A stretch of DNA of 64,000 nt. Origin: Bordetella petrii. GTDB lineage: Bacteria; Pseudomonadota; Gammaproteobacteria; Burkholderiales; Burkholderiaceae_B. The stretch spans positions 1,807,623 to 1,871,622 of the forward strand of contig NZ_JAFMZZ010000001.1 of NCBI RefSeq assembly GCF_017356245.1. Direction: 5' to 3'. Under the pieces are notes generated by a model. The model worked only from the letters and a program-made list of their open reading frames with translations, was not told the DNA's origin and did no database searches. Made by a program: the position numbers and the translations under genes. Shown one piece after another: positions 1-64,000 of this stretch (within the stretch, counting starts at the first letter, position 1; each line of letters opens with the position of its first letter).

Positions 1-2
1 TC

Positions 3-2147
3 GAGCCGCTGGACGGCCGCATGGCGCGCCCCGACCAGCGCCCGGAGCCGGCCGGCTTCGGCCCGGTGTCGCCCATGTGGCCGCGCCGCTTCCGGCGCGC
101 CGGCGACTATCACGACAGCTGGCTGGACCAGGGCGCCCGCGGGTTCCTGGATACCCTGGACCCGCACTTTTTCAACGCCGCGCCGCCCGACCAGTGGTGG
201 CCCGGGCAGCCCGAGCTGGCGCCCGGCGCCGATTACGAAATCTGGAATATGCATCCGCGCCGGGCCTGTGTGGAAGGCGTGCTGCCGGACTGGCGCGCGC
301 GCTGCTTTCTGCGGCACGCCGAGAGCCAGGCGCTGCAAGCGCTGGACTTGCGGCTGACCACGGCCTGGCTGTTTCCGGATCGCGACCGCGTGGTGCTGAT
401 TTACCAGGGCGCCACCGACATTGCCGAAGACGACGGCGCCGATGTGGACCTGCTGATGCCTGCCCTGGACACGCCCGATGCCATGCGGCCGCAGTCCCAT
501 TACGAAAGCGTGCTGGCCCGCCGGCTCGACCCCGACTACGGTCCGCTGCACGTACTGCTGGACGACGAGCTGCTGCCCGAGGCGGCGCTGGGGCCCTGGG
601 AATCGCTGGACAAGTGGAACCCCATGAACAGCCCGCTGAACCAGAACCAGCGGGCGCGCGCGGCGTCGATGCGGGCGCGCATGCGCGACGAGGCGCGCGC
701 CGCGGGGCTGGATGCTTCGGCCTTCGATGTGCCCGAGCCGCCCGGGTTCGCCACGCCCACCCTGCAGGAACTGCCCGGCCTGGCCAGGCACGCGCGCCAT
801 GCCGCCGAAGAGGCGCGCATCGACATGCTGCATGCCCGCCGCCAGCTGGCCGGGCAACTGCGGGCCGAGGCCGGCAACATGCCGCCCGGCATGACGCCCG
901 ACTCGCTGCTGGACGGTGCGCAGGCGGGCGCGGCGCCGGGCGGGCCGCCCACGCTGTACGGGCAGCCGGGCCTGGCCACGCTGCAGGAACTGGCCGCCGG
1001 GCAGCCCCTGGGGCAGGGCGATGCCACGCTGGACGGCGCGTCGATGCGCGCCATGATGGCGCGCGCCGATGGCCAGCTGCGCGACATGTATTTGCGCGGC
1101 GCGCATCTGCAGCGCCCCGCCGAAGCGGCCCGGCCGGCCCGGGCCGGCCGCCTGCGGCGCCGCGTCCAGGCCCTGCTGGCCGGCAGCCGCGACCTGTCGG
1201 GGCTGGACCTGACCGGCGCCGACCTGTCCGGGCTGGACTTGAGCGGCGCGCGCTGCGTGGGCACCTGGTTCGAATGCGCCGACCTGTCGGATGCGCGCCT
1301 GGACGGCGCCGACCTGACCCGGGCCGTGCTGGCGCGCGTGCGGGCCGCGGGCGGTTCATGGCGCAAAACGATACTGCAGCATGCCAACCTGGGCGGCGCG
1401 GCGCTGGTGGATACGGACTTGCGCGAGGCCAGTGTGGGCCATTGCGAGCTGGCCGGCATCCGGCTCGAGCGCTGCGATCTTGCCGGCCTGGTGATGAAAG
1501 ACTGCCACCTGCCCGGCGCCGAACTGATCGGCTGCCGCTTCGATGGCGCGGTGCTGGATACCGTGACCTTCTGGCAGCAGACGCGGCTGACAGACCTGGC
1601 GTTTACCGATGCCCGCATGGCGCGGGTCACCTGGGTGGACTGCGTGCTGGACGGGGTGGCCTTCGAGGGCGCCCAACTGCTGCGCTGTTCGTGGGTGCAG
1701 TCGGTGTGCGAAAGGCCGGCCGACTGGACGCGCGCGCAGCTGACGACGTGCTGCGTGGTGCTGACCGACCTGGACGAGGCGGTTTTCGCGGGCGCCACCC
1801 TGCACGAATCCAGCCTGCGCAACATCGGCCTGGCCGGCGCCGATTTCACCGGCGCGCGGCTGCAGCGCTGCGACCTGTCGGGCGCCGACCTGCAGGACGC
1901 CTGCCTGGCCGGCGCGCGCGGCGATGAGTCGCTGTTCATTCGCGCCAGCCTGAGCGGCGCCGACCTGTCCGATGCCGACCTGAAGAATGCCCTGCTGCAC
2001 AAGGCCGACCTGACGCAGGCCGATTTGCGCGGCGCCAATCTGTTCCGCGCCGACCTGGCGCAGGCGCGGCTGGACGACACCACCGACACGCGCGGCGCGT
2101 ACGTGCACTTGGCCAATACCCGGCCCGCCGCGAGGCCGGCCGCATGA
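3..2147 (+). CDS. DUF2169 / pentapeptide-repeat protein, T6SS adaptor-like (5' end outside window)
   Basis: The reading frame is open to the first base, so the true start lies upstream. The visible N-terminus already sits inside a DUF2169 domain: it carries the GFGPVSPMWPRR and FFNAAPPDQ segments that occur mid-domain in this family. A charged Ala/Arg-rich stretch follows, and from about residue 395 of the visible protein to the end there are A(D/N)LxG-type pentapeptide repeats, which fold as a right-handed beta-helix. DUF2169 proteins are known as adaptors or chaperones coded beside type VI secretion effectors, and here the gene is followed by a PAAR-like toxin. The role as loader of that effector is an inference from context. 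The stop overlaps the next start (ATGATGA), so the two are probably translationally coupled. Confidence 0.85.
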   Translation, partial: EPLDGRMARPDQRPEPAGFGPVSPMWPRRFRRAGDYHDSWLDQGARGFLDTLDPHFFNAAPPDQWWPGQPELAPGADYEIWNMHPRRACVEGVLPDWRARCFLRHAESQALQALDLRLTTAWLFPDRDRVVLIYQGATDIAEDDGADVDLLMPALDTPDAMRPQSHYESVLARRLDPDYGPLHVLLDDELLPEAALGPWESLDKWNPMNSPLNQNQRARAASMRARMRDEARAAGLDASAFDVPEPPGFATPTLQELPGLARHARHAAEEARIDMLHARRQLAGQLRAEAGNMPPGMTPDSLLDGAQAGAAPGGPPTLYGQPGLATLQELAAGQPLGQGDATLDGASMRAMMARADGQLRDMYLRGAHLQRPAEAARPARAGRLRRRVQALLAGSRDLSGLDLTGADLSGLDLSGARCVGTWFECADLSDARLDGADLTRAVLARVRAAGGSWRKTILQHANLGGAALVDTDLREASVGHCELAGIRLERCDLAGLVMKDCHLPGAELIGCRFDGAVLDTVTFWQQTRLTDLAFTDARMARVTWVDCVLDGVAFEGAQLLRCSWVQSVCERPADWTRAQLTTCCVVLTDLDEAVFAGATLHESSLRNIGLAGADFTGARLQRCDLSGADLQDACLAGARGDESLFIRASLSGADLSDADLKNALLHKADLTQADLRGANLFRADLAQARLDDTTDTRGAYVHLANTRPAARPAA

Positions 2148-3223
2148 TGACGCCCGCGGCGCTGCGCGAGCGCATCAAGGGCGGCGAGGTGCTGTCCGAT
2201 ATCGATCTGCGCGGCCTGGCGCTGGACGGCCTGGACCTGGCGGGCGCAGTGATGCACCGCTGCGACCTGAGCGGCGCCACCCTGGCCGGCGCCGACCTGC
2301 GCGACAGCTGCTTCAGCGAATGCCGCATGAACCAGACCGACTGGCGCGGCGCCGATGCCAGCGAGTGCGCCTTTTTCCGCTGCGAGCTGGAGCAGGCCGA
2401 TTTTCGCCAGGCCGCGTGCGCCGCAACCGCTTTCGTCGAATGCCGCGCGCCGCGCATCGACTTCAGCGGCACCACGCTGAGATCCTGCCATTTCACGCAG
2501 ACGGTGCTGACGGGCGCGCGGCTGGAAAGCGCGGTGCTGCACGAAGGCTCGTATTCCGAATGCCCGCTGGACGAGGCCAGCTTCGCGCACGCCCGCATGG
2601 AGAAGGTGACCTTCGTGCGCGCCGACCTGCGCCGTACGCGCCTGGCCGGCGCGGCGCTGGACAAGACCGTGTTCATCGAAAGCGACCTGACCGGCCTGGC
2701 GCTGCCCGGCCAGACGCTGGAAGGCTGCCAGTTCATCGACGCGCGCATGGATGGCTGCGACCTCAGGCAAGCGAAACTGGCGCAGGCCAATTTCAAGGGC
2801 GCATCGCTGCGCCGGGCGCGCCTGAGCGGCGCGCGCGCGGACCGGGCCCTGTTCGTGCAGGCCGACCTGACCCAGGCCGATGCCGCCGGCGCGTCGTTCG
2901 AGCAAAGCGTGTGGCCCGATGCCTGCCTGGATGGCGCCGTGCTCAGCGGCGCCAACCTGACCCAGGCGGTGCTGCATCGCGCCCGCTGCGCCGCCACGCG
3001 TTTTGACGGGGCGCGCCTGGTGTATGCCGATTTTTCGTATGCCGACCTGCGCGACGCCGACCTGCGGCACGCGCAGCTGCAGCGCACGCAGCTGCACCGC
3101 GCCCTGGCCGACGGGGCGCGCTGGAGTTCGCGCGACGGCATCCTGGACAACGACCCGGCACTGTACGAAGCCGAACTGTGGTCGGCGCGCCGCGGGTCTT
3201 CCTTCCCCGCGCGCGAGCGCTGA
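2144..3223 (+). CDS. Pentapeptide-repeat protein in T6SS effector locus
   Basis: A protein of 359 residues made almost wholly of pentapeptide repeats with A(D/N)LxG/A(D/R)FxG spacing from about residue 20 to 330. I see no signal peptide or membrane segment. It overlaps the DUF2169 gene upstream by 4 bp and lies 29 bp before the DUF4150 toxin gene, so it belongs to the same transcription unit. Several repeats carry Cys or Glu in the variable positions (for example CDLSGATL, CRMNQTDW), as in the repeat half of the upstream protein, so the pair may have arisen by duplication of that half. A structural or adaptor role in effector loading is likely, but no enzymatic motif is visible. Family assignment is firm; function is inferred. 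Confidence 0.85.
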   Translation: MMTPAALRERIKGGEVLSDIDLRGLALDGLDLAGAVMHRCDLSGATLAGADLRDSCFSECRMNQTDWRGADASECAFFRCELEQADFRQAACAATAFVECRAPRIDFSGTTLRSCHFTQTVLTGARLESAVLHEGSYSECPLDEASFAHARMEKVTFVRADLRRTRLAGAALDKTVFIESDLTGLALPGQTLEGCQFIDARMDGCDLRQAKLAQANFKGASLRRARLSGARADRALFVQADLTQADAAGASFEQSVWPDACLDGAVLSGANLTQAVLHRARCAATRFDGARLVYADFSYADLRDADLRHAQLQRTQLHRALADGARWSSRDGILDNDPALYEAELWSARRGSSFPARER

Positions 3224-3252
3224 CAGGCCCCAGCACAACAAAGGAAAACCGC

Positions 3253-4188
3253 GTGTTCGCCGACTGCCAGCTCATGGGAATGGATCTAGCCTTTCCCGAC
3301 ATCTGCAAGACGCCGCCCGTATTGCTGCCCATTCCTTATCCCAATTTCGCGATCGGGCCGATGGCGATTCCCAATGTGTGGAACACGCTGTTGATGATGA
3401 TGCCGGCGCACAATCTGCTGACCACCATCCCGATGACCAACGGCGACAACGCCGGCCTGGCGCTGGGCCTGATTTCTCAGACGGTCATGTCGCAGGCGCG
3501 CCGGGTGACCTGCGTGCCCAATGTGCTGTTCGGCTGCATTCCCGCCACGCGCCTGACGTGCCTGACCATACAGAACACCATCAACACCATGGGTATCCGC
3601 GCGCTGCCCAGCCAGTTGAAGGTGGTACTGCTGGGCGGGGGCGGCGGCGCGGGCCGCGGAGCGAAGGGGGCCAAGGGCGGCACGCCGGGCCGCGGCGTGC
3701 GCACCGGCAGGCTGGCCACCCGGTCGGCCAAGTCGGGCAAGAGCGGTTCGGCGCCCAAATCGGGGTCGGCGCCCAAGAGCAACGCGTCGAGCGCGTCGCG
3801 CCCGGCGTCCAGGTCCGGCCAGGCCGGCAAGCCCGGGCAGGCCGGAAAATCCGCCAAGCCGGGCGGGCAGAAGGGCGATCCGCGCTACAAACGCGGCAAG
3901 TTCCGCAAAGGCGTGCGCGACAAGGCCTGGGATGCCGCGAAGGGCAAGGACGGCAAGGTGCGCGATCCCGTGAGCAAGAAGGTGATGAAAAAAGACGAGC
4001 CCTGGGATATGGGCCACAAGCCGGGCTACGAGCACCGCAAGCATGTCAGGAGCGCGGCCGAACGCAATATCGATCGCAAGCAGTTTCTTGATGAATACAA
4101 TGAACCATCCCACTACCGGCCCGAGCTGCCCAGATCCAACCGCAGCCACCAGGGCGAACTGAAAACGGACGACTATTTTGGCTTCTGA
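3253..4188 (+). CDS. PAAR-like (DUF4150) T6SS effector with C-terminal GH-E nuclease domain
   Basis: I place the start at GTG 3253 because an AAGGAAA ribosome site sits 7 bp upstream and the DUF4150 domain begins at once; an earlier start at 3178 would run back into the preceding gene. The product has 311 residues. Residues 1-125 are a DUF4150/PAAR-like tip domain (KTPPVLLPIPYPN, GCIPATRLT). Residues 127-206 are a low-complexity Gly/Ser/Ala/Lys linker. Residues 207-311 resemble the HNH/Endonuclease VII superfamily toxin with conserved GH and E residues (WDMGHKPGYEH, then FLDEYNEPSHYRPE). PAAR-like proteins sit on the VgrG spike, so the nuclease would be carried into a rival cell and cut its DNA or RNA. 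The stop overlaps the putative immunity gene by 11 bp, as in other toxin-immunity pairs. Confidence 0.82.
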   Translation: MFADCQLMGMDLAFPDICKTPPVLLPIPYPNFAIGPMAIPNVWNTLLMMMPAHNLLTTIPMTNGDNAGLALGLISQTVMSQARRVTCVPNVLFGCIPATRLTCLTIQNTINTMGIRALPSQLKVVLLGGGGGAGRGAKGAKGGTPGRGVRTGRLATRSAKSGKSGSAPKSGSAPKSNASSASRPASRSGQAGKPGQAGKSAKPGGQKGDPRYKRGKFRKGVRDKAWDAAKGKDGKVRDPVSKKVMKKDEPWDMGHKPGYEHRKHVRSAAERNIDRKQFLDEYNEPSHYRPELPRSNRSHQGELKTDDYFGF

Positions 4189-4780
4189 CGCTTCTACCCC
4201 CGTTTCGCCGCAGCGCAAGGCCGTGGCACGCCACGCGCTGGCGGTGTTTGAAGGCACGCCGGTGGTGCACGCCTACCACCATGACGAGATCGACATGTCG
4301 ATCGACATCCTGGCGGTGGACGACAGCCCCGACGACGGTCTGGTGTCGTATTCCACGCTGGGCCTGTTCGAGGCCGAGCTGCGCCACGACGACGGCGACC
4401 CGCTGGAAACGCGTGTCGAGCTGTGCGCCGAGGCGCCGCAAGAGCAGGACTTGTGGGGCAACATTCTCAGCACGGCCGCGTTCGGCCTGATGCGCGACGG
4501 CGCGGCCGTCATGCCGGGCAGCGCGCTGCCGGGCTGCGTGGGCGAATACTACCCCGAGGCCAGCGTGCCGCATCTGTACTTGTGCGTGCCGTTTTCATGG
4601 CAAGACGGCGAATTCCGCCGGCTGGAACTCGACGGGCAGGTCGTCAACTGGCTGCAGGGTTTTCCCATCAGCGACGCCGAACTGGCCTATCTGGAAGAGC
4701 AGGGCGCCGAGGCCTTCGAAGACCTGCTGCTGGAGCACGATCCCGACCTGTACGACCTGGAGCGCGACTCCGTCGTGTGA
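4178..4780 (+). CDS. SUFU-family immunity protein, partner of the GH-E toxin
   Basis: An acidic protein of 200 residues, with no signal peptide and so cytoplasmic. The C-terminal half (PHLYLCVPFSWQD, GFPISDAELAYLEEQG, ending in DPDLYDLER) fits the suppressor-of-fused-like domain, one of the commonest immunity folds in bacterial polymorphic toxin systems. It overlaps the toxin stop by 11 bp and starts from TTG at 4178; a GTG near 4223 is an alternative. Acidic composition fits binding to the basic nuclease domain next door. The family call rests on sequence pattern, and the pairing with the upstream toxin rests on position. Confidence 0.75.
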   Translation: MASDASTPVSPQRKAVARHALAVFEGTPVVHAYHHDEIDMSIDILAVDDSPDDGLVSYSTLGLFEAELRHDDGDPLETRVELCAEAPQEQDLWGNILSTAAFGLMRDGAAVMPGSALPGCVGEYYPEASVPHLYLCVPFSWQDGEFRRLELDGQVVNWLQGFPISDAELAYLEEQGAEAFEDLLLEHDPDLYDLERDSVV

Positions 4781-4794
4781 GAGCCAAGATACAA

Positions 4795-4882
4795 GGTGTC
4801 TGGCGCCGCGGGTGCCAGACACCGAAGCGGGCAGAGGCTGTCTCGATCGTACGGTGTCAGGCACCTTGCGGAGCCTGACACC
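4795..4882. repeat. Family A double-hairpin repeat, copy A1
   Basis: Two inverted repeats flank a 29-nt spacer. Hairpin 1 spans 4795-4823 (GGTGTCTGGC / GCCAGACACC), hairpin 2 spans 4853-4882 (GGTGTCAGGC / GCCTGACACC), and the spacer begins GAAGCGGGCAGAGGCTGTCTC. It fills the gap between two convergent genes, 15 bp from the immunity-gene stop and 28 bp from the glpK stop, so it could end transcription from both sides, though there is no T-run. The same architecture recurs seven more times in the window. Confidence 0.9.
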
Positions 4883-4909
4883 TGGCGGCGCGGACGGCCG
4901 CCGGCGCCG

Positions 4910-6430
<1,521 letters not shown>

Positions 6431-6488
6431 GGAGAACCTGTTCTAGAGCCTGTTGACGCTAACAAGAGCCGTGCACGATGTGCCGGCC

Positions 6489-7919
6489 CTATCCCTGCAG
6501 CTGGGCCCCGGCGGCGGGCGACAGCCTGCGGAACGACAGCAGCGAGGCCGCGCACAAACCGCCGATGACCAGAAACGCGACCACCGTGTCGCCGATGGCG
6601 ACATGGTCGGCGCCCCGCGCGGCCATGCTGATATTCAGCGTGACCGCGGCCACCCCCACGCCCAGGCTGATGCCCAGCTGCTGGGCCATGGCCGCGAAAC
6701 TGCTGGCGCTGCTCATGCGCTCGGGCGGGATATCGGCATAGGTTAGCGTATTTACGCCGGTGAATTGCAGCGACCGGAAGAAGCCGCCAGCCAGCAGGAT
6801 GCCGATCAGCAGCCATACCGGCGTGGTGGCCGTGAAGGCCGCGCAGGCCACGATGAACAGCCCCGTGAGCACGGCGTTGACGGTAAGCACGCGGCGGAAA
6901 CCGAAGCGCTGCACGATGGGCGTGGCCACGAATTTCATCAGCAGCGCCCCGGCGGCGCTGGCGAAGGTGATCATGCCGGCCGAGAACGGCGTCAGGCCGA
7001 AGCCCACCTGCAATTGCACGGCCAGCAGGAACGGCATGGCGCCCACCGCGAAGCGGCACAGGTTGCCGCCCAGCACCGAGATGGCGAAGGTGGGTTCGCG
7101 CAGCAGGGTCAGGTCGAGGATGGGGTGGGCGGCCCGCTTGGCGTGCTGCACATAAAGCACGCCGCACAGCAGGCCCAGGGCGGCCAGGCCGGCCACCGCC
7201 AGCGGCGGGATCAGGCTGTGTCCCAGGGCCTCGAAGGCGCTGACCAGCGTGGCCAGGCAGACGGCGCTGAGCAGGAACCCCAGCCAGTCCAGCCGGGGCG
7301 TGGAAGCCTCGCGGATCTCGGGCACGTAGCGCCGCACCAGGGCAATACCCAGGATACCGATAGGGATATTGATCAGGAAGATCCAGTGCCACGACATGTA
7401 CGTCACCATGAAGCCGCCCAGGGGCGGGCCGATCACCGGGCCCAGCAGCGCGGGGATGGACAGGAACGACATGGCCTTGAGCAGGTCTTGTTTGGGCACC
7501 ACGCGCAGCAGGATGATGCGGCCCACCGGCACCATCATGGCGCCGGCGATGCCCTGGGCGATGCGGGCCAGCACCAGGTGGGTGAGGTTCTGCGACAGCG
7601 CGCAGGCCACCGAGCTGAGCGTGAACAAAGCGATGGCCGCCATGAAGACGCGCCGCGCCCCGTAGCGGTCGGCCGCCCAGCCGCTGACCGGCACGAACAC
7701 CGCCACGGCCAGCAAATACGATGTAATGGCCACGTTCAGCCGCACCGCGGTCGAGCCCAGCGCCTGGGCCATTACGGGCAGGGCCGTGGCCACCACGGTG
7801 GAGTCGAGCATTTGCATGAAAAGCGCGCACCCGACGATGAAGGGAATCATCCGGGCCGCGCGGGCGGTGTCCTGGGAAGGAGAAGAAGGTGAGGGCGAAC
7901 TGGCGGTGTCGGCAGGCAT
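6489..7919 (-). CDS. MFS drug-export permease, DHA2 (EmrB/QacA-like) family
   Basis: Inner-membrane proton antiporter of 476 residues with about 14 hydrophobic segments. The DHA2 signature near TM1 is present (MQMLDSTVVATALP, matching LDxTVxNxALP), followed by the motif A loop GWAADRYGARRVF and a motif C-like GPVIGPPLGG in TM5. The N-terminal 20 residues are a Ser/Pro-rich cytoplasmic tail. Substrate cannot be read from the sequence. No membrane fusion or outer-membrane partner is adjacent, so it probably works alone or with a distant EmrA-like protein. It is divergent from the DUF3460 gene across a 97-bp promoter region. Confidence 0.9.
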   Translation of the reverse strand: MPADTASSPSPSSPSQDTARAARMIPFIVGCALFMQMLDSTVVATALPVMAQALGSTAVRLNVAITSYLLAVAVFVPVSGWAADRYGARRVFMAAIALFTLSSVACALSQNLTHLVLARIAQGIAGAMMVPVGRIILLRVVPKQDLLKAMSFLSIPALLGPVIGPPLGGFMVTYMSWHWIFLINIPIGILGIALVRRYVPEIREASTPRLDWLGFLLSAVCLATLVSAFEALGHSLIPPLAVAGLAALGLLCGVLYVQHAKRAAHPILDLTLLREPTFAISVLGGNLCRFAVGAMPFLLAVQLQVGFGLTPFSAGMITFASAAGALLMKFVATPIVQRFGFRRVLTVNAVLTGLFIVACAAFTATTPVWLLIGILLAGGFFRSLQFTGVNTLTYADIPPERMSSASSFAAMAQQLGISLGVGVAAVTLNISMAARGADHVAIGDTVVAFLVIGGLCAASLLSFRRLSPAAGAQLQG

Positions 7920-8016
7920 GTCGGCAGGGGACAGAGGGGCCGGTCGATTGTAACGCCGACGGCCGGCCGGGGCTGAAGTAAACTTGCGTGATCCGCAACC
8001 TGTTCAAATCGGTGCC

Positions 8017-8205
8017 ATGGCCAGCAATTACGAATCCGAAATCACCCGCTTCCTGAAGGCGTACAAGGCGTCGCATCCCGACGTCGAGCAGCGCCAGCGC
8101 GAAGGCCGCGCCCGGCTCTGGGACAAACCGCAGAATACCGAGCTGCTCGAAGGCTTCCGCGCCGGCCGCGTGCCGCAAAAGCCGTACGTGTATCAGGCCG
8201 ACTGA
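8017..8205 (+). CDS. DUF3460 family small protein
   Basis: A 62-residue soluble protein whose ASNYESEITRFLKAYKASH and EGRARLWDKP segments match the DUF3460 family found upstream of scpA in Betaproteobacteria. I use ATG 8017; a TTG at 7984 would add 11 residues that are not family-like. No ribosome site is obvious. Function is unknown. The short distance to scpA (9 bp) suggests cotranscription. Confidence 0.8.
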   Translation: MASNYESEITRFLKAYKASHPDVEQRQREGRARLWDKPQNTELLEGFRAGRVPQKPYVYQAD

Positions 8206-8214
8206 TACCGCGCG

Positions 8215-9988
<1,774 letters not shown>

Positions 9989-10026
9989 CGGGCAAGCGGG
10001 GCGCCGGCTCCGCGCAGAATCATGTC

Positions 10027-10042
10027 CTGTCAGGTTTGACAG
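10027..10042. promoter_or_regulatory. Perfect inverted repeat upstream of the LuxR-type gene
   Basis: CTGTCA-N4-TGACAG, a perfect 6-bp palindrome with a 4-bp spacer, lies 38 bp after the panC stop and 62 bp before the LuxR-type start. It is placed like an operator; a weak terminator for panC is the alternative, though there is no T-run. Which protein binds it is unknown. Confidence 0.4.
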
Positions 10043-10104
10043 CTATATGGCCCCACGCGGCCCTGGCAGACTGCCCAGCAATCCGACCTTGCAAGAGACC
10101 TTCC

Positions 10105-10344
10105 ATGCAGGATTCTTCCTTGCCACCCGGCGGTGGCGCGGCGGGCCGGCTCACTCCGCGCGAGCAGCAGGTCGTGTCTTACCTGACGGCGGGCAAGCCC
10201 AACAAGGTGGTCGCCATCGAACTGGGCATTTCGCTGCGCACCGCCGAAGCGCATCGCGCGCGCATTTTCCGCAAGCTGGGCGTGCGCAACACGCTTGAAC
10301 TGGCCTGCACTCTGTGCCGCCACGGCGGGCACTCACGATCCTAA
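10105..10344 (+). CDS. HTH-only LuxR/GerE-type DNA-binding protein
   Basis: A 79-residue protein that is little more than a LuxR_C_like helix-turn-helix: LTPREQQVVSYLTAGKPNKV, then ELGISLRTAEAHRARIFRKLGV. It has no receiver or autoinducer domain, so it resembles stand-alone GerE-like regulators or the tail of a truncated response regulator. ATG 10105 is preferred because AAGAGA lies upstream at 10093-10098; an in-frame upstream start at 10036 would add an unrelated tail. Its stop overlaps the convergent iclR-type gene by 12 bp. Target genes cannot be deduced. Confidence 0.8.
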   Translation: MQDSSLPPGGGAAGRLTPREQQVVSYLTAGKPNKVVAIELGISLRTAEAHRARIFRKLGVRNTLELACTLCRHGGHSRS

Positions 10345-11127
10345 TTCGCCGGTAATGCGCGAGGCCTCGTGCCTGAGCTGGCTGGCGATTTCCTTGCGGC
10401 GCTGCGGGTCCATGCGTCCGTAGTGGGCCGCCACACTGATCGCGGCGATCGGCTGCCTGGCCAGGTATACCGTCACCCCCACGCCATACATGCCCTTGAG
10501 CAGATGGCCGGGATTGAATGCATAGCCGCGCTGCCGCGCATCTTGCACGGCCTGCATCAGCACATCGCCGGTCACGGTAGGGTACGGCGCCAGCCGCGCA
10601 CTGTTGCGGCGCAGTACGTTGCGCACCTCGTCGTCTTCCAGCGCGGCCAGCAGTGCCAGACTGCCCGAGCCCACGCCCAGAGGGCGTCGGGTGCCCACAT
10701 TCTGCGTCAGCACTTTGACCGGAAACGCGCCTTCCTTGCGGTCGATGCATACGGCATCCAGGCCGCTGCGGATGGTCAGCATGACTGTGTCGCCGGTGGC
10801 CTGCGCCAGCCGTTCCAGCGACGGCCGGGTCACCGCGCGTATGTCCAGGCGATTGGCCGCGCGTTCTCCCAGCGACAGGAATTCAAGCCCCAGGTAGTAC
10901 ACCCGGCTGCCGGCGGCCTGCTCGACGAAGCCTTCATGGGTCAGCGATTTCAGCAGCCGGTGCAGCGTGCCCTTGCTCAGGCCGCTTTGGGCCTGCAGGT
11001 CGGAAAACCGCATTCCCGATGATGATGCGTTGAAAGACAGCATGCGCAGGATATCCAGCGCGCGCTTGACGCTCTGGACAGTGTCTCCGTTGGCGCCTTG
11101 CTCGATGGTGCGCCCCATTTTCTCCAA
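10333..11127 (-). CDS. IclR-family transcriptional regulator
   Basis: A 264-residue cytoplasmic regulator. An N-terminal winged HTH (residues about 18-80: SVKRALDILRMLS, GLSKGTLHRLLKSL) is followed by an IclR effector-binding domain (about 85-260) that senses small organic acids in known members. It is divergent from the acyl-CoA dehydrogenase gene across a 136-bp region that holds a perfect palindrome typical of IclR operators, so it most likely controls the five-gene catabolic cluster to its right. Start may be ATG 11127 or the Met codon three residues later. Confidence 0.92.
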   Translation of the reverse strand: MEKMGRTIEQGANGDTVQSVKRALDILRMLSFNASSSGMRFSDLQAQSGLSKGTLHRLLKSLTHEGFVEQAAGSRVYYLGLEFLSLGERAANRLDIRAVTRPSLERLAQATGDTVMLTIRSGLDAVCIDRKEGAFPVKVLTQNVGTRRPLGVGSGSLALLAALEDDEVRNVLRRNSARLAPYPTVTGDVLMQAVQDARQRGYAFNPGHLLKGMYGVGVTVYLARQPIAAISVAAHYGRMDPQRRKEIASQLRHEASRITGELGS

Positions 11128-11152
11128 CCCCGGTTTTGCATGTCGGTACTGG

Positions 11153-11171
11153 AGTTCCGTCTGGCGGAACT
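11153..11171. promoter_or_regulatory. Putative IclR operator palindrome
   Basis: AGTTCCG-N5-CGGAACT, a perfect 7-bp inverted repeat in the divergent promoter between the IclR-type regulator and the acyl-CoA dehydrogenase. It is 25 bp from the regulator start and 92 bp from the dehydrogenase start. Size, symmetry and place fit an IclR-family binding site; binding is inferred. Confidence 0.6.
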
Positions 11172-11263
11172 TTTGCGCAGTTTACGCCTTTTTGCGAGGG
11201 GCGGCCGCTAGATTTCCCTCGACCGGCCGTCCGTGAGCAGGCGGCCCGCATGGTGGAGGAGCA

Positions 11264-12451
11264 ATGCAGATTCAACAGCCCTATGACTGGAGCCGCGGCT
11301 TGTGGCGGGACACAGTGGACGCGGCTTTCCTGGACGGCCTGCGCGCGGCCGTGGCCGCCGAAGTGCTGCCGCGGGCCGACGCGATCGACCGCGACGACGT
11401 ATACCCCGTGGATGTGATCAAGGCGCTGGCTGCGCAGGGCTACACCAGCATGACCCTGCCAACCCGCTGGGGCGGCGCCGGCAGCAGCTACGGCCTGTGC
11501 GCGGCCCTGTTCGAAGAGGCTTCGTATGCCAGCGCCGCCGTGGGCATCAGTCTGATTACCATCCTGCAGGCCCAGAACCTGATCCAGGCGTTTGCCGACG
11601 AATCGCTCAAGGCGCGGGTGCTGCCCGAGTTCCGGCAGGGGCTGATTACGTCGTACGCCCTGACCGAGGCCAATCATGGCAGCGACATCCGCAGCCTGGA
11701 CACCAAGGCGGTTCGCACGGCCGGCGGCTGGCGGCTGACCGGACGCAAGTCGTTCATCACCTCGGGGTCGGCGGCCGAGGCGTACATCATCCTGGCGCAG
11801 ACCGACGTGGGCGTATCGACCTTCTTCGTGCGCCGCGACATGCCGGGCGTGTCCACACAGATGGGCCCCAGCGCCAGCACGTTCGGGCTGCGCAACGGCC
11901 CGCATGTGGACCTGTTGCTCGATGGCGCCGAAGTGCCGGCCGACCACCTGGTGGGCCAGGAAGGCAAGGGTGTGCGGCAGGCGGTGACCGTGCTGGATTT
12001 CTCGCGCACCATGGCCGCGGCGATCAGCACAGGCATCGCGCGCGCCGCATTCGACCGGGCGCTGGATTTCGCGGCCAGCCGCGTCGCTTTCGACACCACC
12101 GTGCTGCAGTTCCAGGGTATTCAATGGTATTTCGCCGACATGCTGGCCGAGATCGACGCAGCCCGCCTGCTGGTATACGACGCGTGCCGGGCGCTGGACG
12201 AGCATCGCGACATCGCCCGCCACGCCAGCCAGGCGAAACTGCTGGCCGGCCGCGTTGCCACCCGCACCGCCGAGCAGGCCGTGCAGATCTGCGGCGCCTA
12301 CGGCGTTACTGAGAATGCACCGTTCGGCCGCTACCTGCGCGATGCCAAGGCGTATGAGATCGCGGGCGGCTCATCCGAGATACTGAAGAACACGCTGGGC
12401 AAGTACCTGCTCAAGTTCGTCGCCGGCCGGGCGGGCGGGGAGCCCGCATGA
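11264..12451 (+). CDS. Acyl-CoA dehydrogenase, first gene of the IclR-linked cluster
   Basis: FAD flavoenzyme of 395 residues, expected to put an alpha,beta double bond into an acyl-CoA and pass electrons to ETF. The substrate-binding loop (YALTEANHGSDI), the middle beta-domain (GRKSFITSGSAA) and the C-terminal helical domain are all present. In the last, the position where medium-chain enzymes carry the catalytic Glu (YEGT) is AGGSSEI, a form seen in isovaleryl-CoA dehydrogenase-like members that take the base from another helix. Its stop overlaps the acyl-CoA ligase start (ATGA). The substrate is not evident. Confidence 0.92.
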   Translation: MQIQQPYDWSRGLWRDTVDAAFLDGLRAAVAAEVLPRADAIDRDDVYPVDVIKALAAQGYTSMTLPTRWGGAGSSYGLCAALFEEASYASAAVGISLITILQAQNLIQAFADESLKARVLPEFRQGLITSYALTEANHGSDIRSLDTKAVRTAGGWRLTGRKSFITSGSAAEAYIILAQTDVGVSTFFVRRDMPGVSTQMGPSASTFGLRNGPHVDLLLDGAEVPADHLVGQEGKGVRQAVTVLDFSRTMAAAISTGIARAAFDRALDFAASRVAFDTTVLQFQGIQWYFADMLAEIDAARLLVYDACRALDEHRDIARHASQAKLLAGRVATRTAEQAVQICGAYGVTENAPFGRYLRDAKAYEIAGGSSEILKNTLGKYLLKFVAGRAGGEPA

Positions 12452-13950
12452 TCACCGACTTGCTCTACGCGCATGCCGCGAACACGCCTGAGCATCCCTT
12501 TCTGGTGTGCGATGCGGGCCAGTACAGCTATGCGGCCATGGCCCGGCTGGTGTCGCAAGCGGCGCGCCGGTTGCACGGGCACGGCGTGCGGCCAGGCCAT
12601 CGGGTGGCCTTGCTGTGCGGCAACCGCCCGGCCTTTCTGGCCGCCTGGTTTGCCATCAGCGAGCTGGGGGCGGTAGCGGTGCCGCTGAACACCGGACTGA
12701 AAGGCGAAGGGTTGCGCTACATTCTGGCGCAAAGCGGCGCAAGCCTGCTGCTGATCGAGCCCGGCCTGCTGGACGCTCTGGCCGCCGACCTGGATGCGCT
12801 GGAAGCGGGCCCGCCGCGCCTGACGGTCGACAGCTGGTTGGAACAGGCGCCGGCGCAGGCGGCGCGTTGGTCCGAGCGCGCCGCCCAACAGCCGCTGGCG
12901 GCCAACAGCATTCTGTACACCTCGGGCACCACTGGCCTGCCCAAGGGCGCGGTGCTGCCGCATGCGGCCTATCTGGCGGCCGGGCACGACATGGCGCGGT
13001 CGCTGGATCTGAGTCCGCAGGACCGCATCATGGTGTTCCTGCCGCTGTTCCACGCCAATCCACAGATGTACGCCGTCGCCTCGGCCCTGCACGTGGGCGC
13101 CACGCTGGTGCTGCGCCCGCGCTTTTCGGCCCGTGCGTTCTTCGACGATGCGATCCGCTTCGGTGCCACCGGCTTTACCTATGTGGGCACCGTGCTGGCT
13201 ATCCTGGAAAAACAGCATCCGCAGCCGCGCGCCGATCATCCGCTGCGCTGGGGCGTGGGCGGCGGGGCGCCCGAGCGCGTCTGGCGCGATCTGGCGCCGC
13301 GCTTCGGCCTGGCGGTGTGCGAGCTGTACGGCATGACCGAAACCGGCGGCTGGGTCAGCATGAATACCGCGCAGGCCACCCGCGTGGGTTCGGTGGGACA
13401 GGCGCGGCCCGGCGTCGCCCTGGAGGTGCGCCGCGAAGACGGCCGGCCGGCGCCGCCGGGTGGCCAGGGTGAGATCGTGGCCCATGCCGAGCCGGGCATT
13501 TTCTTTACCGGATACTGGAACAACCCCGAAGCCACCGCCGCCACGCTGCGCGAGGGCTGGCTGCATACGGGCGACCGCGGCTCGCTGGACGCTGACGGCT
13601 ACCTGTATTTCCATGGCCGCATCAAAGAGCTGATCAGGCGTGGCGGCGAGATGATCGCGCCGGCCGAGATCGAGATGCAGCTGCTGCGCCACGCCGACAT
13701 CCGCGAATGCGCCGTGATCGGCGTGCCTGACGAGATCATGGGCGAGGAAATCCTTGCCGTCCTGGTGGCCCGGCGCCCGATCGACGCCGCCGAGCTGCGC
13801 GAATTCGTGGCGGCGCGCCTGCCGGCGCACATGGTGCCGCGCTACGCGGCCTACGTGGACTGCCTGCCCAAGACCGAGACCGAAAAAATAAAACGCCACG
13901 AGCTGGCCAGGCTGGATGCGCCGGTACTGGACATGGGGACGCGAGACTGA
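12448..13950 (+). CDS. AMP-forming acyl-CoA synthetase
   Basis: ANL-superfamily ligase of 500 residues that activates a carboxylic acid as its CoA thioester. Motifs in order: P-loop LYTSGTTGLPKGAVLP, the A5 motif ELYGMTETGG, TGDRG with the hinge region after it, and the C-terminal Lys region KTETEKIKRHEL. In the last, the usual GK before the catalytic Lys region reads EK, a mild oddity. It overlaps the acyl-CoA dehydrogenase gene by 4 bp and is 14 bp from the MFS gene. With the transporter and dehydrogenase it would import, activate and oxidise one unknown acid. Confidence 0.92.
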   Translation: MITDLLYAHAANTPEHPFLVCDAGQYSYAAMARLVSQAARRLHGHGVRPGHRVALLCGNRPAFLAAWFAISELGAVAVPLNTGLKGEGLRYILAQSGASLLLIEPGLLDALAADLDALEAGPPRLTVDSWLEQAPAQAARWSERAAQQPLAANSILYTSGTTGLPKGAVLPHAAYLAAGHDMARSLDLSPQDRIMVFLPLFHANPQMYAVASALHVGATLVLRPRFSARAFFDDAIRFGATGFTYVGTVLAILEKQHPQPRADHPLRWGVGGGAPERVWRDLAPRFGLAVCELYGMTETGGWVSMNTAQATRVGSVGQARPGVALEVRREDGRPAPPGGQGEIVAHAEPGIFFTGYWNNPEATAATLREGWLHTGDRGSLDADGYLYFHGRIKELIRRGGEMIAPAEIEMQLLRHADIRECAVIGVPDEIMGEEILAVLVARRPIDAAELREFVAARLPAHMVPRYAAYVDCLPKTETEKIKRHELARLDAPVLDMGTRD

Positions 13951-13964
13951 GTACGGAGGAATTC

Positions 13965-15236
13965 ATGTCGAATCTGCAAGAGAGCAGTATCGCTGAAGGA
14001 GGCAACGGGCTGGGCGAGTTCTACCGCGCGCTGGAGCCCATGGAGCGCCGCACATTCTGGGCCTGTTTTGGCGGCTGGGTGCTGGACGGGCTGGACTTCA
14101 TGCTGTATCCGCTGGTCATCGGCACCATCATCGCTCAGTGGCAAGTGGATCCGTCGAGCGCCGGTTTCGCGGTGACGCTGACCCTGCTGGCCTCGGCGGT
14201 GGGGGGATGGGGCGCCGGCATACTGTCGGATCGCATCGGCCGGGTGCGCACGCTGCAGATCACCATTGTGTGGTTTTCGGTTTTTTCGGTGTTATGCGCC
14301 CTGGCGCAGAATTTCAACCAGCTGATCCTGTTCCGCGCATTGCTGGGCATCGGCTTCGGCGGCGAATGGACCGCCGGCGCCGTGCTGATAGGGGAAACCA
14401 TCCGGGCCCGCTATCGCGGCCGCGCGGTGGGGTCGGTGCAGTCCGGCTGGGCGGTCGGCTGGGCACTGGCCGTGCTGGTGCAGGTGGTGTTCTACACCGC
14501 CTTGCCACCCGAGCAGGCCTGGCGCTGGATGTTCGCTTTCGGCGCGCTGCCGGCCTTGCTGGTGGCGTCCCTGCGCCGCTACGTGCCCGAGCCGGGCGTG
14601 GCGGTGCGCGCGCGCAAAGAAAACGACGCTTCCCGTGCGCCATTCTGGGACATTTTCAAGCCGCCGGTGCTGCGCATCACCGTGCTTACCGCGCTGCTGG
14701 GCACCGGCGCCCAGGGCGGCTACTACGCCATTACCACCTGGGTGCCGCTATACCTGAAGTCCGAGCGCCATCTGTCCGTCATCGGCACCAGCGGCTACCT
14801 GGCCGTGCTGATCGCCGGCTCGTTCTGCGGCTATCTGACCGGCGCCTGGCTGTCCGACCGGATCGGGCGCCGCCGCCTGTTCCAGCTGTTCTCGCTGGCC
14901 TCGCCACTGCTGGTCATTGCCTACCTGGTCCTGCCCATTCCCAACAGCCTGATGCTGCTGCTGGGTTTCCCGCTAGGGTTCTGCGCCAGCGCCTATTACT
15001 CGGGGCTGGGACCGTTTTTCACCGAAATGTTTCCCACCGCGCTGCGTGGATCGGGGCAGGGCTTCGCCTACAACTTCGGCCGCGGCATCGGCGCGCTATT
15101 CCCGGGCTTCGTGGGCATGCTGGCCGGCAGCCTGTCGCTGGGGCGGGCGATCACGCTGTTTGCCGTGCTGGCCTACGGCTTGTTCTTCATCATGGCCTGC
15201 ATCATGCCCGAGACGCGTGGCCGTGCGCTGCAGTAA
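13965..15236 (+). CDS. MFS transporter, aromatic-acid/sugar-acid importer type
   Basis: A 423-residue inner-membrane symporter with 12 predicted hydrophobic segments. The DGLDFMLYPL segment in TM1 and the SDRIGRVRTLQ loop between TM2 and TM3 are typical of the AAHS-like metabolite:H+ symporters (benzoate, hydroxybenzoate, sialic acid relatives). A second SDRIGRRR loop repeats in the C-terminal half. A GGAGG ribosome site is at about 13955. It lies between the CoA ligase and the cyclase gene, so it is probably the uptake system for the acid handled by this cluster. Confidence 0.9.
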   Translation: MSNLQESSIAEGGNGLGEFYRALEPMERRTFWACFGGWVLDGLDFMLYPLVIGTIIAQWQVDPSSAGFAVTLTLLASAVGGWGAGILSDRIGRVRTLQITIVWFSVFSVLCALAQNFNQLILFRALLGIGFGGEWTAGAVLIGETIRARYRGRAVGSVQSGWAVGWALAVLVQVVFYTALPPEQAWRWMFAFGALPALLVASLRRYVPEPGVAVRARKENDASRAPFWDIFKPPVLRITVLTALLGTGAQGGYYAITTWVPLYLKSERHLSVIGTSGYLAVLIAGSFCGYLTGAWLSDRIGRRRLFQLFSLASPLLVIAYLVLPIPNSLMLLLGFPLGFCASAYYSGLGPFFTEMFPTALRGSGQGFAYNFGRGIGALFPGFVGMLAGSLSLGRAITLFAVLAYGLFFIMACIMPETRGRALQ

Positions 15237-15279
15237 CGGAAGATGCCGCAATCGGGCGGCATCCAGGACGGAGGAATCG

Positions 15280-16299
15280 ATGGCACGACGCTGGAAACAA
15301 CGGCCCGACGGATCGAACTGGGGCGATTTCGGAGACGATGATCAACTGGGGCGCCTGAATCTGCTGACGCCGCAGAAAGTGCTGGAGGCGGTCGCTGAGG
15401 TGCGCGCCGGCCAGGCATTCAGCCTGAGCCTGCCGCTGGATTTCCCGGGCGGCAATGTCTTGAACCCGGCCCGCCATCCGCCGCGCCTGACCGCCACGCG
15501 GCGCGACGACAAGCCGGTATTCCTGCATTCATTCGCGCATGACCACAACACCACCGATGTGGCATGCGACGACATGGTGACGCTGTGCCTGCAGTATTCC
15601 ACCCAGTGGGACGCGCTGTCGCACATCGGCTCGCATTTCGATGCCGACCAGGATGGCCGGGACGAGATCGTGTTCTACAACGGCTATCGCCCCGATCCCG
15701 ACTTCAGCCATCCGGACGCCACGCCCGATGGCGCGTCCAGGGCGCACCGCCTCGGTATCGAGCACATGGCGGCCACCGGCGTGCAGGGCCGCGGCGTGAT
15801 GGTGGACTTGCGCCACCACTACGGCGACGCGCGCCGCCGCGTCGGCTACGACGACCTGATGGCGGTCATCGAGCGCGATGGCGTGCAGGTGCGGCGCGGC
15901 GACATGCTGTGCCTGCATACCGGGTTCGCCGAAATGGTGTTGTCCATGCAGGGCCGGCCCGATGCGGCCCGGCTGGCGCAGTCGTGTGCGGTGCTGGACG
16001 GCAGCGATGTCCGGCTGCGCCGCTGGGTGGACGAGAGCGGCATTGCCGCCCTGATCGCCGATAACTATGCCGTGGAAGACCGTCCCTACGATTTCCACGG
16101 CGACGGCTGCCACGCGCTGCTGCCGCTGCATGAACTGTGCCTGTTCAAGCTGGGTATCCATCTGGGAGAACTGTGGCACCTGACGCCGCTGGCCGAATGG
16201 CTGCGCCGGCACGGGCGCCATGCGTTCCTGCTGACCGCGCCGCCCTTGCGCCTGCCGGGCGCGGTGGGGTCGCCGCTTAATCCCGTCGCGACTGTGTAG
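15280..16299 (+). CDS. Cyclase-family (PF04199, KynB-like fold) metal-dependent hydrolase
   Basis: The start at ATG 15280 follows GGAGG by 5 bp; the open frame extends back to 15046 inside the MFS gene and is not used. The product has 339 residues, longer than kynurenine formamidase (~210). The family's metal-site region is visible as QYSTQWDALSHIGSHFDADQDG, where the usual HxGTHxDxPxH is modified, with HTGFAEM further on. Members hydrolyse cyclic or formyl amides and esters, or dehydrate polyketides. In this cluster it may open a lactone or ring of the imported compound; that is inference. Confidence 0.82.
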   Translation: MARRWKQRPDGSNWGDFGDDDQLGRLNLLTPQKVLEAVAEVRAGQAFSLSLPLDFPGGNVLNPARHPPRLTATRRDDKPVFLHSFAHDHNTTDVACDDMVTLCLQYSTQWDALSHIGSHFDADQDGRDEIVFYNGYRPDPDFSHPDATPDGASRAHRLGIEHMAATGVQGRGVMVDLRHHYGDARRRVGYDDLMAVIERDGVQVRRGDMLCLHTGFAEMVLSMQGRPDAARLAQSCAVLDGSDVRLRRWVDESGIAALIADNYAVEDRPYDFHGDGCHALLPLHELCLFKLGIHLGELWHLTPLAEWLRRHGRHAFLLTAPPLRLPGAVGSPLNPVATV

Positions 16300-16311
16300 C
16301 GCGGCTTGCGT

Positions 16312-16327
16312 CCCGCCTTGCGGCGGG
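16312..16327 (+). terminator. GC hairpin between cyclase and Bug genes
   Basis: CCCGCC-N4-GGCGGG, a 6-bp stem 13 bp after the cyclase stop and followed by ACAAAAAGGAGAGAGAC, a strong ribosome site for the Bug receptor. There is no T-run, so it is more likely a 3'-end stabiliser or partial attenuator that lets the receptor be expressed at a different level. Confidence 0.35.
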
Positions 16328-16352
16328 GCGCCCAGACAAAAAGGAGAGAGAC

Positions 16353-17330
16353 ATGAAAAAGAAATCTTTTATCGCCCTGGCGGCCTGCGCCGCGGTGGCG
16401 CTGTGGGCCGGCACGCCGGGCCTGGCCCAGGCCAGTTGGCCCGACAAGCCGATTCGCCTGCTGGTGGGTTTTTCGCCCGGCGGGCCCACCGACAACGTGG
16501 CGCGCATCCTGGCCGAAAGCATGAGCGTCCAGCTGGGCCAGCCGGTCGTGGTCGAGAACAAGGCCGGCGCGGCAGGCAATATTGCCGCCGCGGCGCTTAC
16601 GCAGGCCGCCAATGACGGCTATACGCTGCTGTACAACACCTCGTCGATTGTGATCGCGCCGTGGGTCTACAAGACTCCCGGCTTCGATCCGGTGAAGGAT
16701 TTTGCCCCGGTGGGGCTGACCGCTGCCGTGCCGCTGGTGCTGGCCACTACTGCCGGCCTGCCGGCGAAAACCCCCGGCGAGCTGGTGGCGCTGTTGAAGG
16801 CCGAGCCGGGCAAGTACAACTACGCGTCCTCGGGCACCGGCGCCATCGAACACTTGACGGCGGCGCAGCTGCTCAAGCTGGTGGGCGCGCAGGCCACGCA
16901 TGTGCCCTACAAGGGCACCGCGCCCGCGCAGGTGGACCTGATCGCCGGGGCGACGCAATTCACCACCACCACGCTCAATACTGTCATCGCGCCGGTGCAG
17001 AAAGGCACGCTGCACGCCCTGGCGGTGACCAGCCGCGAGCGTTCGCCGGTGCTGCCGGATGTGCCGACGATTTCGGAAACCCTGGCGCCCGGCTTCGAGA
17101 GCCTGGCCTGGCAGGGTATTGTGGCGCCGGCTGGCACGCCGGCCCCGGTTCTGCAACAGCTCAACGCGGCGATCAACGCGGCGCTGGCGTCTGATGCCGT
17201 CCAGCAGAAGCTGCGGGCGCAGGGCACGCTCATCCTGGGCGGCACCGTGGACGACTACGCGAAGTACATCCGCGACGAGTCGGCCCGCTGGGGCAAGGTG
17301 GTCGAGCAGGCCGGGGTCCAGGCGCGCTAG
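16353..17330 (+). CDS. Bug-family (TctC-like) periplasmic solute receptor
   Basis: A 325-residue tripartite tricarboxylate-type receptor. There is a Sec signal peptide at residues 1-26, then WPDKPIRLLVGFSPGGPTDNVAR, which is the diagnostic N-terminal segment of the Bug family. Later YASSGTGAIEHL and PYKGTAPAQVDLIAG are the other ligand-pocket loops. Bug receptors are greatly expanded in Bordetella and relatives and bind organic acids or amides. No TctA/TctB membrane partner is adjacent, which is usual for orphan Bugs. It ends the IclR cluster, so its ligand is probably the cluster's substrate. The last 4 bp overlap the convergent PIG-L gene. Confidence 0.93.
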   Translation: MKKKSFIALAACAAVALWAGTPGLAQASWPDKPIRLLVGFSPGGPTDNVARILAESMSVQLGQPVVVENKAGAAGNIAAAALTQAANDGYTLLYNTSSIVIAPWVYKTPGFDPVKDFAPVGLTAAVPLVLATTAGLPAKTPGELVALLKAEPGKYNYASSGTGAIEHLTAAQLLKLVGAQATHVPYKGTAPAQVDLIAGATQFTTTTLNTVIAPVQKGTLHALAVTSRERSPVLPDVPTISETLAPGFESLAWQGIVAPAGTPAPVLQQLNAAINAALASDAVQQKLRAQGTLILGGTVDDYAKYIRDESARWGKVVEQAGVQAR

Positions 17331-19426
17331 TGCGCCGAGCCGGCCGTGGCCGTAGCCGTGGCTGTGGCCGTGACGGTAGCGGGGCTGGCGGCCACGGCCG
17401 CCGCCGGGCCGGCTGGCTTGGGTTCGGCCGAAGCCAGTACGCCCGCTGCCGGGATGCGCGTGCCGAAGGGGCCGCCGCCGGCCAGCGGCAACTCGCCCAG
17501 CGCGGCGTCGGCCGCCCATACGCCATTGCGGCGCGCCAGCACCTGGTACGTTTGCAGCTGGCCGGCGCTGCGGGCTACCACGTACAGGGTGCCGTGCAGG
17601 AAGCGCATGGCCGGCAGCGAGGCGGCGTGCGCCTCGAGCCTGGTCGGCTGTCCGTCCTCCACCAGCCACAGCGCGCCGCCCTGGCGCTCCAGCACCGCCA
17701 CCGCTACTTCGCCGTCCTGGTCAGCGCCGACGGCGGGCCTGCCCACATATTCGATGCCCAGGTCGACGGCCGGGGTCCAGCGCAGCGTGCGCGAGGCGGC
17801 ATCGGCCGGGGCAATGGCGGCATCCTGCACGATGCGCATCAGGTGCCGGGTATCTTTGTCGCGCAGGTACAGCTCGATCAGGCCCTGTGCGTTGCGGATG
17901 GCCGCCAGGCCGCCGCCGCACCGGGGCGCGGGCACGCGCTGCCAGGGGCCCCAGGCGGCCTCGTCCTGTGCGGCGCGCTGCCGGGTGGCGTACAGCCAGC
18001 CGTCACTGTCGATGGCGAACGCCCAGAAGCGGTTGCCGGCATCTTTGGCGATAGCCGCATTGCCCACCGCGCCCGGCAGCTGGGGCAGCGCCTGCCAGGG
18101 CGCCCAGCCGCTGTCCAGGCCCTGCAGGGCGGTCCAGTGGTACAGGCCGTCGTTGCCCATGGCCACGGCCGCCGCATCGCCGCGCGGCGCCACCGCCGGC
18201 GGCCGGGCCGCCCGCACGCCGGCCAGGGCCTGCCAGCCCTTCCAGGTGCCGTCCAGATTCTGTTTGTTGATCCACAGGCCGCCCAGCGTATCGCGGGCCA
18301 GTATCCCCACCGATGAATCCGGGTAGGCGAACGACACCAGCGGCCCGGCGGTGCGGCCGCCCAGCGTGTTCCAGCGGCCGTTGCGGGCGTCCCACATATT
18401 GACGGCGTCGTTGGCCTCGCCGGCGGCGAACACCATCAGGCCGCCCTGCGGATCGGCGAACAGTTCGGGCGCCACGTCGTGGCGCGACACGTAGTACGAG
18501 CGGCGCACCCAGGCCGCGGCCGGGCCGGCCGGTTCCTGGCAGCCCACGGGTCCCGAGCAGTAGTGGTAGTCGTTCCAGGCGTACTGCCGGAAGATTTCGG
18601 ACTTGCTGGCGATCTCGGCGTCGGCCAAGTTGGCCTCGCGTTCCTGGCTGGGGTAATCGATGTAGCCGGTTTCGGCGTAGTTGCCCGGCGCCTGCGCGAT
18701 GGCTTCGCGCACCAGCCGCGCGCTGGCGATGTGGTCGGGGTGCCCGTGCCCGGCGCAGCGCCAGCACAGCTTGGTGTACGGCACGCTGATCGTGTCGTCC
18801 AGGTGGCGCACGGTGGTGGGGCCGTAGGCCCTGATGATGGCGGCCAGGGTGCGCACCAGGTCGGCGCGGCGGTATACGTCGTGGTACGGGCCCAGCGTGT
18901 CGGCGGTCATGCCGGGCACCGATTCGGCCTGGCTCAGGGGCGTCAGGCTGCCCCAGCCCTTGCCCAGCCAGGGGTCTTTCAGGCGCATGTGCCACAGCTG
19001 CACATGCGGGTTGCCCTGCAGCGTGAAACGGGCGACGTGATAGGCGTCGACCAATACCGTGTCTTCTTTCCACAGATCGGGCTGCCTGGCCATGTAGGCA
19101 TAGGCGGCGCGCACGCCGCGCTCGCGGCCCAGCATGTAGTGTTCGCCTTCGCCCGCGTCGCTGGCGGTCAGGTACACCACCTGCACGCAGCCCCCGGCCT
19201 CGATGTTCGAGGCGATGTCGGGGTTCATGAACAGCAGGTCGTCATCCAGGTGGGCGACAAAGGCCAGGTCTTTGATGCCATGGCATTCGGCCAGCGTGGG
19301 GACGGCGGAGGGCGCCGTGGCGGGAATGGCCGGCGTGGCAGCCACGGCGGCGGCGCAGGCAAGCCAGGCCAGGCCGGGCAACAGGAAGCGGATGGCGCGC
19401 AGGCAGCGGGCCGGAAAGGGTCGCAT
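17327..19426 (-). CDS. Exported PIG-L deacetylase with propeller-like C-terminal domain
   Basis: A 699-residue protein. Residues 1-31 form a signal peptide, so it acts in the periplasm or outside. Residues about 45-290 are a PIG-L (LmbE-like) zinc deacetylase: AHLDDDLLFMNP replaces the usual AHPDDE metal motif with Leu for Pro and Asp for Glu, and the second motif is CAGHGHPDH. Residues about 310-660 contain repeated W-rich blades (LGGLWINKQ, DGLYHWTA, DGWLYATRQ) like PLL/fucose-lectin beta-propellers. It ends in a low-complexity Ala-Thr tail coded by a degenerate GTGGCC/GTGGCT run at 17340-17380. It probably removes N-acetyl groups from a surface or host glycan held by the lectin part. Confidence 0.85.
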   Translation of the reverse strand: MRPFPARCLRAIRFLLPGLAWLACAAAVAATPAIPATAPSAVPTLAECHGIKDLAFVAHLDDDLLFMNPDIASNIEAGGCVQVVYLTASDAGEGEHYMLGRERGVRAAYAYMARQPDLWKEDTVLVDAYHVARFTLQGNPHVQLWHMRLKDPWLGKGWGSLTPLSQAESVPGMTADTLGPYHDVYRRADLVRTLAAIIRAYGPTTVRHLDDTISVPYTKLCWRCAGHGHPDHIASARLVREAIAQAPGNYAETGYIDYPSQEREANLADAEIASKSEIFRQYAWNDYHYCSGPVGCQEPAGPAAAWVRRSYYVSRHDVAPELFADPQGGLMVFAAGEANDAVNMWDARNGRWNTLGGRTAGPLVSFAYPDSSVGILARDTLGGLWINKQNLDGTWKGWQALAGVRAARPPAVAPRGDAAAVAMGNDGLYHWTALQGLDSGWAPWQALPQLPGAVGNAAIAKDAGNRFWAFAIDSDGWLYATRQRAAQDEAAWGPWQRVPAPRCGGGLAAIRNAQGLIELYLRDKDTRHLMRIVQDAAIAPADAASRTLRWTPAVDLGIEYVGRPAVGADQDGEVAVAVLERQGGALWLVEDGQPTRLEAHAASLPAMRFLHGTLYVVARSAGQLQTYQVLARRNGVWAADAALGELPLAGGGPFGTRIPAAGVLASAEPKPAGPAAAVAASPATVTATATATATAGSAH

Positions 19427-19589
19427 GGATCGTCAGGCGGACGACAACCCGATACGGAGCCTGGCGATGAGCTGCGTCAGCCCGAGTATCTTGGTATGGC
19501 GTAACGTCGTTGTTCTGTGGTGCGCGGCGAGTATAGCGGGTTGCCTGCGCCGCCGCCATCGGGGCGACCCTGAGTGGCTGCCCGGGCCA

Positions 19590-19659
19590 GGCGCCAGGCT
19601 CCCGAAGGGTGTCAGGCCGCGTTGTGAGCCGTGGTTGTCTCGGACAGTGTCCGACACCC
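19590..19659. repeat. Degenerate family A repeat, copy A2
   Basis: Order of parts matches family A: a decayed first hairpin (CCAGGCTCCCGAAGGGTGTC), a spacer retaining GTGGTTGTCTC, and the left part of hairpin 2 (GTGTCCGACACCC) followed by ATGG, as next to copy A4. Arms no longer pair well, so this is probably an older, decaying copy. Confidence 0.55.
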
Positions 19660-19740
19660 ATGGTGCTACCTTAAGGACGATCCGGTGATTTCCTGGCTAT
19701 TGGTCTTATGCACCTGTGGATATTGCGTTTTGGGGTTTGC

Positions 19741-19910
19741 GTTCTAGCCCCGTCCCGCGTCGTGCGGGCCAGCGGTGCCGGCGCACGTGCGTCGGGCTCG
19801 GGCGCAACCAGGCGCCCTCGGCCTGCTGCGCAGGCTGCCCCGCCGCCCAACGCGCCGACACCGCTGGCCCGGACGACGCGGGACTGCGATAGTTGAATTC
19901 GAACCGCCGC
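19741..19910 (+). repeat. Family B long-stem repeat, copy B1
   Basis: A 29-bp stem is formed by 19754-19782 and 19854-19882 (27 of 29 paired) around a 71-nt core containing GTGCGTCGGGCTCGGGCGC and smaller inner hairpins (GGCGCC; CCTGCTGCGCAGG). Outside the stem are conserved flanks: GTTCTAGCCCCGT on the left and TTGAATTCGAACCGCCGC on the right. A second full copy in opposite orientation lies at 44461-44627. Confidence 0.85.
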
Positions 19911-19946
19911 TCAGCACCCGTATCGCAGGATCGTCCAGTTTATCCA

Positions 19947-20037
19947 GGTGTCTGACTCCCGTAGGGTGTCAGACACCGAAGTGTGCCGCGATTGTCTCAA
20001 TAGCACGGTGTCTGACACCCTGCGGGAGTCAGATACC
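19947..20037. repeat. Family A double-hairpin repeat, copy A3
   Basis: Hairpin 1 at 19947-19977 (GGTGTCTGAC / GTCAGACACC) and hairpin 2 at 20007-20037 (GGTGTCTGAC / GTCAGATACC) flank a 29-nt spacer with GATTGTCTCAA. It lies 46 bp past the stop of the NlpE-like gene, which is on the minus strand, and 36 bp from family B copy B1. Confidence 0.92.
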
Positions 20038-20083
20038 TGCCATCACACCCGCCGTTCGACCGCTGAGCGGGGGCGCGTGCCCG

Positions 20084-20821
20084 TCAAAGGCACTTCGGGG
20101 CGGGCTGGCCCGACAGCTCGTCGATGGCATCCAGGTCGGGCTGGCGCGTCAGGCTGTAGTTCAGGTTGGGCGATTTGCCCAGCACCGAGCGCACGCGCAG
20201 CACGTTGTTGGCGGCCACCACGAATTCGACGCGCTGGTTGCCGTCGGCGTCGGCCAGCAGCACGCGCGGGGGGTGTTCGGCGGTGGCGTCCCAGCAGCCC
20301 TGTTCGGCGCTGGGTTTGCCCAGGTTGCCGGCGCTGTCCAGGAACGCGGTACGGCTGCGCCAGCGGCCATTGGGCGCCAGGGTCAGCGTGATGCGCTGCG
20401 CCGCGCATTGCGGCGACGGCGTCAGGCAGGGCAGGGTGCCCATGTAGGTCTGGGCCTGCGGCACCAGCGCGTGGGCGGCCGGCGAGGCGCTGCCGGCGGC
20501 TTCGGCCGCGGCATTGGCGCTGCTTTCAGAGGCTTTCGCGGCCGCGGCGTCTTCGGCGTCGGACCTGCCGCGGGACTGGCCCGGCGGCGGCGCCTTCAGT
20601 TCAATTTGCAGCTGCGAGGGCGCGCGCACCACTTGCCGATAGCCGGCCCCTTCGCCCTGGTACTGCGCGTCGGTGGTCGTGCTGGCCGCCGGCGGGTTGT
20701 AGTAGCCCGCGCTGCGATGCTGGGCACAGCCGGCCACCAGCAGCGCGATACCCGCCAGCGCGGCCGCGGTCAGGGTCGGGGATCTGCGGCGGGGCGCCTG
20801 GGAAAGCACGGGAGCGGGCAT
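20084..20821 (-). CDS. Lipoprotein with NlpE-like domain
   Basis: A 245-residue lipoprotein: basic N-terminus, hydrophobic stretch and lipobox LLVAGC give a lipidated Cys at about residue 32, so it is membrane-anchored and faces the periplasm. Residues 35-115 are a low-complexity Ala/Ser-rich linker. From about residue 122 the sequence TYMGTLPCLT...QRITLTLAPNGRW resembles the N-terminal domain of NlpE/CutF copper-homeostasis lipoproteins, but the CxxC metal motif of E. coli NlpE is absent. Envelope stress sensing is possible; function is not proven. It is divergent from pilD. Confidence 0.75.
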   Translation of the reverse strand: MPAPVLSQAPRRRSPTLTAAALAGIALLVAGCAQHRSAGYYNPPAASTTTDAQYQGEGAGYRQVVRAPSQLQIELKAPPPGQSRGRSDAEDAAAAKASESSANAAAEAAGSASPAAHALVPQAQTYMGTLPCLTPSPQCAAQRITLTLAPNGRWRSRTAFLDSAGNLGKPSAEQGCWDATAEHPPRVLLADADGNQRVEFVVAANNVLRVRSVLGKSPNLNYSLTRQPDLDAIDELSGQPAPKCL

Positions 20822-20904
20822 GGTGGCTGGTGGCGGTAGTTGGATATGTCCGGAATTCTACGCATTTATGCAAACATCCGATACGCTCGCGCCACAGTCC
20901 GGGT

Positions 20905-20933
20905 TTGAACTATTCGCCGCATGCCGGAATAAT
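20905..20933 (+). promoter_or_regulatory. Putative sigma-70 promoter for pilD-coaE-zapD
   Basis: TTGAAC at 20905-20910, a 17-bp spacer, then AATAAT at 20928-20933. This is close to the sigma-70 consensus with ideal spacing and ends 65 bp before the pilD start. Confidence 0.5.
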
Positions 20934-20998
20934 GCGACGTCGCCGCGTTGCGGCCGGTTCTTGCCCCGCGCGGCATTTTTCCTGTCCGTCTGAACTTC

Positions 20999-21853
20999 AT
21001 GTGGCATCCCTTTGCAGTCGATCCTGGATGGGCCATTGCCATGGCCGCGGTGCTGGGCCTGGCGGTCGGCAGCTGGCTGACCGTGCTGGCGCACCGCCTG
21101 CCCCGCATGATGGAGCGCGAATGGCTGCAGCAGTACCAGGAGTTCCGGCCTGGAGCCGTGTCCGACCCCGAGTCCGGCGCCGCGGCCGGCTACACGCTGT
21201 GGCGCCCGGGCTGGCACTGCCCGGCCTGCGCCGCGCCGGTGCGCGGCTGGCGCCGGCTGCCGGTGCTGGGCTGGCTGCTGCTGCGCGGGCGCTGCGGCGC
21301 CTGCGGCGACCCCATCGGCTGGCGTTATCCTGTCACTGAACTGGCCACTGCGCTGCTGTTCGCCCTGTGCGCCTGGCGCTTCGGGCCCACCCTGATCGCG
21401 CTGTGCGCCATGGGCCTGTGCGCGGCGCTGCTGGCCCTGGCCTGGATCGACCTGCAGACCAGCCTGCTGCCCGACGCCATCACCCTGCCGCTGGCCTGGG
21501 CGGGGCTGCTGGCCAACCTGGGCGGGGCGCTGGCGCCGCTGCCGCTGGCCGTGCTGGGGGCGGTGGTGGGCTATGTGTTCCTGTGGCTGCTGTTCCACAT
21601 GTTCCGGCTGCTTACCGGCCGCGAAGGCATGGGCTACGGCGACTTCAAGCTGCTGGCGGCGCTGGGGGCCTGGTTCGGCCTGGCCGCGCTGCCCGGCCTG
21701 CTGCTGGTGGCCTCGCTGGCCGGTGTGGCCGGCGCGGGCATCCTGCGCCTGACGGGCCATGCGCGCCGCGGCCAGCCCTTGCCGTTCGGGCCGTACCTGG
21801 CGCTGGCCGGCATCGCGATGCTGATGGCGGTGGGGCATCCGGCATGGTTCTGA
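20999..21853 (+). CDS. pilD: Type IV prepilin peptidase / N-methyltransferase
   Basis: A 284-residue inner-membrane aspartic protease that cleaves prepilin leader peptides and methylates the new N-terminus, serving type IV pili and type II secretion. The cytoplasmic domain has the two CxxC zinc motifs (CPAC, CGAC followed by DPIGWRYPVTE). Catalytic aspartates sit in WIDLQTSLLPD and GMGYGDFKLLAALGAW. About eight membrane helices are visible. ATG 20999 begins MWHPFAVDPGWAIAMAAVLG, which leads directly into TM1; an upstream in-frame start at 20948 is less likely. No pilin genes are adjacent; coaE follows after 57 bp. Confidence 0.95.
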   Translation: MWHPFAVDPGWAIAMAAVLGLAVGSWLTVLAHRLPRMMEREWLQQYQEFRPGAVSDPESGAAAGYTLWRPGWHCPACAAPVRGWRRLPVLGWLLLRGRCGACGDPIGWRYPVTELATALLFALCAWRFGPTLIALCAMGLCAALLALAWIDLQTSLLPDAITLPLAWAGLLANLGGALAPLPLAVLGAVVGYVFLWLLFHMFRLLTGREGMGYGDFKLLAALGAWFGLAALPGLLLVASLAGVAGAGILRLTGHARRGQPLPFGPYLALAGIAMLMAVGHPAWF

Positions 21854-21910
21854 CACGGCGCCAGGGCGTATGCTGGACAGGCAGGCAATGTTCTTGATGG
21901 AAAAGCGGCT

Positions 21911-22555
21911 ATGTACAAAATCGGCCTGACCGGCGGCATCGGCTCCGGCAAGACGCGCGTGGCGGACATGCTGGCCGAATGGGGCGCGGCGCTGGTCGAC
22001 ACCGACGCCATCGCGCACGACCTGACGGCCGCGGGCGGCGAGGCCATGCCCGCCATCAGCCAGGCCTTCGGCGCCGCCGCCGTAGCCGCCGACGGCTCGC
22101 TCGACCGGGCCTGGATGCGCGACCTGGTCTTCCGCCAGCCCGAGGCCCGCGCGCGGCTCGAGGCCATCCTGCATCCGCTGATCGGCCTGCACACCCGGCG
22201 CGCGGCCGATGCGGCGCAGGGCGTCTACCTGGTGTTCGTGGTGCCCCTGCTGGTCGAATCGGGCCGCTGGCGCGAGCGGGTCGACCGCATCTGCGTGGTT
22301 GATTGCGACCCCGCAACCCAGGTCGCCCGTGTGCAGGCGCGCAGCGGGCTGACGGAGCAGGCCATACGGCGTATCATGGCGGCACAGGCCGCGCGGGCAA
22401 CCCGGCTCGCGGCAGCGGATGATGTCATCGTCAACGATGGCGCCACGTCTGCCCAGCAGTTGCGCGCGCGGGCAAAGGCTCTGCACGACAGCTGGTGCCG
22501 ATTGGCGGCGGCACCGCGCCGGCCCCCGCCATGCGCGGCCGGCGTTCCTGAATAA
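21911..22555 (+). CDS. coaE: Dephospho-CoA kinase
   Basis: The last step of coenzyme A synthesis: ATP-dependent 3'-phosphorylation of dephospho-CoA in the cytoplasm. A 214-residue P-loop kinase starting [15 protein letters not shown] (Walker A), with DTDAIAHDL as the substrate-binding segment and [11 protein letters not shown] in the lid region. The C-terminal 20 residues are Pro/Arg-rich and variable. It lies in the common pilD-coaE-zapD order. Confidence 0.96.
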
Positions 22556-22595
22556 CCCGGCCCGCGGGCCGCTCACCAACAGGCCTGTATAAAGC

Positions 22596-23348
22596 GTGAT
22601 TCTTTACGAATATCCCTTCAACGAGCGTATCCGCGCCTATCTCCGGCTGGAATATCTGTTCGACAGATTGTTCTACTTCGCACGTGAAGGCGACCCCCGC
22701 CATCACCAGATCGCGGTCGCGACCTTGTTCGATATTCTCGACGCCACCGAACGCACCGACGTCAAAACCTCCGTCCTGCAAGACCTCGAACGCCAGCGCG
22801 CGGCGCTGCACGCGCTGCGCGACCATCCCGGCGTGGCGCAGGACGCCCTTGAGTCCATGCTGGCCGAAATGGAACGCACGGTGGGCGGCCTGGCGGCCCA
22901 GGGCCGCGCCGGCCAGTCCCTGCGCGAAAACGAGTGGCTGGTCAGCCTGCGCGGCCGGCTGGCGGTGCCGGGCGGCGCCACGCAGGTCGACATGCCTTCG
23001 TACCACGCCTGGCAGCACCGGCCCGAGGCCGGGCGCTGCGCCGACCTGCAGGCCTGGACGGCTCCGCTGCGCCCGCTGCACGATGCCGTGGCCATGGCGC
23101 TGCGCCTGCTGCGCGAATCGGGCCGCCGGTCCGAAATCGTGGCCGAGCAGGGCGGCTACCAGCAAATGCTGGCTGGCAAGCTGTTCCAGCTGCTGCGGGT
23201 CTGGATCGACCCGGCCCAGGGGGTCTTCCCCGAAATCAGCGCCAACAAGTACATGATCTGGATACGCTTCTCGGCCCAGGACGGCGACGCCAAGCCCCAG
23301 CAGGTGGCGCGCGACATCGGTTTCCAGATGTCTCTGTGCAGCGCCTGA
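22596..23348 (+). CDS. zapD: Cell division protein ZapD
   Basis: Cytoplasmic FtsZ-bundling factor that stabilises the Z-ring. The 250-residue length and the N-terminal YEYPFNERIRAYLRLEYLFD signature are characteristic, and the C-terminal half includes NKYMIWIRFS. The start is GTG 22596. In most Betaproteobacteria the small zinc protein gene yacG follows directly; none is seen here before the efflux operon begins at 23482. Confidence 0.95.
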   Translation: MILYEYPFNERIRAYLRLEYLFDRLFYFAREGDPRHHQIAVATLFDILDATERTDVKTSVLQDLERQRAALHALRDHPGVAQDALESMLAEMERTVGGLAAQGRAGQSLRENEWLVSLRGRLAVPGGATQVDMPSYHAWQHRPEAGRCADLQAWTAPLRPLHDAVAMALRLLRESGRRSEIVAEQGGYQQMLAGKLFQLLRVWIDPAQGVFPEISANKYMIWIRFSAQDGDAKPQQVARDIGFQMSLCSA

Positions 23349-23481
23349 GCGGCGCCCGGGCGCGGCCTGGCGGTTTCCGCCTGATTCCTGTTGCGGTGTA
23401 TTTCAGGGCGCGGCGCGCGGCGCCGTAAACGGGCGCAGTTGGGGGACAATAGCGGCTCCCGCTGCCTGCGCCCCATACTTC

Positions 23482-24729
23482 ATGCCCGAAAGCCGCCCCG
23501 TTCCGCCGCCCCGCCGCACGCGCCGCCTGGTTGCCATCATCCTGCTATTGCTGGCCGCCGCCGTGGCGGCATGGCTGCTCTTCAAGCCCGGCGGGTCCCA
23601 GCAGCCCGCGCAGCGCGGCGGCCGCGGCTTCGGCGGGGCCGCCATGATGAACCTGCCGGTGCCCGTGCGGGTGGCCCAGGCCGGCACCCAGGACATCGAC
23701 ATCGTGCTGCGCGCCCTGGGCACCGTCACCGCCTACAACACCGTCACGGTGCGCAGCCGGGTCGATGGCGAACTGGTGCGGGTGGCTTTCAACGAAGGCC
23801 AGCGCGTCAAGGCCGGCGACCTGCTGGCGCAGATCGATCCGCGCCCCTTCGAGGTGGCGCTGGCGCAGGCGCAGGGCCAGCAGCAGCAGAACCAGGCCCT
23901 GCTGGCCAATGCGCGGCGCGACCTGCAGCGCTATCAGACGCTGTTCAAGCAGGATTCCATCGCGCGCCAGCAGCTCGACACCCAGGCCGCGCTGGTGCGC
24001 CAATACGAAGGCACCCAGAAAATCGACCAGGCCGCGGTCGACGACGCCAAGCTGCAGCTGGGCTATACGCGCATCACCGCTCCCATCGAAGGCCGCCTGG
24101 GCCTGCGCAAGGTCGATCCGGGCAACCTGGTATCCGCCGGCGATACCGACGGCCTGGTGGTCATTACGCAAACCCAGCCCATCGCGGTGGTGTTCTCGCT
24201 GCCCGAAACCCAGCTGCCCGAGGTGCTCGAGCAGGTGCGCGCCGGCCGCACCCTGGCGGTGCAGGCCTACGACCGCACCGACACCCAGGCCATCGCCAGC
24301 GGCCAGCTCGAAACCATCGACAACCAGATCGACGTGGCCACCGGCACCGTCAAGCTCAAGGCGCGGTTCGACAATGCCGACGAGCTGCTGTTTCCCAACC
24401 AGTTCGTCAATGTGCGCCTGCTGGTGCAGACGCGCGCCGATACCACGGTCATTCCCACCGCGGCGGTGCAGCAGGGCTCGGCCGGCGCCTTCGTGTTCCT
24501 GCTGCGCCAGGACAGCACCGTGGAGGTGCGCCAGGTGAAACTGGGCGCCATCAACGGCGACCGCGTCGCCGTGAATGAGGGCCTGGCGCCCGGCGACAAG
24601 GTGGTCGTCGAAGGCACCGACCGCCTGCGCACCGGCGCCAAGGTGAACGTCGTCACCGGCGACACCGCCATTCCCGCCTCGCCCGGCCAGGCGCTGGGCG
24701 CCGGCCAGCCCGCTTCGAAGGCGCCGTGA
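23482..24729 (+). CDS. mdtA: RND efflux periplasmic adaptor, MdtA-like
   Basis: A 415-residue membrane fusion protein linking the inner-membrane RND pumps to the outer-membrane channel. An N-terminal hydrophobic anchor (residues about 14-32) has no lipobox. Then come the barrel-sandwich half ([14 protein letters not shown]), an alpha-hairpin with Gln-rich coil ([14 protein letters not shown]), the second lipoyl half ([20 protein letters not shown]) and a beta-barrel. A Pro/Arg-rich N-terminus precedes the anchor. Its stop overlaps mdtB (GTGA), so it leads a four-gene operon. No regulator such as BaeSR is adjacent. Confidence 0.92.
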
Positions 24730-27700
24730 GCCCGTCGCGCCTGTTCATCCTGCGGCCGGTCGCCACCACGCTGTCGATGGTGGCGATCCTGATCGCCGGG
24801 TTCATCGCCTACCGCCTGCTGCCGGTGTCGGCGCTGCCCGAAGTCGATTACCCCACCATCCAGGTGGTGACGCTGTACCCGGGCGCCAGCCCCGATGTCA
24901 TGACCTCGCTGGTCACCTCGCCGCTCGAACGCCAGTTCGGGCAGATGCCGGGCCTGAACCAGATGTCGTCCACCAGTTCGGGCGGCGCGTCGGTGATCAC
25001 GCTGCAGTTCAGCCTGGATCTGTCGCTGGACGTGGCCGAACAGGAAGTGCAGGCGGCCATCAATGCCGCCTCGAACCTGCTGCCCAGCGACCTGCCGGTG
25101 CCGCCCGTGTACAACAAGGTCAATCCGGCCGACGCGCCGGTGCTGACCCTGGCCATCAGCTCGCCCACCATGCCGCTGCCGCAGGTGCGCGACCTGGTCG
25201 ACACCCGCATGGCGCAGAAGCTGTCGCAGGTGCCGGGCGTGGGGCTGGTGGGCGTGGCGGGCGGGCAGCGGCCGGCCGTGCGCATTCAGGTGAACCCGCG
25301 CGCGCTGGCGGCGGCCGGAATGTCACTGGCCGACCTGCGCACGGCGGTGGTGGGCGCCAACGTCAACCAGCCCAAGGGCAATCTCGACGGGCCCGAGCGT
25401 TCGACCACCATCGACGCCAACGACCAGCTCAAGTCGCCCACCGCTTACAACGATCTCATCATCGCCTACCGCAATAACGCGCCGCTGCGCCTGTCCGATG
25501 TGGCGAACGCCGTGCAGGGCGCCGAAGACGTGCGCCAGGCGGCCTGGGCGGGCGGCCAGCCCGCCATTCTGCTCAACGTGCAGCGCCAGCCCGGCGCCAA
25601 TGTCATCGACGTGGTCGATCGCATCCGGGCCATGTTGCCGCAGGTCAAAGAGGCCCTGCCCGCCACGCTGGACGTCAGCATCGTGTCCGACCGCACGCAG
25701 ACCATCCGCGCCTCGGTGTCGGATGTGCAGTTCGAGATGATGCTGGCGGTGGCCCTGGTGGTCATGGTGACCTTCCTGTTCCTGCGCAGCCTGACCGCCA
25801 CCTTCATTCCCAGCGTGGTGGTGCCGCTGTCGCTGATCGGCACCTTCGGCATCATGTACCTGGCGGGCTTCAGCATCAACAACCTGACGCTCATGGCCCT
25901 GACCATCGCCACCGGCTTCGTGGTCGACGACGCCATCGTCATGATCGAGAACATCGCGCGCCACCTCGAACAGGGCGAAACCCCCATGCAGGCCGCGCTC
26001 AAGGGCGCCGCGCAGATCGGCTTCACGCTGATCTCGCTGACCTTCTCGCTGATCGCCGTGCTGATCCCGCTGCTTTTCATGACCGAAGTGGTGGGGCGGC
26101 TGTTCCGCGAGTTCGCCATCACGCTGGCCGTGGCCATCCTGATTTCGCTGGTGGTGTCGCTGACATTGACGCCGATGATGTGCGCGCGCCTGCTGCGGCC
26201 CGAGTCCGAGCAGCGCCACGGGCGCTTCCACCGGGCCACGGGCGCCTTCATCGACCGCACCATCGCCCACTACGACCGCATGCTGCAGTGGGTGCTGGCG
26301 CACCAGCCGCTGACGCTGCTGGTGGCGGTGGGCACGTTCGCGCTTACCGTGCTGCTGTACATCGCCATTCCCAAGGGCTTTTTCCCGCAGCAGGACACCG
26401 GCATGATCCAGGCCATTACCCAGGCCCCGGCCTCGGTGTCGTTTCCGGCCATGGCGCAGCGCCAGCAAGAGGCCGCGCGCATCGTGCTGCAAGACCCCGA
26501 CGTCGAATCGGTTTCGTCGTTCATCGGCGTGGACGGCACCAACGCCACGCTGAACACCGGCCGCATGCAGATCGCCCTGAAGCCGCACGGCCAGCGCGAG
26601 GCCGACCTGCCCGCCGTTACGCAGCGCCTGCAAGACGCGCTGGACGCCCAGCAGGGTGTCAGGGTGTACATGCAGCCGGTGCAGGATCTCACCATCGAAG
26701 ACCGCGTCAGCCGCACGCAATACCAGATGACGCTGTCCAACCCGGACATCGCCGTGCTGGCCGAATGGGCGCCCAGGCTGGTCGACCGCCTGTCGCAGCT
26801 GCCCGAACTGACCGACGTGGCCCACGACCTGCAGGACGACGGCCTGCAGACCTGGGTCGAGATCGACCGCGACGCCGCCGCGCGCCTGGGCATTTCCACC
26901 TCGGCCATCGACGAGGCCCTGTACAACGCTTTCGGCCAGCGGCTCATTTCCACCATCTTCACCCAGTCGAACCAGTACCGCGTCGTGCTGGAAGTGCTGC
27001 CGCAGTTCCGCCAGTCGCCCGAGGCGCTGGGCCAGATCCACCTGGCCACCGAATCGGGCGCGCTGGTGCCGCTGTCGGCCGTGGCGCACATCTCGCAGGG
27101 CCGCACCATGCTGGCCATCAACCGGCTCGACCAGTTCCCCATGACCACGGTGTCGTTCAACCTGGCGCCGGGCGCCTCGCTGTCGGCGGCGGTGGATGCC
27201 ATCGCGGCGGCCGAGGCCGGGATCGGCATGCCGGCCAGCATCGAGACACGCTACCAGGGCGCCGCGCTGGCCTTCCAGAATTCGCTGTCGAGCACGCTGT
27301 GGCTGATCCTGGCGGCGGTGATCACCATGTACATCGTGCTGGGCGTGCTGTACGAAAGCTACATCCATCCCATCACCATCCTGTCCACGCTGCCTTCCGC
27401 GGCGGTGGGCGCGCTGCTGGCGCTGATGATCAGCGGCACCGAACTCGACATGATCGGCATCATCGGCATCATCTTGCTGATCGGCATCGTGAAAAAGAAC
27501 GCCATCATGATGATCGACTTCGCGCTCGAGGCCGAGCGCAAGCGCGGGCTGGCGCCGCGCGCCGCCATCCATGAGGCCGCGCTGCTGCGCTTCCGGCCCA
27601 TCCTGATGACCACGCTGGCCGCGCTGTTCGGCGCGCTGCCGCTGATGCTGTCCACCGGCACCGGCGCCGAGCTGCGCCAGCCGCTGGGCCTGGTGATGGT

Positions 27701-27815
27701 GGGCGGCCTGCTGCTCAGCCAGGTGCTCACGCTGTTCACCACGCCGGTCATCTACCTGATGTTCGACCGCCTGGCGCGGCGCGGCCGCGCGCGTCCCGCC
27801 GCGGAGCAGCCATGA
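24726..27815 (+). CDS. mdtB: RND multidrug transporter subunit, MdtB-like
   Basis: A 1029-residue proton-driven inner-membrane pump with 12 membrane helices and two large periplasmic loops. Transmembrane proton-relay Asp pair is visible in [14 protein letters not shown] (TM4). [16 protein letters not shown] and [19 protein letters not shown] are typical RND signatures. Known MdtB works with MdtC as a heterotrimer (B2C), and here the two genes overlap (ATGA). The closest classes export bile salts, novobiocin and similar drugs, but substrates here are not known. Start is GTG. Confidence 0.93.
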
Positions 27816-30800
27816 TCCTGTCGGCGCCCTTCATCGTCCGCCCGGTCGCCACGGTACTGCTGTGCCTGGGGCTGGTGCTGGCGGGGGTGCTGTCGTTCCG
27901 GCTGCTGCCGGTGGCGCCGCTGCCGGAAGTCGACCTGCCCATCATCTCGGTAACCGCCAACCTGCCCGGCGCCAGCCCCGAAACCATGGCGTCCAGCGTG
28001 GCCACGCCGCTGGAGCGCTCGCTGGGCAGCATCGCGGGCGTTACCGAAATGACCTCGCGCAATTCGCAGGGCTCGACCCGCATCATCCTGCAGTTCGACC
28101 TGAGCCGCGACATCGACGGCGCCGCGCGCGATGTGCAGGCGGCCATCAATGCGGCGCGCTCGCTGCTGCCCACGGGCCTGCGCAGCAATCCCACCTACCA
28201 CAAGGTCAACCCGTCGTCGGCGCCCATCATGGTGCTGGCGCTGACGTCCGGCACGCTCAGCCAGGGCAGGCTGTACGACCTGGCCTCGACCATCGTGGCG
28301 CAGAAGCTGGCGCAGGTGAACGGCGTGGGCGAGGTCACCGTGGGCGGCAGCTCGCTGCCGGCAGTGCGGGTCAACCTGATTCCGGGCGCGCTGTCCAGCC
28401 GCGGCGTGTCGCTCGACGAAGTGCGCACCACCCTGACCGAGGCCAATGCCAACCGGCCCAAGGGCGTCATCGAGAATGACCGCTACCACTGGCAGATCAT
28501 GGCCAGCGACCAGCTCGAGCGCGCCGAACAATACCGCCCGCTGATCGTCGCCTGGCGCGACGGCGCCGCGGTGCGGCTGTCGGATGTGGCCACTGTCGAG
28601 GACTCGGTCGAAGACCTGTTCCAGACCGGCTTCTACAACGACCGCCAGGCCATCCTGCTGATCCTGCGGCGCCAGGCCGATGCCAACATCATCGAAACCG
28701 TCGAGGCCATCCGCGCGCAGCTGCCGCAGCTGGCGGCGCTGCTGCCGGGCGACGTAGACATGACGGTGGCCCAGGACCGCACCCCCAGCATCCGCGCCTC
28801 GCTGCACGAGGCCGAGCTGACGCTGGTGGTGGCCGTGGCGCTGGTGATGCTGGTGGTGCTGCTGTTCCTGCGGCACTGGCGCGCCGCGCTGATCCCCAGC
28901 GTGGCGGTGCCGGTGTCGCTGGTGGGCACGTTCTGCGTCATGTACTTGTGCGGCTTCACGCTGAACACGATTTCGCTGATGGCGCTGATCGTGGCCACCG
29001 GCTTCGTGGTCGACGACGCCATCGTGGTGCTGGAAAACATCATGCGCCACATCGAACAGGGCGCCTCGCCCATGCGGGCCGCGCTGCGCGGCTCGCGCGA
29101 GGTCGGCTTCACGGTGCTGTCCATGAGCCTGTCGCTGGTGGCGGTGTTCATCCCCATCCTGCTGATGGGCGGCGTGGTGGGGCGGCTGTTCCGCGAATTC
29201 GCCGTGACGCTGTCGGCGGCCATCATGGTGTCGCTGGTGGTGTCGCTGACCCTGACGCCGATGATGTGCGCGCGCCTGCTGCGCGCCCAGGCGCCCGAGC
29301 GCGCGCCGGGCCGGCTGTCGCGGGCCATCGGGCGCGGTTTCGACGCGGTGCTGGCGCGCTACCGGCGCAGCCTGTCGTGGGCGCTGGCGCACGGCCGCAT
29401 CATGCTGCTGCTGCTGGCCGCCGCCATCGGGCTGAATGTGTACCTGTACGCGGTGGTGCCCAAGGGGTTCTTCCCGCAGCAGGACACCGGCCAGCTGCTG
29501 GGCTTCTTCCGGGTCGACCAGGGCACCTCGTTCCAGGCCACGGTGCCCAAGCTGGAATACTTCCGCAAGGTGATCCTGTCCGACCCGGCGGTGGCCAGCA
29601 TCACCGTGCACGCCGGCGGGCGCGGCGGCAGCAACAGCAGCTTCATGTCGATCCAGCTCAAGCCGCAGGCCGAACGCCGGGCCAGCGCCAACGACGTGGT
29701 CAACCGGCTGCGCGGGCGGCTGCAGAACACCCCCGGCGCGCGCGTTTTCCTGGTGCCTCAGCAGGACATCTTCCTGGGCGGCGGGCAAGGCAGCGGCTCG
29801 TACGACTACACCCTGCTGGCCGGCGAGCTGTCGCTGCTGCGCACCTGGATGCCCAAGGTGCAGCAGGCCATGGCCGCGCTGCCCGAGCTTACCGACGTGG
29901 ACACCAGCGTCGAAGACAAGGGCCGCCAGGTCGAACTGGTGATCGACCGCGAGGCCGCGACGCGGCTGGGCATCAGCATGTCCGATATTTCCGCGGTGCT
30001 GAACAACTCGTTCAGCCAGCGCCAGGTGTCGGTGATGTATGGCCCGCTGAACCAGTACCACGTGGTCATGGGGGTGGACCAGCGCTTTGCCCAGGATGCC
30101 GAGTCGCTCAAGCAGGTGCACGTCATCACCCAGGACGGCCAGCGTGTGCCGCTGGCGGCCTTCGCGCACTTCGAGTCGGGCAATGCGCCGCTCAGCGTGC
30201 AGCACAACGGCCTGTTCGCGGCCGACGACATCTCGTTCAACCTGGCGCCGGGCGTTTCGCTGGATCAGGCCATCCGCGCCATCGATGCGGCGGTGGCGCG
30301 CATCGGGCTGCCCTCCGACCAGATCCAGGCCGGCTTCCTGGGCACCGCCGCCGCCCAGCAGGAAGCGCAAAGCCAGCAGCCCTGGCTGATCCTGGGCGCG
30401 CTGGTCACCATGTACATTGTGCTGGGCATCTTGTACGAAAACCTGGTGCACCCGCTGACCATCCTGTCGACCCTGCCCTCGGCCGGCATCGGCGCGCTGC
30501 TGGCGCTGATGCTGGTGGGCAGCGAATTCACCATCATTGCCCTGATCGGCGTGTTCCTGCTGATCGGCATCGTGAAAAAGAACGCCATCATGATGGTGGA
30601 TTTCGCGCTGGATGCCGAGCGCCGCCGCGGCCTGCCGCCGCGCGACGCCATTTTCGAGGCCTGCCTGACGCGCTTCCGGCCCATCATGATGACCACCCTG
30701 GCCGCCATTTTCGGCGCGCTGCCGCTGGTGCTGGCCACCGGAGCCGGCGTCGAGATGCGCCAGCCGCTGGGGGTGACCATCGTCGGCGGCCTGATTCTCA

Positions 30801-30928
30801 GCCAGATCCTTACGCTGTACACCACGCCGGTCGTGTACCTGTACCTGGACCGCTTCCGCCTGTGGGCCCGGCGCCGCCGCGGCGCGCAAGGCGCGATCGG
30901 TTCGCAACCTGATGTAGAACGCCCATGA
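27812..30928 (+). CDS. mdtC: RND multidrug transporter subunit, MdtC-like
   Basis: A 1038-residue second RND pump of the operon with the same topology as MdtB. The Asp pair in [21 protein letters not shown] and [19 protein letters not shown] are conserved. It probably came from an old duplication of the neighbouring gene. It overlaps both neighbours by 4 bp, so MdtA, MdtB, MdtC and the outer-membrane factor should be made in fixed ratio. Confidence 0.93.
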
Positions 30929-32454
30929 GCCGCGCATCGCCATTGCCCTTTTCCTTCCCGGCCGCGCGCGCGTCGCGCCGAGCGGCCGCCGTGCTGTGCT
31001 GCGCGCTGTTGTCGGCCTGCGCGGTGGGCCCCGATTACCAGCGGCCCGCGATGGACCTGGGCGATGCCTACAAAGAGGCGCAAAGCCAGGAAGGCTGGAA
31101 GCCCGCGCAGCCGCGCGACGCGGCCGAGCGCGGCGCCTGGTGGCGGGTATACGGCGACGCCACGCTCGATGGTTTGATGGGGCAGTTGAACACGGCCAAC
31201 CAGAGCATTGCCCAGGCCGAGGCGAACTACCGCCAGGCGCAGGCGCTGGTGCAGGGCGCGCGCGCCGGGTTCTTTCCCACGGTGGGCACCGATGCCGGCG
31301 TGACGCGCGCCGGCGGCGGCAGCACCGCCACCAGCAGCGGGGTGGCCAACCAGTACAGCCTGAGCGGCACCGCCAGCTGGGAGCTCGACCTGTGGGGCCG
31401 CGTACGCCGCGATGTCGAGGCCAGCCGCGCCGAGGCCCAGGCCAGCCTGGGCGACTTGGCCAATGCGCGCCTCAGCGCGCAGTCGGCGCTGGCGCAAGAC
31501 TATTTCCAGCTGCGCATCCTGGACGAACAGAAGCGCCTGCTGGAATCCACGGTGCAGGCCTACGAGCGTTCGCTGCAGATGACGCAGAACCGCTACCAGG
31601 CGGGCGTGGCCGGGCGCGGTGACGTATCGGTGGCGCAGGCCCAGCTGGAAAGCGCCCGCGCCCAGCTGATCGACCTGGAATGGCAGCGCGGCCAGTTCGA
31701 ACACGCCATCGCGGTGCTGGTGGGGCTGGCGCCCTCGCGCTTCGCGCTGCCGCCCCAGGCGTTCGCGCAGGCGGTGCCGCAGATTCCGGCCGGCGTACCG
31801 TCCGAATTGCTGGAGCGCCGCCCCGACGTGGCGTCGGCCGAACGCCGCGCGGCCTCGGCCAATGCGCAGATCGGCGTGGCGCAGGCGGCCTGGTTCCCCG
31901 ACCTGGTGCTGAGCGCCAACGGCGGTTTCCGCAGCGGCGAGTTCGCGCAGTGGCTGACCGCGCCCGCCCGCTTCTGGTCGCTGGGGCCGGCGCTGGCGCT
32001 GACCCTGTTCGACGGCGGCGCCCGCCAGGCGCAGCTGGACCAGGCGCGCGCCGCCTACGATGCCCAGGCCGCGCTGTACCGGCAAACGGTGCTGGGCGCG
32101 CTGCGCGAAGTGGAAGACTACCTGATCCAGCTGCGCGTGCTGGAACACGAACAGGTGGTGCAGCGCCGCGCCCTGGAAGCCACGCGCGAATCGCTGCGGC
32201 TGGCGCGCAACCAGTATCAGGCGGGCCTGATCGGCTACCTGGACGTGGCCGTGCTGGAAACCAGTGCGCTGACCAGCGAGCGCAGCGCAATCACGCTGGT
32301 GGGCAGCCGCCTGACAGCCAGCGTGCAGTTGATCGCGGCGCTGGGCGGCGGCTGGCAGGGCCTGGAGGCGGAGCGGGCCGAGGCCCAGGGGGACGCGGCC
32401 GCCGGATCGACGGGTTCCGTGGATGCCGCCGCAGGCTCTGCTTCGGGCTCTTGA
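30925..32454 (+). CDS. Outer-membrane efflux channel lipoprotein, NodT/OprM family
   Basis: A 509-residue TolC-like outer-membrane factor. Signal peptide with lipobox LLSAC, then [17 protein letters not shown], the standard mature N-terminus of NodT lipoproteins. Two OEP repeats each carry long coiled helices ([41 protein letters not shown]). The C-terminal 35 residues are a low-complexity Ala/Gly/Ser tail. E. coli mdtABC lacks its own channel gene; having one here makes the operon self-sufficient. Confidence 0.92.
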
Positions 32455-32478
32455 GGCGTCGCGGCGCGGCGCCGCCCA

Positions 32479-32569
32479 GGTGTCTGGCTCCCGCAGGGTG
32501 CCAGACACCGTACTGTTGAGACAGCCCCTGCCCACTCCGGTGTCCGATACCCTTCGGAAGCCGGACACC
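32479..32569. repeat. Family A double-hairpin repeat, copy A4 (minus orientation)
   Basis: Two hairpins at 32479-32509 (GGTGTCTGGC / GCCAGACACC) and 32539-32569 (GGTGTCCGA / CCGGACACC). Read on the minus strand the spacer is GGAGTGGGCAGGGGCTGTCTC, matching other copies. It starts 25 bp after the stop of the outer-membrane channel gene, so it lies at the 3' end of the efflux operon. Confidence 0.9.
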
Positions 32570-32624
32570 CATGGGCGCAACGCCTTGAGCTTAGTCGCCT
32601 GAGATTCGCAGGCCTGTCATGAAT

Positions 32625-32661
32625 GGCGGGTAAGGCGGCCGATTGCGCCGCCGTACCCGCC
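32625..32661. promoter_or_regulatory. Long GC hairpin upstream of the phosphoesterase gene
   Basis: GGCGGGTA-A-GGCGGC pairs with GCCGCC-G-TACCCGCC (14 bp with one mismatch) around a 7-nt loop. It lies 73 bp before the phosphoesterase start and 56 bp after repeat A4. It may be a 5'-leader structure or a transcription terminator without T-run; no consensus promoter is clear beside it. Confidence 0.45.
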
Positions 32662-32733
32662 AGGCTTGCCGGCGAGTCATGGGTGCGTAACGTCGCGTTT
32701 CTATGCTCCTCGTTTTCTTACAGAGGGGCTGAC

Positions 32734-34686
32734 ATGTACCACTTGTTTGGCAGTTTGCAGCACCGCAAGCGCGTCGGCGCCATGGCCTGCGCATTGTTTG
32801 CATTGACGGGATGCGGCAGCAGTTCCGGCGACGATGATGAAACAACGGAGCCGGGCACCTCGGAACCCGCGCCGGAACCGGAAACCAGCAAGCCGTTGCG
32901 TGTGGGCGTGCTGCCCGACACGCAGGGCAGCGATTCCGGGGTTGCCGAACACCCGATGCGCGCCGCGCTGGACAAGCTGGCCGAGCAGGACGTGGACATC
33001 GTGCTGATGGCGGGCGACCTGACCGAAAACGGCACCCGCGGCGAGTATGCGCAATGGCGGGCCATCGCCGCCGACTACACCGGCCGCATGACCTTGCTGC
33101 CCATCATGGGCAACCATGACAACAAGGGCATCGATCAGGACTACTTCGATACGGTCAGCGACCTCATTCCGGGCGACGCGCAGCACATGTCCGGCTCGAA
33201 ATACAAGAACTACGCCCTGGTGCGCGAGAATGTGCTGTTCATCAACATCTCGTACGACTGGCTGCCCTTTGCCTACGACTTCGTGGCCGGCCAGATCGCC
33301 CGGCACCGCGATGAAGTGGACCACATCATCCTGATGACCCACAACTCGCTGGTGGGCAACCGCTACGGCATGCTGCGCGAGAAGATACTGGAAGGCTATC
33401 TGTCCGAACCTTCGGACGTGGCGTTCCGCGACGTGTACGACGACTATCGCGAATTGTTCGCCGCAAACGACGTCATTTATGTGGCGGGTCACGAACACAT
33501 GTACGCGCGCAGCCAGATCCGCGACGCGACACAGCGCGGGTTCATGCAGATCGTCGCCGGCAGCGCGGCCTACAAAGGCTACGAGAATCGCTACGGCGAG
33601 CACGAGCAGGTGCAGAACATCGTGATGCTGAAAGTGGCCGGCGACGCCAGCGGCAGCATCGACACCAATGTGTCCGTGTTCGATTTTCATGGCGATGCCG
33701 TCGACTATCGGGCGTACTACGTTGCCCACACCGTGTTCGCCAATGAAGTCGGGCCCAAAGAGCTGGCCGATCCGCAATGGCGCCTGTTCGACCGCTTCAC
33801 CCGTACCGCCGCGCGCTGCGACAAGATCGTGTATGCCGCCAGTATCCCGGCGGGCATCCAGAGCAACAACATCTACGATCCCGGCTACCGCACCAGCGCC
33901 TGCGGGTCGCCCGGCGGGCAGAGCGCCCGCATTCTGGACGGCCGCAACGAGATCTTCAACCGCTACGACACCCGTACCCGCGGCATGGCGGTGGAGCCGG
34001 GCGTGACCTTCGCCAATACCAACCGCGAGCTCGAATCGCTGATGTACCGCTACATGTTCATCCGCGACGAAAGCTGGCGTCCGAACTTGAACAACAGCCA
34101 GCGCGCCCGCGTGGTCAATGAAGGCACGCCTGACGAAGAGGTGGAGATCCGCGAAACCACCATCGACCTGAGCAAGCTGGTGTCGCTGTCATGGAAATCG
34201 CGTGCCGGCGGGACGCTGTCCGACGTGCTGATCGTGTCCGGCATCAGCGGCCAGACCGGCATTTACACCGATCCCTATGGCCGCCTGAAAGACATCACCG
34301 CCGACGCCGGCCTGCCGGGCAGCTATGGCGACGGCTCGGAACTGGGCAAGGCTGCCTATGCGCTGCCGGCGCAGGCCACGCGCGACTGGGAGCTTAAGCC
34401 CGGCGCCAGCGGCGGCCATGCCTATGTGCTGGAGTTCGCCATGCCGCAGGATGCCCGCGCGGAAAATAGCCTGCTGGCGCGCTGGGACGGCGGGCAATGG
34501 ACCGCCCTGGCCACGGCCGAGTGCGTCAGCGGACAGCCATACCAGTCTGCCTACCTGACCGGTATGCCGTTCGATGTTGCCGGCTCTTGCGCCGGCGGGG
34601 CCCTGGTAGGCTACGACGCGGCGCGCAAGGCGTACTGGGCCCGCCTGCAAGAGGATGGCCAGTTCGCCATCATTGCCCGGAAGTAG
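32734..34686 (+). CDS. Lipoprotein metallophosphoesterase (calcineurin-like)
   Basis: ATG 32734 follows CAGAGGGGC and opens a lipoprotein signal (residues 1-28, lipobox LTGC), giving a 650-residue protein anchored in the envelope. Residues 32-55 are an acidic/Pro linker. The calcineurin-like fold spans about 55-340 with its dimetal motifs in order: VLPDTQG, MAGDLTENG, MGNHDNKG, MTHNS and AGHEHMYAR. The last ~300 residues are an unrecognised beta-rich domain with four Cys. It would hydrolyse a phosphoester outside the cytoplasm. It stands alone between repeat A4 and the convergent Nudix gene, and looks like an insertion into an otherwise conserved housekeeping neighbourhood. Confidence 0.85.
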   Translation: MYHLFGSLQHRKRVGAMACALFALTGCGSSSGDDDETTEPGTSEPAPEPETSKPLRVGVLPDTQGSDSGVAEHPMRAALDKLAEQDVDIVLMAGDLTENGTRGEYAQWRAIAADYTGRMTLLPIMGNHDNKGIDQDYFDTVSDLIPGDAQHMSGSKYKNYALVRENVLFINISYDWLPFAYDFVAGQIARHRDEVDHIILMTHNSLVGNRYGMLREKILEGYLSEPSDVAFRDVYDDYRELFAANDVIYVAGHEHMYARSQIRDATQRGFMQIVAGSAAYKGYENRYGEHEQVQNIVMLKVAGDASGSIDTNVSVFDFHGDAVDYRAYYVAHTVFANEVGPKELADPQWRLFDRFTRTAARCDKIVYAASIPAGIQSNNIYDPGYRTSACGSPGGQSARILDGRNEIFNRYDTRTRGMAVEPGVTFANTNRELESLMYRYMFIRDESWRPNLNNSQRARVVNEGTPDEEVEIRETTIDLSKLVSLSWKSRAGGTLSDVLIVSGISGQTGIYTDPYGRLKDITADAGLPGSYGDGSELGKAAYALPAQATRDWELKPGASGGHAYVLEFAMPQDARAENSLLARWDGGQWTALATAECVSGQPYQSAYLTGMPFDVAGSCAGGALVGYDAARKAYWARLQEDGQFAIIARK

Positions 34687-34690
34687 CGCG

Positions 34691-34706
34691 GGCCAGTGAC
34701 CTGGCC
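34691..34706. terminator. Short hairpin between convergent genes
   Basis: GGCCAG-N4-CTGGCC in the 28-bp gap between the phosphoesterase and Nudix stops. Its position suits a bidirectional terminator, but there is no T-run. Confidence 0.35.
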
Positions 34707-34714
34707 GGCTACGG

Positions 34715-35677
34715 CTAGATCAGGGCGCGGATGCCGGCGATGCCGTGCGCGCCGTGCTGGCGGGCTTCGGCCAGGGTATCGGCGGATTGCCCGCCCAGCG
34801 CCAGCACCGGCAGCCCGGCGTCGCGATTGCCCGCCACGAAGCCCTGCCAGCCGATGCCTGGCACGCCGGGGTGCGACGGCGTTTCCAGCACCGGCCCCAG
34901 CACCGCGAAATCGGCGCCCAGCTCGCGCGCATGCACGATCTGGGCGTTGCCGTGGGCCGAGACGCCCACCAGGGCGCCCGCGGGCAGTTCAGGACGCGTA
35001 CGCAGCGCTGCCGCATCGGCCCAGCGCAGGTGCACGCCGTCGGCCTGGCGCCACCAGGCGGCCGGATGGGCGCTGTTGACCAGCAGCCGCGCACCGGCGG
35101 CGTGGCAGAGCTTCAGCATCGCCTGCATGGCGTCGCGCAGCGACGTGGCGCCCGGGCCGTCGGGCCAGTCAGGCTCGCGCAATTGCACCAGCTTCAGGCC
35201 GCGCGCCAGCGCGCGTTCCAGGCGTTCCAGGAAGGCCGGCACGCCGGCCCGGCCGCCAATGGACGAAATGCCGTAGGTGTCGGGCAGCTGCAGCCAGCGC
35301 AGCGGGGGCAGGGTGGCCGGCAGCAGGTCGCCCACCTGGCCGGCGTGGGCCGGGTCCACCCATTGCAGCTGCTGGTTTTCCAGGCCGCGCGGCTCGCCCC
35401 GCCAGCCGGTGACCTGGCAGAAGGCCAGCCGCACCGTGGTGTGCGGATAGACGTGCACGTAGGTGACCCAGGGCACCGCCTGGGTGACTTCGATGCCGAT
35501 TTCTTCGCGCAGTTCGCGCGCCAGCGCCTGCAGCACGGTTTCGCCGGGTTCGAGCTTGCCGCCCGGCAGTTCCCACCAGCCCTCCCAGGGCTTGCCGACG
35601 GGGCGCTGCCCCAGCAGCAGCTGGCCGTCGGCGCGCAGGATCAGGCCGGCGGCGACGTCGACAATGCGCTCAGACAT
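34715..35677 (-). CDS. Nudix hydrolase fused to a ThiE-like domain
   Basis: A 320-residue fusion. Residues 5-130 are a MutT-type Nudix domain with the full box GGKLEPGETVLQALARELREEIG; such enzymes remove oxidised nucleotides like 8-oxo-dGTP. Residues about 135-320 form a TIM-barrel related to thiamine-phosphate synthase (VKLVQLREP-like start LKLVQLREPDWPD, GADFAVLGPVLETPSH, end GGQSADTLAEARQHGAHGIAGI). The ThiE half lacks several canonical substrate residues, and a separate thiE is at 55.7 kb, so this half may not make thiamine phosphate. The start overlaps the ATPase stop by 8 bp. Confidence 0.9.
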   Translation of the reverse strand: MSERIVDVAAGLILRADGQLLLGQRPVGKPWEGWWELPGGKLEPGETVLQALARELREEIGIEVTQAVPWVTYVHVYPHTTVRLAFCQVTGWRGEPRGLENQQLQWVDPAHAGQVGDLLPATLPPLRWLQLPDTYGISSIGGRAGVPAFLERLERALARGLKLVQLREPDWPDGPGATSLRDAMQAMLKLCHAAGARLLVNSAHPAAWWRQADGVHLRWADAAALRTRPELPAGALVGVSAHGNAQIVHARELGADFAVLGPVLETPSHPGVPGIGWQGFVAGNRDAGLPVLALGGQSADTLAEARQHGAHGIAGIRALI

Positions 35678-36536
35678 GGCGCGCCGCCCAGTCCCGCGCG
35701 AACTGGTGGGCCACGCGGCCCGAGCGCGAACCGCGTTCCAGCGCCCATTGCAGGGCTTCGGCGCGGCAGGCTTCGATGTGCCCGGCCGGGCAGTCCAGTT
35801 CGCGCAGCCAGTGGTGCACGATGTCCAGGTAGTCGTCTTGTTTGAACGGGTGGAACGACAGCCACAGCCCGAACCGTTCGGACAGCGAGATTTTTTCTTC
35901 GACCGTTTCGCCCGGGTGGATCTCGCCGTCGGGCTGGTGCTTGGCCTGCAGGTTCTCGCTCATGTATTCCGGCATCAGGTGGCGCCGGTTCGAGGTGGCG
36001 TAGATGAGCACGTTGTCGCCCGAGGCCGACACCGAGCCGTCCAGCACCGATTTCAGCGCCTTGTAGCCGGCCTCGCCTTCTTCGAACGACAGGTCGTCGC
36101 AGAACACGATGTAGCGTTCCGGCCGCGTGGCCACCAGTTCGACGATATCGGGCAGGTCGCCGAGGTCGGACTTGTCGACCTCGATCAGCCGCAGCCCCCG
36201 GTCGCCATAGGCGGCCAGCATGGCCTTGACCAGCGAACTCTTGCCGGTGCCGCGCGCGCCGGTCATCAGCACGTTGTTGGCGGGTTTTTTCTGCAGGAAC
36301 TGCAGGGTGTTGCGGTCGATGATGCCTTTCTGGCGCTCGATGTGCTGCAGGTCAGTGAGGTCGATGCGGGCCACGTGGCGCACGGCGTCCAGCCAGCCGC
36401 GCGCGCCGCGCTTGCGCCAGCGGTAGGCATGGGCGGACCAGTCGATGTCGGGCGGGGCGGCCGGCAGCCAGGCTTCCAGTTGGGCCAGCACGCGTTCGGC
36501 GCGTTCGATCAGGACGGAGAAGTCGGAGGAAGTCAC
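35670..36536 (-). CDS. DUF815-family ATP-binding protein
   Basis: A 288-residue AAA-like ATPase. Start is GTG 36536; the frame stays open far upstream into argJ and is not used. Walker A is TGARGTGKSSLVKA, Walker B YIVFCDDLSFEEGE, and a sensor segment reads LIYATSNRRHLMPEYM. These match DUF815 proteins that usually sit between argJ and a Nudix gene in Bordetella-like bacteria. No membrane segment. Biochemical role is unknown. It is 23 bp downstream of argJ. Confidence 0.88.
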   Translation of the reverse strand: MTSSDFSVLIERAERVLAQLEAWLPAAPPDIDWSAHAYRWRKRGARGWLDAVRHVARIDLTDLQHIERQKGIIDRNTLQFLQKKPANNVLMTGARGTGKSSLVKAMLAAYGDRGLRLIEVDKSDLGDLPDIVELVATRPERYIVFCDDLSFEEGEAGYKALKSVLDGSVSASGDNVLIYATSNRRHLMPEYMSENLQAKHQPDGEIHPGETVEEKISLSERFGLWLSFHPFKQDDYLDIVHHWLRELDCPAGHIEACRAEALQWALERGSRSGRVAHQFARDWAARHV

Positions 36537-36559
36537 GTCGGTTTCCGGGTGCGGTGGGT

Positions 36560-37786
36560 TCAGGAACGATAGTCGGCGTTGATGCTGACGTACTCGTGCG
36601 AGAAGTCGCAGGTATAGACGGTTTCGCTGGCCTGGCCGCGCGCCAGCGCGATGCGGATGCCGATTTCGGCCTGCTTCATCACGCGCTGGCCGTCGGCTTC
36701 CTGGTAGTCGGGGTTGCGGCCGCCGTCGCGCGCCACCAGCACGTCGTCCAGCCACAGGCGCAGCCTGGAGACGTCGAGATCGTCGATGCCGGCATAGCCG
36801 ATGGCGGCCAGGATGCGGCCCAGGTTGGGGTCGGACGCGAAGAACGCCGTCTTGACCAGCGGCGAGTGCGCCACCGAGTACGCCACTTTCAGGGCTTCTT
36901 CGGTGGTCAGGGCGTCTTCGACGCGGATGGTGATGAACTTGGTGGCGCCCTCGGCATCGCGCACGATCTTGGTGGCCAGGTCGAGCGCGGCGGCCGACAG
37001 CGCGTCGCGCACGGCGGCGTAGTGCGGGTCGGACTCGGCGCTGATGTCGATGCCCGACTGGCCGGTGGCGGCGATGATGAACGAGTCGTTGGTAGAGGTG
37101 TCGCCGTCGACGGTGATGCGGTTGAACGAGCGGTTGGCGATTTCCAGCGCCAGCTTGCGCAGCACGGGCTGGGCGATGCCGGCGTCGGTGGCCAGGAAGC
37201 TGAGCATGGTGGCCATGTTGGGGCGGATCATGCCGGCGCCCTTGCTGATGCCGGTGAAGGTGACGGTTTTGCCGCCGATCTGCACGCGCCGCGAATGGAT
37301 CTTGGGCAGTGTGTCGGTGGTCATGATGCCGTGCGCGGCGTTGAACCACTGGTCGGCGCCCAGCCCGGCCAGCGCGGCGGGCAGGGCGGCGGTCAGGCGA
37401 TCGAGCGGCAGGGGCTCGAGGATGACGCCGGTGGAAAACGGCAGGATCTGCTGCGCCGGCACGCCCATCAGCTTGCCCAGCGCGGCACAGGTGTCCTGGG
37501 CCTTTTTCAGGCCTTCGGCGCCGGTGCCGGCGTTGGCGTTGCCGGTGTTGATGACCAGCGCGCGGATCGGCCCGCCGGTGGCCAGGTGGGCCTCGCAGAC
37601 CTGCACGGGGGCGGCGCGAAAGCGGTTGCGGGTAAAGACGCCGGCCACATTGGTGCCGGCCGTCAACTGGAATACCGTGAGATCGCGTCGGTTCGCTTTG
37701 CGGATGCCGGCTTCGGCAACGCCGATTTCAACGCCGGCAACGGGGAAAATTTCGGACTCGGAGGGGATCTGCAGGTTAACGGCCAT
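36560..37786 (-). CDS. argJ: Glutamate N-acetyltransferase / amino-acid acetyltransferase
   Basis: Bifunctional arginine-pathway enzyme: recycles acetyl from N-acetylornithine to glutamate and may also use acetyl-CoA. The self-cleavage site, where Thr becomes the nucleophile of the beta chain, is in [23 protein letters not shown] and the C-terminal end ([17 protein letters not shown]: [13 protein letters not shown]) are present. ATG 37786 gives 408 residues, the normal length; an in-frame start at 37894 would add a non-conserved tail reaching into repeat sequence. Confidence 0.96.
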
Positions 37787-37855
37787 GACTTCGTCTCTGT
37801 GGCTGGGCGGACAGCGCCGCGGGGGCGGGGAAGTCCGTATTATCCCACTGCCTGG

Positions 37856-37887
37856 GCGGGACTCGATCCGTGAACTCGAACCGCCGC
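37856..37887 (+). repeat. Right-end fragment of a family B repeat (B3)
   Basis: GCGGGACTCGATCCGTGAAC followed by TCGAACCGCCGC matches the right flank of B1 (GCGGGACTGCGATAGTTGAA, then TTCGAACCGCCGC). The long stem and core are missing on this side. Confidence 0.65.
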
Positions 37888-37917
37888 GCAGCACTCATGC
37901 CGCCGGCGCGGTGGTCG

Positions 37918-37989
37918 GGTGCCGGATACCGTGTTGTTGAGACATTCGCTGCGCACATCGGTGTCAGGCACCTGGCGGAGCCAGACACC
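37918..37989. repeat. Family A repeat, copy A5 (minus orientation, truncated)
   Basis: A complete hairpin at 37960-37989 (GGTGTCAGGC / GCCAGACACC) and the 29-nt spacer (minus strand GATGTGCGCAGCGAATGTCTC) are kept; of the second hairpin only one arm remains (GGGTGCCGGATACC, 37918-37930). Confidence 0.85.
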
Positions 37990-38017
37990 TTGGCAAAGAC
38001 GGCGTGGGTACCGCCCA

Positions 38018-38046
38018 GGTGTCAGGCTCCGCAGGTGCCTGACACC
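38018..38046. repeat. Single family A hairpin, copy A6
   Basis: A lone inverted repeat GGTGTCAGGC / GCCTGACACC with a 9-nt loop. It is 28 bp from A5 and lacks the spacer and partner hairpin, suggesting deletion or rearrangement. Confidence 0.85.
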
Positions 38047-38064
38047 GCTATACGCCACAGCCAT

Positions 38065-38109
38065 TGCGCCGCCCCGGCTCGCCCGAGCACCGCGGGACGG
38101 TGCAAGAAC
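38065..38109 (-). repeat. Left-end fragment of a family B repeat (B3)
   Basis: On the minus strand GTTCTTGCACCGTCCCGCG and GGGGCGGCGCA match the left flank and left stem arm of B1/B2. With 37856-37887 it frames the family A copies, as if a B element had been split or replaced in the middle. Confidence 0.6.
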
Positions 38110-38137
38110 CCCAAGCCCCGAAGCAGCAAAACACCGC

Positions 38138-38635
38138 TCAGCGCGCATTCCCCCGCGCCGCCACTACCTGCAACTTGAGTTCCCCCAGCGCCTGGTACAA
38201 CGCATCGCGCCCCGCTTCGGGCAGGTCGTTGAACATTCCCTTGACCCAGCTTTCGTGCGCCCGCGCCATGCGGTTGAAAATGCGGCGCCCCTGCGGCGTC
38301 AGTTTCAGCACCGAGCTGCGCCGGTCGGTTTCCATCTTGGTGCGCATCACCAGCCCTTCTTTTTCGAGCTGGTCGGTAATGCCCGTGATGTTGCCGTTGG
38401 TGACCATCATGCGGCGCGACAGTTCGCCCATTTTCATGCCCTTGGGCGCGCGCTGCAGCTGCGCCATCAGGTCGAAGCGGGGCAGGGTGGTGTCGAATTC
38501 GGTGCGCAGGCGGGTGCGGATCTCGGATTCGATCAGGTTGCAGCAGGTCAGCATGCGCAGCCACAGGCGCAGCGCATGGTGGTCGTCGGGCGCGGCGCGG
38601 GTTTCCAGGTCGGGAGCGTCGATCATGGCGGGCAT
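38138..38635 (-). CDS. MarR-family transcriptional regulator
   Basis: A 165-residue winged-helix repressor. The HTH and wing are visible (MKMGELSRRMMVTNGNITGITDQLEKEG, with conserved DRRSS wing as TDRRSSVLKLTPQG). MarR proteins release DNA on binding aromatic acids or their CoA thioesters. The start overlaps the esterase stop by one base (TGATG), so the two form one operon. The same 18-bp near-palindrome found in this operon's promoter region and in the 44.7 kb promoter makes this the likely regulator of both the importer and the ring-oxidation operon. Confidence 0.92.
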   Translation of the reverse strand: MPAMIDAPDLETRAAPDDHHALRLWLRMLTCCNLIESEIRTRLRTEFDTTLPRFDLMAQLQRAPKGMKMGELSRRMMVTNGNITGITDQLEKEGLVMRTKMETDRRSSVLKLTPQGRRIFNRMARAHESWVKGMFNDLPEAGRDALYQALGELKLQVVAARGNAR

Positions 38636-39537
38636 CAGCAGGCGGGCCGGCGGCTGCCGGCCAGGCCCATTTGGTCGAAGATGGCGCGCGTCAGCGGGCT
38701 GGCGGGATCGTTCAGCGTAAGCACGATGTCGTAATGATTGGTGTGCGGCATGGGCACGTGGCGGGCCGGCAGGCCGCGGGCGCGCCAGGCCTGCAGGTAG
38801 TCGTCGGTCTGGCGTTTGAATTCGTCGGTCTCCGTGCCGCCGTAGCTGGCCAAAAGCGGGCAGGCCGCGCCGGCGGGCAGCAGCGCCGGGCTGTTGCGTT
38901 CGGCGTCGGCCGGACTCAGGCGCATCCATTCGTTGATGTGCGTATGCACCAGCGGGCGCAGGTCGTACAGGCCCGACAGCGGCGCGGCGCCGGCAACGAC
39001 ATCGGCCGGCACGCCGTACTGGCCGTGCCAGCCGCCGGCCAGCAGCATGCCCACCAGGTGGCCGCCGGCCGAACTGCCGGCGATATGGATGCGGGCCGGA
39101 TCGCCGCCATGGCGCGCAATGTGCCGGTATACCCACGCCAGCGCGCGGCGGTTCTGGTCGACGATGCGGTCCAGCGTGACCGCCGGCGCCAGCGAGTAGT
39201 TCACCGCCACCACCACCGCGCCGGCCCGCGTGAAGGCCGGCGCCATGCTGCTGGAGTCGTCTTTGGACAGCAGCCGCCAGTAGCCGCCATGGATGTACAC
39301 GAACACCGGCGCGCCGGCCGCCGGCGCCTCGGCCTGCGGCGCGGCCGGGAAAATGTCGAGCAGTTCGTCGGGATGTTCGCCGTAGGGCACGTTGGCCGCG
39401 CAGGGCAGCGTGGCGCGCGCGGCCTGGCTCTGGGCGGTGTACTGCGCCAGGATGGGCTGGATGTCGGGCACGGTGGCGCGTGCGTTGTATTGCACGTCCA
39501 GCGCGGCGCGGTCGTATTGGCGGTAAAGGGCGGGCAT
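38635..39537 (-). CDS. Alpha/beta hydrolase, arylformamidase/esterase-like
   Basis: A 300-residue cytoplasmic esterase. The oxyanion motif FVYIHGGYWRLLSKDD is the HGGYW form found in eukaryotic kynurenine formamidases and related hydrolases; the nucleophile is IAGSSAGGHLVG; the late His is in PHTNHYDIVL. Its place in a MarR operon facing an aromatic-acid importer suggests it releases the aromatic substrate from a formamide, amide or ester, for example N-formylkynurenine on the route to anthranilate. The fold is certain; the substrate is inferred. Confidence 0.85.
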   Translation of the reverse strand: MPALYRQYDRAALDVQYNARATVPDIQPILAQYTAQSQAARATLPCAANVPYGEHPDELLDIFPAAPQAEAPAAGAPVFVYIHGGYWRLLSKDDSSSMAPAFTRAGAVVVAVNYSLAPAVTLDRIVDQNRRALAWVYRHIARHGGDPARIHIAGSSAGGHLVGMLLAGGWHGQYGVPADVVAGAAPLSGLYDLRPLVHTHINEWMRLSPADAERNSPALLPAGAACPLLASYGGTETDEFKRQTDDYLQAWRARGLPARHVPMPHTNHYDIVLTLNDPASPLTRAIFDQMGLAGSRRPAC

Positions 39538-39588
39538 GGCGTGGCGCGGGCAGGGCCCTGGTAAAAACCCTAGGCTTGTATTGCCGAA

Positions 39589-39606
39589 TACTTTAAACCT
39601 AAACTA
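39589..39606. promoter_or_regulatory. Putative MarR operator, esterase-marR / ABC importer side
   Basis: TACTTTAAACCTAAACTA, a near-palindrome (TASTT-N8-AACTA) that differs from the box at 44701-44718 in two of 18 positions. It is 52 bp from the esterase start, the same distance as the other box from its gene (55 bp). For the importer, TTGTAT at 39576-39581 and TAAACT at 39600-39605 could form an 18-bp-spaced promoter overlapped by the box. GTATT-N4-AATAC just to the left may be another site. Confidence 0.6.
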
Positions 39607-39728
39607 TGCCGCACGCCAGCCCTCGCCGCATCGTCCGGGCGATGCCGGGCGGGCCGATGGCAGAAGCATCCGAACTCGCAATATTCCATAAAAACATCCG
39701 CCGCGCGGCATGCGCAAGGAGCACCAAG

Positions 39729-40892
39729 ATGCGTTTCCTGACTTCCCTGGTAGTGGCCGCCGCGCTGGCGCCCGCCCTGTCATCGGCCGACCCGATCAAG
39801 GTCGGCATCGCCAATGATATATCGGGGCCGTTCGCGGCGCTGGGCGCCGAAGCGCGCGACGGCTTCAACCTGGCCATCAAGCAGCTCGGCGGCAAGCTGG
39901 GCGGCCAGCAGGCCGAATTCATGCAGGCCGACATGGGCGGCAACCCCGACCAGGCGCGGCAGCTGGTCACGCGCTACATCCAGCGCGACAAGATCGATTT
40001 CTTCACCGGCCCCATCGGCTCGAACGTGGCGCTGGCCGTGGGCCCGGCGCTGTTCGCCGCCAAGGTGCCGTACCTGTCGAACAACCCCGGCCCCAGCCAG
40101 TACGCCGGCGCGCGCTGCAACCAGTACTGGTTCGGCACCTCGTACCAGAACGACGCCTTCCATGAAGCCGCCGGCAAGGTCGCGGCCGACCGCGGCTTCA
40201 AGAAGGTGCTGATCATGGCGCCCGACTACCCGGCCGGCAAAGATGCCCTGACGGGCTTCAAGCGCGGCTACAAGGCCGACGTGGCCGAAGAGGTCTACAC
40301 CAAGCTGGGGCAGATCGACTACGCCGCCGAGCTGGCGCAGATCCGCGCCGCCAAGCCCGATGCCGTGTTCATCTTCCTGCCGGGCGGCATGGGCATCAAC
40401 TTCGTGAAGCAGTTCGTGTCCACCGGCCTGGCGCAAAGCGTCAAGCTCATCGGCCCGGGCTTCTCGGCCGACGAAGACGTGATCCAGGCGGTGGGCGAGC
40501 CCATGCTGGGCATGTACAACACGGCGCAGTGGGCGCACGATCTCGACGTGCCGCAGAACAAGCAGTTCGTCGAGGCCTTCCGCAAGGAATACAACGGGCG
40601 CTATCCGTCGGTGTACGCCGCCCAGGCCTATGACGTGATCATGGCCATGGATGCCGCGGTCAAGCAAGCCGGCGGCAAGGTCTCCGACCGCGAGGCCATC
40701 GTGCAGGCGCTGGCCAAGGCCGATTTCCCGTCGGTGCGCGGCAAGTTCACCTATGGCAAGAACCACTATCCCATCCAGGCCTACTACCTGCGCGTCATCG
40801 AGAAAGACAGCGAAGGCCGCATCACCAACAAGCTGGTGGGCAAGGTGTTCGACAGCTATCAAGACGTGTATGTGGGGCAGTGCAAGCTGTAG
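39729..40892 (+). CDS. ABC transporter substrate-binding protein, LivJ/K type
   Basis: Periplasmic receptor of 387 residues. ATG 39729 follows AAGGAG by 7 bp and opens a signal peptide (residues 1-20, cleaved near SSA-DP). The mature protein is a type I periplasmic binding fold (VGIANDISGPFAALGAEARDG, GPIGSNVALAVGP, GNKP-like YPAGKDALTGF). Such receptors in aromatic degradation clusters bind benzoate-like acids instead of leucine. It heads the importer genes, but a strong terminator separates it from the permease. Confidence 0.93.
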   Translation: MRFLTSLVVAAALAPALSSADPIKVGIANDISGPFAALGAEARDGFNLAIKQLGGKLGGQQAEFMQADMGGNPDQARQLVTRYIQRDKIDFFTGPIGSNVALAVGPALFAAKVPYLSNNPGPSQYAGARCNQYWFGTSYQNDAFHEAAGKVAADRGFKKVLIMAPDYPAGKDALTGFKRGYKADVAEEVYTKLGQIDYAAELAQIRAAKPDAVFIFLPGGMGINFVKQFVSTGLAQSVKLIGPGFSADEDVIQAVGEPMLGMYNTAQWAHDLDVPQNKQFVEAFRKEYNGRYPSVYAAQAYDVIMAMDAAVKQAGGKVSDREAIVQALAKADFPSVRGKFTYGKNHYPIQAYYLRVIEKDSEGRITNKLVGKVFDSYQDVYVGQCKL

Positions 40893-40905
40893 CCCCGCCA
40901 TCCGC

Positions 40906-40936
40906 CCGCGGGCCGGCGCGCCCGCGGCGCTTTTTT
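40906..40936 (+). terminator. Rho-independent terminator after the substrate-binding protein
   Basis: Stem CCGCGGGC-N6-GCCCGCGG (8 bp, all G-C) at 40906-40927, then CGC and six T. It starts 14 bp past the receptor stop and lies 38 bp before the permease gene of the same importer. Partial read-through would give much more receptor than membrane complex. Confidence 0.8.
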
Positions 40937-40973
40937 CTTCGCGTGTATTTCTTTGCGTGTTAATGGGCCTTAG

Positions 40974-41888
40974 ATGACGCTGGTCGTCGAGCAACTGCTG
41001 AACGGTCTGCAATTCGGACTGATGCTGTTCCTGATCGCCGCCGGGCTGACCCTGGTTTTCGGCATCATGGACATCATGAACCTGGCGCACGGTTCGCTGT
41101 ACATGGCGGGCGCGTATGTGGCGGCCGAAACCATGCAGCGCACCGGTTCGTTTGCCGCCGCGGTGCTGGTGGCGGCGCTGGCCACGGGGCTGGTGGGCGT
41201 AGCGCTGGAACTGGTGCTGGTGCGCCGGCTGGCGGTGCGCGACCATCTGGCGCAGGTGCTGGGCACGTACGCGATCATTCTGATCGCCAATGACCTGGTC
41301 AAGATGATCTGGGGGCCGGCGCCGGTCATGCTGAACCTGCCGGCCGCGCTGTCCGGCCCGGTGCGCCTGCTGCCCGACCTGATGTACCCGGCCTACCGGC
41401 TGGTGATCATCGCTTGCGGCCTGGCGGCGGCGGTGGGCCTGTACTGGTTCGTGACGCGCACCCGTGCGGGCGTGCTGGTGCGCGCCGGCGCGTCCAACCG
41501 CCAGATGGCCACCCTGATGGGCGTGCGCGTGCCGCTGCTGTTCCTGGGCGTGTTCGTGCTGGGCGCCATGCTGGCGGCGGTGGCCGGCGCGCTGCTGGGC
41601 CCCATCACCGCCGTGCAGGTGGGCATGGGCGAAGAAATCCTGATCCTGGTGCTGGTGTGCATCGTCATCGGCGGCATCGGATCGATACGCGGCGCCTTCG
41701 TGGGGGCGCTGCTGGTGGGCATGGTCGACACCGCCGGCCGGGCTTTCCTGCCCATGCTGCTGCGCGAGGTGCTGCCGCCGGCCATGGCGTCCAGCCTGGC
41801 CGCCACCCTGGCCGCCATTTCCATTTACCTGCTCATGGCCGGCGTGCTGCTGTTCCGCCCGGCGGGGCTGTTTCCGGCGCGTGGTTGA
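40974..41888 (+). CDS. ABC permease, LivH type
   Basis: A 304-residue inner-membrane protein with about eight hydrophobic segments. LTLVFGIMDIMNLAHGSLYMAGAY is the signature first segment of LivH, and GMGEEILILVLVCIVIGGIGSI is the conserved loop that contacts the ATPases. It pairs with the LivM-type permease 3 bp downstream to form the channel. Unusually for this operon it follows a terminator. Confidence 0.93.
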   Translation: MTLVVEQLLNGLQFGLMLFLIAAGLTLVFGIMDIMNLAHGSLYMAGAYVAAETMQRTGSFAAAVLVAALATGLVGVALELVLVRRLAVRDHLAQVLGTYAIILIANDLVKMIWGPAPVMLNLPAALSGPVRLLPDLMYPAYRLVIIACGLAAAVGLYWFVTRTRAGVLVRAGASNRQMATLMGVRVPLLFLGVFVLGAMLAAVAGALLGPITAVQVGMGEEILILVLVCIVIGGIGSIRGAFVGALLVGMVDTAGRAFLPMLLREVLPPAMASSLAATLAAISIYLLMAGVLLFRPAGLFPARG

Positions 41889-41891
41889 ACA

Positions 41892-42845
41892 ATGCGCAGA
41901 TCCACTTTCTGGACCCTGGGCCTGCTGCTGTTGCTGGCGCTGCTTCCGGCCATCACGGCGGCGCTGGGCCTGGACTTCTATGTGTCGGTGGCGCGCCGCA
42001 TGCTGATCTACGCGCTGGCCGCCACCAGCCTGAACCTGATCCTGGGCTACGGCGGCATGGTGGCGCTGGGGCACGCCGCGTTTTTCGGGGCCGGCGCCTA
42101 TGTGGTCGGCATCCTGGACGCGGCCGGCATCCACGCGGCGCTGCTGGCCTGGCCGGCGGCGGCGGCGGTGGCCGGGGGGCTGGCGCTGCTGATCGGCGCC
42201 GTGTCGCTGCGCACGCGCGGCGTGTACTTCATCATGATCACCCTGGCGTTCGCGCAGATGGTGTACTACCTGTTCATCTCGCTGCGCCAGTACGGCGGCG
42301 AAGACGGCCTGAACCTGTCCGGGTACTCGCTGCTGCCGGGCATCGACCTGGCCGACAGCACCAGCTTTTATTACCTGGTGCTGGCACTGTTCGCCGCGCT
42401 GATGTGGGTGTTCGGCCGCCTGGTCGACTCGCGCTTCGGCACGGCCCTGCAGGGCATCCGCGAAAACGAGTCGCGCATGGAGGCCCTGGGCTATCCGGTC
42501 TACCGGTTGAAGCTGGCCGCCTTCGTGCTCAGTGGCGCGGCCGCCGGGCTGGCGGGGGCGCTGCTGGCCAACCACAACCTGTTCATCTCGCCCAGCCTGA
42601 TGCACTGGACACAGTCGGCCAACCTGCTGGTAATGGTGCTGGTGGGCGGCATCGGCCTGCGCTATGGCGGGGTGGCCGGCGCAATACTGATGCTGGCGCT
42701 CGAAGAGGCGTTGCGCATGTGGACGGAATACTGGCACCTGCCGCTGGGCATCCTGCTGCTGTGCGTGGTGTTCGGCGCGCCGCGCGGCGTGGCCGGGCTG
42801 GTGGGGCCATGGTTTGCCGGCGCTGCGCGCGGGGGGCGGCCATGA
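41892..42845 (+). CDS. ABC permease, LivM type
   Basis: A 317-residue second channel subunit with about ten hydrophobic segments, including LNLILGYGGMVALGHAAFFGAGAY near the N-terminus (LivM signature) and ALQGIRENESRMEALGYPVYR, the coupling loop. Its stop overlaps the ATPase start (ATGA). Confidence 0.93.
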   Translation: MRRSTFWTLGLLLLLALLPAITAALGLDFYVSVARRMLIYALAATSLNLILGYGGMVALGHAAFFGAGAYVVGILDAAGIHAALLAWPAAAAVAGGLALLIGAVSLRTRGVYFIMITLAFAQMVYYLFISLRQYGGEDGLNLSGYSLLPGIDLADSTSFYYLVLALFAALMWVFGRLVDSRFGTALQGIRENESRMEALGYPVYRLKLAAFVLSGAAAGLAGALLANHNLFISPSLMHWTQSANLLVMVLVGGIGLRYGGVAGAILMLALEEALRMWTEYWHLPLGILLLCVVFGAPRGVAGLVGPWFAGAARGGRP

Positions 42846-43639
42846 CCGCGGCTTCCCCCGCCGCCGGCACGCCCGCCCTGCGGGCCGAAGGACTGGTGCG
42901 CCGCTTCGGCGCGCTGGTGGCCACCGACCACGTATCCCTGACACTTGCGCCGGGCGAGATCCACGCCCTGATCGGCCCCAACGGCGCAGGCAAGTCGACC
43001 CTCATCCACCTGCTGTCCGGCACGCTGGCCGCCGACGAGGGCAGGCTGGCGCTGGGCGGCGACGACATCACCCGGCTGAACGCGCACCAGCGCGTGGCGG
43101 CCGGGTTGTCGCGCTCGTACCAGGTCACCAATATCTTCAAGTCGTTCAGCGTGCGCGACAACCTGCTGCTGGCCGCGCAGGCGCACGCCGGCAGCAGCTT
43201 CCGCTACTGGAAGCCGCGCGCGGCCGACGCGGTGCTGCACGACACGGCGCACGCGCTGGCACAACAATGCGCCATCGATGCCAGCCTGCTCGACCGCCCG
43301 GCCGGCACCTTGCCGCACGGCGAGCAGCGCAAGCTGGAATTCGCCCTGGCCCTGGCGGCGCGGCCCGGCGTGCTGCTGCTGGACGAACCCATGGCAGGCA
43401 TGGGGCCCGACGAAACCCTGCGCCTGACCGAGCTGATCGAGTCGCTGCGCGGGCAGGCCGCCATGCTGCTGGTCGAGCACGACATGCAGGCCGTGTTCCG
43501 TCTGGCCGACCGCATTTCGGTGCTGGTGTACGGGCGCATCATCGCCACCGGCACGCCGGCCGAAATCCGCGCCAACCCGGCCGTGCGCCAGGCCTATCTG
43601 GGCGAAGACGAGGCCGCCACGGAGCCCACGACATGTTGA
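42842..43639 (+). CDS. ABC ATPase, LivG type
   Basis: A 265-residue nucleotide-binding subunit: Walker A GPNGAGKST, Q-loop region RSYQVTNIF, signature LPHGEQRKLEFALAL, Walker B VLLLDEPMAGMGPDE and switch His in LLVEHDM. The signature helix starts LPHGEQ where LSGGEQ is usual, as in many LivG proteins. Its last 7 bp overlap the next ATPase gene. Confidence 0.94.
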   Translation: MTAASPAAGTPALRAEGLVRRFGALVATDHVSLTLAPGEIHALIGPNGAGKSTLIHLLSGTLAADEGRLALGGDDITRLNAHQRVAAGLSRSYQVTNIFKSFSVRDNLLLAAQAHAGSSFRYWKPRAADAVLHDTAHALAQQCAIDASLLDRPAGTLPHGEQRKLEFALALAARPGVLLLDEPMAGMGPDETLRLTELIESLRGQAAMLLVEHDMQAVFRLADRISVLVYGRIIATGTPAEIRANPAVRQAYLGEDEAATEPTTC

Positions 43640-44337
43640 GCATGCAGGCGGTGCAAAGCGGGTACGGCGCCAGCCAGGTGCTGTTCGGCGTCGACCTGGA
43701 CATCGGCGCCGGCCAGGTGGTGACACTGCTGGGCCGCAACGGCATGGGCAAGAGCACACTGCTGCGCACGCTGTTCGGCCAGCTGCCGCTGCGCGGCGGC
43801 GCCATCCGCTTTGCCGGGCAGGACATCGGCGGCTGGACGCCCGACCGCATTGCGCGCGCCGGGCTGGCCATTGTGCCCGAGGGGCGGCAGTGCTTTCCCA
43901 ACCTGACCGTGCGCGAGCACCTGACCGCCTTCACGGCCGTCCGCAACCCCGACATCGCCCGGCCCTGGACGGTAGAGCGGGTGCTGGAACTGTTTCCGCG
44001 CCTGGGCGAGCGCGCCCGCAATATGGGCAACCAGCTGTCGGGCGGCGAGCAGCAGATGCTGGCAATCGGCCGCGCCCTGGTCACCAACCCGCGCCTGCTG
44101 GTGCTGGACGAAGCCACCGAGGGCCTGGCGCCGCTGGTGCGCGAAGAAATCTGGTCATGCCTGGCCACCCTGCGCGCCGCGGGGCAGACCATCCTGGTCA
44201 TCGACAAATACGTCGAGCGCCTGCTGGCCCTGGCCGACCGCCACGTCATCCTCGAGCGCGGCCGAACCGTCTGGAGCGGCGATTCCGCCGCGCTGGACGC
44301 CGACCGCGGCCTGTGGGAGCGTTACCTGGGGGTATAA
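43633..44337 (+). CDS. ABC ATPase, LivF type
   Basis: A 234-residue partner ATPase: Walker A GRNGMGKST, signature LSGGEQQMLAIGRAL, Walker B LLVLDEATEGLAP. The switch-loop position after Walker B reads LVIDKYVERL where LivF proteins usually have LVEQ, so the catalytic His is not in its normal place, a known feature of this subfamily. It is the last importer gene; family A repeat A7 begins 24 bp after its stop. Confidence 0.93.
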   Translation: MLSMQAVQSGYGASQVLFGVDLDIGAGQVVTLLGRNGMGKSTLLRTLFGQLPLRGGAIRFAGQDIGGWTPDRIARAGLAIVPEGRQCFPNLTVREHLTAFTAVRNPDIARPWTVERVLELFPRLGERARNMGNQLSGGEQQMLAIGRALVTNPRLLVLDEATEGLAPLVREEIWSCLATLRAAGQTILVIDKYVERLLALADRHVILERGRTVWSGDSAALDADRGLWERYLGV

Positions 44338-44360
44338 CTCGCGCGCCGGCAACCTTGGCA

Positions 44361-44445
44361 GGTGTCTGACTCCCGCAGGGTGTCAGACACCGAAGTCTGC
44401 AACGACTGTCTCAACAGCACGGGGTCTGGCTGCGGAGCCAGACCC
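44361..44445. repeat. Family A double-hairpin repeat, copy A7
   Basis: Hairpin 1 at 44361-44391 (GGTGTCTGAC / GTCAGACACC), 29-nt spacer with GACTGTCTCAACAGCAC, and a shorter hairpin 2 at 44421-44445 (GGGTCTGGC / GCCAGACCC). It begins 24 bp past the livF-type stop. Confidence 0.92.
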
Positions 44446-44460
44446 GTGACAGGGCATGGG

Positions 44461-44627
44461 CGGCGGTTCGATTCACTGACCGAGTCCCGCGTCGTCCGGG
44501 CGGGTGGGGGCGGCGCGTTGGGCGGCGGGGAAGTCTGCGCAGCAGACCGAGGGCGCCTGCATGCGCCCGAGCCCGACGCACGTGCGCCGCCCCCACCCGC
44601 CCGGACGACGCGGGACGGGCCAGGAAC
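44461..44627 (-). repeat. Family B long-stem repeat, copy B2
   Basis: Arms 44486-44514 and 44586-44614 pair perfectly over 29 bp around a 71-nt core that shares GTGCGTCGGGCTCGGGCGC and the CTGCTGCGCAG inner hairpin with B1. Compared with B1, five stem pairs differ and all five remain Watson-Crick because both arms changed. Flanks CGGTTCGATTCACTGACCGA and CGTCCCGCG are also shared. Confidence 0.9.
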
Positions 44628-44675
44628 ACAACCCACCCCACCCAGCGCAACCCCCCCAGTACAAACCCGCATTCC

Positions 44676-44718
44676 TTGCGCACCCCCCGCTTGCGGTATA
44701 TAGTTGAAACCTAAACTA
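44676..44718 (+). promoter_or_regulatory. Promoter and MarR-type operator of the 2-aminobenzoyl-CoA-like operon
   Basis: TTGCGC (44676-44681), a 17-bp spacer and TATAGT (44699-44704) make a plausible sigma-70 promoter. The box TAGTTGAAACCTAAACTA at 44701-44718 overlaps the -10 and ends 54 bp before the first gene, which suits repression. Its twin is at 39589-39606. Confidence 0.65.
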
Positions 44719-44772
44719 ATTGGACGGCCGGCACGTTTCGCCACCGCCACGGTTCACGGAGCCTGTAGCGCA

Positions 44773-47124
44773 ATGAAAATCGTCTGCCTGGGCGGCGGCC
44801 CCGCCGGCCTGTACTTCGGCCTGCTGATGAAGCTGCAGGACCCCGCCAACGAAGTCACCGTCATCGAACGCAACCGGCCGTACGACACCTTCGGCTGGGG
44901 CGTGGTGTTCTCGGACGCCACCATGGACAACCTGCGCCAGGCCGATCCGGTCTCGGCCCGCACCATCGGCGACGCCTTCAACCACTGGGACGACATCGAC
45001 ATCCACTTCAAGGGGCGCAGCGTGCGCACCCATGGGCACGGCTTCATCGGCATCGGCCGCAAGAAGCTGCTGAACATCCTGCAGGCGCGCTGCGAAGACG
45101 TGGGCGTGAAGCTGGTGTTCGAAACCTTCGTGCAAGACGACCAGGCCGTGGCGCGGCAATACGACGCCGACCTGGTCATCGCTTCCGACGGCATCAACAG
45201 CCAGGCGCGCACGCGCTATGCCGGCACCTTCCAGCCCGACATCGACACGCGGCGCTGCCGGTTCGTATGGCTGGGCACCACCAAGGTCTTCGACGCCTTC
45301 ACCTTTGCCTTCGTGCAGACCGAGCATGGCTGGTTCCAGGCCCATGCCTACCGCTTCCAGGACGGCCTGTCGACCTTCATCGTGGAAACGCCCGAAGAAA
45401 CCTGGCAGGCGGCCGGCATCGGCGACATGAGCCAGGAAGAGGGCATCGCCTATTGCGAAAAACTGTTCGCGCCCTGGCTCGACGGCCACAAGCTGATCAG
45501 CAACGCCTCGCACCTGCGCGGCGCCGCCATCTGGATCCGCTTTCCGCGCGTCATCTGCGACACCTGGGTGCACTGGAACACGCTGGATACGCCGCGCGGC
45601 CCGCGCCGCGTGCCGGTGGTGCTGATGGGCGACGCGGCGCACACCGCGCATTTCTCGGTGGGCTCGGGCACCAAGCTGGCCCTGGAAGACGCCATCGAGC
45701 TGGCCCGCTGCCTGGGCGGCGCCGAAGGCGGCCTGCAACAAGGCTTGCAGCATTACCAGGATGTGCGCAGCGTCGAAGTGCTGAAAATCCAGAACGCCGC
45801 GCGCAATTCCACCGAATGGTTCGAGAACGTGCAGCGCTATGCCGGGCTGGACCCGGAACAATTCGCCTATTCGCTCTTGACCCGCTCGCAGCGCATTTCG
45901 CACGAAAACCTGCGCATGCGCGATGCCGGCTGGCTGGAAGGCTACGAACGCTGGCTGGCCGGGCGCGCCGGCGCGAGCGGCGATGCCGGCGCGCGGCCGC
46001 CCCTGCCCATGCTGACGCCCTACCGCGCGCGCGGCGTCGAGCTCAAGAACCGCATTGTCGTGTCGCCGATGGCCATGTATTCATGCGTGGACGGGGTACC
46101 GGGCGAGTTCCACCTGGTGCACCTGGGCGCGCGGGCCCTGGGCGGCGCCGGCCTGGTCATGGTCGAAATGACCTGCACCTCGCCCGACGCCCGCATCACC
46201 CCGGGCTGCCCGGGCCTGTGGAACGACGCGCAGGCCGGCGCCTTCGCGCGCATTGTCGATTTCGTGCACGCCAACAGCGACGCGCGCATCGGCATGCAGC
46301 TGGGGCATGCCGGCCGCAAGGGCTCTACCCAGCTGGGCTGGCAGCAAATGGACTACCCGCTGGCCGAAGGCAATTGGCCGCTGCTGTCGGCCTCGGCCCT
46401 GCCGTACCTGCCGGGCGTATCGCAGACGCCGCGCGCCATGGACCGCGCCGACATGGACCGCGTGCGCGACGATTTCGCGGCCGCCGCGCGCCGCGCCGCC
46501 CAGGCCGGCTTCGACTGGCTGGAACTGCACTGCGCCCACGGCTATCTGCTGTCCAGCTTCATCTCGCCGCTGACCAACCAGCGCGACGACGAGTACGGCG
46601 GCAGCCTGGACAACCGCCTGCGCTATCCGCTGGAAGTCTTTCGCGCGGTGCGCGACGCCTGGCCGCAAGACCGGCCCATGTCGGTGCGCATCTCGGCGCA
46701 CGACTGGGTCGAGGGCGGCATCACGGCCGACGATGCCGTCGAGATCGCGCGCCGCTTCAAGGCCGCCGGCGCCGACATGATCGATTGCTCGTCGGGCCAG
46801 GTCAGCCCCGACCAGCACCCGGTGTATGGCCGCATGTACCAGACGCCGTTCGCCGACCGGGTGCGCAACGAAGCCGGCATCGCCACCATCGCGGTGGGCG
46901 CCATTTTCGAGGCCGACCATGCCAACGGCATCATCGCCTCGGGCCGCGCCGACCTGTGCGCCCTGGCGCGCCCGCACCTGGCCGATGCTTCCTGGACACT
47001 GCGCGAGGCGGCCCGCGTGGGCTACTGCGACACCGCGTGGCCGCGCCAGTACGCCGCCGGCAAGCGGCAGCTGGAAACCAACTTCGAACGCGCCGCGATG
47101 CTGGCGCAACAGGACGCCAAATGA
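44773..47124 (+). CDS. 2-aminobenzoyl-CoA monooxygenase/reductase-like fusion flavoprotein
   Basis: ATG 44773 gives 783 residues; an in-frame TTG at 44704 lies inside the operator box and is rejected. Residues 1-400 are a class A FAD monooxygenase ([15 protein letters not shown] dinucleotide fold, [29 protein letters not shown]). Residues about 410-783 are an old-yellow-enzyme FMN barrel ([46 protein letters not shown]). This architecture is that of 2-aminobenzoyl-CoA monooxygenase/reductase, which hydroxylates and then reduces the ring to a non-aromatic oxo-cyclohexene-CoA; salicylyl-CoA 5-hydroxylase fusions look similar. The CoA ligase downstream favours an aromatic acyl-CoA substrate. Confidence 0.88.
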
Positions 47125-47912
47125 ACGCCGCCGCACGCCCGCTGGAAGGCCGCCACGCCCTGGTCACGGGCGGCGCCCGCGGCATCGGGCTGGCCTGCGC
47201 CCAGGCCCTGCTGCAGCGCGGCGCCGCGCTTACGCTGCTGGGCCGCGACCGCGCCGCGCTCGATGCGGCGGTGGCGTCGCTGGGCGGGCCGGGCGCCGTG
47301 CGCGCCGTGGCGGCCGACGTGTCCGACCAGGCCTCGGTGCAAGCCGCTTTCGACCAGGCCGCGCAGGCCGGCGGCGCGATCGACATCCTGGTCAACAATG
47401 CCGGCCAGGCGGCCAGCCAGCGCTTCGAGCGCACCGACGCGGCCCTGTGGCAGGCGATGCTGGCCGTCAACCTTACCGGCACCTACCATTGCATCCAGGC
47501 CGCGCTGCCGGGCATGCTGGCCGCCGGCTGGGGGCGCATTGTCAACGTGGCCAGCACCGCCGGCCTGATCGGCTATCCGTACGTCAGCGCCTATTGCGCG
47601 GCCAAGCACGGCGTCGTGGGCCTGACCCGGGCGCTGGCGCTGGAAGTGGCGCGCAAGGGCATCACCGTGAACGCGGTATGCCCCGGCTTTACCGAAACCG
47701 ACATCGTGCGCGGCGCGGTCGACAACATCATGCAGAAAACCGGCCGCACGGCCGAACAGGCCCGCGCCGAGCTGGCGGCCCGCAACCCGCAGGGCCGGCT
47801 GGTGCAGCCCGATGAAGTGGCAGAAGCCGTGGCCTGGCTGGCCCTGCCGGCCTCGGCGTCGATCAATGGCCAGGCCATCGCCGTGGACGGCGGTGAAGTC
47901 ATGCCCGGCTGA
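47121..47912 (+). CDS. Short-chain dehydrogenase/reductase of the aromatic-CoA operon
   Basis: A 263-residue Rossmann-fold oxidoreductase: cofactor motif [12 protein letters not shown], catalytic Ser in NVASTAG, and YCAAK active-site pair. It overlaps the flavoprotein gene by 4 bp. In a beta-oxidation-like ring pathway it would oxidise a 3-hydroxyacyl-CoA or reduce the ring ketone; NAD(P) preference cannot be told. Confidence 0.92.
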
Positions 47913-47931
47913 GCCCCACCCAGGAGACCCC

Positions 47932-48789
47932 ATGAACAGCGCGCTTCCCGAGCACACCATGAAGCACCACCGGCGCCCGTACGCCGATTACGCCGCCCGC
48001 ACGTTCCTGTGGCAGGTGTCGGCCGACGGCAAGGTGGCCACCATTACGCTGAACCGGCCCGAACGCAAGAATCCGCTGACTTTCGATTCGTACGCCGAGC
48101 TGCGCGACCTGTTCCGCGGGCTGGTCTACGCCACCGACATCAAGGTGGTGGTGATCACGGGCGCGGGCGGCAATTTCTGCTCGGGCGGCGACGTGCACGA
48201 AATCATCGGCCCGCTGACCCGCATGAGCATGCCCGAACTGCTGGATTTCACCCGCATGACCGGCGACCTGGTCAAGACCATGCGCGCCTGCCCGCAGCCC
48301 ATCGTGGCGGCGGTCGACGGCGTGTGCGCCGGCGCCGGCGCCATGATGGCGCTGGCGTCCGACCTGCGGCTGGGCACGCCGGCCGCGCGCACGGCCTTCC
48401 TGTTCACCCGGGTGGGGCTGGCCGGCGCCGACATGGGCGCCTGCACCCTGCTGCCGCGCGTGGTCGGCCAGGGCCGGGCATCGGAACTGCTGTACACCGG
48501 GCGCGCCATGAGCGCCGACGAAGGCGCGCAATGGGGGTTCTTCAACAGCCTGCACGACAGTGCCGCGCTGCTCGAAGCGGCCCAGGCCCTGGCCGCGCAG
48601 CTGGCCGCCGGCCCCACCTTCGCGCACGGGGTCACCAAGAAGCTGCTGCACCAGGAATGGAACATGGGCGTGGACGAGGCCATCGAAGCCGAGGCCGAAG
48701 CGCAGGCCATCTGCATGCAGACGCGCGACTTCCGCCGCGCCTACGAGGCCTTTGTGGCCAAGCGCAAGCCGGTATTCGAAGGAGATTGA
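47932..48789 (+). CDS. Crotonase-superfamily enzyme lacking the hydratase glutamates
   Basis: A 285-residue enoyl-CoA hydratase/isomerase-fold protein, preceded by CAGGAGA. The CoA-binding and oxyanion segments are present ([51 protein letters not shown]). At the two positions where hydratases carry catalytic Glu, it has Met (GAGAMM) and Arg (LFTRVGL); an Asp sits nearby in AGADMGAC. So plain hydration is unlikely, and isomerisation or hydrolytic ring opening are options. Confidence 0.88.
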
Positions 48790-48790
48790 G

Positions 48791-49960
48791 GTGGCTGACA
48801 CGACATGGTTGGACTGGCCGTTTTTCGACGACCGCCATCGCGCCCTGGCGGGCGAGCTCGAAGCCTGGTGCGTCGACGCGCTGGCCGATATCGACCACCA
48901 TGACACCGACGCGGCTTGCCGCAAGCTGGTGGCGTCGCTGGGCCAGGCCGGCTGGCTGCGCTACTGCGTGCCGGCCGGCCCGGATGGCGCCTGGGGCGGC
49001 GCGCTGCCCCAGGTCGATTCGCGCATGGTCTGCATCTTGCGCGAAACCCTGGCGCGGCACGACGGCCTGGCCGATTTCGCGCTGGCCATGCAGGGCCTGG
49101 GCAGCGGCGCCATCGCGCTGATGGGCTCCGATGCGCTGCGCCGCCAGTACCTGCCGCGCGTGGCCGCCGGCCAGGCCATTGCGGCTTTCGCGCTGTCCGA
49201 ACCCGATGCCGGTTCCGATGTGGCGGCGCTGGCGTGCAGCGCGCGCGCCGACGGCGACCACTATGTGCTCGACGGCGCCAAGACCTGGATATCCAATGGC
49301 GGCATCGCCGATTTCTATTGCGTGTTCGCCCGCACCGGCGAAGCGCCGGGCGCGCGCGGCATCAGCGCATTCGTGGTCGAGGCCGGCACGCCGGGCCTCG
49401 AGATCGCCGAGCGCATCGATGTCATGGCGCCGCACCCGTTGGCCACGCTGGCGTTCGACAACTGCCGCATTCCCGCCAGCCAGCGGCTGGGCGAGCCGGG
49501 GCAGGGCTTCAAGCTGGCCATGATGACACTGGACATCTTCCGCGCCTCGGTGGCGGCGGCCGCCCTGGGCTTTGCCCGGCGCGCGCTGGACGAGGCCGTG
49601 TCGCGGGCCCGCGGGCGCCGCATGTTCGGCCAGGCGCTGGCCGACCTGCAGCTGACCCAGGCCGCGCTGGGCGACATGGCCACCGCCATCGACGGCGCGG
49701 CCCTGCTGACCTACCGCGCCGCCTGGCTGCGCGACGTGCGGGGCGTGCGCACCACGCGCGAGGCGGCCATGGCCAAGATGGCCGCCACCGAATCGGCGCA
49801 GGCCGTCATCGACCGGGCCCTGCAGATGTTCGGCGGCGCCGGCGTGGTGTCGGGCGTGCCGGTGGAAAAGCTCTACCGCGAGATCCGCGCGCTGCGCATC
49901 TACGAAGGCGCCACCGAGGTCCAGAAGCTGATCATTGCCAGAGAGCTGCTGAAGGACTAG
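48791..49960 (+). CDS. Acyl-CoA dehydrogenase of the aromatic-CoA operon
   Basis: A 389-residue flavoenzyme. Start is GTG 48791, one base after the crotonase stop and behind AGGAG; the frame stays open earlier inside that gene. Substrate loop [18 protein letters not shown]-side [11 protein letters not shown], and the catalytic Glu in [12 protein letters not shown] are all present. It would dehydrogenate the alicyclic or ring-opened acyl-CoA. Confidence 0.93.
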
Positions 49961-49996
49961 CAGGCGGCCGCTTATCGCATTGCCAAGGGGAATTTC

Positions 49997-51637
49997 ATGG
50001 AACGCTCTGCCCACCTGGATACTTACGCCCGCGACCACCTGCCGCCCGCCGACGAATGGCCCGAGTTCCTGCTCGACGGTCCCGATGTGGCCTATCCGGC
50101 GCGCATGAATTGCGCGGTCGAGCTGGTCGATGCCATGGTCGCCCGCGGCCACGGCCAGCGCACGGCGCTGCGCTGGCGCCGCGACGGCGCGGCCGCCACG
50201 CTGAGCTACGCCGAGCTGCAGGCGCTGACCAACCGCATCGCCCGCGTGCTGGCCGAAGACATGAAGCTGGTGCCCGGCAACCGCGTGCTGCTGCGCGGGC
50301 CCAACAACCCCATGATGGCCGCCGCCTGGCTGGCCGCCATCAAGGCGGGGCTGGTAACCGTGCCCACCATGCCGCTGCTGCGCGCCAAAGAACTGAAGCA
50401 GATCATCGGCAAGGCCCAGGTGTCGGCCATATTGTGCGACGCGCAGCTGCGCGCCGAGGCGCAGTACTGCATGCAGGCCGGCCACGAGCATTTCTGCCCC
50501 GAGCTGCGGCAGGTCATGCTGTTCAACGACCCGGCGCCCGACGCGCTGGACGCGCTCGCGGCCGCCAAGCCCGACGACTTCGCCGCCTGCGACACCGCGG
50601 CCGACGATGTCTGCCTGATCGCATTCACCAGCGGCACCACCGGCATGCCCAAGGGCTGCATGCACTTCCACCGCGACGTGCTGGCGATGTGCGACCTGTT
50701 TCCGCGCCACGTCATCAAGCCCGGCCCCGACGACATCTTCTGCGGCACGCCGCCGCTGGCCTTCACCTTCGGGCTGGGCGGGTTGCTGTGCTTTCCGCTG
50801 CGCGTGGGCGCCAGCGTCGTGCTGGCCGAGAAGCTCACGCCCGACGGCCTGCTTGAACTGATCCAGGATTTCCGCGCCACCATCGTGTTCACGGCGCCCA
50901 CGTTCTATCGCCAGATGGCGGCGCTTGCCGGCAAGTACGACATCGGCTCGCTGCGCAAAAGCGTGTCGGCCGGTGAAGCGCTGCCCGACGCCACGCGCCA
51001 GCTCTGGAAGCAGGCCACCGGCATCGAAATGATCGACGGCATCGGCGGCACCGAGATGATCCACGTCTTCGTGTCCAGCCCGCCCGACCAGGTGCGCCCG
51101 GGCGCCATCGGCAAGGTGGTGCCGGGCTACGTGGCCTGCGTGGTCGACGAGAACATGCAGCCCGTGCCCAATGGCACGGCGGGCCGCCTGGCGCTGAAGG
51201 GCCCAACCGGCTGCCGCTACCTGGCCGACGAGCGCCAGCGCCGCTTCGTGCAGCAGGGCTGGAACCTGCCGGGCGACACGTTTGTGCAGGATGACGACGG
51301 CTATTTCTTCTACCAGGCGCGCAACGACGACATGATCGTCTCGGCCGGCTACAACATTGCCGGCCCGGAAGTCGAAGACGCCTTGCTGCGCCACGAGGCG
51401 GTGGCCGAATGCGGCGTGGTGGGCGCGCCCGATGACGAGCGCGGCCAGCTGGTGAAGGCCTTCGTGGTGCTCAAGCCCGGCTTCGAGGCCGGCCCCGAAA
51501 TGGCGGCGGCGCTGCAGGCCTTCGTGAAGGCCGCGATCGCCCCGTACAAGTATCCGCGCGCCGTCGTGTTCGTCGACGCGCTGCCGCGCACCGAAACCGG
51601 CAAGCTGCAGCGCTTCGCGCTGCGCAAGATGGCCTGA
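49997..51637 (+). CDS. 2-aminobenzoate-CoA ligase-like aryl-CoA ligase
   Basis: A 546-residue AMP-forming ligase of the benzoate/2-aminobenzoate-CoA ligase group. The N-terminus (HLDTYARDHLPPADEWPEFL) is typical of that subgroup. P-loop AFTSGTTGMPKGCMHF, aromatic pocket segment PPLAFTFGLGGLLCFPLRVG, A5 motif GIGGTEMIHVF, and catalytic Lys in TETGKLQRFALR follow. It would activate the imported aromatic acid to the CoA thioester that the fusion flavoprotein attacks. Benzoate or salicylate are alternative substrates. Confidence 0.88.
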   Translation: MERSAHLDTYARDHLPPADEWPEFLLDGPDVAYPARMNCAVELVDAMVARGHGQRTALRWRRDGAAATLSYAELQALTNRIARVLAEDMKLVPGNRVLLRGPNNPMMAAAWLAAIKAGLVTVPTMPLLRAKELKQIIGKAQVSAILCDAQLRAEAQYCMQAGHEHFCPELRQVMLFNDPAPDALDALAAAKPDDFAACDTAADDVCLIAFTSGTTGMPKGCMHFHRDVLAMCDLFPRHVIKPGPDDIFCGTPPLAFTFGLGGLLCFPLRVGASVVLAEKLTPDGLLELIQDFRATIVFTAPTFYRQMAALAGKYDIGSLRKSVSAGEALPDATRQLWKQATGIEMIDGIGGTEMIHVFVSSPPDQVRPGAIGKVVPGYVACVVDENMQPVPNGTAGRLALKGPTGCRYLADERQRRFVQQGWNLPGDTFVQDDDGYFFYQARNDDMIVSAGYNIAGPEVEDALLRHEAVAECGVVGAPDDERGQLVKAFVVLKPGFEAGPEMAAALQAFVKAAIAPYKYPRAVVFVDALPRTETGKLQRFALRKMA

Positions 51638-51658
51638 ACCCGCTTACCCAGGACCGCC

Positions 51659-52081
51659 ATGGCAGCCCCTTTTGTCAGCGAAGTGGAAGTGCGCTTCCGG
51701 CATTGCGACCCGGCCGGCATTGTGTTCTATCCGCGCTACTTCGAGATGATCAACGATTTTGTCGAAGAGTGGTTCGACAAGGGCATGGGCCTGCCTTTCC
51801 ATGCCCTGCATGTCGACCGGCAGATCGGCACGCCGCTGGCATCGGTGCAGTGCGACTTCACCGCGCCCAGCCGCTGGCACGAGAAGCTGCGGCAAGAACT
51901 CGGCGTGCGGCGCATCGGCGGGGCGTCGTTCGCCGCCGATGTGCGCTTTGTCGGCCCCGACGGCGGGGCGCGGCTGAAAGCGGCGCTGACCATCGTGACG
52001 GTGAACCTGCGCACCATGCGCTCCACCGCCATTCCCGACGACCTGCGCCAGCGCATGCAGGCGTTTTTTATTACAGGATGA
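51659..52081 (+). CDS. 4-hydroxybenzoyl-CoA-type hotdog thioesterase
   Basis: A 140-residue YbgC/4-HBT-like thioesterase. The active-site segment RFRHCDPAGIVFYPRYFEM has the catalytic Asp. It probably removes CoA from dead-end or toxic thioesters, protecting the CoA pool of the pathway. It follows the ligase by 21 bp. Confidence 0.9.
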   Translation: MAAPFVSEVEVRFRHCDPAGIVFYPRYFEMINDFVEEWFDKGMGLPFHALHVDRQIGTPLASVQCDFTAPSRWHEKLRQELGVRRIGGASFAADVRFVGPDGGARLKAALTIVTVNLRTMRSTAIPDDLRQRMQAFFITG

Positions 52082-52085
52082 TCCC

Positions 52086-52493
52086 ATGAAGATTCTGCAA
52101 CCGCCGGGCTGGATGCCGCCGCGGGGATATTCGAACGGCGTGATGGCGCAGGTTGCGGTGGGCGACCGGCTGGTGTTCGTGGGCGGGCAGGTGGGCTGGA
52201 ACGGCCAGCAGCAGTTCGAGACCGACGACTTCGCCGGCCAGGTGCGGCAGACGCTCGAAAACATCGCGGCCATCCTGGCCGAAGGCGGCGGCCGCCCCGA
52301 GCACATCGTGCGCATGACCTGGTACGTGACCGACAAAGACGAGTACGTGGCCTCGTATCCCGAGATCGGCAGGCACTACCGCGAAGTGATCGGCCGCCAT
52401 TTTCCTCCCATGACGGCGTTCCAGGTGGCCGGTTTGATCGAAGACCGCGCCAAGGTCGAGATCGAAGTCACCGCGCTGATCCCGGCGGCCTGA
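52086..52493 (+). CDS. RidA/YjgF-family protein lacking the deaminase arginine
   Basis: A 135-residue small trimeric-fold protein, 4 bp after the thioesterase. Aligned to E. coli RidA, the segment carrying Arg105 (PARSCVQVARL) reads PPMTAFQVAGL, so the Arg that holds the imine substrate's carboxylate is Met. It therefore belongs to the non-deaminase Rid subfamilies that often sit in catabolic operons. It may bind or hydrolyse the enamine-bearing CoA product made from 2-aminobenzoyl-CoA. Confidence 0.88.
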   Translation: MKILQPPGWMPPRGYSNGVMAQVAVGDRLVFVGGQVGWNGQQQFETDDFAGQVRQTLENIAAILAEGGGRPEHIVRMTWYVTDKDEYVASYPEIGRHYREVIGRHFPPMTAFQVAGLIEDRAKVEIEVTALIPAA

Positions 52494-52508
52494 GGCCGGC
52501 CGCCTCAG
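52490..52508. terminator. Hairpin overlapping two convergent stop codons
   Basis: CTGAGGC-N5-GCCTCAG, a perfect 7-bp stem. Its left arm contains the RidA TGA and its right arm contains the DUF342 TGA on the other strand. It can form in both transcripts and is likely a bidirectional 3' end, without T-run. Confidence 0.55.
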
Positions 52509-54136
52509 CGGATGACCAGCTGCCCGGCTTCGAGGCAGGCCTTGCCGCCGGGCCGGTCTTCCAGCAGGGTCGTCACCTTGATGCCCACCTGCAGCGTCAC
52601 CCCGCCAAAGTAGCGCTTGGCGGCGCTGATCGTCGCCGATTGCAGCGGCTGCATCCGGCGTTCCAGCTCGGCTTCCTGGTGGTCCAGGTCCTGCAGGTCG
52701 GCGCACGTCTTGGCATAGGTGTTGCGGGCGCGTTCGCCGACCCCGGCGGCCGCCTTTTCCGGATGCATCTGCAGGAACATCAGCACCTTTTCCAGCTTGG
52801 CCTTTTCTTCGTCCAGACGCGCGCGCGCAGCCTTCAGGTCGGCGCGGCGCGCCTCGGCATGCGGATCCAGGCCCACACGCACCACCGTGGGCACCGCGGC
52901 CATCGAGCCCAGCGTGCCCGCGCGCACGCCATGCAGCGCACAGACCTCGCCGCCCGTGACCACGCCTTGCTGCGAGCCCGGCGGGCCCACCATCACGCTG
53001 TGGCCGGCCAATACGCGGCTGTGGCGGATTTCGCGCTCGGCCGCCACCTGCTGGCCGGCGCTGATGGCGGCGTGTTCGATGAAGCGCGCCTTGACCGAGC
53101 CTTCGCACTGCACTTGCGCGGTGCGCGGGCCGGCGGCGCTGTCGCCCGGCGCCGCTTCGGTCATGCCGATGATGCCGCCGTTCACGGTCAGGCTGCCGCC
53201 CGCATGGATATGCGCGGCCTCGACCGTGCCGGCCACCACCACATCGCCGCTGACCCGCACGGTCATGCCGGCGGTGATGTCGCCCTTGACGCGCAGGGTG
53301 CCGTCGAAATCGATGTTGCCCGAGTTCAGGTCCACGGCGTCGACTTCCACCACCGAGTTCACCTGTGCCCCCTGCGGCAGCAGCATCGGCGCGCCGGCCG
53401 CCGTCGCACGCAGCAGGCAGGGGTCCTGCTCGTCGGGCGCCACGCCGGCCAGCCCGGCGGCAAAGGGCAGGTCGGGCACCGGCTCGGGCGGCACCGGCTG
53501 GCCCAGCACGTCCAGGCCCGCCACGCCCGGCACGGCGGGCACGCGCCGCACCAGCGCCGTGCCCGGCTGCACCAGCACCAGGCTGCCCAGCTCGCGGTAA
53601 TCGACCGGCGCGTCGTCATCGTGCACCCGGGCCAGCGGACTGGGAACCAGGCTGTCGAAGCGGGTGGGCGTGCCCGGCTGGGCGGAGACGCCGCGCGCCA
53701 CCGGCAGCGCCTCGCAGTGCCCCTGCCGCAGTGCTTCGCGCAGGGCGCCGTTGTCGATGCCCGCCACCACGCCCTGCGCGGCCAGCGCCGCGCCGATGTC
53801 GTCCTGGGTCACGGCGCGGCCGCCGCGCGCCGCCGTCAGGGTCAGCAGGGCGGCCATGCGGTCGGGTTCGATGTCGATGCGCAGCGTGCCGTCGAGCACG
53901 GCGCCCACGGGGCCCGCCACGGGCGTGCCCGGCTCCGCTTCGCGGCACTGCGCCACAAAAGCCGCCACGCTGGAATGATCCAGCACCTCGGGCCCCCAGC
54001 CCCGCGCCTGCGCGGCCGCGGCCAGATCGTCCCAGCCCGGCCCCGCCGCCGCGCCGTCGCCGGCGGGCGCATAGGTGGCCGCCAGCACCCGGGTGTCCGG
54101 ATCCAGCGTCAGCTGCAGTACCGCCTCGTCGCCCAT
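52505..54136 (-). CDS. DUF342 / FapA-family protein
   Basis: A 543-residue cytoplasmic protein. The central part (about 200-400) is a right-handed beta-helix with repeated VxGDI-type strands (GTLRVKGDITAGMTVRVSGD, VAGTVEAAHIHAGGSLTVNG). A coiled coil follows at about 425-500 (DLKAARARLDEEKAKLEKVL). This is the layout of DUF342 (FapA) proteins, reported to be linked to flagellar, cell-envelope or surface functions. No flagellar gene is near. Role is unknown. Confidence 0.85.
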   Translation of the reverse strand: MGDEAVLQLTLDPDTRVLAATYAPAGDGAAAGPGWDDLAAAAQARGWGPEVLDHSSVAAFVAQCREAEPGTPVAGPVGAVLDGTLRIDIEPDRMAALLTLTAARGGRAVTQDDIGAALAAQGVVAGIDNGALREALRQGHCEALPVARGVSAQPGTPTRFDSLVPSPLARVHDDDAPVDYRELGSLVLVQPGTALVRRVPAVPGVAGLDVLGQPVPPEPVPDLPFAAGLAGVAPDEQDPCLLRATAAGAPMLLPQGAQVNSVVEVDAVDLNSGNIDFDGTLRVKGDITAGMTVRVSGDVVVAGTVEAAHIHAGGSLTVNGGIIGMTEAAPGDSAAGPRTAQVQCEGSVKARFIEHAAISAGQQVAAEREIRHSRVLAGHSVMVGPPGSQQGVVTGGEVCALHGVRAGTLGSMAAVPTVVRVGLDPHAEARRADLKAARARLDEEKAKLEKVLMFLQMHPEKAAAGVGERARNTYAKTCADLQDLDHQEAELERRMQPLQSATISAAKRYFGGVTLQVGIKVTTLLEDRPGGKACLEAGQLVIR

Positions 54137-54177
54137 GTCTGCTCCTGTCCCCGCGCCCCTGCCGCGACCGGCCCAGC

Positions 54178-54240
54178 GGGTTATTTAATTAGTAAAACAC
54201 AGAAATATTAAGACATATACGGGACGGAAAGACAGCCATT
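54178..54240. promoter_or_regulatory. AT-rich patch upstream of the DUF342 gene
   Basis: About 60 bp with many A/T tracts (GTTATTTAATTAGTAAAAC, GAAATATTAAGACATATAC) in an otherwise GC-rich window. It lies 42 bp before the DUF342 start and is the obvious promoter place, with TAATTAAAT on the minus strand as a -10-like element. A UP element or H-NS-type silencing site is possible. Confidence 0.5.
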
Positions 54241-54307
54241 TGGCCGAACACAATGGCGAACGAGCGACAGCAGGGCCAGACAGGTGCCACGGTCAGACAG
54301 GCAGACA

Positions 54308-54396
54308 GGTGTCTGACTCCCGCAGGGTGTCAGACACCGAAGCGCGCAGAGGCTGCCTGACCTGCACGATGTCAGGCACCTGCGGCGCCCGACACC
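54308..54396. repeat. Family A double-hairpin repeat, copy A8
   Basis: Hairpin 1 at 54308-54338 is perfect (GGTGTCTGAC / GTCAGACACC); hairpin 2 at 54368-54396 is imperfect. The spacer keeps GAAGCGCGCAGAGGCTG as in A1. It ends 34 bp from the hemL stop on the minus strand. Confidence 0.9.
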
Positions 54397-54429
54397 CGGG
54401 CCAGGAAGAAGCGCGCGGCGCTTCGGGGG

Positions 54430-55710
54430 TCAGCGCATTCCGGCAAAAACGGCTTCTGCCGCTTCCAGCGTGGCGTCGATGACCGCGTCGTCGTGGGTGG
54501 CGGACACGAAACCGGCTTCGAAGGCCGACGGCGCGAAGTGCACGCCGCGGTCGAGCATGGCATGGAAGAAGCGCTTGAAGGCCGCCGCGTCGCCGGCCGA
54601 CACTTCGGCGAAAGACGCGGGCACTGTATCGCGGAAATACAGGCCGAACATGCCGCCGATGGCATCGGCCGCGAACGGGATGCCGGCGGCCTGGGCGCGC
54701 TGGCGCAGCCCATCGGTCAGGCGCAGGGTCTGCGCGGCCAGCCGTTCATAGAAACCGGGCTGGGCAATCAGGCGCAGCGTGGCCAGGCCGGCGGCCACCG
54801 CCACCGGGTTGCCCGACAGGGTGCCGGCCTGGTACACGCCGCCCAGCGGCGCCAGGTGGGCCATCAGGTCGGCCCGGCCGCCCAGCGCGCCCACCGGCAT
54901 GCCGCCGCCGATGACCTTGGCCAGGGTGGTCAGGTCGGGCTTGATGCCCGCCAGGCCCTGCACGCCCTGCGGACCGACGCGAAAGCCCGTCATGACTTCG
55001 TCGAAGATCAGCACGGCGCCATGCTGCGTGCAGACGTCGCGCAGGCCTTGCAGGAAGCCGGCAGCCGGCTTGATCAGGTTCATGTTGCCGGCCACCGGCT
55101 CGACGATCACGCAGGCGATGTCGGCGCCGTGCTGCGCGAAGGCGGCCTGCACCGCGGCCAGGTTGTTGTATTCGAGGGTCAGCGTGTGCGATACGAACTC
55201 GGGCGGCACGCCGGCCGAGCTGGGGTTGCCGAAGGTCAGCAGGCCCGAGCCGGCCTTGACCAGCAGGCTGTCGGAATGCCCGTGGTAGCAGCCTTCGAAC
55301 TTGACGATCTTGGCCCGGCCGGTGGCGCCCCGCGCCAGGCGGATGGCCGTCATGGTGGCTTCGGTGCCCGAGCTGACCAGCCGCACCTGTTCCAGCGAGG
55401 GCAGGCGTTCGATCAGCACTTCGGCCAGCTCGATCTCGGCCCGCGTGGGCGCGCCGAACGACAGCCCGTCGAGCGCGGCCTCGCGCACCGCCTGCACCAC
55501 TTCGGGGTGGGCGTGGCCCAGGATGGCGGGGCCCCAGGAACCGACGTAGTCGATGTAGCGGGTGTCTTCTTCGTCCCACACATAGGGGCCCTGCGCGCGC
55601 TTGATGAAGCGCGGCGTGCCGCCCACCGAGCGGAAGGCGCGCACGGGCGAATTGACGCCGCCGGGAATGCTGCGGCAGGCACGATCGAAGAGTTGGGCGT
55701 TGCTGGACAT
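54430..55710 (-). CDS. hemL: Glutamate-1-semialdehyde 2,1-aminomutase
   Basis: PLP enzyme that converts glutamate-1-semialdehyde to 5-aminolevulinate for heme synthesis. ATG 55710 gives 426 residues, the usual length. Motifs: [13 protein letters not shown] at the N-terminus, [34 protein letters not shown] and the PLP Lys in [17 protein letters not shown]. It starts 4 bp after thiE, so thiD-thiE-hemL are one operon. Confidence 0.97.
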
Positions 55711-55714
55711 GGTG

Positions 55715-56398
55715 TTACGGCTGGAAGTGAGTAGAAGCGGTGAAAGGCGCCGCGCAGGCCTGCGCGGCCTGCCGGATGTCGGGCGCCTCGAACAGGCCGG
55801 TGATGACGGCGACGCTGTCGGCGCCGGCCTGGGCGACTTGCGGCGCATTGGCCGGCGTGATGCCGCCAATGGCCACCACGGCGGGCCGCGGCGCCGCGCG
55901 GGTGGCGGCCAGCACGCGGGCCTGGCCGAGCAGCGCCAGCGGGGCGCGCACCGCCTGCGGCTTGGTGGAAGAGGGAAACACCGCGCCGAAGGCGATGTAA
56001 TCGGCCCCGGCCTCGAGCAGCTGGCGCGCCAGCGCCAGGTCGTCGTAGCACGACGCGCCCAGGATCAGGTCCGGGCCGGCCTGGGCGCGCGCCTGCGCCA
56101 GGTCGCCGTCGTCGCGGCCCAGGTGGGCCCCGTCGGCGCCGACTTCCAGCGCCAGCCGCCAGTGGTCGTTGACCAGGAACACCACGCCCAGTTCGCGGCA
56201 CAGCGGCGCCAGCGTGCGGGCCTGCGCGGCGCGCAGCGCGGGGCTGGCGTCTTTGCGGCGCAGCTGCAGGGCGGTCATGCCGCCGGCGGCGGCCAGGCGC
56301 ACGGCGTCCAGCAGGCGGCCGGTGTCGTCCCATTCGGGGGTGACGCCGTACAGGCCGGCCGGAAAGCGCAGGGGGCTCATGGATGCCTTGGGGGTCAT
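55715..56398 (-). CDS. thiE: Thiamine-phosphate synthase
   Basis: Joins HMP-pyrophosphate and the thiazole phosphate to make thiamine phosphate. A 227-residue TIM barrel with [50 protein letters not shown] (phosphate and Ser-Thr-Lys motif) and [13 protein letters not shown] 56398 overlaps the thiD stop (ATGA), favouring it over the internal Met at 56380. A second, divergent ThiE-like domain is at 34.7 kb. Confidence 0.96.
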
Positions 56399-57204
56399 GG
56401 CGCGCCGATGCGGTTGGGAATGCGCCGGCCCATGCCGGCCAGGAACGCGCCGCCTACGCTGTCGTCGGCATGGCGCAGGGCCTGTTCGACAGCCTTGGGC
56501 ATGTCCAGCCCCTGGGCCAGCATGGCCGCGACGGCGGTGGCGGCTACCCCGCCGGTGTCGCTATTGCGTTCGGGCGGCGCCTGCCAGGGCCAGGTGGCGG
56601 TCTGGCCGCCGGGGCCCAGCAGCACGTTGGCATGGTGCCCCGGGCGCACCGGCGCGCCCAGCACCAGCACCCATTGCGCGCCGCCCGCCACCAGGGCGTG
56701 CATCGGGCTGGGCGCGTCGCCGATGTCGATATCGCCATCGGCATGCCATTGCGCCAGCCGCAGGTGCTCGACCACCACCAGGTCGGTTTGCGGCAGCACG
56801 AGTTCCAGGGTGGCGGCCAGCAGGTCGTCGGCGTCGTCCTGCGAGGCGGCGTCGTGCGCCGGCAGGCCGCGCTGGCCCAGGTGCAGCACCAGCGGCACCT
56901 GGTTGTAGTCGGCGGCCACCTGCGCGGCCACGCTGGCCGCCTCGGCGCCGTACAGCCCGCCGACCTTGATGGCCTGCACCGGCATGTCCTCGAGCAGGCA
57001 GCGGGCCTGGTCGTCGAGCAGCTCGGGCGATACGGGGTGGATTTCTTCGATGCCGGCGGTATCCTGCACGGTCAGGGCGGTGGCCGCGGCCAGGCCGTGG
57101 CACCCCAGGCGGGCACAGGTGACGGCGTCGGCCGGCAGGCCGTCGGCGCCAGACGGGTCGACCGGCCCGAAAATCAGGATAAGAGGGGGAGTCACTGGAG
57201 CCAC
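56395..57204 (-). CDS. thiD: Hydroxymethylpyrimidine (phosphate) kinase
   Basis: Phosphorylates HMP and HMP-phosphate for thiamine synthesis. A 269-residue ribokinase fold with FGPVDPSGADGLPADAVTC, ATALTVQDT and the C-terminal anion hole segment NSDTGGVATAVAAML. The usual GSDPSGGAGIQAD motif is modified, as in other Betaproteobacteria. I place the start at GTG near 57204 because the frame continues to 57288 through non-conserved sequence; a second GTG three codons later is possible. Divergent from rubA; no TPP riboswitch was recognised upstream. Confidence 0.9.
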   Translation of the reverse strand: MAPVTPPLILIFGPVDPSGADGLPADAVTCARLGCHGLAAATALTVQDTAGIEEIHPVSPELLDDQARCLLEDMPVQAIKVGGLYGAEAASVAAQVAADYNQVPLVLHLGQRGLPAHDAASQDDADDLLAATLELVLPQTDLVVVEHLRLAQWHADGDIDIGDAPSPMHALVAGGAQWVLVLGAPVRPGHHANVLLGPGGQTATWPWQAPPERNSDTGGVAATAVAAMLAQGLDMPKAVEQALRHADDSVGGAFLAGMGRRIPNRIGAP

Positions 57205-57362
57205 ATGCTGCGCGAAAGAGGGGGGATGCGCCGGCTGCGCCAGGGCAAATCGGGCAACCCCTATTGGGTTTCGGTAAGATTGCCCCATTCTAATGGATGC
57301 GCCTGGCGCTTGGCCCGCACCCGGGGGCGGGCGTCCGTCGATGTAACAGAGAAAAGAGAACT

Positions 57363-57527
57363 ATGCGTACTTGGATGTGTCTGATCTGTGGTTGGGTTTA
57401 CGATGAAGAGGCCGGCTTGCCCGATGAAGGCATCGCTCCCGGCACCCGCTGGGAAGACGTGCCCCCCAATTGGGTCTGCCCCGAATGCGGGGCCCGCAAG
57501 GAAGACTTCGAACTGATGGAAATCTGA
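57363..57527 (+). CDS. rubA: Rubredoxin
   Basis: A 54-residue one-iron electron carrier. Four Cys ligands are in CLICGWVYD and CPECGARKEDFE. ATG 57363 follows AGAGAAAAGAGAA. It is divergent from thiD and upstream of yqgE. Confidence 0.96.
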   Translation: MRTWMCLICGWVYDEEAGLPDEGIAPGTRWEDVPPNWVCPECGARKEDFELMEI

Positions 57528-57588
57528 TCTCGCGAGTGTCCCGGCCGTTCGCGGCCTGGCCGCCTGTGCACAGCCCCAAGGGGTTGCC

Positions 57589-58197
57589 ATGACCGACGAA
57601 AACCACGATACGCAGGCCGACGACGACGACGCCACCGACGCCCCGGCCACCGATTTTTCCAATCAGTTCCTGATCGCCATGCCCCAGATGGTCGAGGGCA
57701 GCCTGGCCGGCTCGGTCATCTATGTCTGCGAACATACCGCGCGCGGCGCGCTGGGGCTGGTCATCAACCGGCCCACCGACCTCACTCTGGCCAGCCTGTT
57801 CGAGCGCATCGATCTCACCCTCGAGATCCGGCCCGTAAAAGACTCGCCCGTGTTCTTCGGCGGGCCGGTGCAAACCGACCGCGGCTTCGTGCTGCACGCG
57901 CCGGCCGGCGACTACAGTTCCAGCATCAAGCTGGGCGACCTCGCGCTGACCACCTCGCGCGACGTGCTGCAGGCCGTGGCCGACGGCAACGGCCCGGCGC
58001 GCATGCTGGTCACCCTGGGCTATGCGGGCTGGGGCGCCGGCCAGCTCGAAAGCGAAATGGCCCAGAACGCCTGGCTCAGCGTGGGCGCCGACGCCGACAT
58101 CATCTTCGATGTGCCGCCCGAAGACCGCTACCCCGCCGCCCTGAAGCTGCTGGGCGTCGATCCGGTGATGCTGTCCGGCGGTGCGGGGCATGCCTGA
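57589..58197 (+). CDS. yqgE: YqgE/AlgH family protein
   Basis: A 202-residue DUF179 protein: NQFLIAMPQMVEGSLAGSVIYVCEH at the start, LGLVINRP and FFGGPVQTDRGFVLH are conserved. Cytoplasmic; its role is uncertain (AlgH was linked to alginate regulation in Pseudomonas). The N-terminal 20 residues are acidic. It overlaps yqgF by 8 bp (ATGCCTGA). Confidence 0.94.
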   Translation: MTDENHDTQADDDDATDAPATDFSNQFLIAMPQMVEGSLAGSVIYVCEHTARGALGLVINRPTDLTLASLFERIDLTLEIRPVKDSPVFFGGPVQTDRGFVLHAPAGDYSSSIKLGDLALTTSRDVLQAVADGNGPARMLVTLGYAGWGAGQLESEMAQNAWLSVGADADIIFDVPPEDRYPAALKLLGVDPVMLSGGAGHA

Positions 58198-58585
58198 AGA
58201 AACCCTGCTGGCCTTCGATTTCGGCGAAAAGAAAATCGGCATCGCCATCGGCAATACGCTGACGCGCCAGGCGCGGCCCCTGGAAATCATCTTCTCCGAA
58301 GTCCGCGAGGCGCGCTTTGCCCGCATCGGGCAGCTGCTGCAGCTATGGCAGCCGCAGCGCGTGGTTGTCGGCCTGGCGCTGGCCACCGACGGCGGCGAAC
58401 AGCCCGCCACCGCGCGCTGCCGGCGCTTCGCCAACCAGCTGCACGGCCGCTTCGGCCTGGCCGTCGAACTGGTCGACGAGCGCGGCTCCAGCATGGAAGC
58501 CCAGCGCCTGCTGGGCACCCATGCGCCCGACGACGCGGTGGCGGCCGCGGTCATCCTGCAACGCTATCTCGACGCCCTGCCATGA
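58190..58585 (+). CDS. yqgF: Putative pre-16S rRNA nuclease / RuvX
   Basis: A 131-residue RNase H-fold nuclease: AFDFGEKKIGIAIG carries the first catalytic Asp, VVGLALATDG the second strand motif, and DERGSSMEAQRLL and HAPDDAVAAAVILQRYLD the late acidic residues. It completes 5' maturation of 16S rRNA in E. coli. ATG 58190 is preferred; GTG 58181 is an in-frame alternative. Confidence 0.94.
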   Translation: MPEETLLAFDFGEKKIGIAIGNTLTRQARPLEIIFSEVREARFARIGQLLQLWQPQRVVVGLALATDGGEQPATARCRRFANQLHGRFGLAVELVDERGSSMEAQRLLGTHAPDDAVAAAVILQRYLDALP

Positions 58586-58685
58586 TCCGTGCCAGTCGTG
58601 CGCCGACCCCGATCGCGGGTATGATGCTGGCCGGCCGGCGGCGCGCCACACGGGTGGGCGCCGATGCGGCCTGGGAGCCCCTGAT

Positions 58686-59429
58686 TTGCTGAAGTTGCCG
58701 CGTGTCATCCTGCGCCTGGCCCTGGTGGCGCCGTGGATCGTGTTCGGCCTGCTGTGCGTGGGCCTGGCCTACCCTTTCATGGAACTGCCCGCGCGCGCCG
58801 GCCTGAACCGCTACTGGTCGCGCAAGCTGATGGCCATGTGCGGCATCCGCGTGGTGGAAAGCGGCGACCCGGTGCTGTCCGGCCCCGTGCTGTGGGTGGC
58901 CAACCACGTGTCCTGGGTCGATATCTTCGTGGTCAATTCGGTGCGCGCCACGGCCTTCGTGGCCAAGAGCGAGATCCGCGGCTGGCCGCTGATCGGCTGG
59001 CTGGCCGCCGGCGCCGGCACGCTGTTCATCGAGCGGGGCCAGCGCCACGCCGTGCATGCGGTGGGCGAATCGGTGCAGGCGCGCTTCCGGCAGGGCGTGG
59101 CGGTGGGCCTGTTTCCCGAAGGCACCACCAGCGAGGGCGACACCGTGCGCCCTTTCCACGCCAGCCTGTTCGAGCCGGCCCGCACCGCGGGCGTGCCTAT
59201 TCAACCGGTGGTGCTGCGCTTCCTGCAGCATGGCCGGCGCAGCCCGCTGGCCGCGTTCGTGGGCGAAGAAACCCTGGCGGTGAACTTGTGGCGCGTGCTA
59301 GGGGCCACCGGCCTGGCTGTGGAAGTCGAATTCCTGCCGCCGCTGCAGGCGCAGGCACCCGACGGCCAGCCGGTCAGCCGGCTCGAGATGTCGCGGCTGG
59401 CGCGCGCGGCCATCGCCGCCCGGCTGTAG
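58686..59429 (+). CDS. plsC: 1-acyl-sn-glycerol-3-phosphate acyltransferase
   Basis: Membrane-bound acyltransferase making phosphatidic acid. A 247-residue product starting at TTG 58686, with an N-terminal hydrophobic segment (residues 9-30). The HX4D motif is NHVSWVD and the later motif LFPEGTTSEGD. In related genomes I recall pyr genes between yqgF and plsC; here only 100 bp separate them and I see no gene in that gap. Confidence 0.92.
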   Translation: MLKLPRVILRLALVAPWIVFGLLCVGLAYPFMELPARAGLNRYWSRKLMAMCGIRVVESGDPVLSGPVLWVANHVSWVDIFVVNSVRATAFVAKSEIRGWPLIGWLAAGAGTLFIERGQRHAVHAVGESVQARFRQGVAVGLFPEGTTSEGDTVRPFHASLFEPARTAGVPIQPVVLRFLQHGRRSPLAAFVGEETLAVNLWRVLGATGLAVEVEFLPPLQAQAPDGQPVSRLEMSRLARAAIAARL

Positions 59430-59469
59430 GGCGCGCCCGCCGGCCCGCGGCCCGGCGATTCCCGCCGCG

Positions 59470-60303
59470 CTATTCGCCCAGCGGGTCCTGGAACTGCGAG
59501 CACTTGATCTGCGCCACCTTGCGGTCCTGCAGGCGCATGGCCGTCAGCGAGCCGCCCCATACGCAGCCGGTGTCCAGGCAGATGACGTCGGGCCGCACCA
59601 GCAGGCCCAGGGTGGACCAGTGCCCGAACACCACGGTGATGTCGCGCGTGGCGCGGCCGGGCACGTCGAACCAGGGCAGCAGGCCGGCCGGCCATGCGCC
59701 CGGGGCCACCTTGGTGGCGAATTCCATGTGGCCCGCCGGCGTGCACAGGCGGATGCGGGTCAGCGCGTTGATGATCACGCGCATCCGCTTGCCGCCCTTG
59801 TGGCGTTCTTTCCAGTGGGCCGGCTCGTTGCCGTACATTTTCTGCAGCGCCTTCTGCCAGTTCGGTCCGCGCAGGGCGTCCTGGACTTCGCCGGCCAGCG
59901 CCAGGGTCTTGGCCACGTCCCATTTGGCCAGCACGCCGGCATGCACCAGCAGGTGGCCCTGCTCGAAGTGGGCCAGCGGCCGAAAGCGCAGCCAGTCGAT
60001 CAGTTCGTCGGCGTCGGGGGCCTGCAGGATCTCGTCGATGGTGTCCGACTTCGACGGCTTGCGCACGCCGGCGGCGGCGGCCAGCAGATGCAGGTCGTGG
60101 TTGCCCAGCACCGAAACGGCGCGCTCGCCCAGCCCGATGATGCGGCGCAGGCTGGCCAGCGACTGCGGGCCGCGGTTGACCAGGTCGCCGGCAAACCAGA
60201 ACTGCGCGTCGGGGTCGCCGGCCAGGTCGGGGTGCGCAAGAAGTTCGTCCAGCGGCGCGCAGCAACCTTGCACGTCGCCGATCATCCAGATGCTGCCTTT
60301 CAT
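59470..60303 (-). CDS. apaH: Bis(5'-nucleosyl)-tetraphosphatase, symmetrical
   Basis: Hydrolyses Ap4A to two ADP; known also to decap Np4-capped RNA. A 277-residue calcineurin-like fold with [27 protein letters not shown] and [11 protein letters not shown] metal motifs, and VFGHWSTLG late. ATG 60303 overlaps the lptG stop by 4 bp, so it is translated from the lptG operon. Confidence 0.95.
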
Positions 60304-61478
60304 GCGGGGCTTCGTCTCCAGGGCCAGCGCGCCTGCGCGAACCGCGCGGTGGCGTGGCGGTATTCCATCAGGCTGAGCGCGCCCAGCGCCAGCAGTGTGG
60401 CCCCCAGGTTGGGGCCCAGCGCCGTCAGCCACGGCGGCCAGCGGCTCAGCATGCCGACGTTCAGCGCCAGCTGGTTCAGCATGAAGAAGCCCACGCCCAG
60501 CAGAATGCCGATGAACACCTTGGCGCCCACGCCGCCGCGGCGCGTCTGCATGAAGCCGATGGGCGCGGCGATGGTGATCATGACCAGCAGCGTGAAGGGA
60601 TACGAGACCTTGCGCCACAGCGCCACCACCTGGCGGCCGGCGTCGAGCTGGTTGTGGTGCAGGTAGTCGATGTAGTCGAGCAGGGTGCCCAGCGACATGC
60701 GCTCGGGGGTCAGCACGCGGGCCAGCAGGCGTCCGGGGCTGAGCGTGGTGTCCAGTTCGCGCTGCGGCAGCTTGCTTACGCGCGCCGGCGGCGTGCGCGG
60801 CGGCTTGGCGTCGGCCAGCGCCTGCGCGGCGCGGTCGTCGATGTGGGTTTCGGCCACGTCTTTCAGCATCAGCTTGTCGTCGGTGAACGCGCCGGTGGCG
60901 GCCGTGGACATGGTGGTCAGCTGCAGGCCCGGCTTGAATTCATACACCGTGACGCCCTCGACGTTGCCGTCGGCCAGCAGTTTGGCGATGTTGATGATGC
61001 GGGTGCCGCCGTCGCGGGTGGGTTCCTTGAACCAGTAGCCGCTGTCCATGCGGGTGCCGCTGGCCTTGCCGCGGAACATCAGGCTGGCCTCGCCGCTTTT
61101 GATCTCGGCGGCCGGCGTGACGAACTCGGACAACAGCGAGGCGCCGATCATCAGGGGCAGGGTGATCAGCCACAGCATGCGCAGCAGCCGCATGCCGCTG
61201 ACCCCCGAGACCCGCAGGATGACCAGCTCGTTGCGCTGCGCCAGCCCGGCCAGCGCCAGGATGGCGCCGATCAGCAGCCCGATGGGCAGCAGGTCGTACA
61301 GGCGGGTGGGCAGCGCCAGGGCCTGCATGTACAGCAGGGCCAGCATGCTGAACTTGTCGCCCACGTTGTCCAGGTCGTCGACCAGGGCGAAGAACGTGAA
61401 CAGGCCCAGCAGGGCCAGCAGGACCACTGCACAAGAGCGATAGATTTCGCGGGCCAGATAGCGGCGGGCTGTACGCAT
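60300..61478 (-). CDS. lptG: LPS export ABC transporter permease LptG
   Basis: A 392-residue inner-membrane subunit of LptB2FG, which extracts lipopolysaccharide. It has three N-terminal and three C-terminal membrane helices around a periplasmic beta-jellyroll domain (about 110-290). [21 protein letters not shown] and [17 protein letters not shown] (coupling helix) are typical. lptF is not next to it. Confidence 0.92.
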
Positions 61479-61558
61479 GAAAAGGGTGTGCGTCGGTATG
61501 CGCGTAAACGTGAAAGCTTACCAAAATCGGCCGGCATCCCGGCACTTCCTTGCGTGTG

Positions 61559-62293
61559 TCAAGGAATGTCAACCATGCGCATGCGGCGGGTCAGGGTGCC
61601 GGTGCGCGAATTCAGGTAACTGGTGTGCCGGTGTTTGTCGTAATAGCGCGGGTTGGGCAGCATGGCCGCCAGGCGCGCCGCCTGGGAACTGCCCAGCCCG
61701 GCGGCGCTGGTCTTGTAGTAGTGGCGGGCGGCCGCCTCGGCGCCGAACACCCCCACGCCCCATTCGGCCACATTCAGATACAGCTCCAGGATGCGCTGCT
61801 TGGGCATGACATGTTCGATCATGTAGGTCAGCACCAGTTCCTGGCCCTTGCGCAGGTAGCTGCGCGAGCTGGACAGGAACAGGTTCTTGGCCAGCTGCTG
61901 GGTAATGGTCGAGCCGCCGCGCATCTTGTGGCGGCCGCGCGCCTCCTGGCGCTGGTTGTATTCCCAGGCCTTGCGGATGGCGTCCCATTCGACGCCGTCG
62001 TGCTCGGTGAAATTGGCGTCTTCGGACGCCACCACCGCGCGCTTGAGCGAATTGCTGATGCGGTCGTACGGCACCCACCGGTACTGCAGCTCGGCATCGG
62101 GGTCGGTCTCGCGCAGCCGCGACAATTCCTGGCGCATGATGGCGCTGCTGCCCGGGTCGCGGTAGGCATACCAGACCACCAGGCAGAACATCCACAGCTG
62201 GTACATGATCAGCAGGCACAGCAGTGCCATGATGCCCGCGCCGATGACCCGGCCCCAGCGGATCCGGCCCATGGTCGAACGGCGCGTCGGCAT
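61559..62293 (-). CDS. mtgA: Monofunctional peptidoglycan glycosyltransferase
   Basis: A 244-residue GT51 enzyme that polymerises lipid II. One N-terminal membrane anchor (residues 16-38), then the catalytic Glu motif AVVASEDANFTEHDG, RGGSTITQQLAKNLFL, the RKGQELVLTYMIE segment and LYLNVAEWG. It lies 6 bp after aroE in the tonB-like-aroE-mtgA series. Confidence 0.96.
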   Translation of the reverse strand: MPTRRSTMGRIRWGRVIGAGIMALLCLLIMYQLWMFCLVVWYAYRDPGSSAIMRQELSRLRETDPDAELQYRWVPYDRISNSLKRAVVASEDANFTEHDGVEWDAIRKAWEYNQRQEARGRHKMRGGSTITQQLAKNLFLSSSRSYLRKGQELVLTYMIEHVMPKQRILELYLNVAEWGVGVFGAEAAARHYYKTSAAGLGSSQAARLAAMLPNPRYYDKHRHTSYLNSRTGTLTRRMRMVDIP

Positions 62294-62299
62294 GCCCGG

Positions 62300-63163
62300 T
62301 CAGTCCCTGGCCAGCAGCGCGGCGCGCAGGGCGGCCAGCACGGGCGACGGGTCGGGCCGCACCCCGTGCCAGATCAGGAAGCTTTCGGCGGCCTGGCCCA
62401 CCAGCATGCCCAGGCCGTCGGCCGTGCGGGCGGCGCCGTCTTCGGTGGCCTGGCGCATGAACGCCGTGGGATGAGCCGCATACATCATGTCGTAGGCCAG
62501 GGCATCGGGCGCGTACAGGCCGCGCGGCAGCTCGGGCGCGGCACCCTGCAGGCTGCTGGCGGTGGCGTTGATCACCACGTTCCAGCCGCCCGCGGCGCCG
62601 GCCTCGGCCAGGGCCCCCGCCGTGACGTGCGTGCCCGGCACGGCGCCGGCCGCGGCCCAGCCGGCGGCCAGGTCGTGCGCGCGCTGGGGGCTGCGGTTGA
62701 CGATATGGATGCGGGCGCAGCCGGCCGCGGCCAGCGGCTGCAGCACGCCGCGGGCCGCGCCGCCGGCGCCCACCAGCAGCACGCGGGCGCCTTCCAGCAT
62801 CACGCCCAGCCGCAGCAGGTCGCCCACCAGCCCCACCCCGTCGGTGTTGCAGCCATGCCAGGCGCCGTCGCGCAGCCACAGCGTATTGACCGCGCCGGCC
62901 AGGCGGGCCCGCTCGCTCAGGTGCGCGCCGGCCAGTTCGCGGGCCTCTTCCTTGAACGGCACGGTCACGTTCAGGCCCAGGCCGCCCTGTTCGCGAAACG
63001 CCTGCACGGTGGCCGCGAAGCCGTCCACCGGCGCCGGCAGCCGCTCGTACTGCAGCGGCTTGCCGGTCTGCGCCGAGAACATGGCGTGGATCTGCGGCGA
63101 GCGGCTGTGCGCCACGGGGTTGCCGATCACGGCGTAGCGGGGCAGGGAACTGGCCTGGCTCAT
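62300..63163 (-). CDS. aroE: Shikimate dehydrogenase
   Basis: NADPH-dependent reduction of 3-dehydroshikimate. ATG 63163 gives 287 residues. Substrate site AVIGNPVAHSRSPQIH, catalytic Lys in NVTVPFKEEA, NTDG, cofactor loop VGAGGAARGVLQPL and the NRSPQRAHDL segment are all present. The start overlaps the TonB-like stop (ATGA). Confidence 0.97.
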   Translation of the reverse strand: MSQASSLPRYAVIGNPVAHSRSPQIHAMFSAQTGKPLQYERLPAPVDGFAATVQAFREQGGLGLNVTVPFKEEARELAGAHLSERARLAGAVNTLWLRDGAWHGCNTDGVGLVGDLLRLGVMLEGARVLLVGAGGAARGVLQPLAAAGCARIHIVNRSPQRAHDLAAGWAAAGAVPGTHVTAGALAEAGAAGGWNVVINATASSLQGAAPELPRGLYAPDALAYDMMYAAHPTAFMRQATEDGAARTADGLGMLVGQAAESFLIWHGVRPDPSPVLAALRAALLARD

Positions 63164-64000
63164 GGGACTCGGGTTTCCAGGGTGTCGTTGACGAAATGCC
63201 AGGTGCGGGTAATGACCAGCATGTCGGCTTCGCGCGCAATCTGCGGCGGGAAGGGAGGAAAGGGCGCCGCCATCTGCACGATGCGCCGCGCGGCCTGGTT
63301 CAGCACGGCGTGTTCCGACGGCTGGTCGATCTCGACACTGGCCACGCTGCCGTCGGCGCGCACCGATACGGTGATCTGCAGCGAGCCGTAGATGCGGCCG
63401 CGCGCCTCTTCGGGGTAGTGCCGGGTGCCGATGGCCTCGACGCGCGAGCGCCAGGCGTCGAGATAGGCGGCGTAGCGCGATGCCTGCGCCGAGGGCGCGA
63501 CGAATTCCTTGCGCGGCTGCGCGTTGTACGACTGGATGCGGGCGGCCAGCGTGGCGACCTGCGCGTTCTGCACCACGCCGGGCTGGTCGTGCACGTCTTC
63601 GCCGGGCGCCGTGGCGTCGGGCCACGGGTAGACCGGCTGGCGCTCGGTGCCGGTCTTGGCCTGCGCTTCCAACTGGGTCAGCAGGCGCATCTGCTCGGCT
63701 TCGAGCTGCGCCTGCCGCTTGCGCATGGCCTGCAGCACGATGGTCTCGGCTGATTCGCCGGTGCGCGGCAGCGGCGTGGCGGCCACGCCGCGCTCGGCAT
63801 TGCCGCCGCCGTCCACCTGGCTTTGCGCCACCACTTGCGCCTGGACGGGGGCGGACTGCGTATGGGCGTTGACCAGCACGATTTCCAGCGGCGCCTGGGC
63901 GGGCCGGGCCGGCGCAGGCGCGGCAAACCGCCACGCCAGCGCGCCGGCGTGCAGCAGCAGCGAAATCGCCAGTCCGATCCGCAAGTAGTGCTGGGCAGGC
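63160..64000 (-). CDS. TonB-like protein (5' end at or beyond window edge)
   Basis: At least 274 residues from a TTG at 63984, but the frame is open to the window edge and the true start may lie outside. A hydrophobic N-terminal anchor (AISLLLHAGALAWRF) is followed by a Gln/Glu-rich coiled stretch and a TonB C-terminal domain (SYNAQPRKEFVAPSA, then YPEEARGRIYGSLQITVSVRADGSV). It spans the periplasm and would transmit ion-gradient energy to outer-membrane receptors. No exbB or exbD is seen in the window. Confidence 0.85.
   Translation of the reverse strand, partial: PAQHYLRIGLAISLLLHAGALAWRFAAPAPARPAQAPLEIVLVNAHTQSAPVQAQVVAQSQVDGGGNAERGVAATPLPRTGESAETIVLQAMRKRQAQLEAEQMRLLTQLEAQAKTGTERQPVYPWPDATAPGEDVHDQPGVVQNAQVATLAARIQSYNAQPRKEFVAPSAQASRYAAYLDAWRSRVEAIGTRHYPEEARGRIYGSLQITVSVRADGSVASVEIDQPSEHAVLNQAARRIVQMAAPFPPFPPQIAREADMLVITRTWHFVNDTLETRVP

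What the first reader, a model, noticed from the sequence alone, without database searches (positions are those of the whole stretch)
19741..19910. Family B: a ~165-bp intergenic element whose 29-bp stem shows compensatory changes
Copies B1 (19741-19910, plus) and B2 (44461-44627, minus) share flanks and a ~71-nt core but differ in the stem. Five base pairs of the 29-bp stem differ between copies, and each change on one arm is matched on the other: the variable stretch reads CAGCGGTG in B1 and GGGTGGGG in B2, with the matching complement on the far arm. B2 pairs 29/29, B1 27/29. Covariation like this means the pairing itself is kept, either by selection on an RNA or DNA hairpin, or by template-switch repair of quasipalindromes. 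I do not recognise a named family. No RNA or protein function is assigned.
Basis: seen in the sequence. Interest (0 to 1): 0.8.

Follow-up and report, generated by a model that had tools for sequence, protein, structure and literature searches.

The report
Bordetella fixed-length hairpin RNA repeats
Scattered through the genomes of environmental Bordetella and relatives is a hairpin element, for which we found no name, whose roughly 33-base-pair stem changes its letters freely while keeping its pairing and length, which suggests a structured RNA that sits mostly at gene ends.

Summary
Among 210 elements picked by a core-only profile from the DNA fetched, 206 carry a copy-specific stem: median score 29, against 6 with arms swapped; 31-34 bp in 169 of 206. 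Arms of different copies are 47% identical (median), yet 96.3% of pairs are Watson-Crick. At orthologous sites double changes outnumber single ones 66 to 30.

Stem mismatches are strand-biased: G-U on one strand 109, on the other 14. This implies selection for pairing on one strand: minus for B1, plus for B2. On it follow a CTCAAGAAC-like box and a C-rich, G-poor tail (201 of 206; gene 3' ends without it 43-61% by window). For single elements the upstream gene is mostly co-directional (58 to 24; 48 to 21 without orthologs). No U-tract.

Best reading: a dispersed 3'-end RNA module; its Rho and exonuclease steps are inferred. No Rfam or RAYT/REP membership; unlike Bor and BRE as described. New variant of a known kind.

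The parts
19741..19751 (-). B1 downstream box on the functional strand (reads ..CTAGAAC; family consensus GGCTCAAGAACCCAA)
   Evidence: sequence; consensus
19680..19740 (-). B1 C-rich, G-poor tail downstream of the hairpin on the functional strand
   Evidence: family-wide C>G in 201 of 206, controls
19752..19784 (-). B1 stem, 3' arm on the functional strand (33 nt, copy-specific sequence)
19785..19851 (-). B1 conserved core: three-way junction with two small hairpins, GNA triloop on the functional strand
   Evidence: B1's own minus-strand MFE pairs the head differently
19852..19884 (-). B1 stem, 5' arm on the functional strand
20084..20821 (-). gene upstream of B1 on the functional strand (245 aa; only a sub-threshold NlpE match); its stop lies 199 nt from the B1 stem
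44484..44516 (+). B2 stem, 5' arm on the functional strand
44517..44583 (+). B2 conserved core (three-way junction)
44584..44616 (+). B2 stem, 3' arm on the functional strand
44617..44690 (+). B2 downstream box (..CCAGGAAC) and C-rich, G-poor tail; homology with relatives resumes inside it, at 44659-44671 in the nearest ones
42814..44337 (+). ABC-transporter ATPase ORF (ABC_tran in its second half; start uncertain) that reads into B2 on the functional strand; stop 146 nt before the stem. My gene finder missed this ORF.

Best explanation
A dispersed family of structured RNA elements, mostly at the 3' ends of genes in Bordetella petrii, B. ansorpii and relatives. SHOWN by computation: a mostly 31-34 bp, nearly perfect stem of free sequence, capped by a conserved three-way-junction head; stem letters change in pairs at orthologous sites; stem mismatches are strongly biased to G-U on one strand; on that strand a conserved CTCAAGAAC-like box and a C-rich, G-poor tail follow; copies stand alone or as inverted, mostly hetero pairs. 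INFERRED: that strand is the selected RNA; paired changes arise largely by arm-to-arm copying (template switching), filtered by selection for pairing. INFERRED mechanism: the element is transcribed by read-through from the upstream gene; the C-rich tail lets Rho load and terminate; exonucleases trim back to the long stem, which then protects the mRNA 3' end. The conserved head and held length suggest a trans-acting factor that grips or measures the stem; it is unknown.
For: Stem test: 206 of 210. Covariation: 29 of 54 pairs with double changes, 0/500 shuffles; core 24 of 27 pairs over 115 copies (model-fitted). Orthologous sites: 66 double, 30 single, 5 other; divergence stem 11.4%, flanks 20.9%, core 6.0%. 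Strand: G-U on minus 109 against 14 on plus, one copy per arm cluster, p = 2e-19; purine-purine mismatches 47 against 9; minus strand folds better in 178 of 206. Location: singles co-directional 58 to 24, p = 2e-4; 48 to 21, p = 0.0016, one per orthologous group. Convergent gaps 38 of 94 and divergent 9 of 94 (singles), 29 and 3 of 85 (paired); gaps without an element 32 and 30 of 168. Downstream C>G 201 of 206, 161 of 165 one per group; controls 172, 189 and 226 of 371 by window, 82-116 of 190. T-run after the stem in 0 of 206.
Against: No transcript data were available. For paired elements the co-directional preference is weak (48 to 32, p = 0.09) and the gene on the other side points inward more often (55 to 26); the hairpin that is 'sense' for a transcript is then the far one. 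The strand bias also holds where the only inward-reading gene is antisense (24 to 3), so read-through from the neighbour cannot be the whole story, yet no sigma-70-like promoter was found in pair gaps (0 of 90 strands, loose pattern). Inside the head the bias is absent: on the model-fitted alignment G-U on plus is 32 against 18 even without one P4 pair that reads G-U (87) or G-C (28) on plus, and the innermost six stem pairs read 10 against 5. A long perfect duplex may be cut by RNase III rather than protect (as dsRNA was in PMC9927376). Gene calls are my own heuristic, which missed the ORF before B2. A plain exonuclease block needs neither a conserved head nor a held length.
Confidence: 0.5

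Rival explanations
1. A single-stranded DNA hairpin: the element is (or was) a non-autonomous mobile element whose folded strand is recognised by a recombinase or transposase; the head and the AAGAAC box are its recognition sites and the inverted pair is the mobile unit.
For: Local alignments between copies in this genome end at recurrent limits (about 180 bp, or about 333 bp in a recent subgroup). B2 has no counterpart in the syntenic gap of five relatives (four shown), and R1 finds no element at the B1 locus in seven of eight relatives. G-T mismatches and GNA triloops are also tolerated or favoured in single-stranded DNA (recalled). Inverted hetero-pairs 37 of 48.
Against: No Y1 transposase match in G000, G103, G015 or G068, which carry many copies, and no R1 match in the five RAYT loci fetched. 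No match in the phage, plasmid or viral collections at the sensitivity used. Many copies sit at orthologous sites between species (42 pairs). 3'-end bias and the C-rich tail are not predicted.
Confidence: 0.22
2. Pure mutational homogenisation: long palindromes are kept perfect by template-switch copying of one arm from the other during replication, with no function.
For: Double changes show the transition:transversion ratio of the flanks (34:32 against 157:139) and outnumber singles (66 to 30). Template switching has been proposed to create and maintain RNA hairpins (PMC8794818, abstract and passages read).
Against: Stem mismatches are strongly strand-biased (109 to 14), which a strand-blind copying process does not give, though the head does not show it. 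Length is held at 31-34 bp in 169 of 206. Cores change less than flanks (6.0% against 20.9%). Double changes are hardly clustered (14 adjacent against 10.8 expected).
Confidence: 0.08
3. A family of small RNAs, or double-stranded RNA precursors, whose variable stem of about 33 bp is cut (for example by RNase III) into copy-specific duplexes acting on other transcripts.
For: Held stem length with free sequence and a conserved head; strand choice independent of neighbouring genes.
Against: No target seen in the DNA fetched (about 1.8 Mb, not whole genomes): 13 arms hit at 40 bits or more, 1 shuffled arm, but the places behind the 13 strongest arms listed carry element sequence left unmasked, and the fourteenth is a 19-base match. 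Stems drift freely at orthologous sites, which a fixed target would oppose. No promoter found.
Confidence: 0.1
4. An ordinary intrinsic (Rho-independent) terminator spread through the genome.
For: GC-rich hairpin at gene 3' ends.
Against: Five or more T in 8 bases just after the stem in 0 of 206 on the functional strand and 3 of 206 on the other; terminator scan finds none at B1 or B2.
Confidence: 0.03

Closest known systems
REP / BIME elements (GTAG- and CGTC-tagged palindromes; PMC3733652, abstract start in a listing and passages read)
   Same: Dispersed intergenic hairpins, inverted dimers, frequent hetero-dimers; roles in mRNA stabilisation and transcription termination hypothesised.
   Different: REPs are 20-40 bp; the CGTC families' stems are 8-9 bp. 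Here about 165 bp, a mostly 31-34 bp copy-specific stem, a conserved three-way-junction head, a C-rich tail, and no RAYT association seen.
Bor repeats of Bordetellae (Petrillo 2006, PMC1590033, passages read)
   Same: Repeated stem-loops in Bordetella close to coding regions.
   Different: 26-30 bp and REP-like. The GTGTCTGACACC repeats beside B1 and B2 look more like these; a loose form of that motif lies near the RAYT gene in four of five loci. Sequences were not compared.
BRE, Beta-proteobacterial repeat element (Hot 2011, PMC3110155, passages and one section read)
   Same: Mostly intergenic, GC-rich, many copies in Bordetella; found within the bprJ sRNA region.
   Different: About 90 bp, often in tandem; 56 of the 105 repeats in the paper's Table 2 are in Comamonadaceae. 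This element is larger, mostly single or in inverted pairs, and found only in the window's own family. Sequences were not compared directly.
Rho-terminated transcripts processed back to a stem-loop (galETKM; PMC9927376, abstract and passages read)
   Same: C-rich unstructured region at the 3' end; exonucleases leave a stable 3' end at a stem-loop.
   Different: Individual sites, not a repeat family with a conserved head and a free-sequence stem of held length; Rho use is untested here.
RNA hairpins maintained by template switching (PMC8794818, abstract and passages read)
   Same: Stems changing by compensatory steps explained by copying.
   Different: Described on rRNA and microRNA genes; here a bacterial repeat family offers many stems at orthologous sites.

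Membership tests
REP/BIME mobilised by RAYT | RAYT (Y1 transposase) present with the element beside it | tested here: not met
   PF01797 matched in 5 of 14 genomes searched; no match in G000, G103, G015, G068, G006, G010, G196; no R1 match in the five RAYT loci
REP/BIME mobilised by RAYT | 20-40 bp palindrome with a tetranucleotide tag | tested here: not met
   about 165 bp, mostly 31-34 bp stems with median 47% arm identity between copies
REP/BIME mobilised by RAYT | inverted dimers, often hetero-dimers | tested here: met
   48 '+-', 0 '-+', 3 '--' neighbours; 37 of 48 pairs GT/GC hetero
BRE (Hot 2011) | about 90 bp units, often in tandem | tested here: not met
   3 tandem neighbours of 51 neighbour pairs; unit size
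BRE (Hot 2011) | occurs in Comamonadaceae and other beta-proteobacteria | tested here: not met
   order-wide CM search: 3 of 399 genomes, all in the window's own family (strict filters, few candidates scored per genome)
BRE (Hot 2011) | sequence identity to BRE | not tested
   no BRE sequence in the parts read; supplements not available
Intrinsic terminator | U-tract after the hairpin | tested here: not met
   0 of 206
Rho-dependent terminator | C-rich, G-poor stretch | tested here: met
   C>G in 201 of 206; controls 172, 189, 226 of 371 and 82-116 of 190
Rho-dependent terminator | termination needs Rho | not testable with these tools
   needs Term-seq with a Rho inhibitor
Any Rfam RNA family | match to a curated covariance model | tested here: not met
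   no match at gathering score in the window; at E<=1 in nine loci four weak matches: one (mir-3151, 30.6 bits, cut-off 83) overlaps an element, BTH_s1 and mir-5728 do not, and a cspA match (71.1, cut-off 78) lies away from the elements
MITE / non-autonomous transposon | target-site duplication and an empty site | tested here: inconclusive
   presence/absence at syntenic gaps, but gaps too diverged to read a duplication
Integron attC site | paired RYYYAAC/GTTRRRY boxes (recalled) | not tested
   the conserved GTTCTTG box does not read as GTTRRRY by eye (consensus)

The most novel reading that the evidence does not exclude
A new class of bacterial structured RNA in which an unknown protein (or the RNA's own head) measures a sequence-free double-stranded stem of about 33 bp, about three turns of A-form RNA (recalled geometry), and in which stem sequence diversifies by arm-to-arm DNA copying while length, head and functional strand are selected. 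It would be both a new 3'-end or duplex-RNA system and a natural laboratory for template-switch evolution.
Probability: 0.25. Interest if true: 0.9.

Novelty: new variant of a known kind. Interest (0 to 1): 0.74.

Why it matters
Perfect long stems are hard to explain by step-by-step compensation. Here 149 clusters of different stems, with 42 orthologous pairs of copies between loci (the pairs counted have 84-97% flank identity), let one measure directly how paired changes arise and which strand selection sees. Functionally it points to an unrecognised 3'-end module, or dsRNA-measuring factor, in Bordetella and relatives.

Tried and rejected
RAYT/REP: rejected. Intrinsic terminators: rejected. 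Rfam: nothing convincing at the element. Plasmid, phage and viral collections: no match. Guide-RNA idea: no target seen in the DNA fetched. The arm comparison was spoiled by unmasked duplicate loci, timed out, one search replaced them; 13 arms still hit at 40 bits or more (1 shuffled), and read the places: those behind the 13 strongest arms listed are element copies cut by N, by contig ends or missed by the core profile; the fourteenth is a 19-base match. Self-transcription: no sigma-70-like promoter in pair gaps or at B1/B2. Half-elements in G000 that end at N: not counted as real. The first copy set (223 found, 183 unique; 171 used) was chosen by inverted repeats and is biased; the main counts use the set. 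That set was picked by a core-only profile, but the DNA searched had been fetched partly with queries that include stem (R1's inner six pairs). Rows dropped: of 352 profile hits, 142 were duplicates, had short flanks or held N; 4 of 210 had no stem score of 17 (L117 has its stem further out, L026 has lost its right half, L249 and L256 show no clear stem); of 33 independent orthologous pairs, 8 dropped for unequal stem length and 2 for flank identity under 84%. Not all elements are independent: 206 fall into 165 orthologous groups, and repeats the location counts on those. The 26 rows were chosen for equal length and best stem position; the 115 rows are fitted to the model.

Full report
OBSERVATION. 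B1 and B2 are real. Each is a 33-bp stem around a 67-nt core: B1 19752-19784/19852-19884, B2 44484-44516/44584-44616. B2 pairs perfectly; B1 has two mismatches. A blastn of B1 against the whole genome gave 38 matches at 23 distinct places, 9 of them nearly full-length at 89% identity or more (40 of 203 candidates scored), and a covariance model of the core with the inner six stem pairs (R1) gives 19 matches here. R1 finds no third copy in the window. Copies that stop at single Ns are probably assembly joins.

FAMILY. R1 finds the element in 9 of 9 genomes of the genus, 9 to 44 matches each, and in 9 of 121 family genomes under stricter filters, in 5 of 43 genera. A blastn of B1 over 200 family genomes matched 22, many weakly. 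Order-wide, 3 of 399 genomes matched R1, all in the same family (strict filters). A pattern scan of named genomes returned 106 stretches, 80 listed: Bordetella petrii, B. ansorpii, B. genomosp. 2, 7 and 13, Bordetella sp. BOR01, Paracandidimonas soli and Mesopusillimonas faecipullorum; the other 26 were not shown. G123 has a 5,287,950-bp contig, which I recall as the size of B. petrii DSM 12804. Passages of the B. petrii genome paper found by searching for repeat, repetitive, palindrom, stem-loop and noncoding do not mention such an element (PMC2572626).

STEM. To avoid choosing copies by their pairing, I built a profile from the core alone and took 210 unique elements with full flanks from the DNA fetched. 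That DNA had itself been fetched partly with queries that include stem. Of the 210, 206 have a strong stem (score median 29); swapping right arms between copies gives median 6. Stem lengths are 33 (62), 32 (45), 34 (38) and 31 (24), i.e. 169 of 206. Arms fall into 149 clusters at 85% identity and random pairs are 47% identical (median); 6433 of 6680 pairs are Watson-Crick. On 26 gapless relatives 29 of 54 pairs show changes on both sides (shuffles 11.4 +/- 2.0, none of 500 as high); slid structures pair at 38-46% against 97.4%. The head, two small hairpins on a three-way junction, also covaries over 115 copies: 24 of 27 pairs, on an alignment fitted to the model, with helix 2 paired in only 78% of cells.

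EVOLUTION AT FIXED SITES. 42 pairs of copies from different loci have homologous flanks on both sides, 33 of them independent; 23 could be compared column by column (8 dropped for length, 2 for flank identity). They show 66 double Watson-Crick changes, 30 single and 5 other; divergence is 11.4% in stems, 20.9% in adjacent flanks and 6.0% in cores. B1 has an ortholog in G123 with 6 double, 2 single and 1 other difference. Double changes are 34 transitions to 32 transversions, like flanks (157:139), and are barely clustered (14 adjacent, 10.8 expected). This fits arm-to-arm copying, which has been proposed to maintain hairpins (PMC8794818, passages), better than a route only through G-U.

WHICH STRAND. 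Taking one stem per cluster, mismatches that are G-U on the minus strand of my search orientation number 109, those that are G-U on plus 14 (p = 2e-19); purine-purine mismatches on minus 47, on plus 9. The minus strand folds more stably in 178 of 206. The small P4 loop reads G-N-A on that strand in 191 of 206 cores by motif and in 157 of 171 of the first set by hairpin search. For B1 the functional strand is therefore the window minus strand, for B2 the plus strand. Against this, the head does not show the bias on the fitted alignment (32 against 18 the other way, without one P4 pair that is G-U or G-C on plus), nor do the innermost six stem pairs there (10 against 5).

SURROUNDINGS. With my own codon-usage gene finder, which missed the ORF before B2, single elements have the gene upstream on the functional strand reading toward them in 58 and away in 24 (p = 2e-4); the other side is 51 to 35. 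Paired elements show 48 to 32 and, on the other side, 55 to 26. With one element per orthologous group (165 groups) the singles are 48 to 21 (p = 0.0016) and the paired 35 to 23 and 39 to 21. Convergent and divergent gaps are 38 and 9 of 94 for singles, 29 and 3 of 85 for paired, against 32 and 30 of 168 gaps without an element in the same DNA. Downstream on the functional strand comes a GGCTCAAGAACCCAA-like box (exact AAGAAC within 20 nt in 108 of 206), then a C-rich, G-poor stretch: C exceeds G in 201 of 206 (upstream side 112 of 206), 161 of 165 by group. Control gene 3' regions give 172, 189 and 226 of 371 at 10-60, 60-110 and 80-130 nt, and 82 to 116 of 190 in four windows out to 250 nt. 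No T-run follows in any of 206. Neighbouring elements lie as '+-' 48 times, '--' 3 times and '-+' never, with a median '+-' gap of 181 nt, and 37 of 48 pairs join a GT-type with a GC-type stem base. B1 stands 199 nt after a 245-aa gene and B2 146 nt after an ABC-transporter ORF, each on the proper strand. B2 has no counterpart in the syntenic gap of G123, G171, G156, G081 and G053 (all but G171 shown). At the B1 locus R1 finds the element in G123 and in none of seven other relatives; G171 has only the other repeat there.

MECHANISM. The anatomy (gene, hairpin, C-rich tail, no U-run) resembles what is described for Rho-terminated transcripts processed back to a stem-loop (PMC9927376, passages); the same paper reports that a perfect duplex was cut by RNase III. 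I favour a 3'-end module, at 0.5. It is not proven: no RNA data exist here, the strand bias persists where the neighbour reads antisense (24 to 3), and the conserved head and held length hint at an unknown partner. A single-stranded-DNA role in mobility is the main rival.

KNOWN FAMILIES. It is not RAYT-linked REP, shows no convincing Rfam match, is not an intrinsic terminator, and is unlike Bor (26-30 bp, PMC1590033) and BRE (about 90 bp, often tandem, PMC3110155), though neither was compared letter by letter. Hetero-dimers are shared with REPs (PMC3733652). My literature searches in the open library listed no paper whose title or abstract describes it; subscription papers are not covered, and I read only the passages named.

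Noticed in passing
window 19945-20042, 44356-44430, 54306-54375 and others: A second palindromic repeat (GTGTCTGACTCCC..GGGTGTCAGACACC) lies beside B1 and B2. A loose form of its motif occurs near the RAYT gene in four of five RAYT loci (L102, L104, L105, L106), so it may be the RAYT-linked Bor/REP repeat of this genus.
   Followed up: partly
window 44342-44660: In G156, G081 and G053 the gap between the ABC-transporter gene and the next gene holds what looks like a small thioredoxin-like ORF (by eye, not searched); in this genome and G123 repeats stand there instead, in this genome also B2.
   Followed up: partly
L147-L166 and L036-L037 (B. ansorpii): Many B. ansorpii stems share a two-mismatch internal loop near the head (CGCGCC against GTCACG), which on the functional strand is a G-U and a G-A: possibly a functional internal loop. 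Pairing dips to 0.75 and 0.86 at stem positions 7 and 9 from the head.
   Followed up: no
L026 2001-2110: One G000 copy has lost its right half; after the first head hairpin the sequence turns back as a reverse complement of the head (by eye), which looks like a template-switch footprint.
   Followed up: no
L074 2690-3053: cspA-like cold-shock leader (Rfam RF01766, 71.1 bits, just under the 78-bit cut-off), away from the elements in that locus.
   Followed up: no
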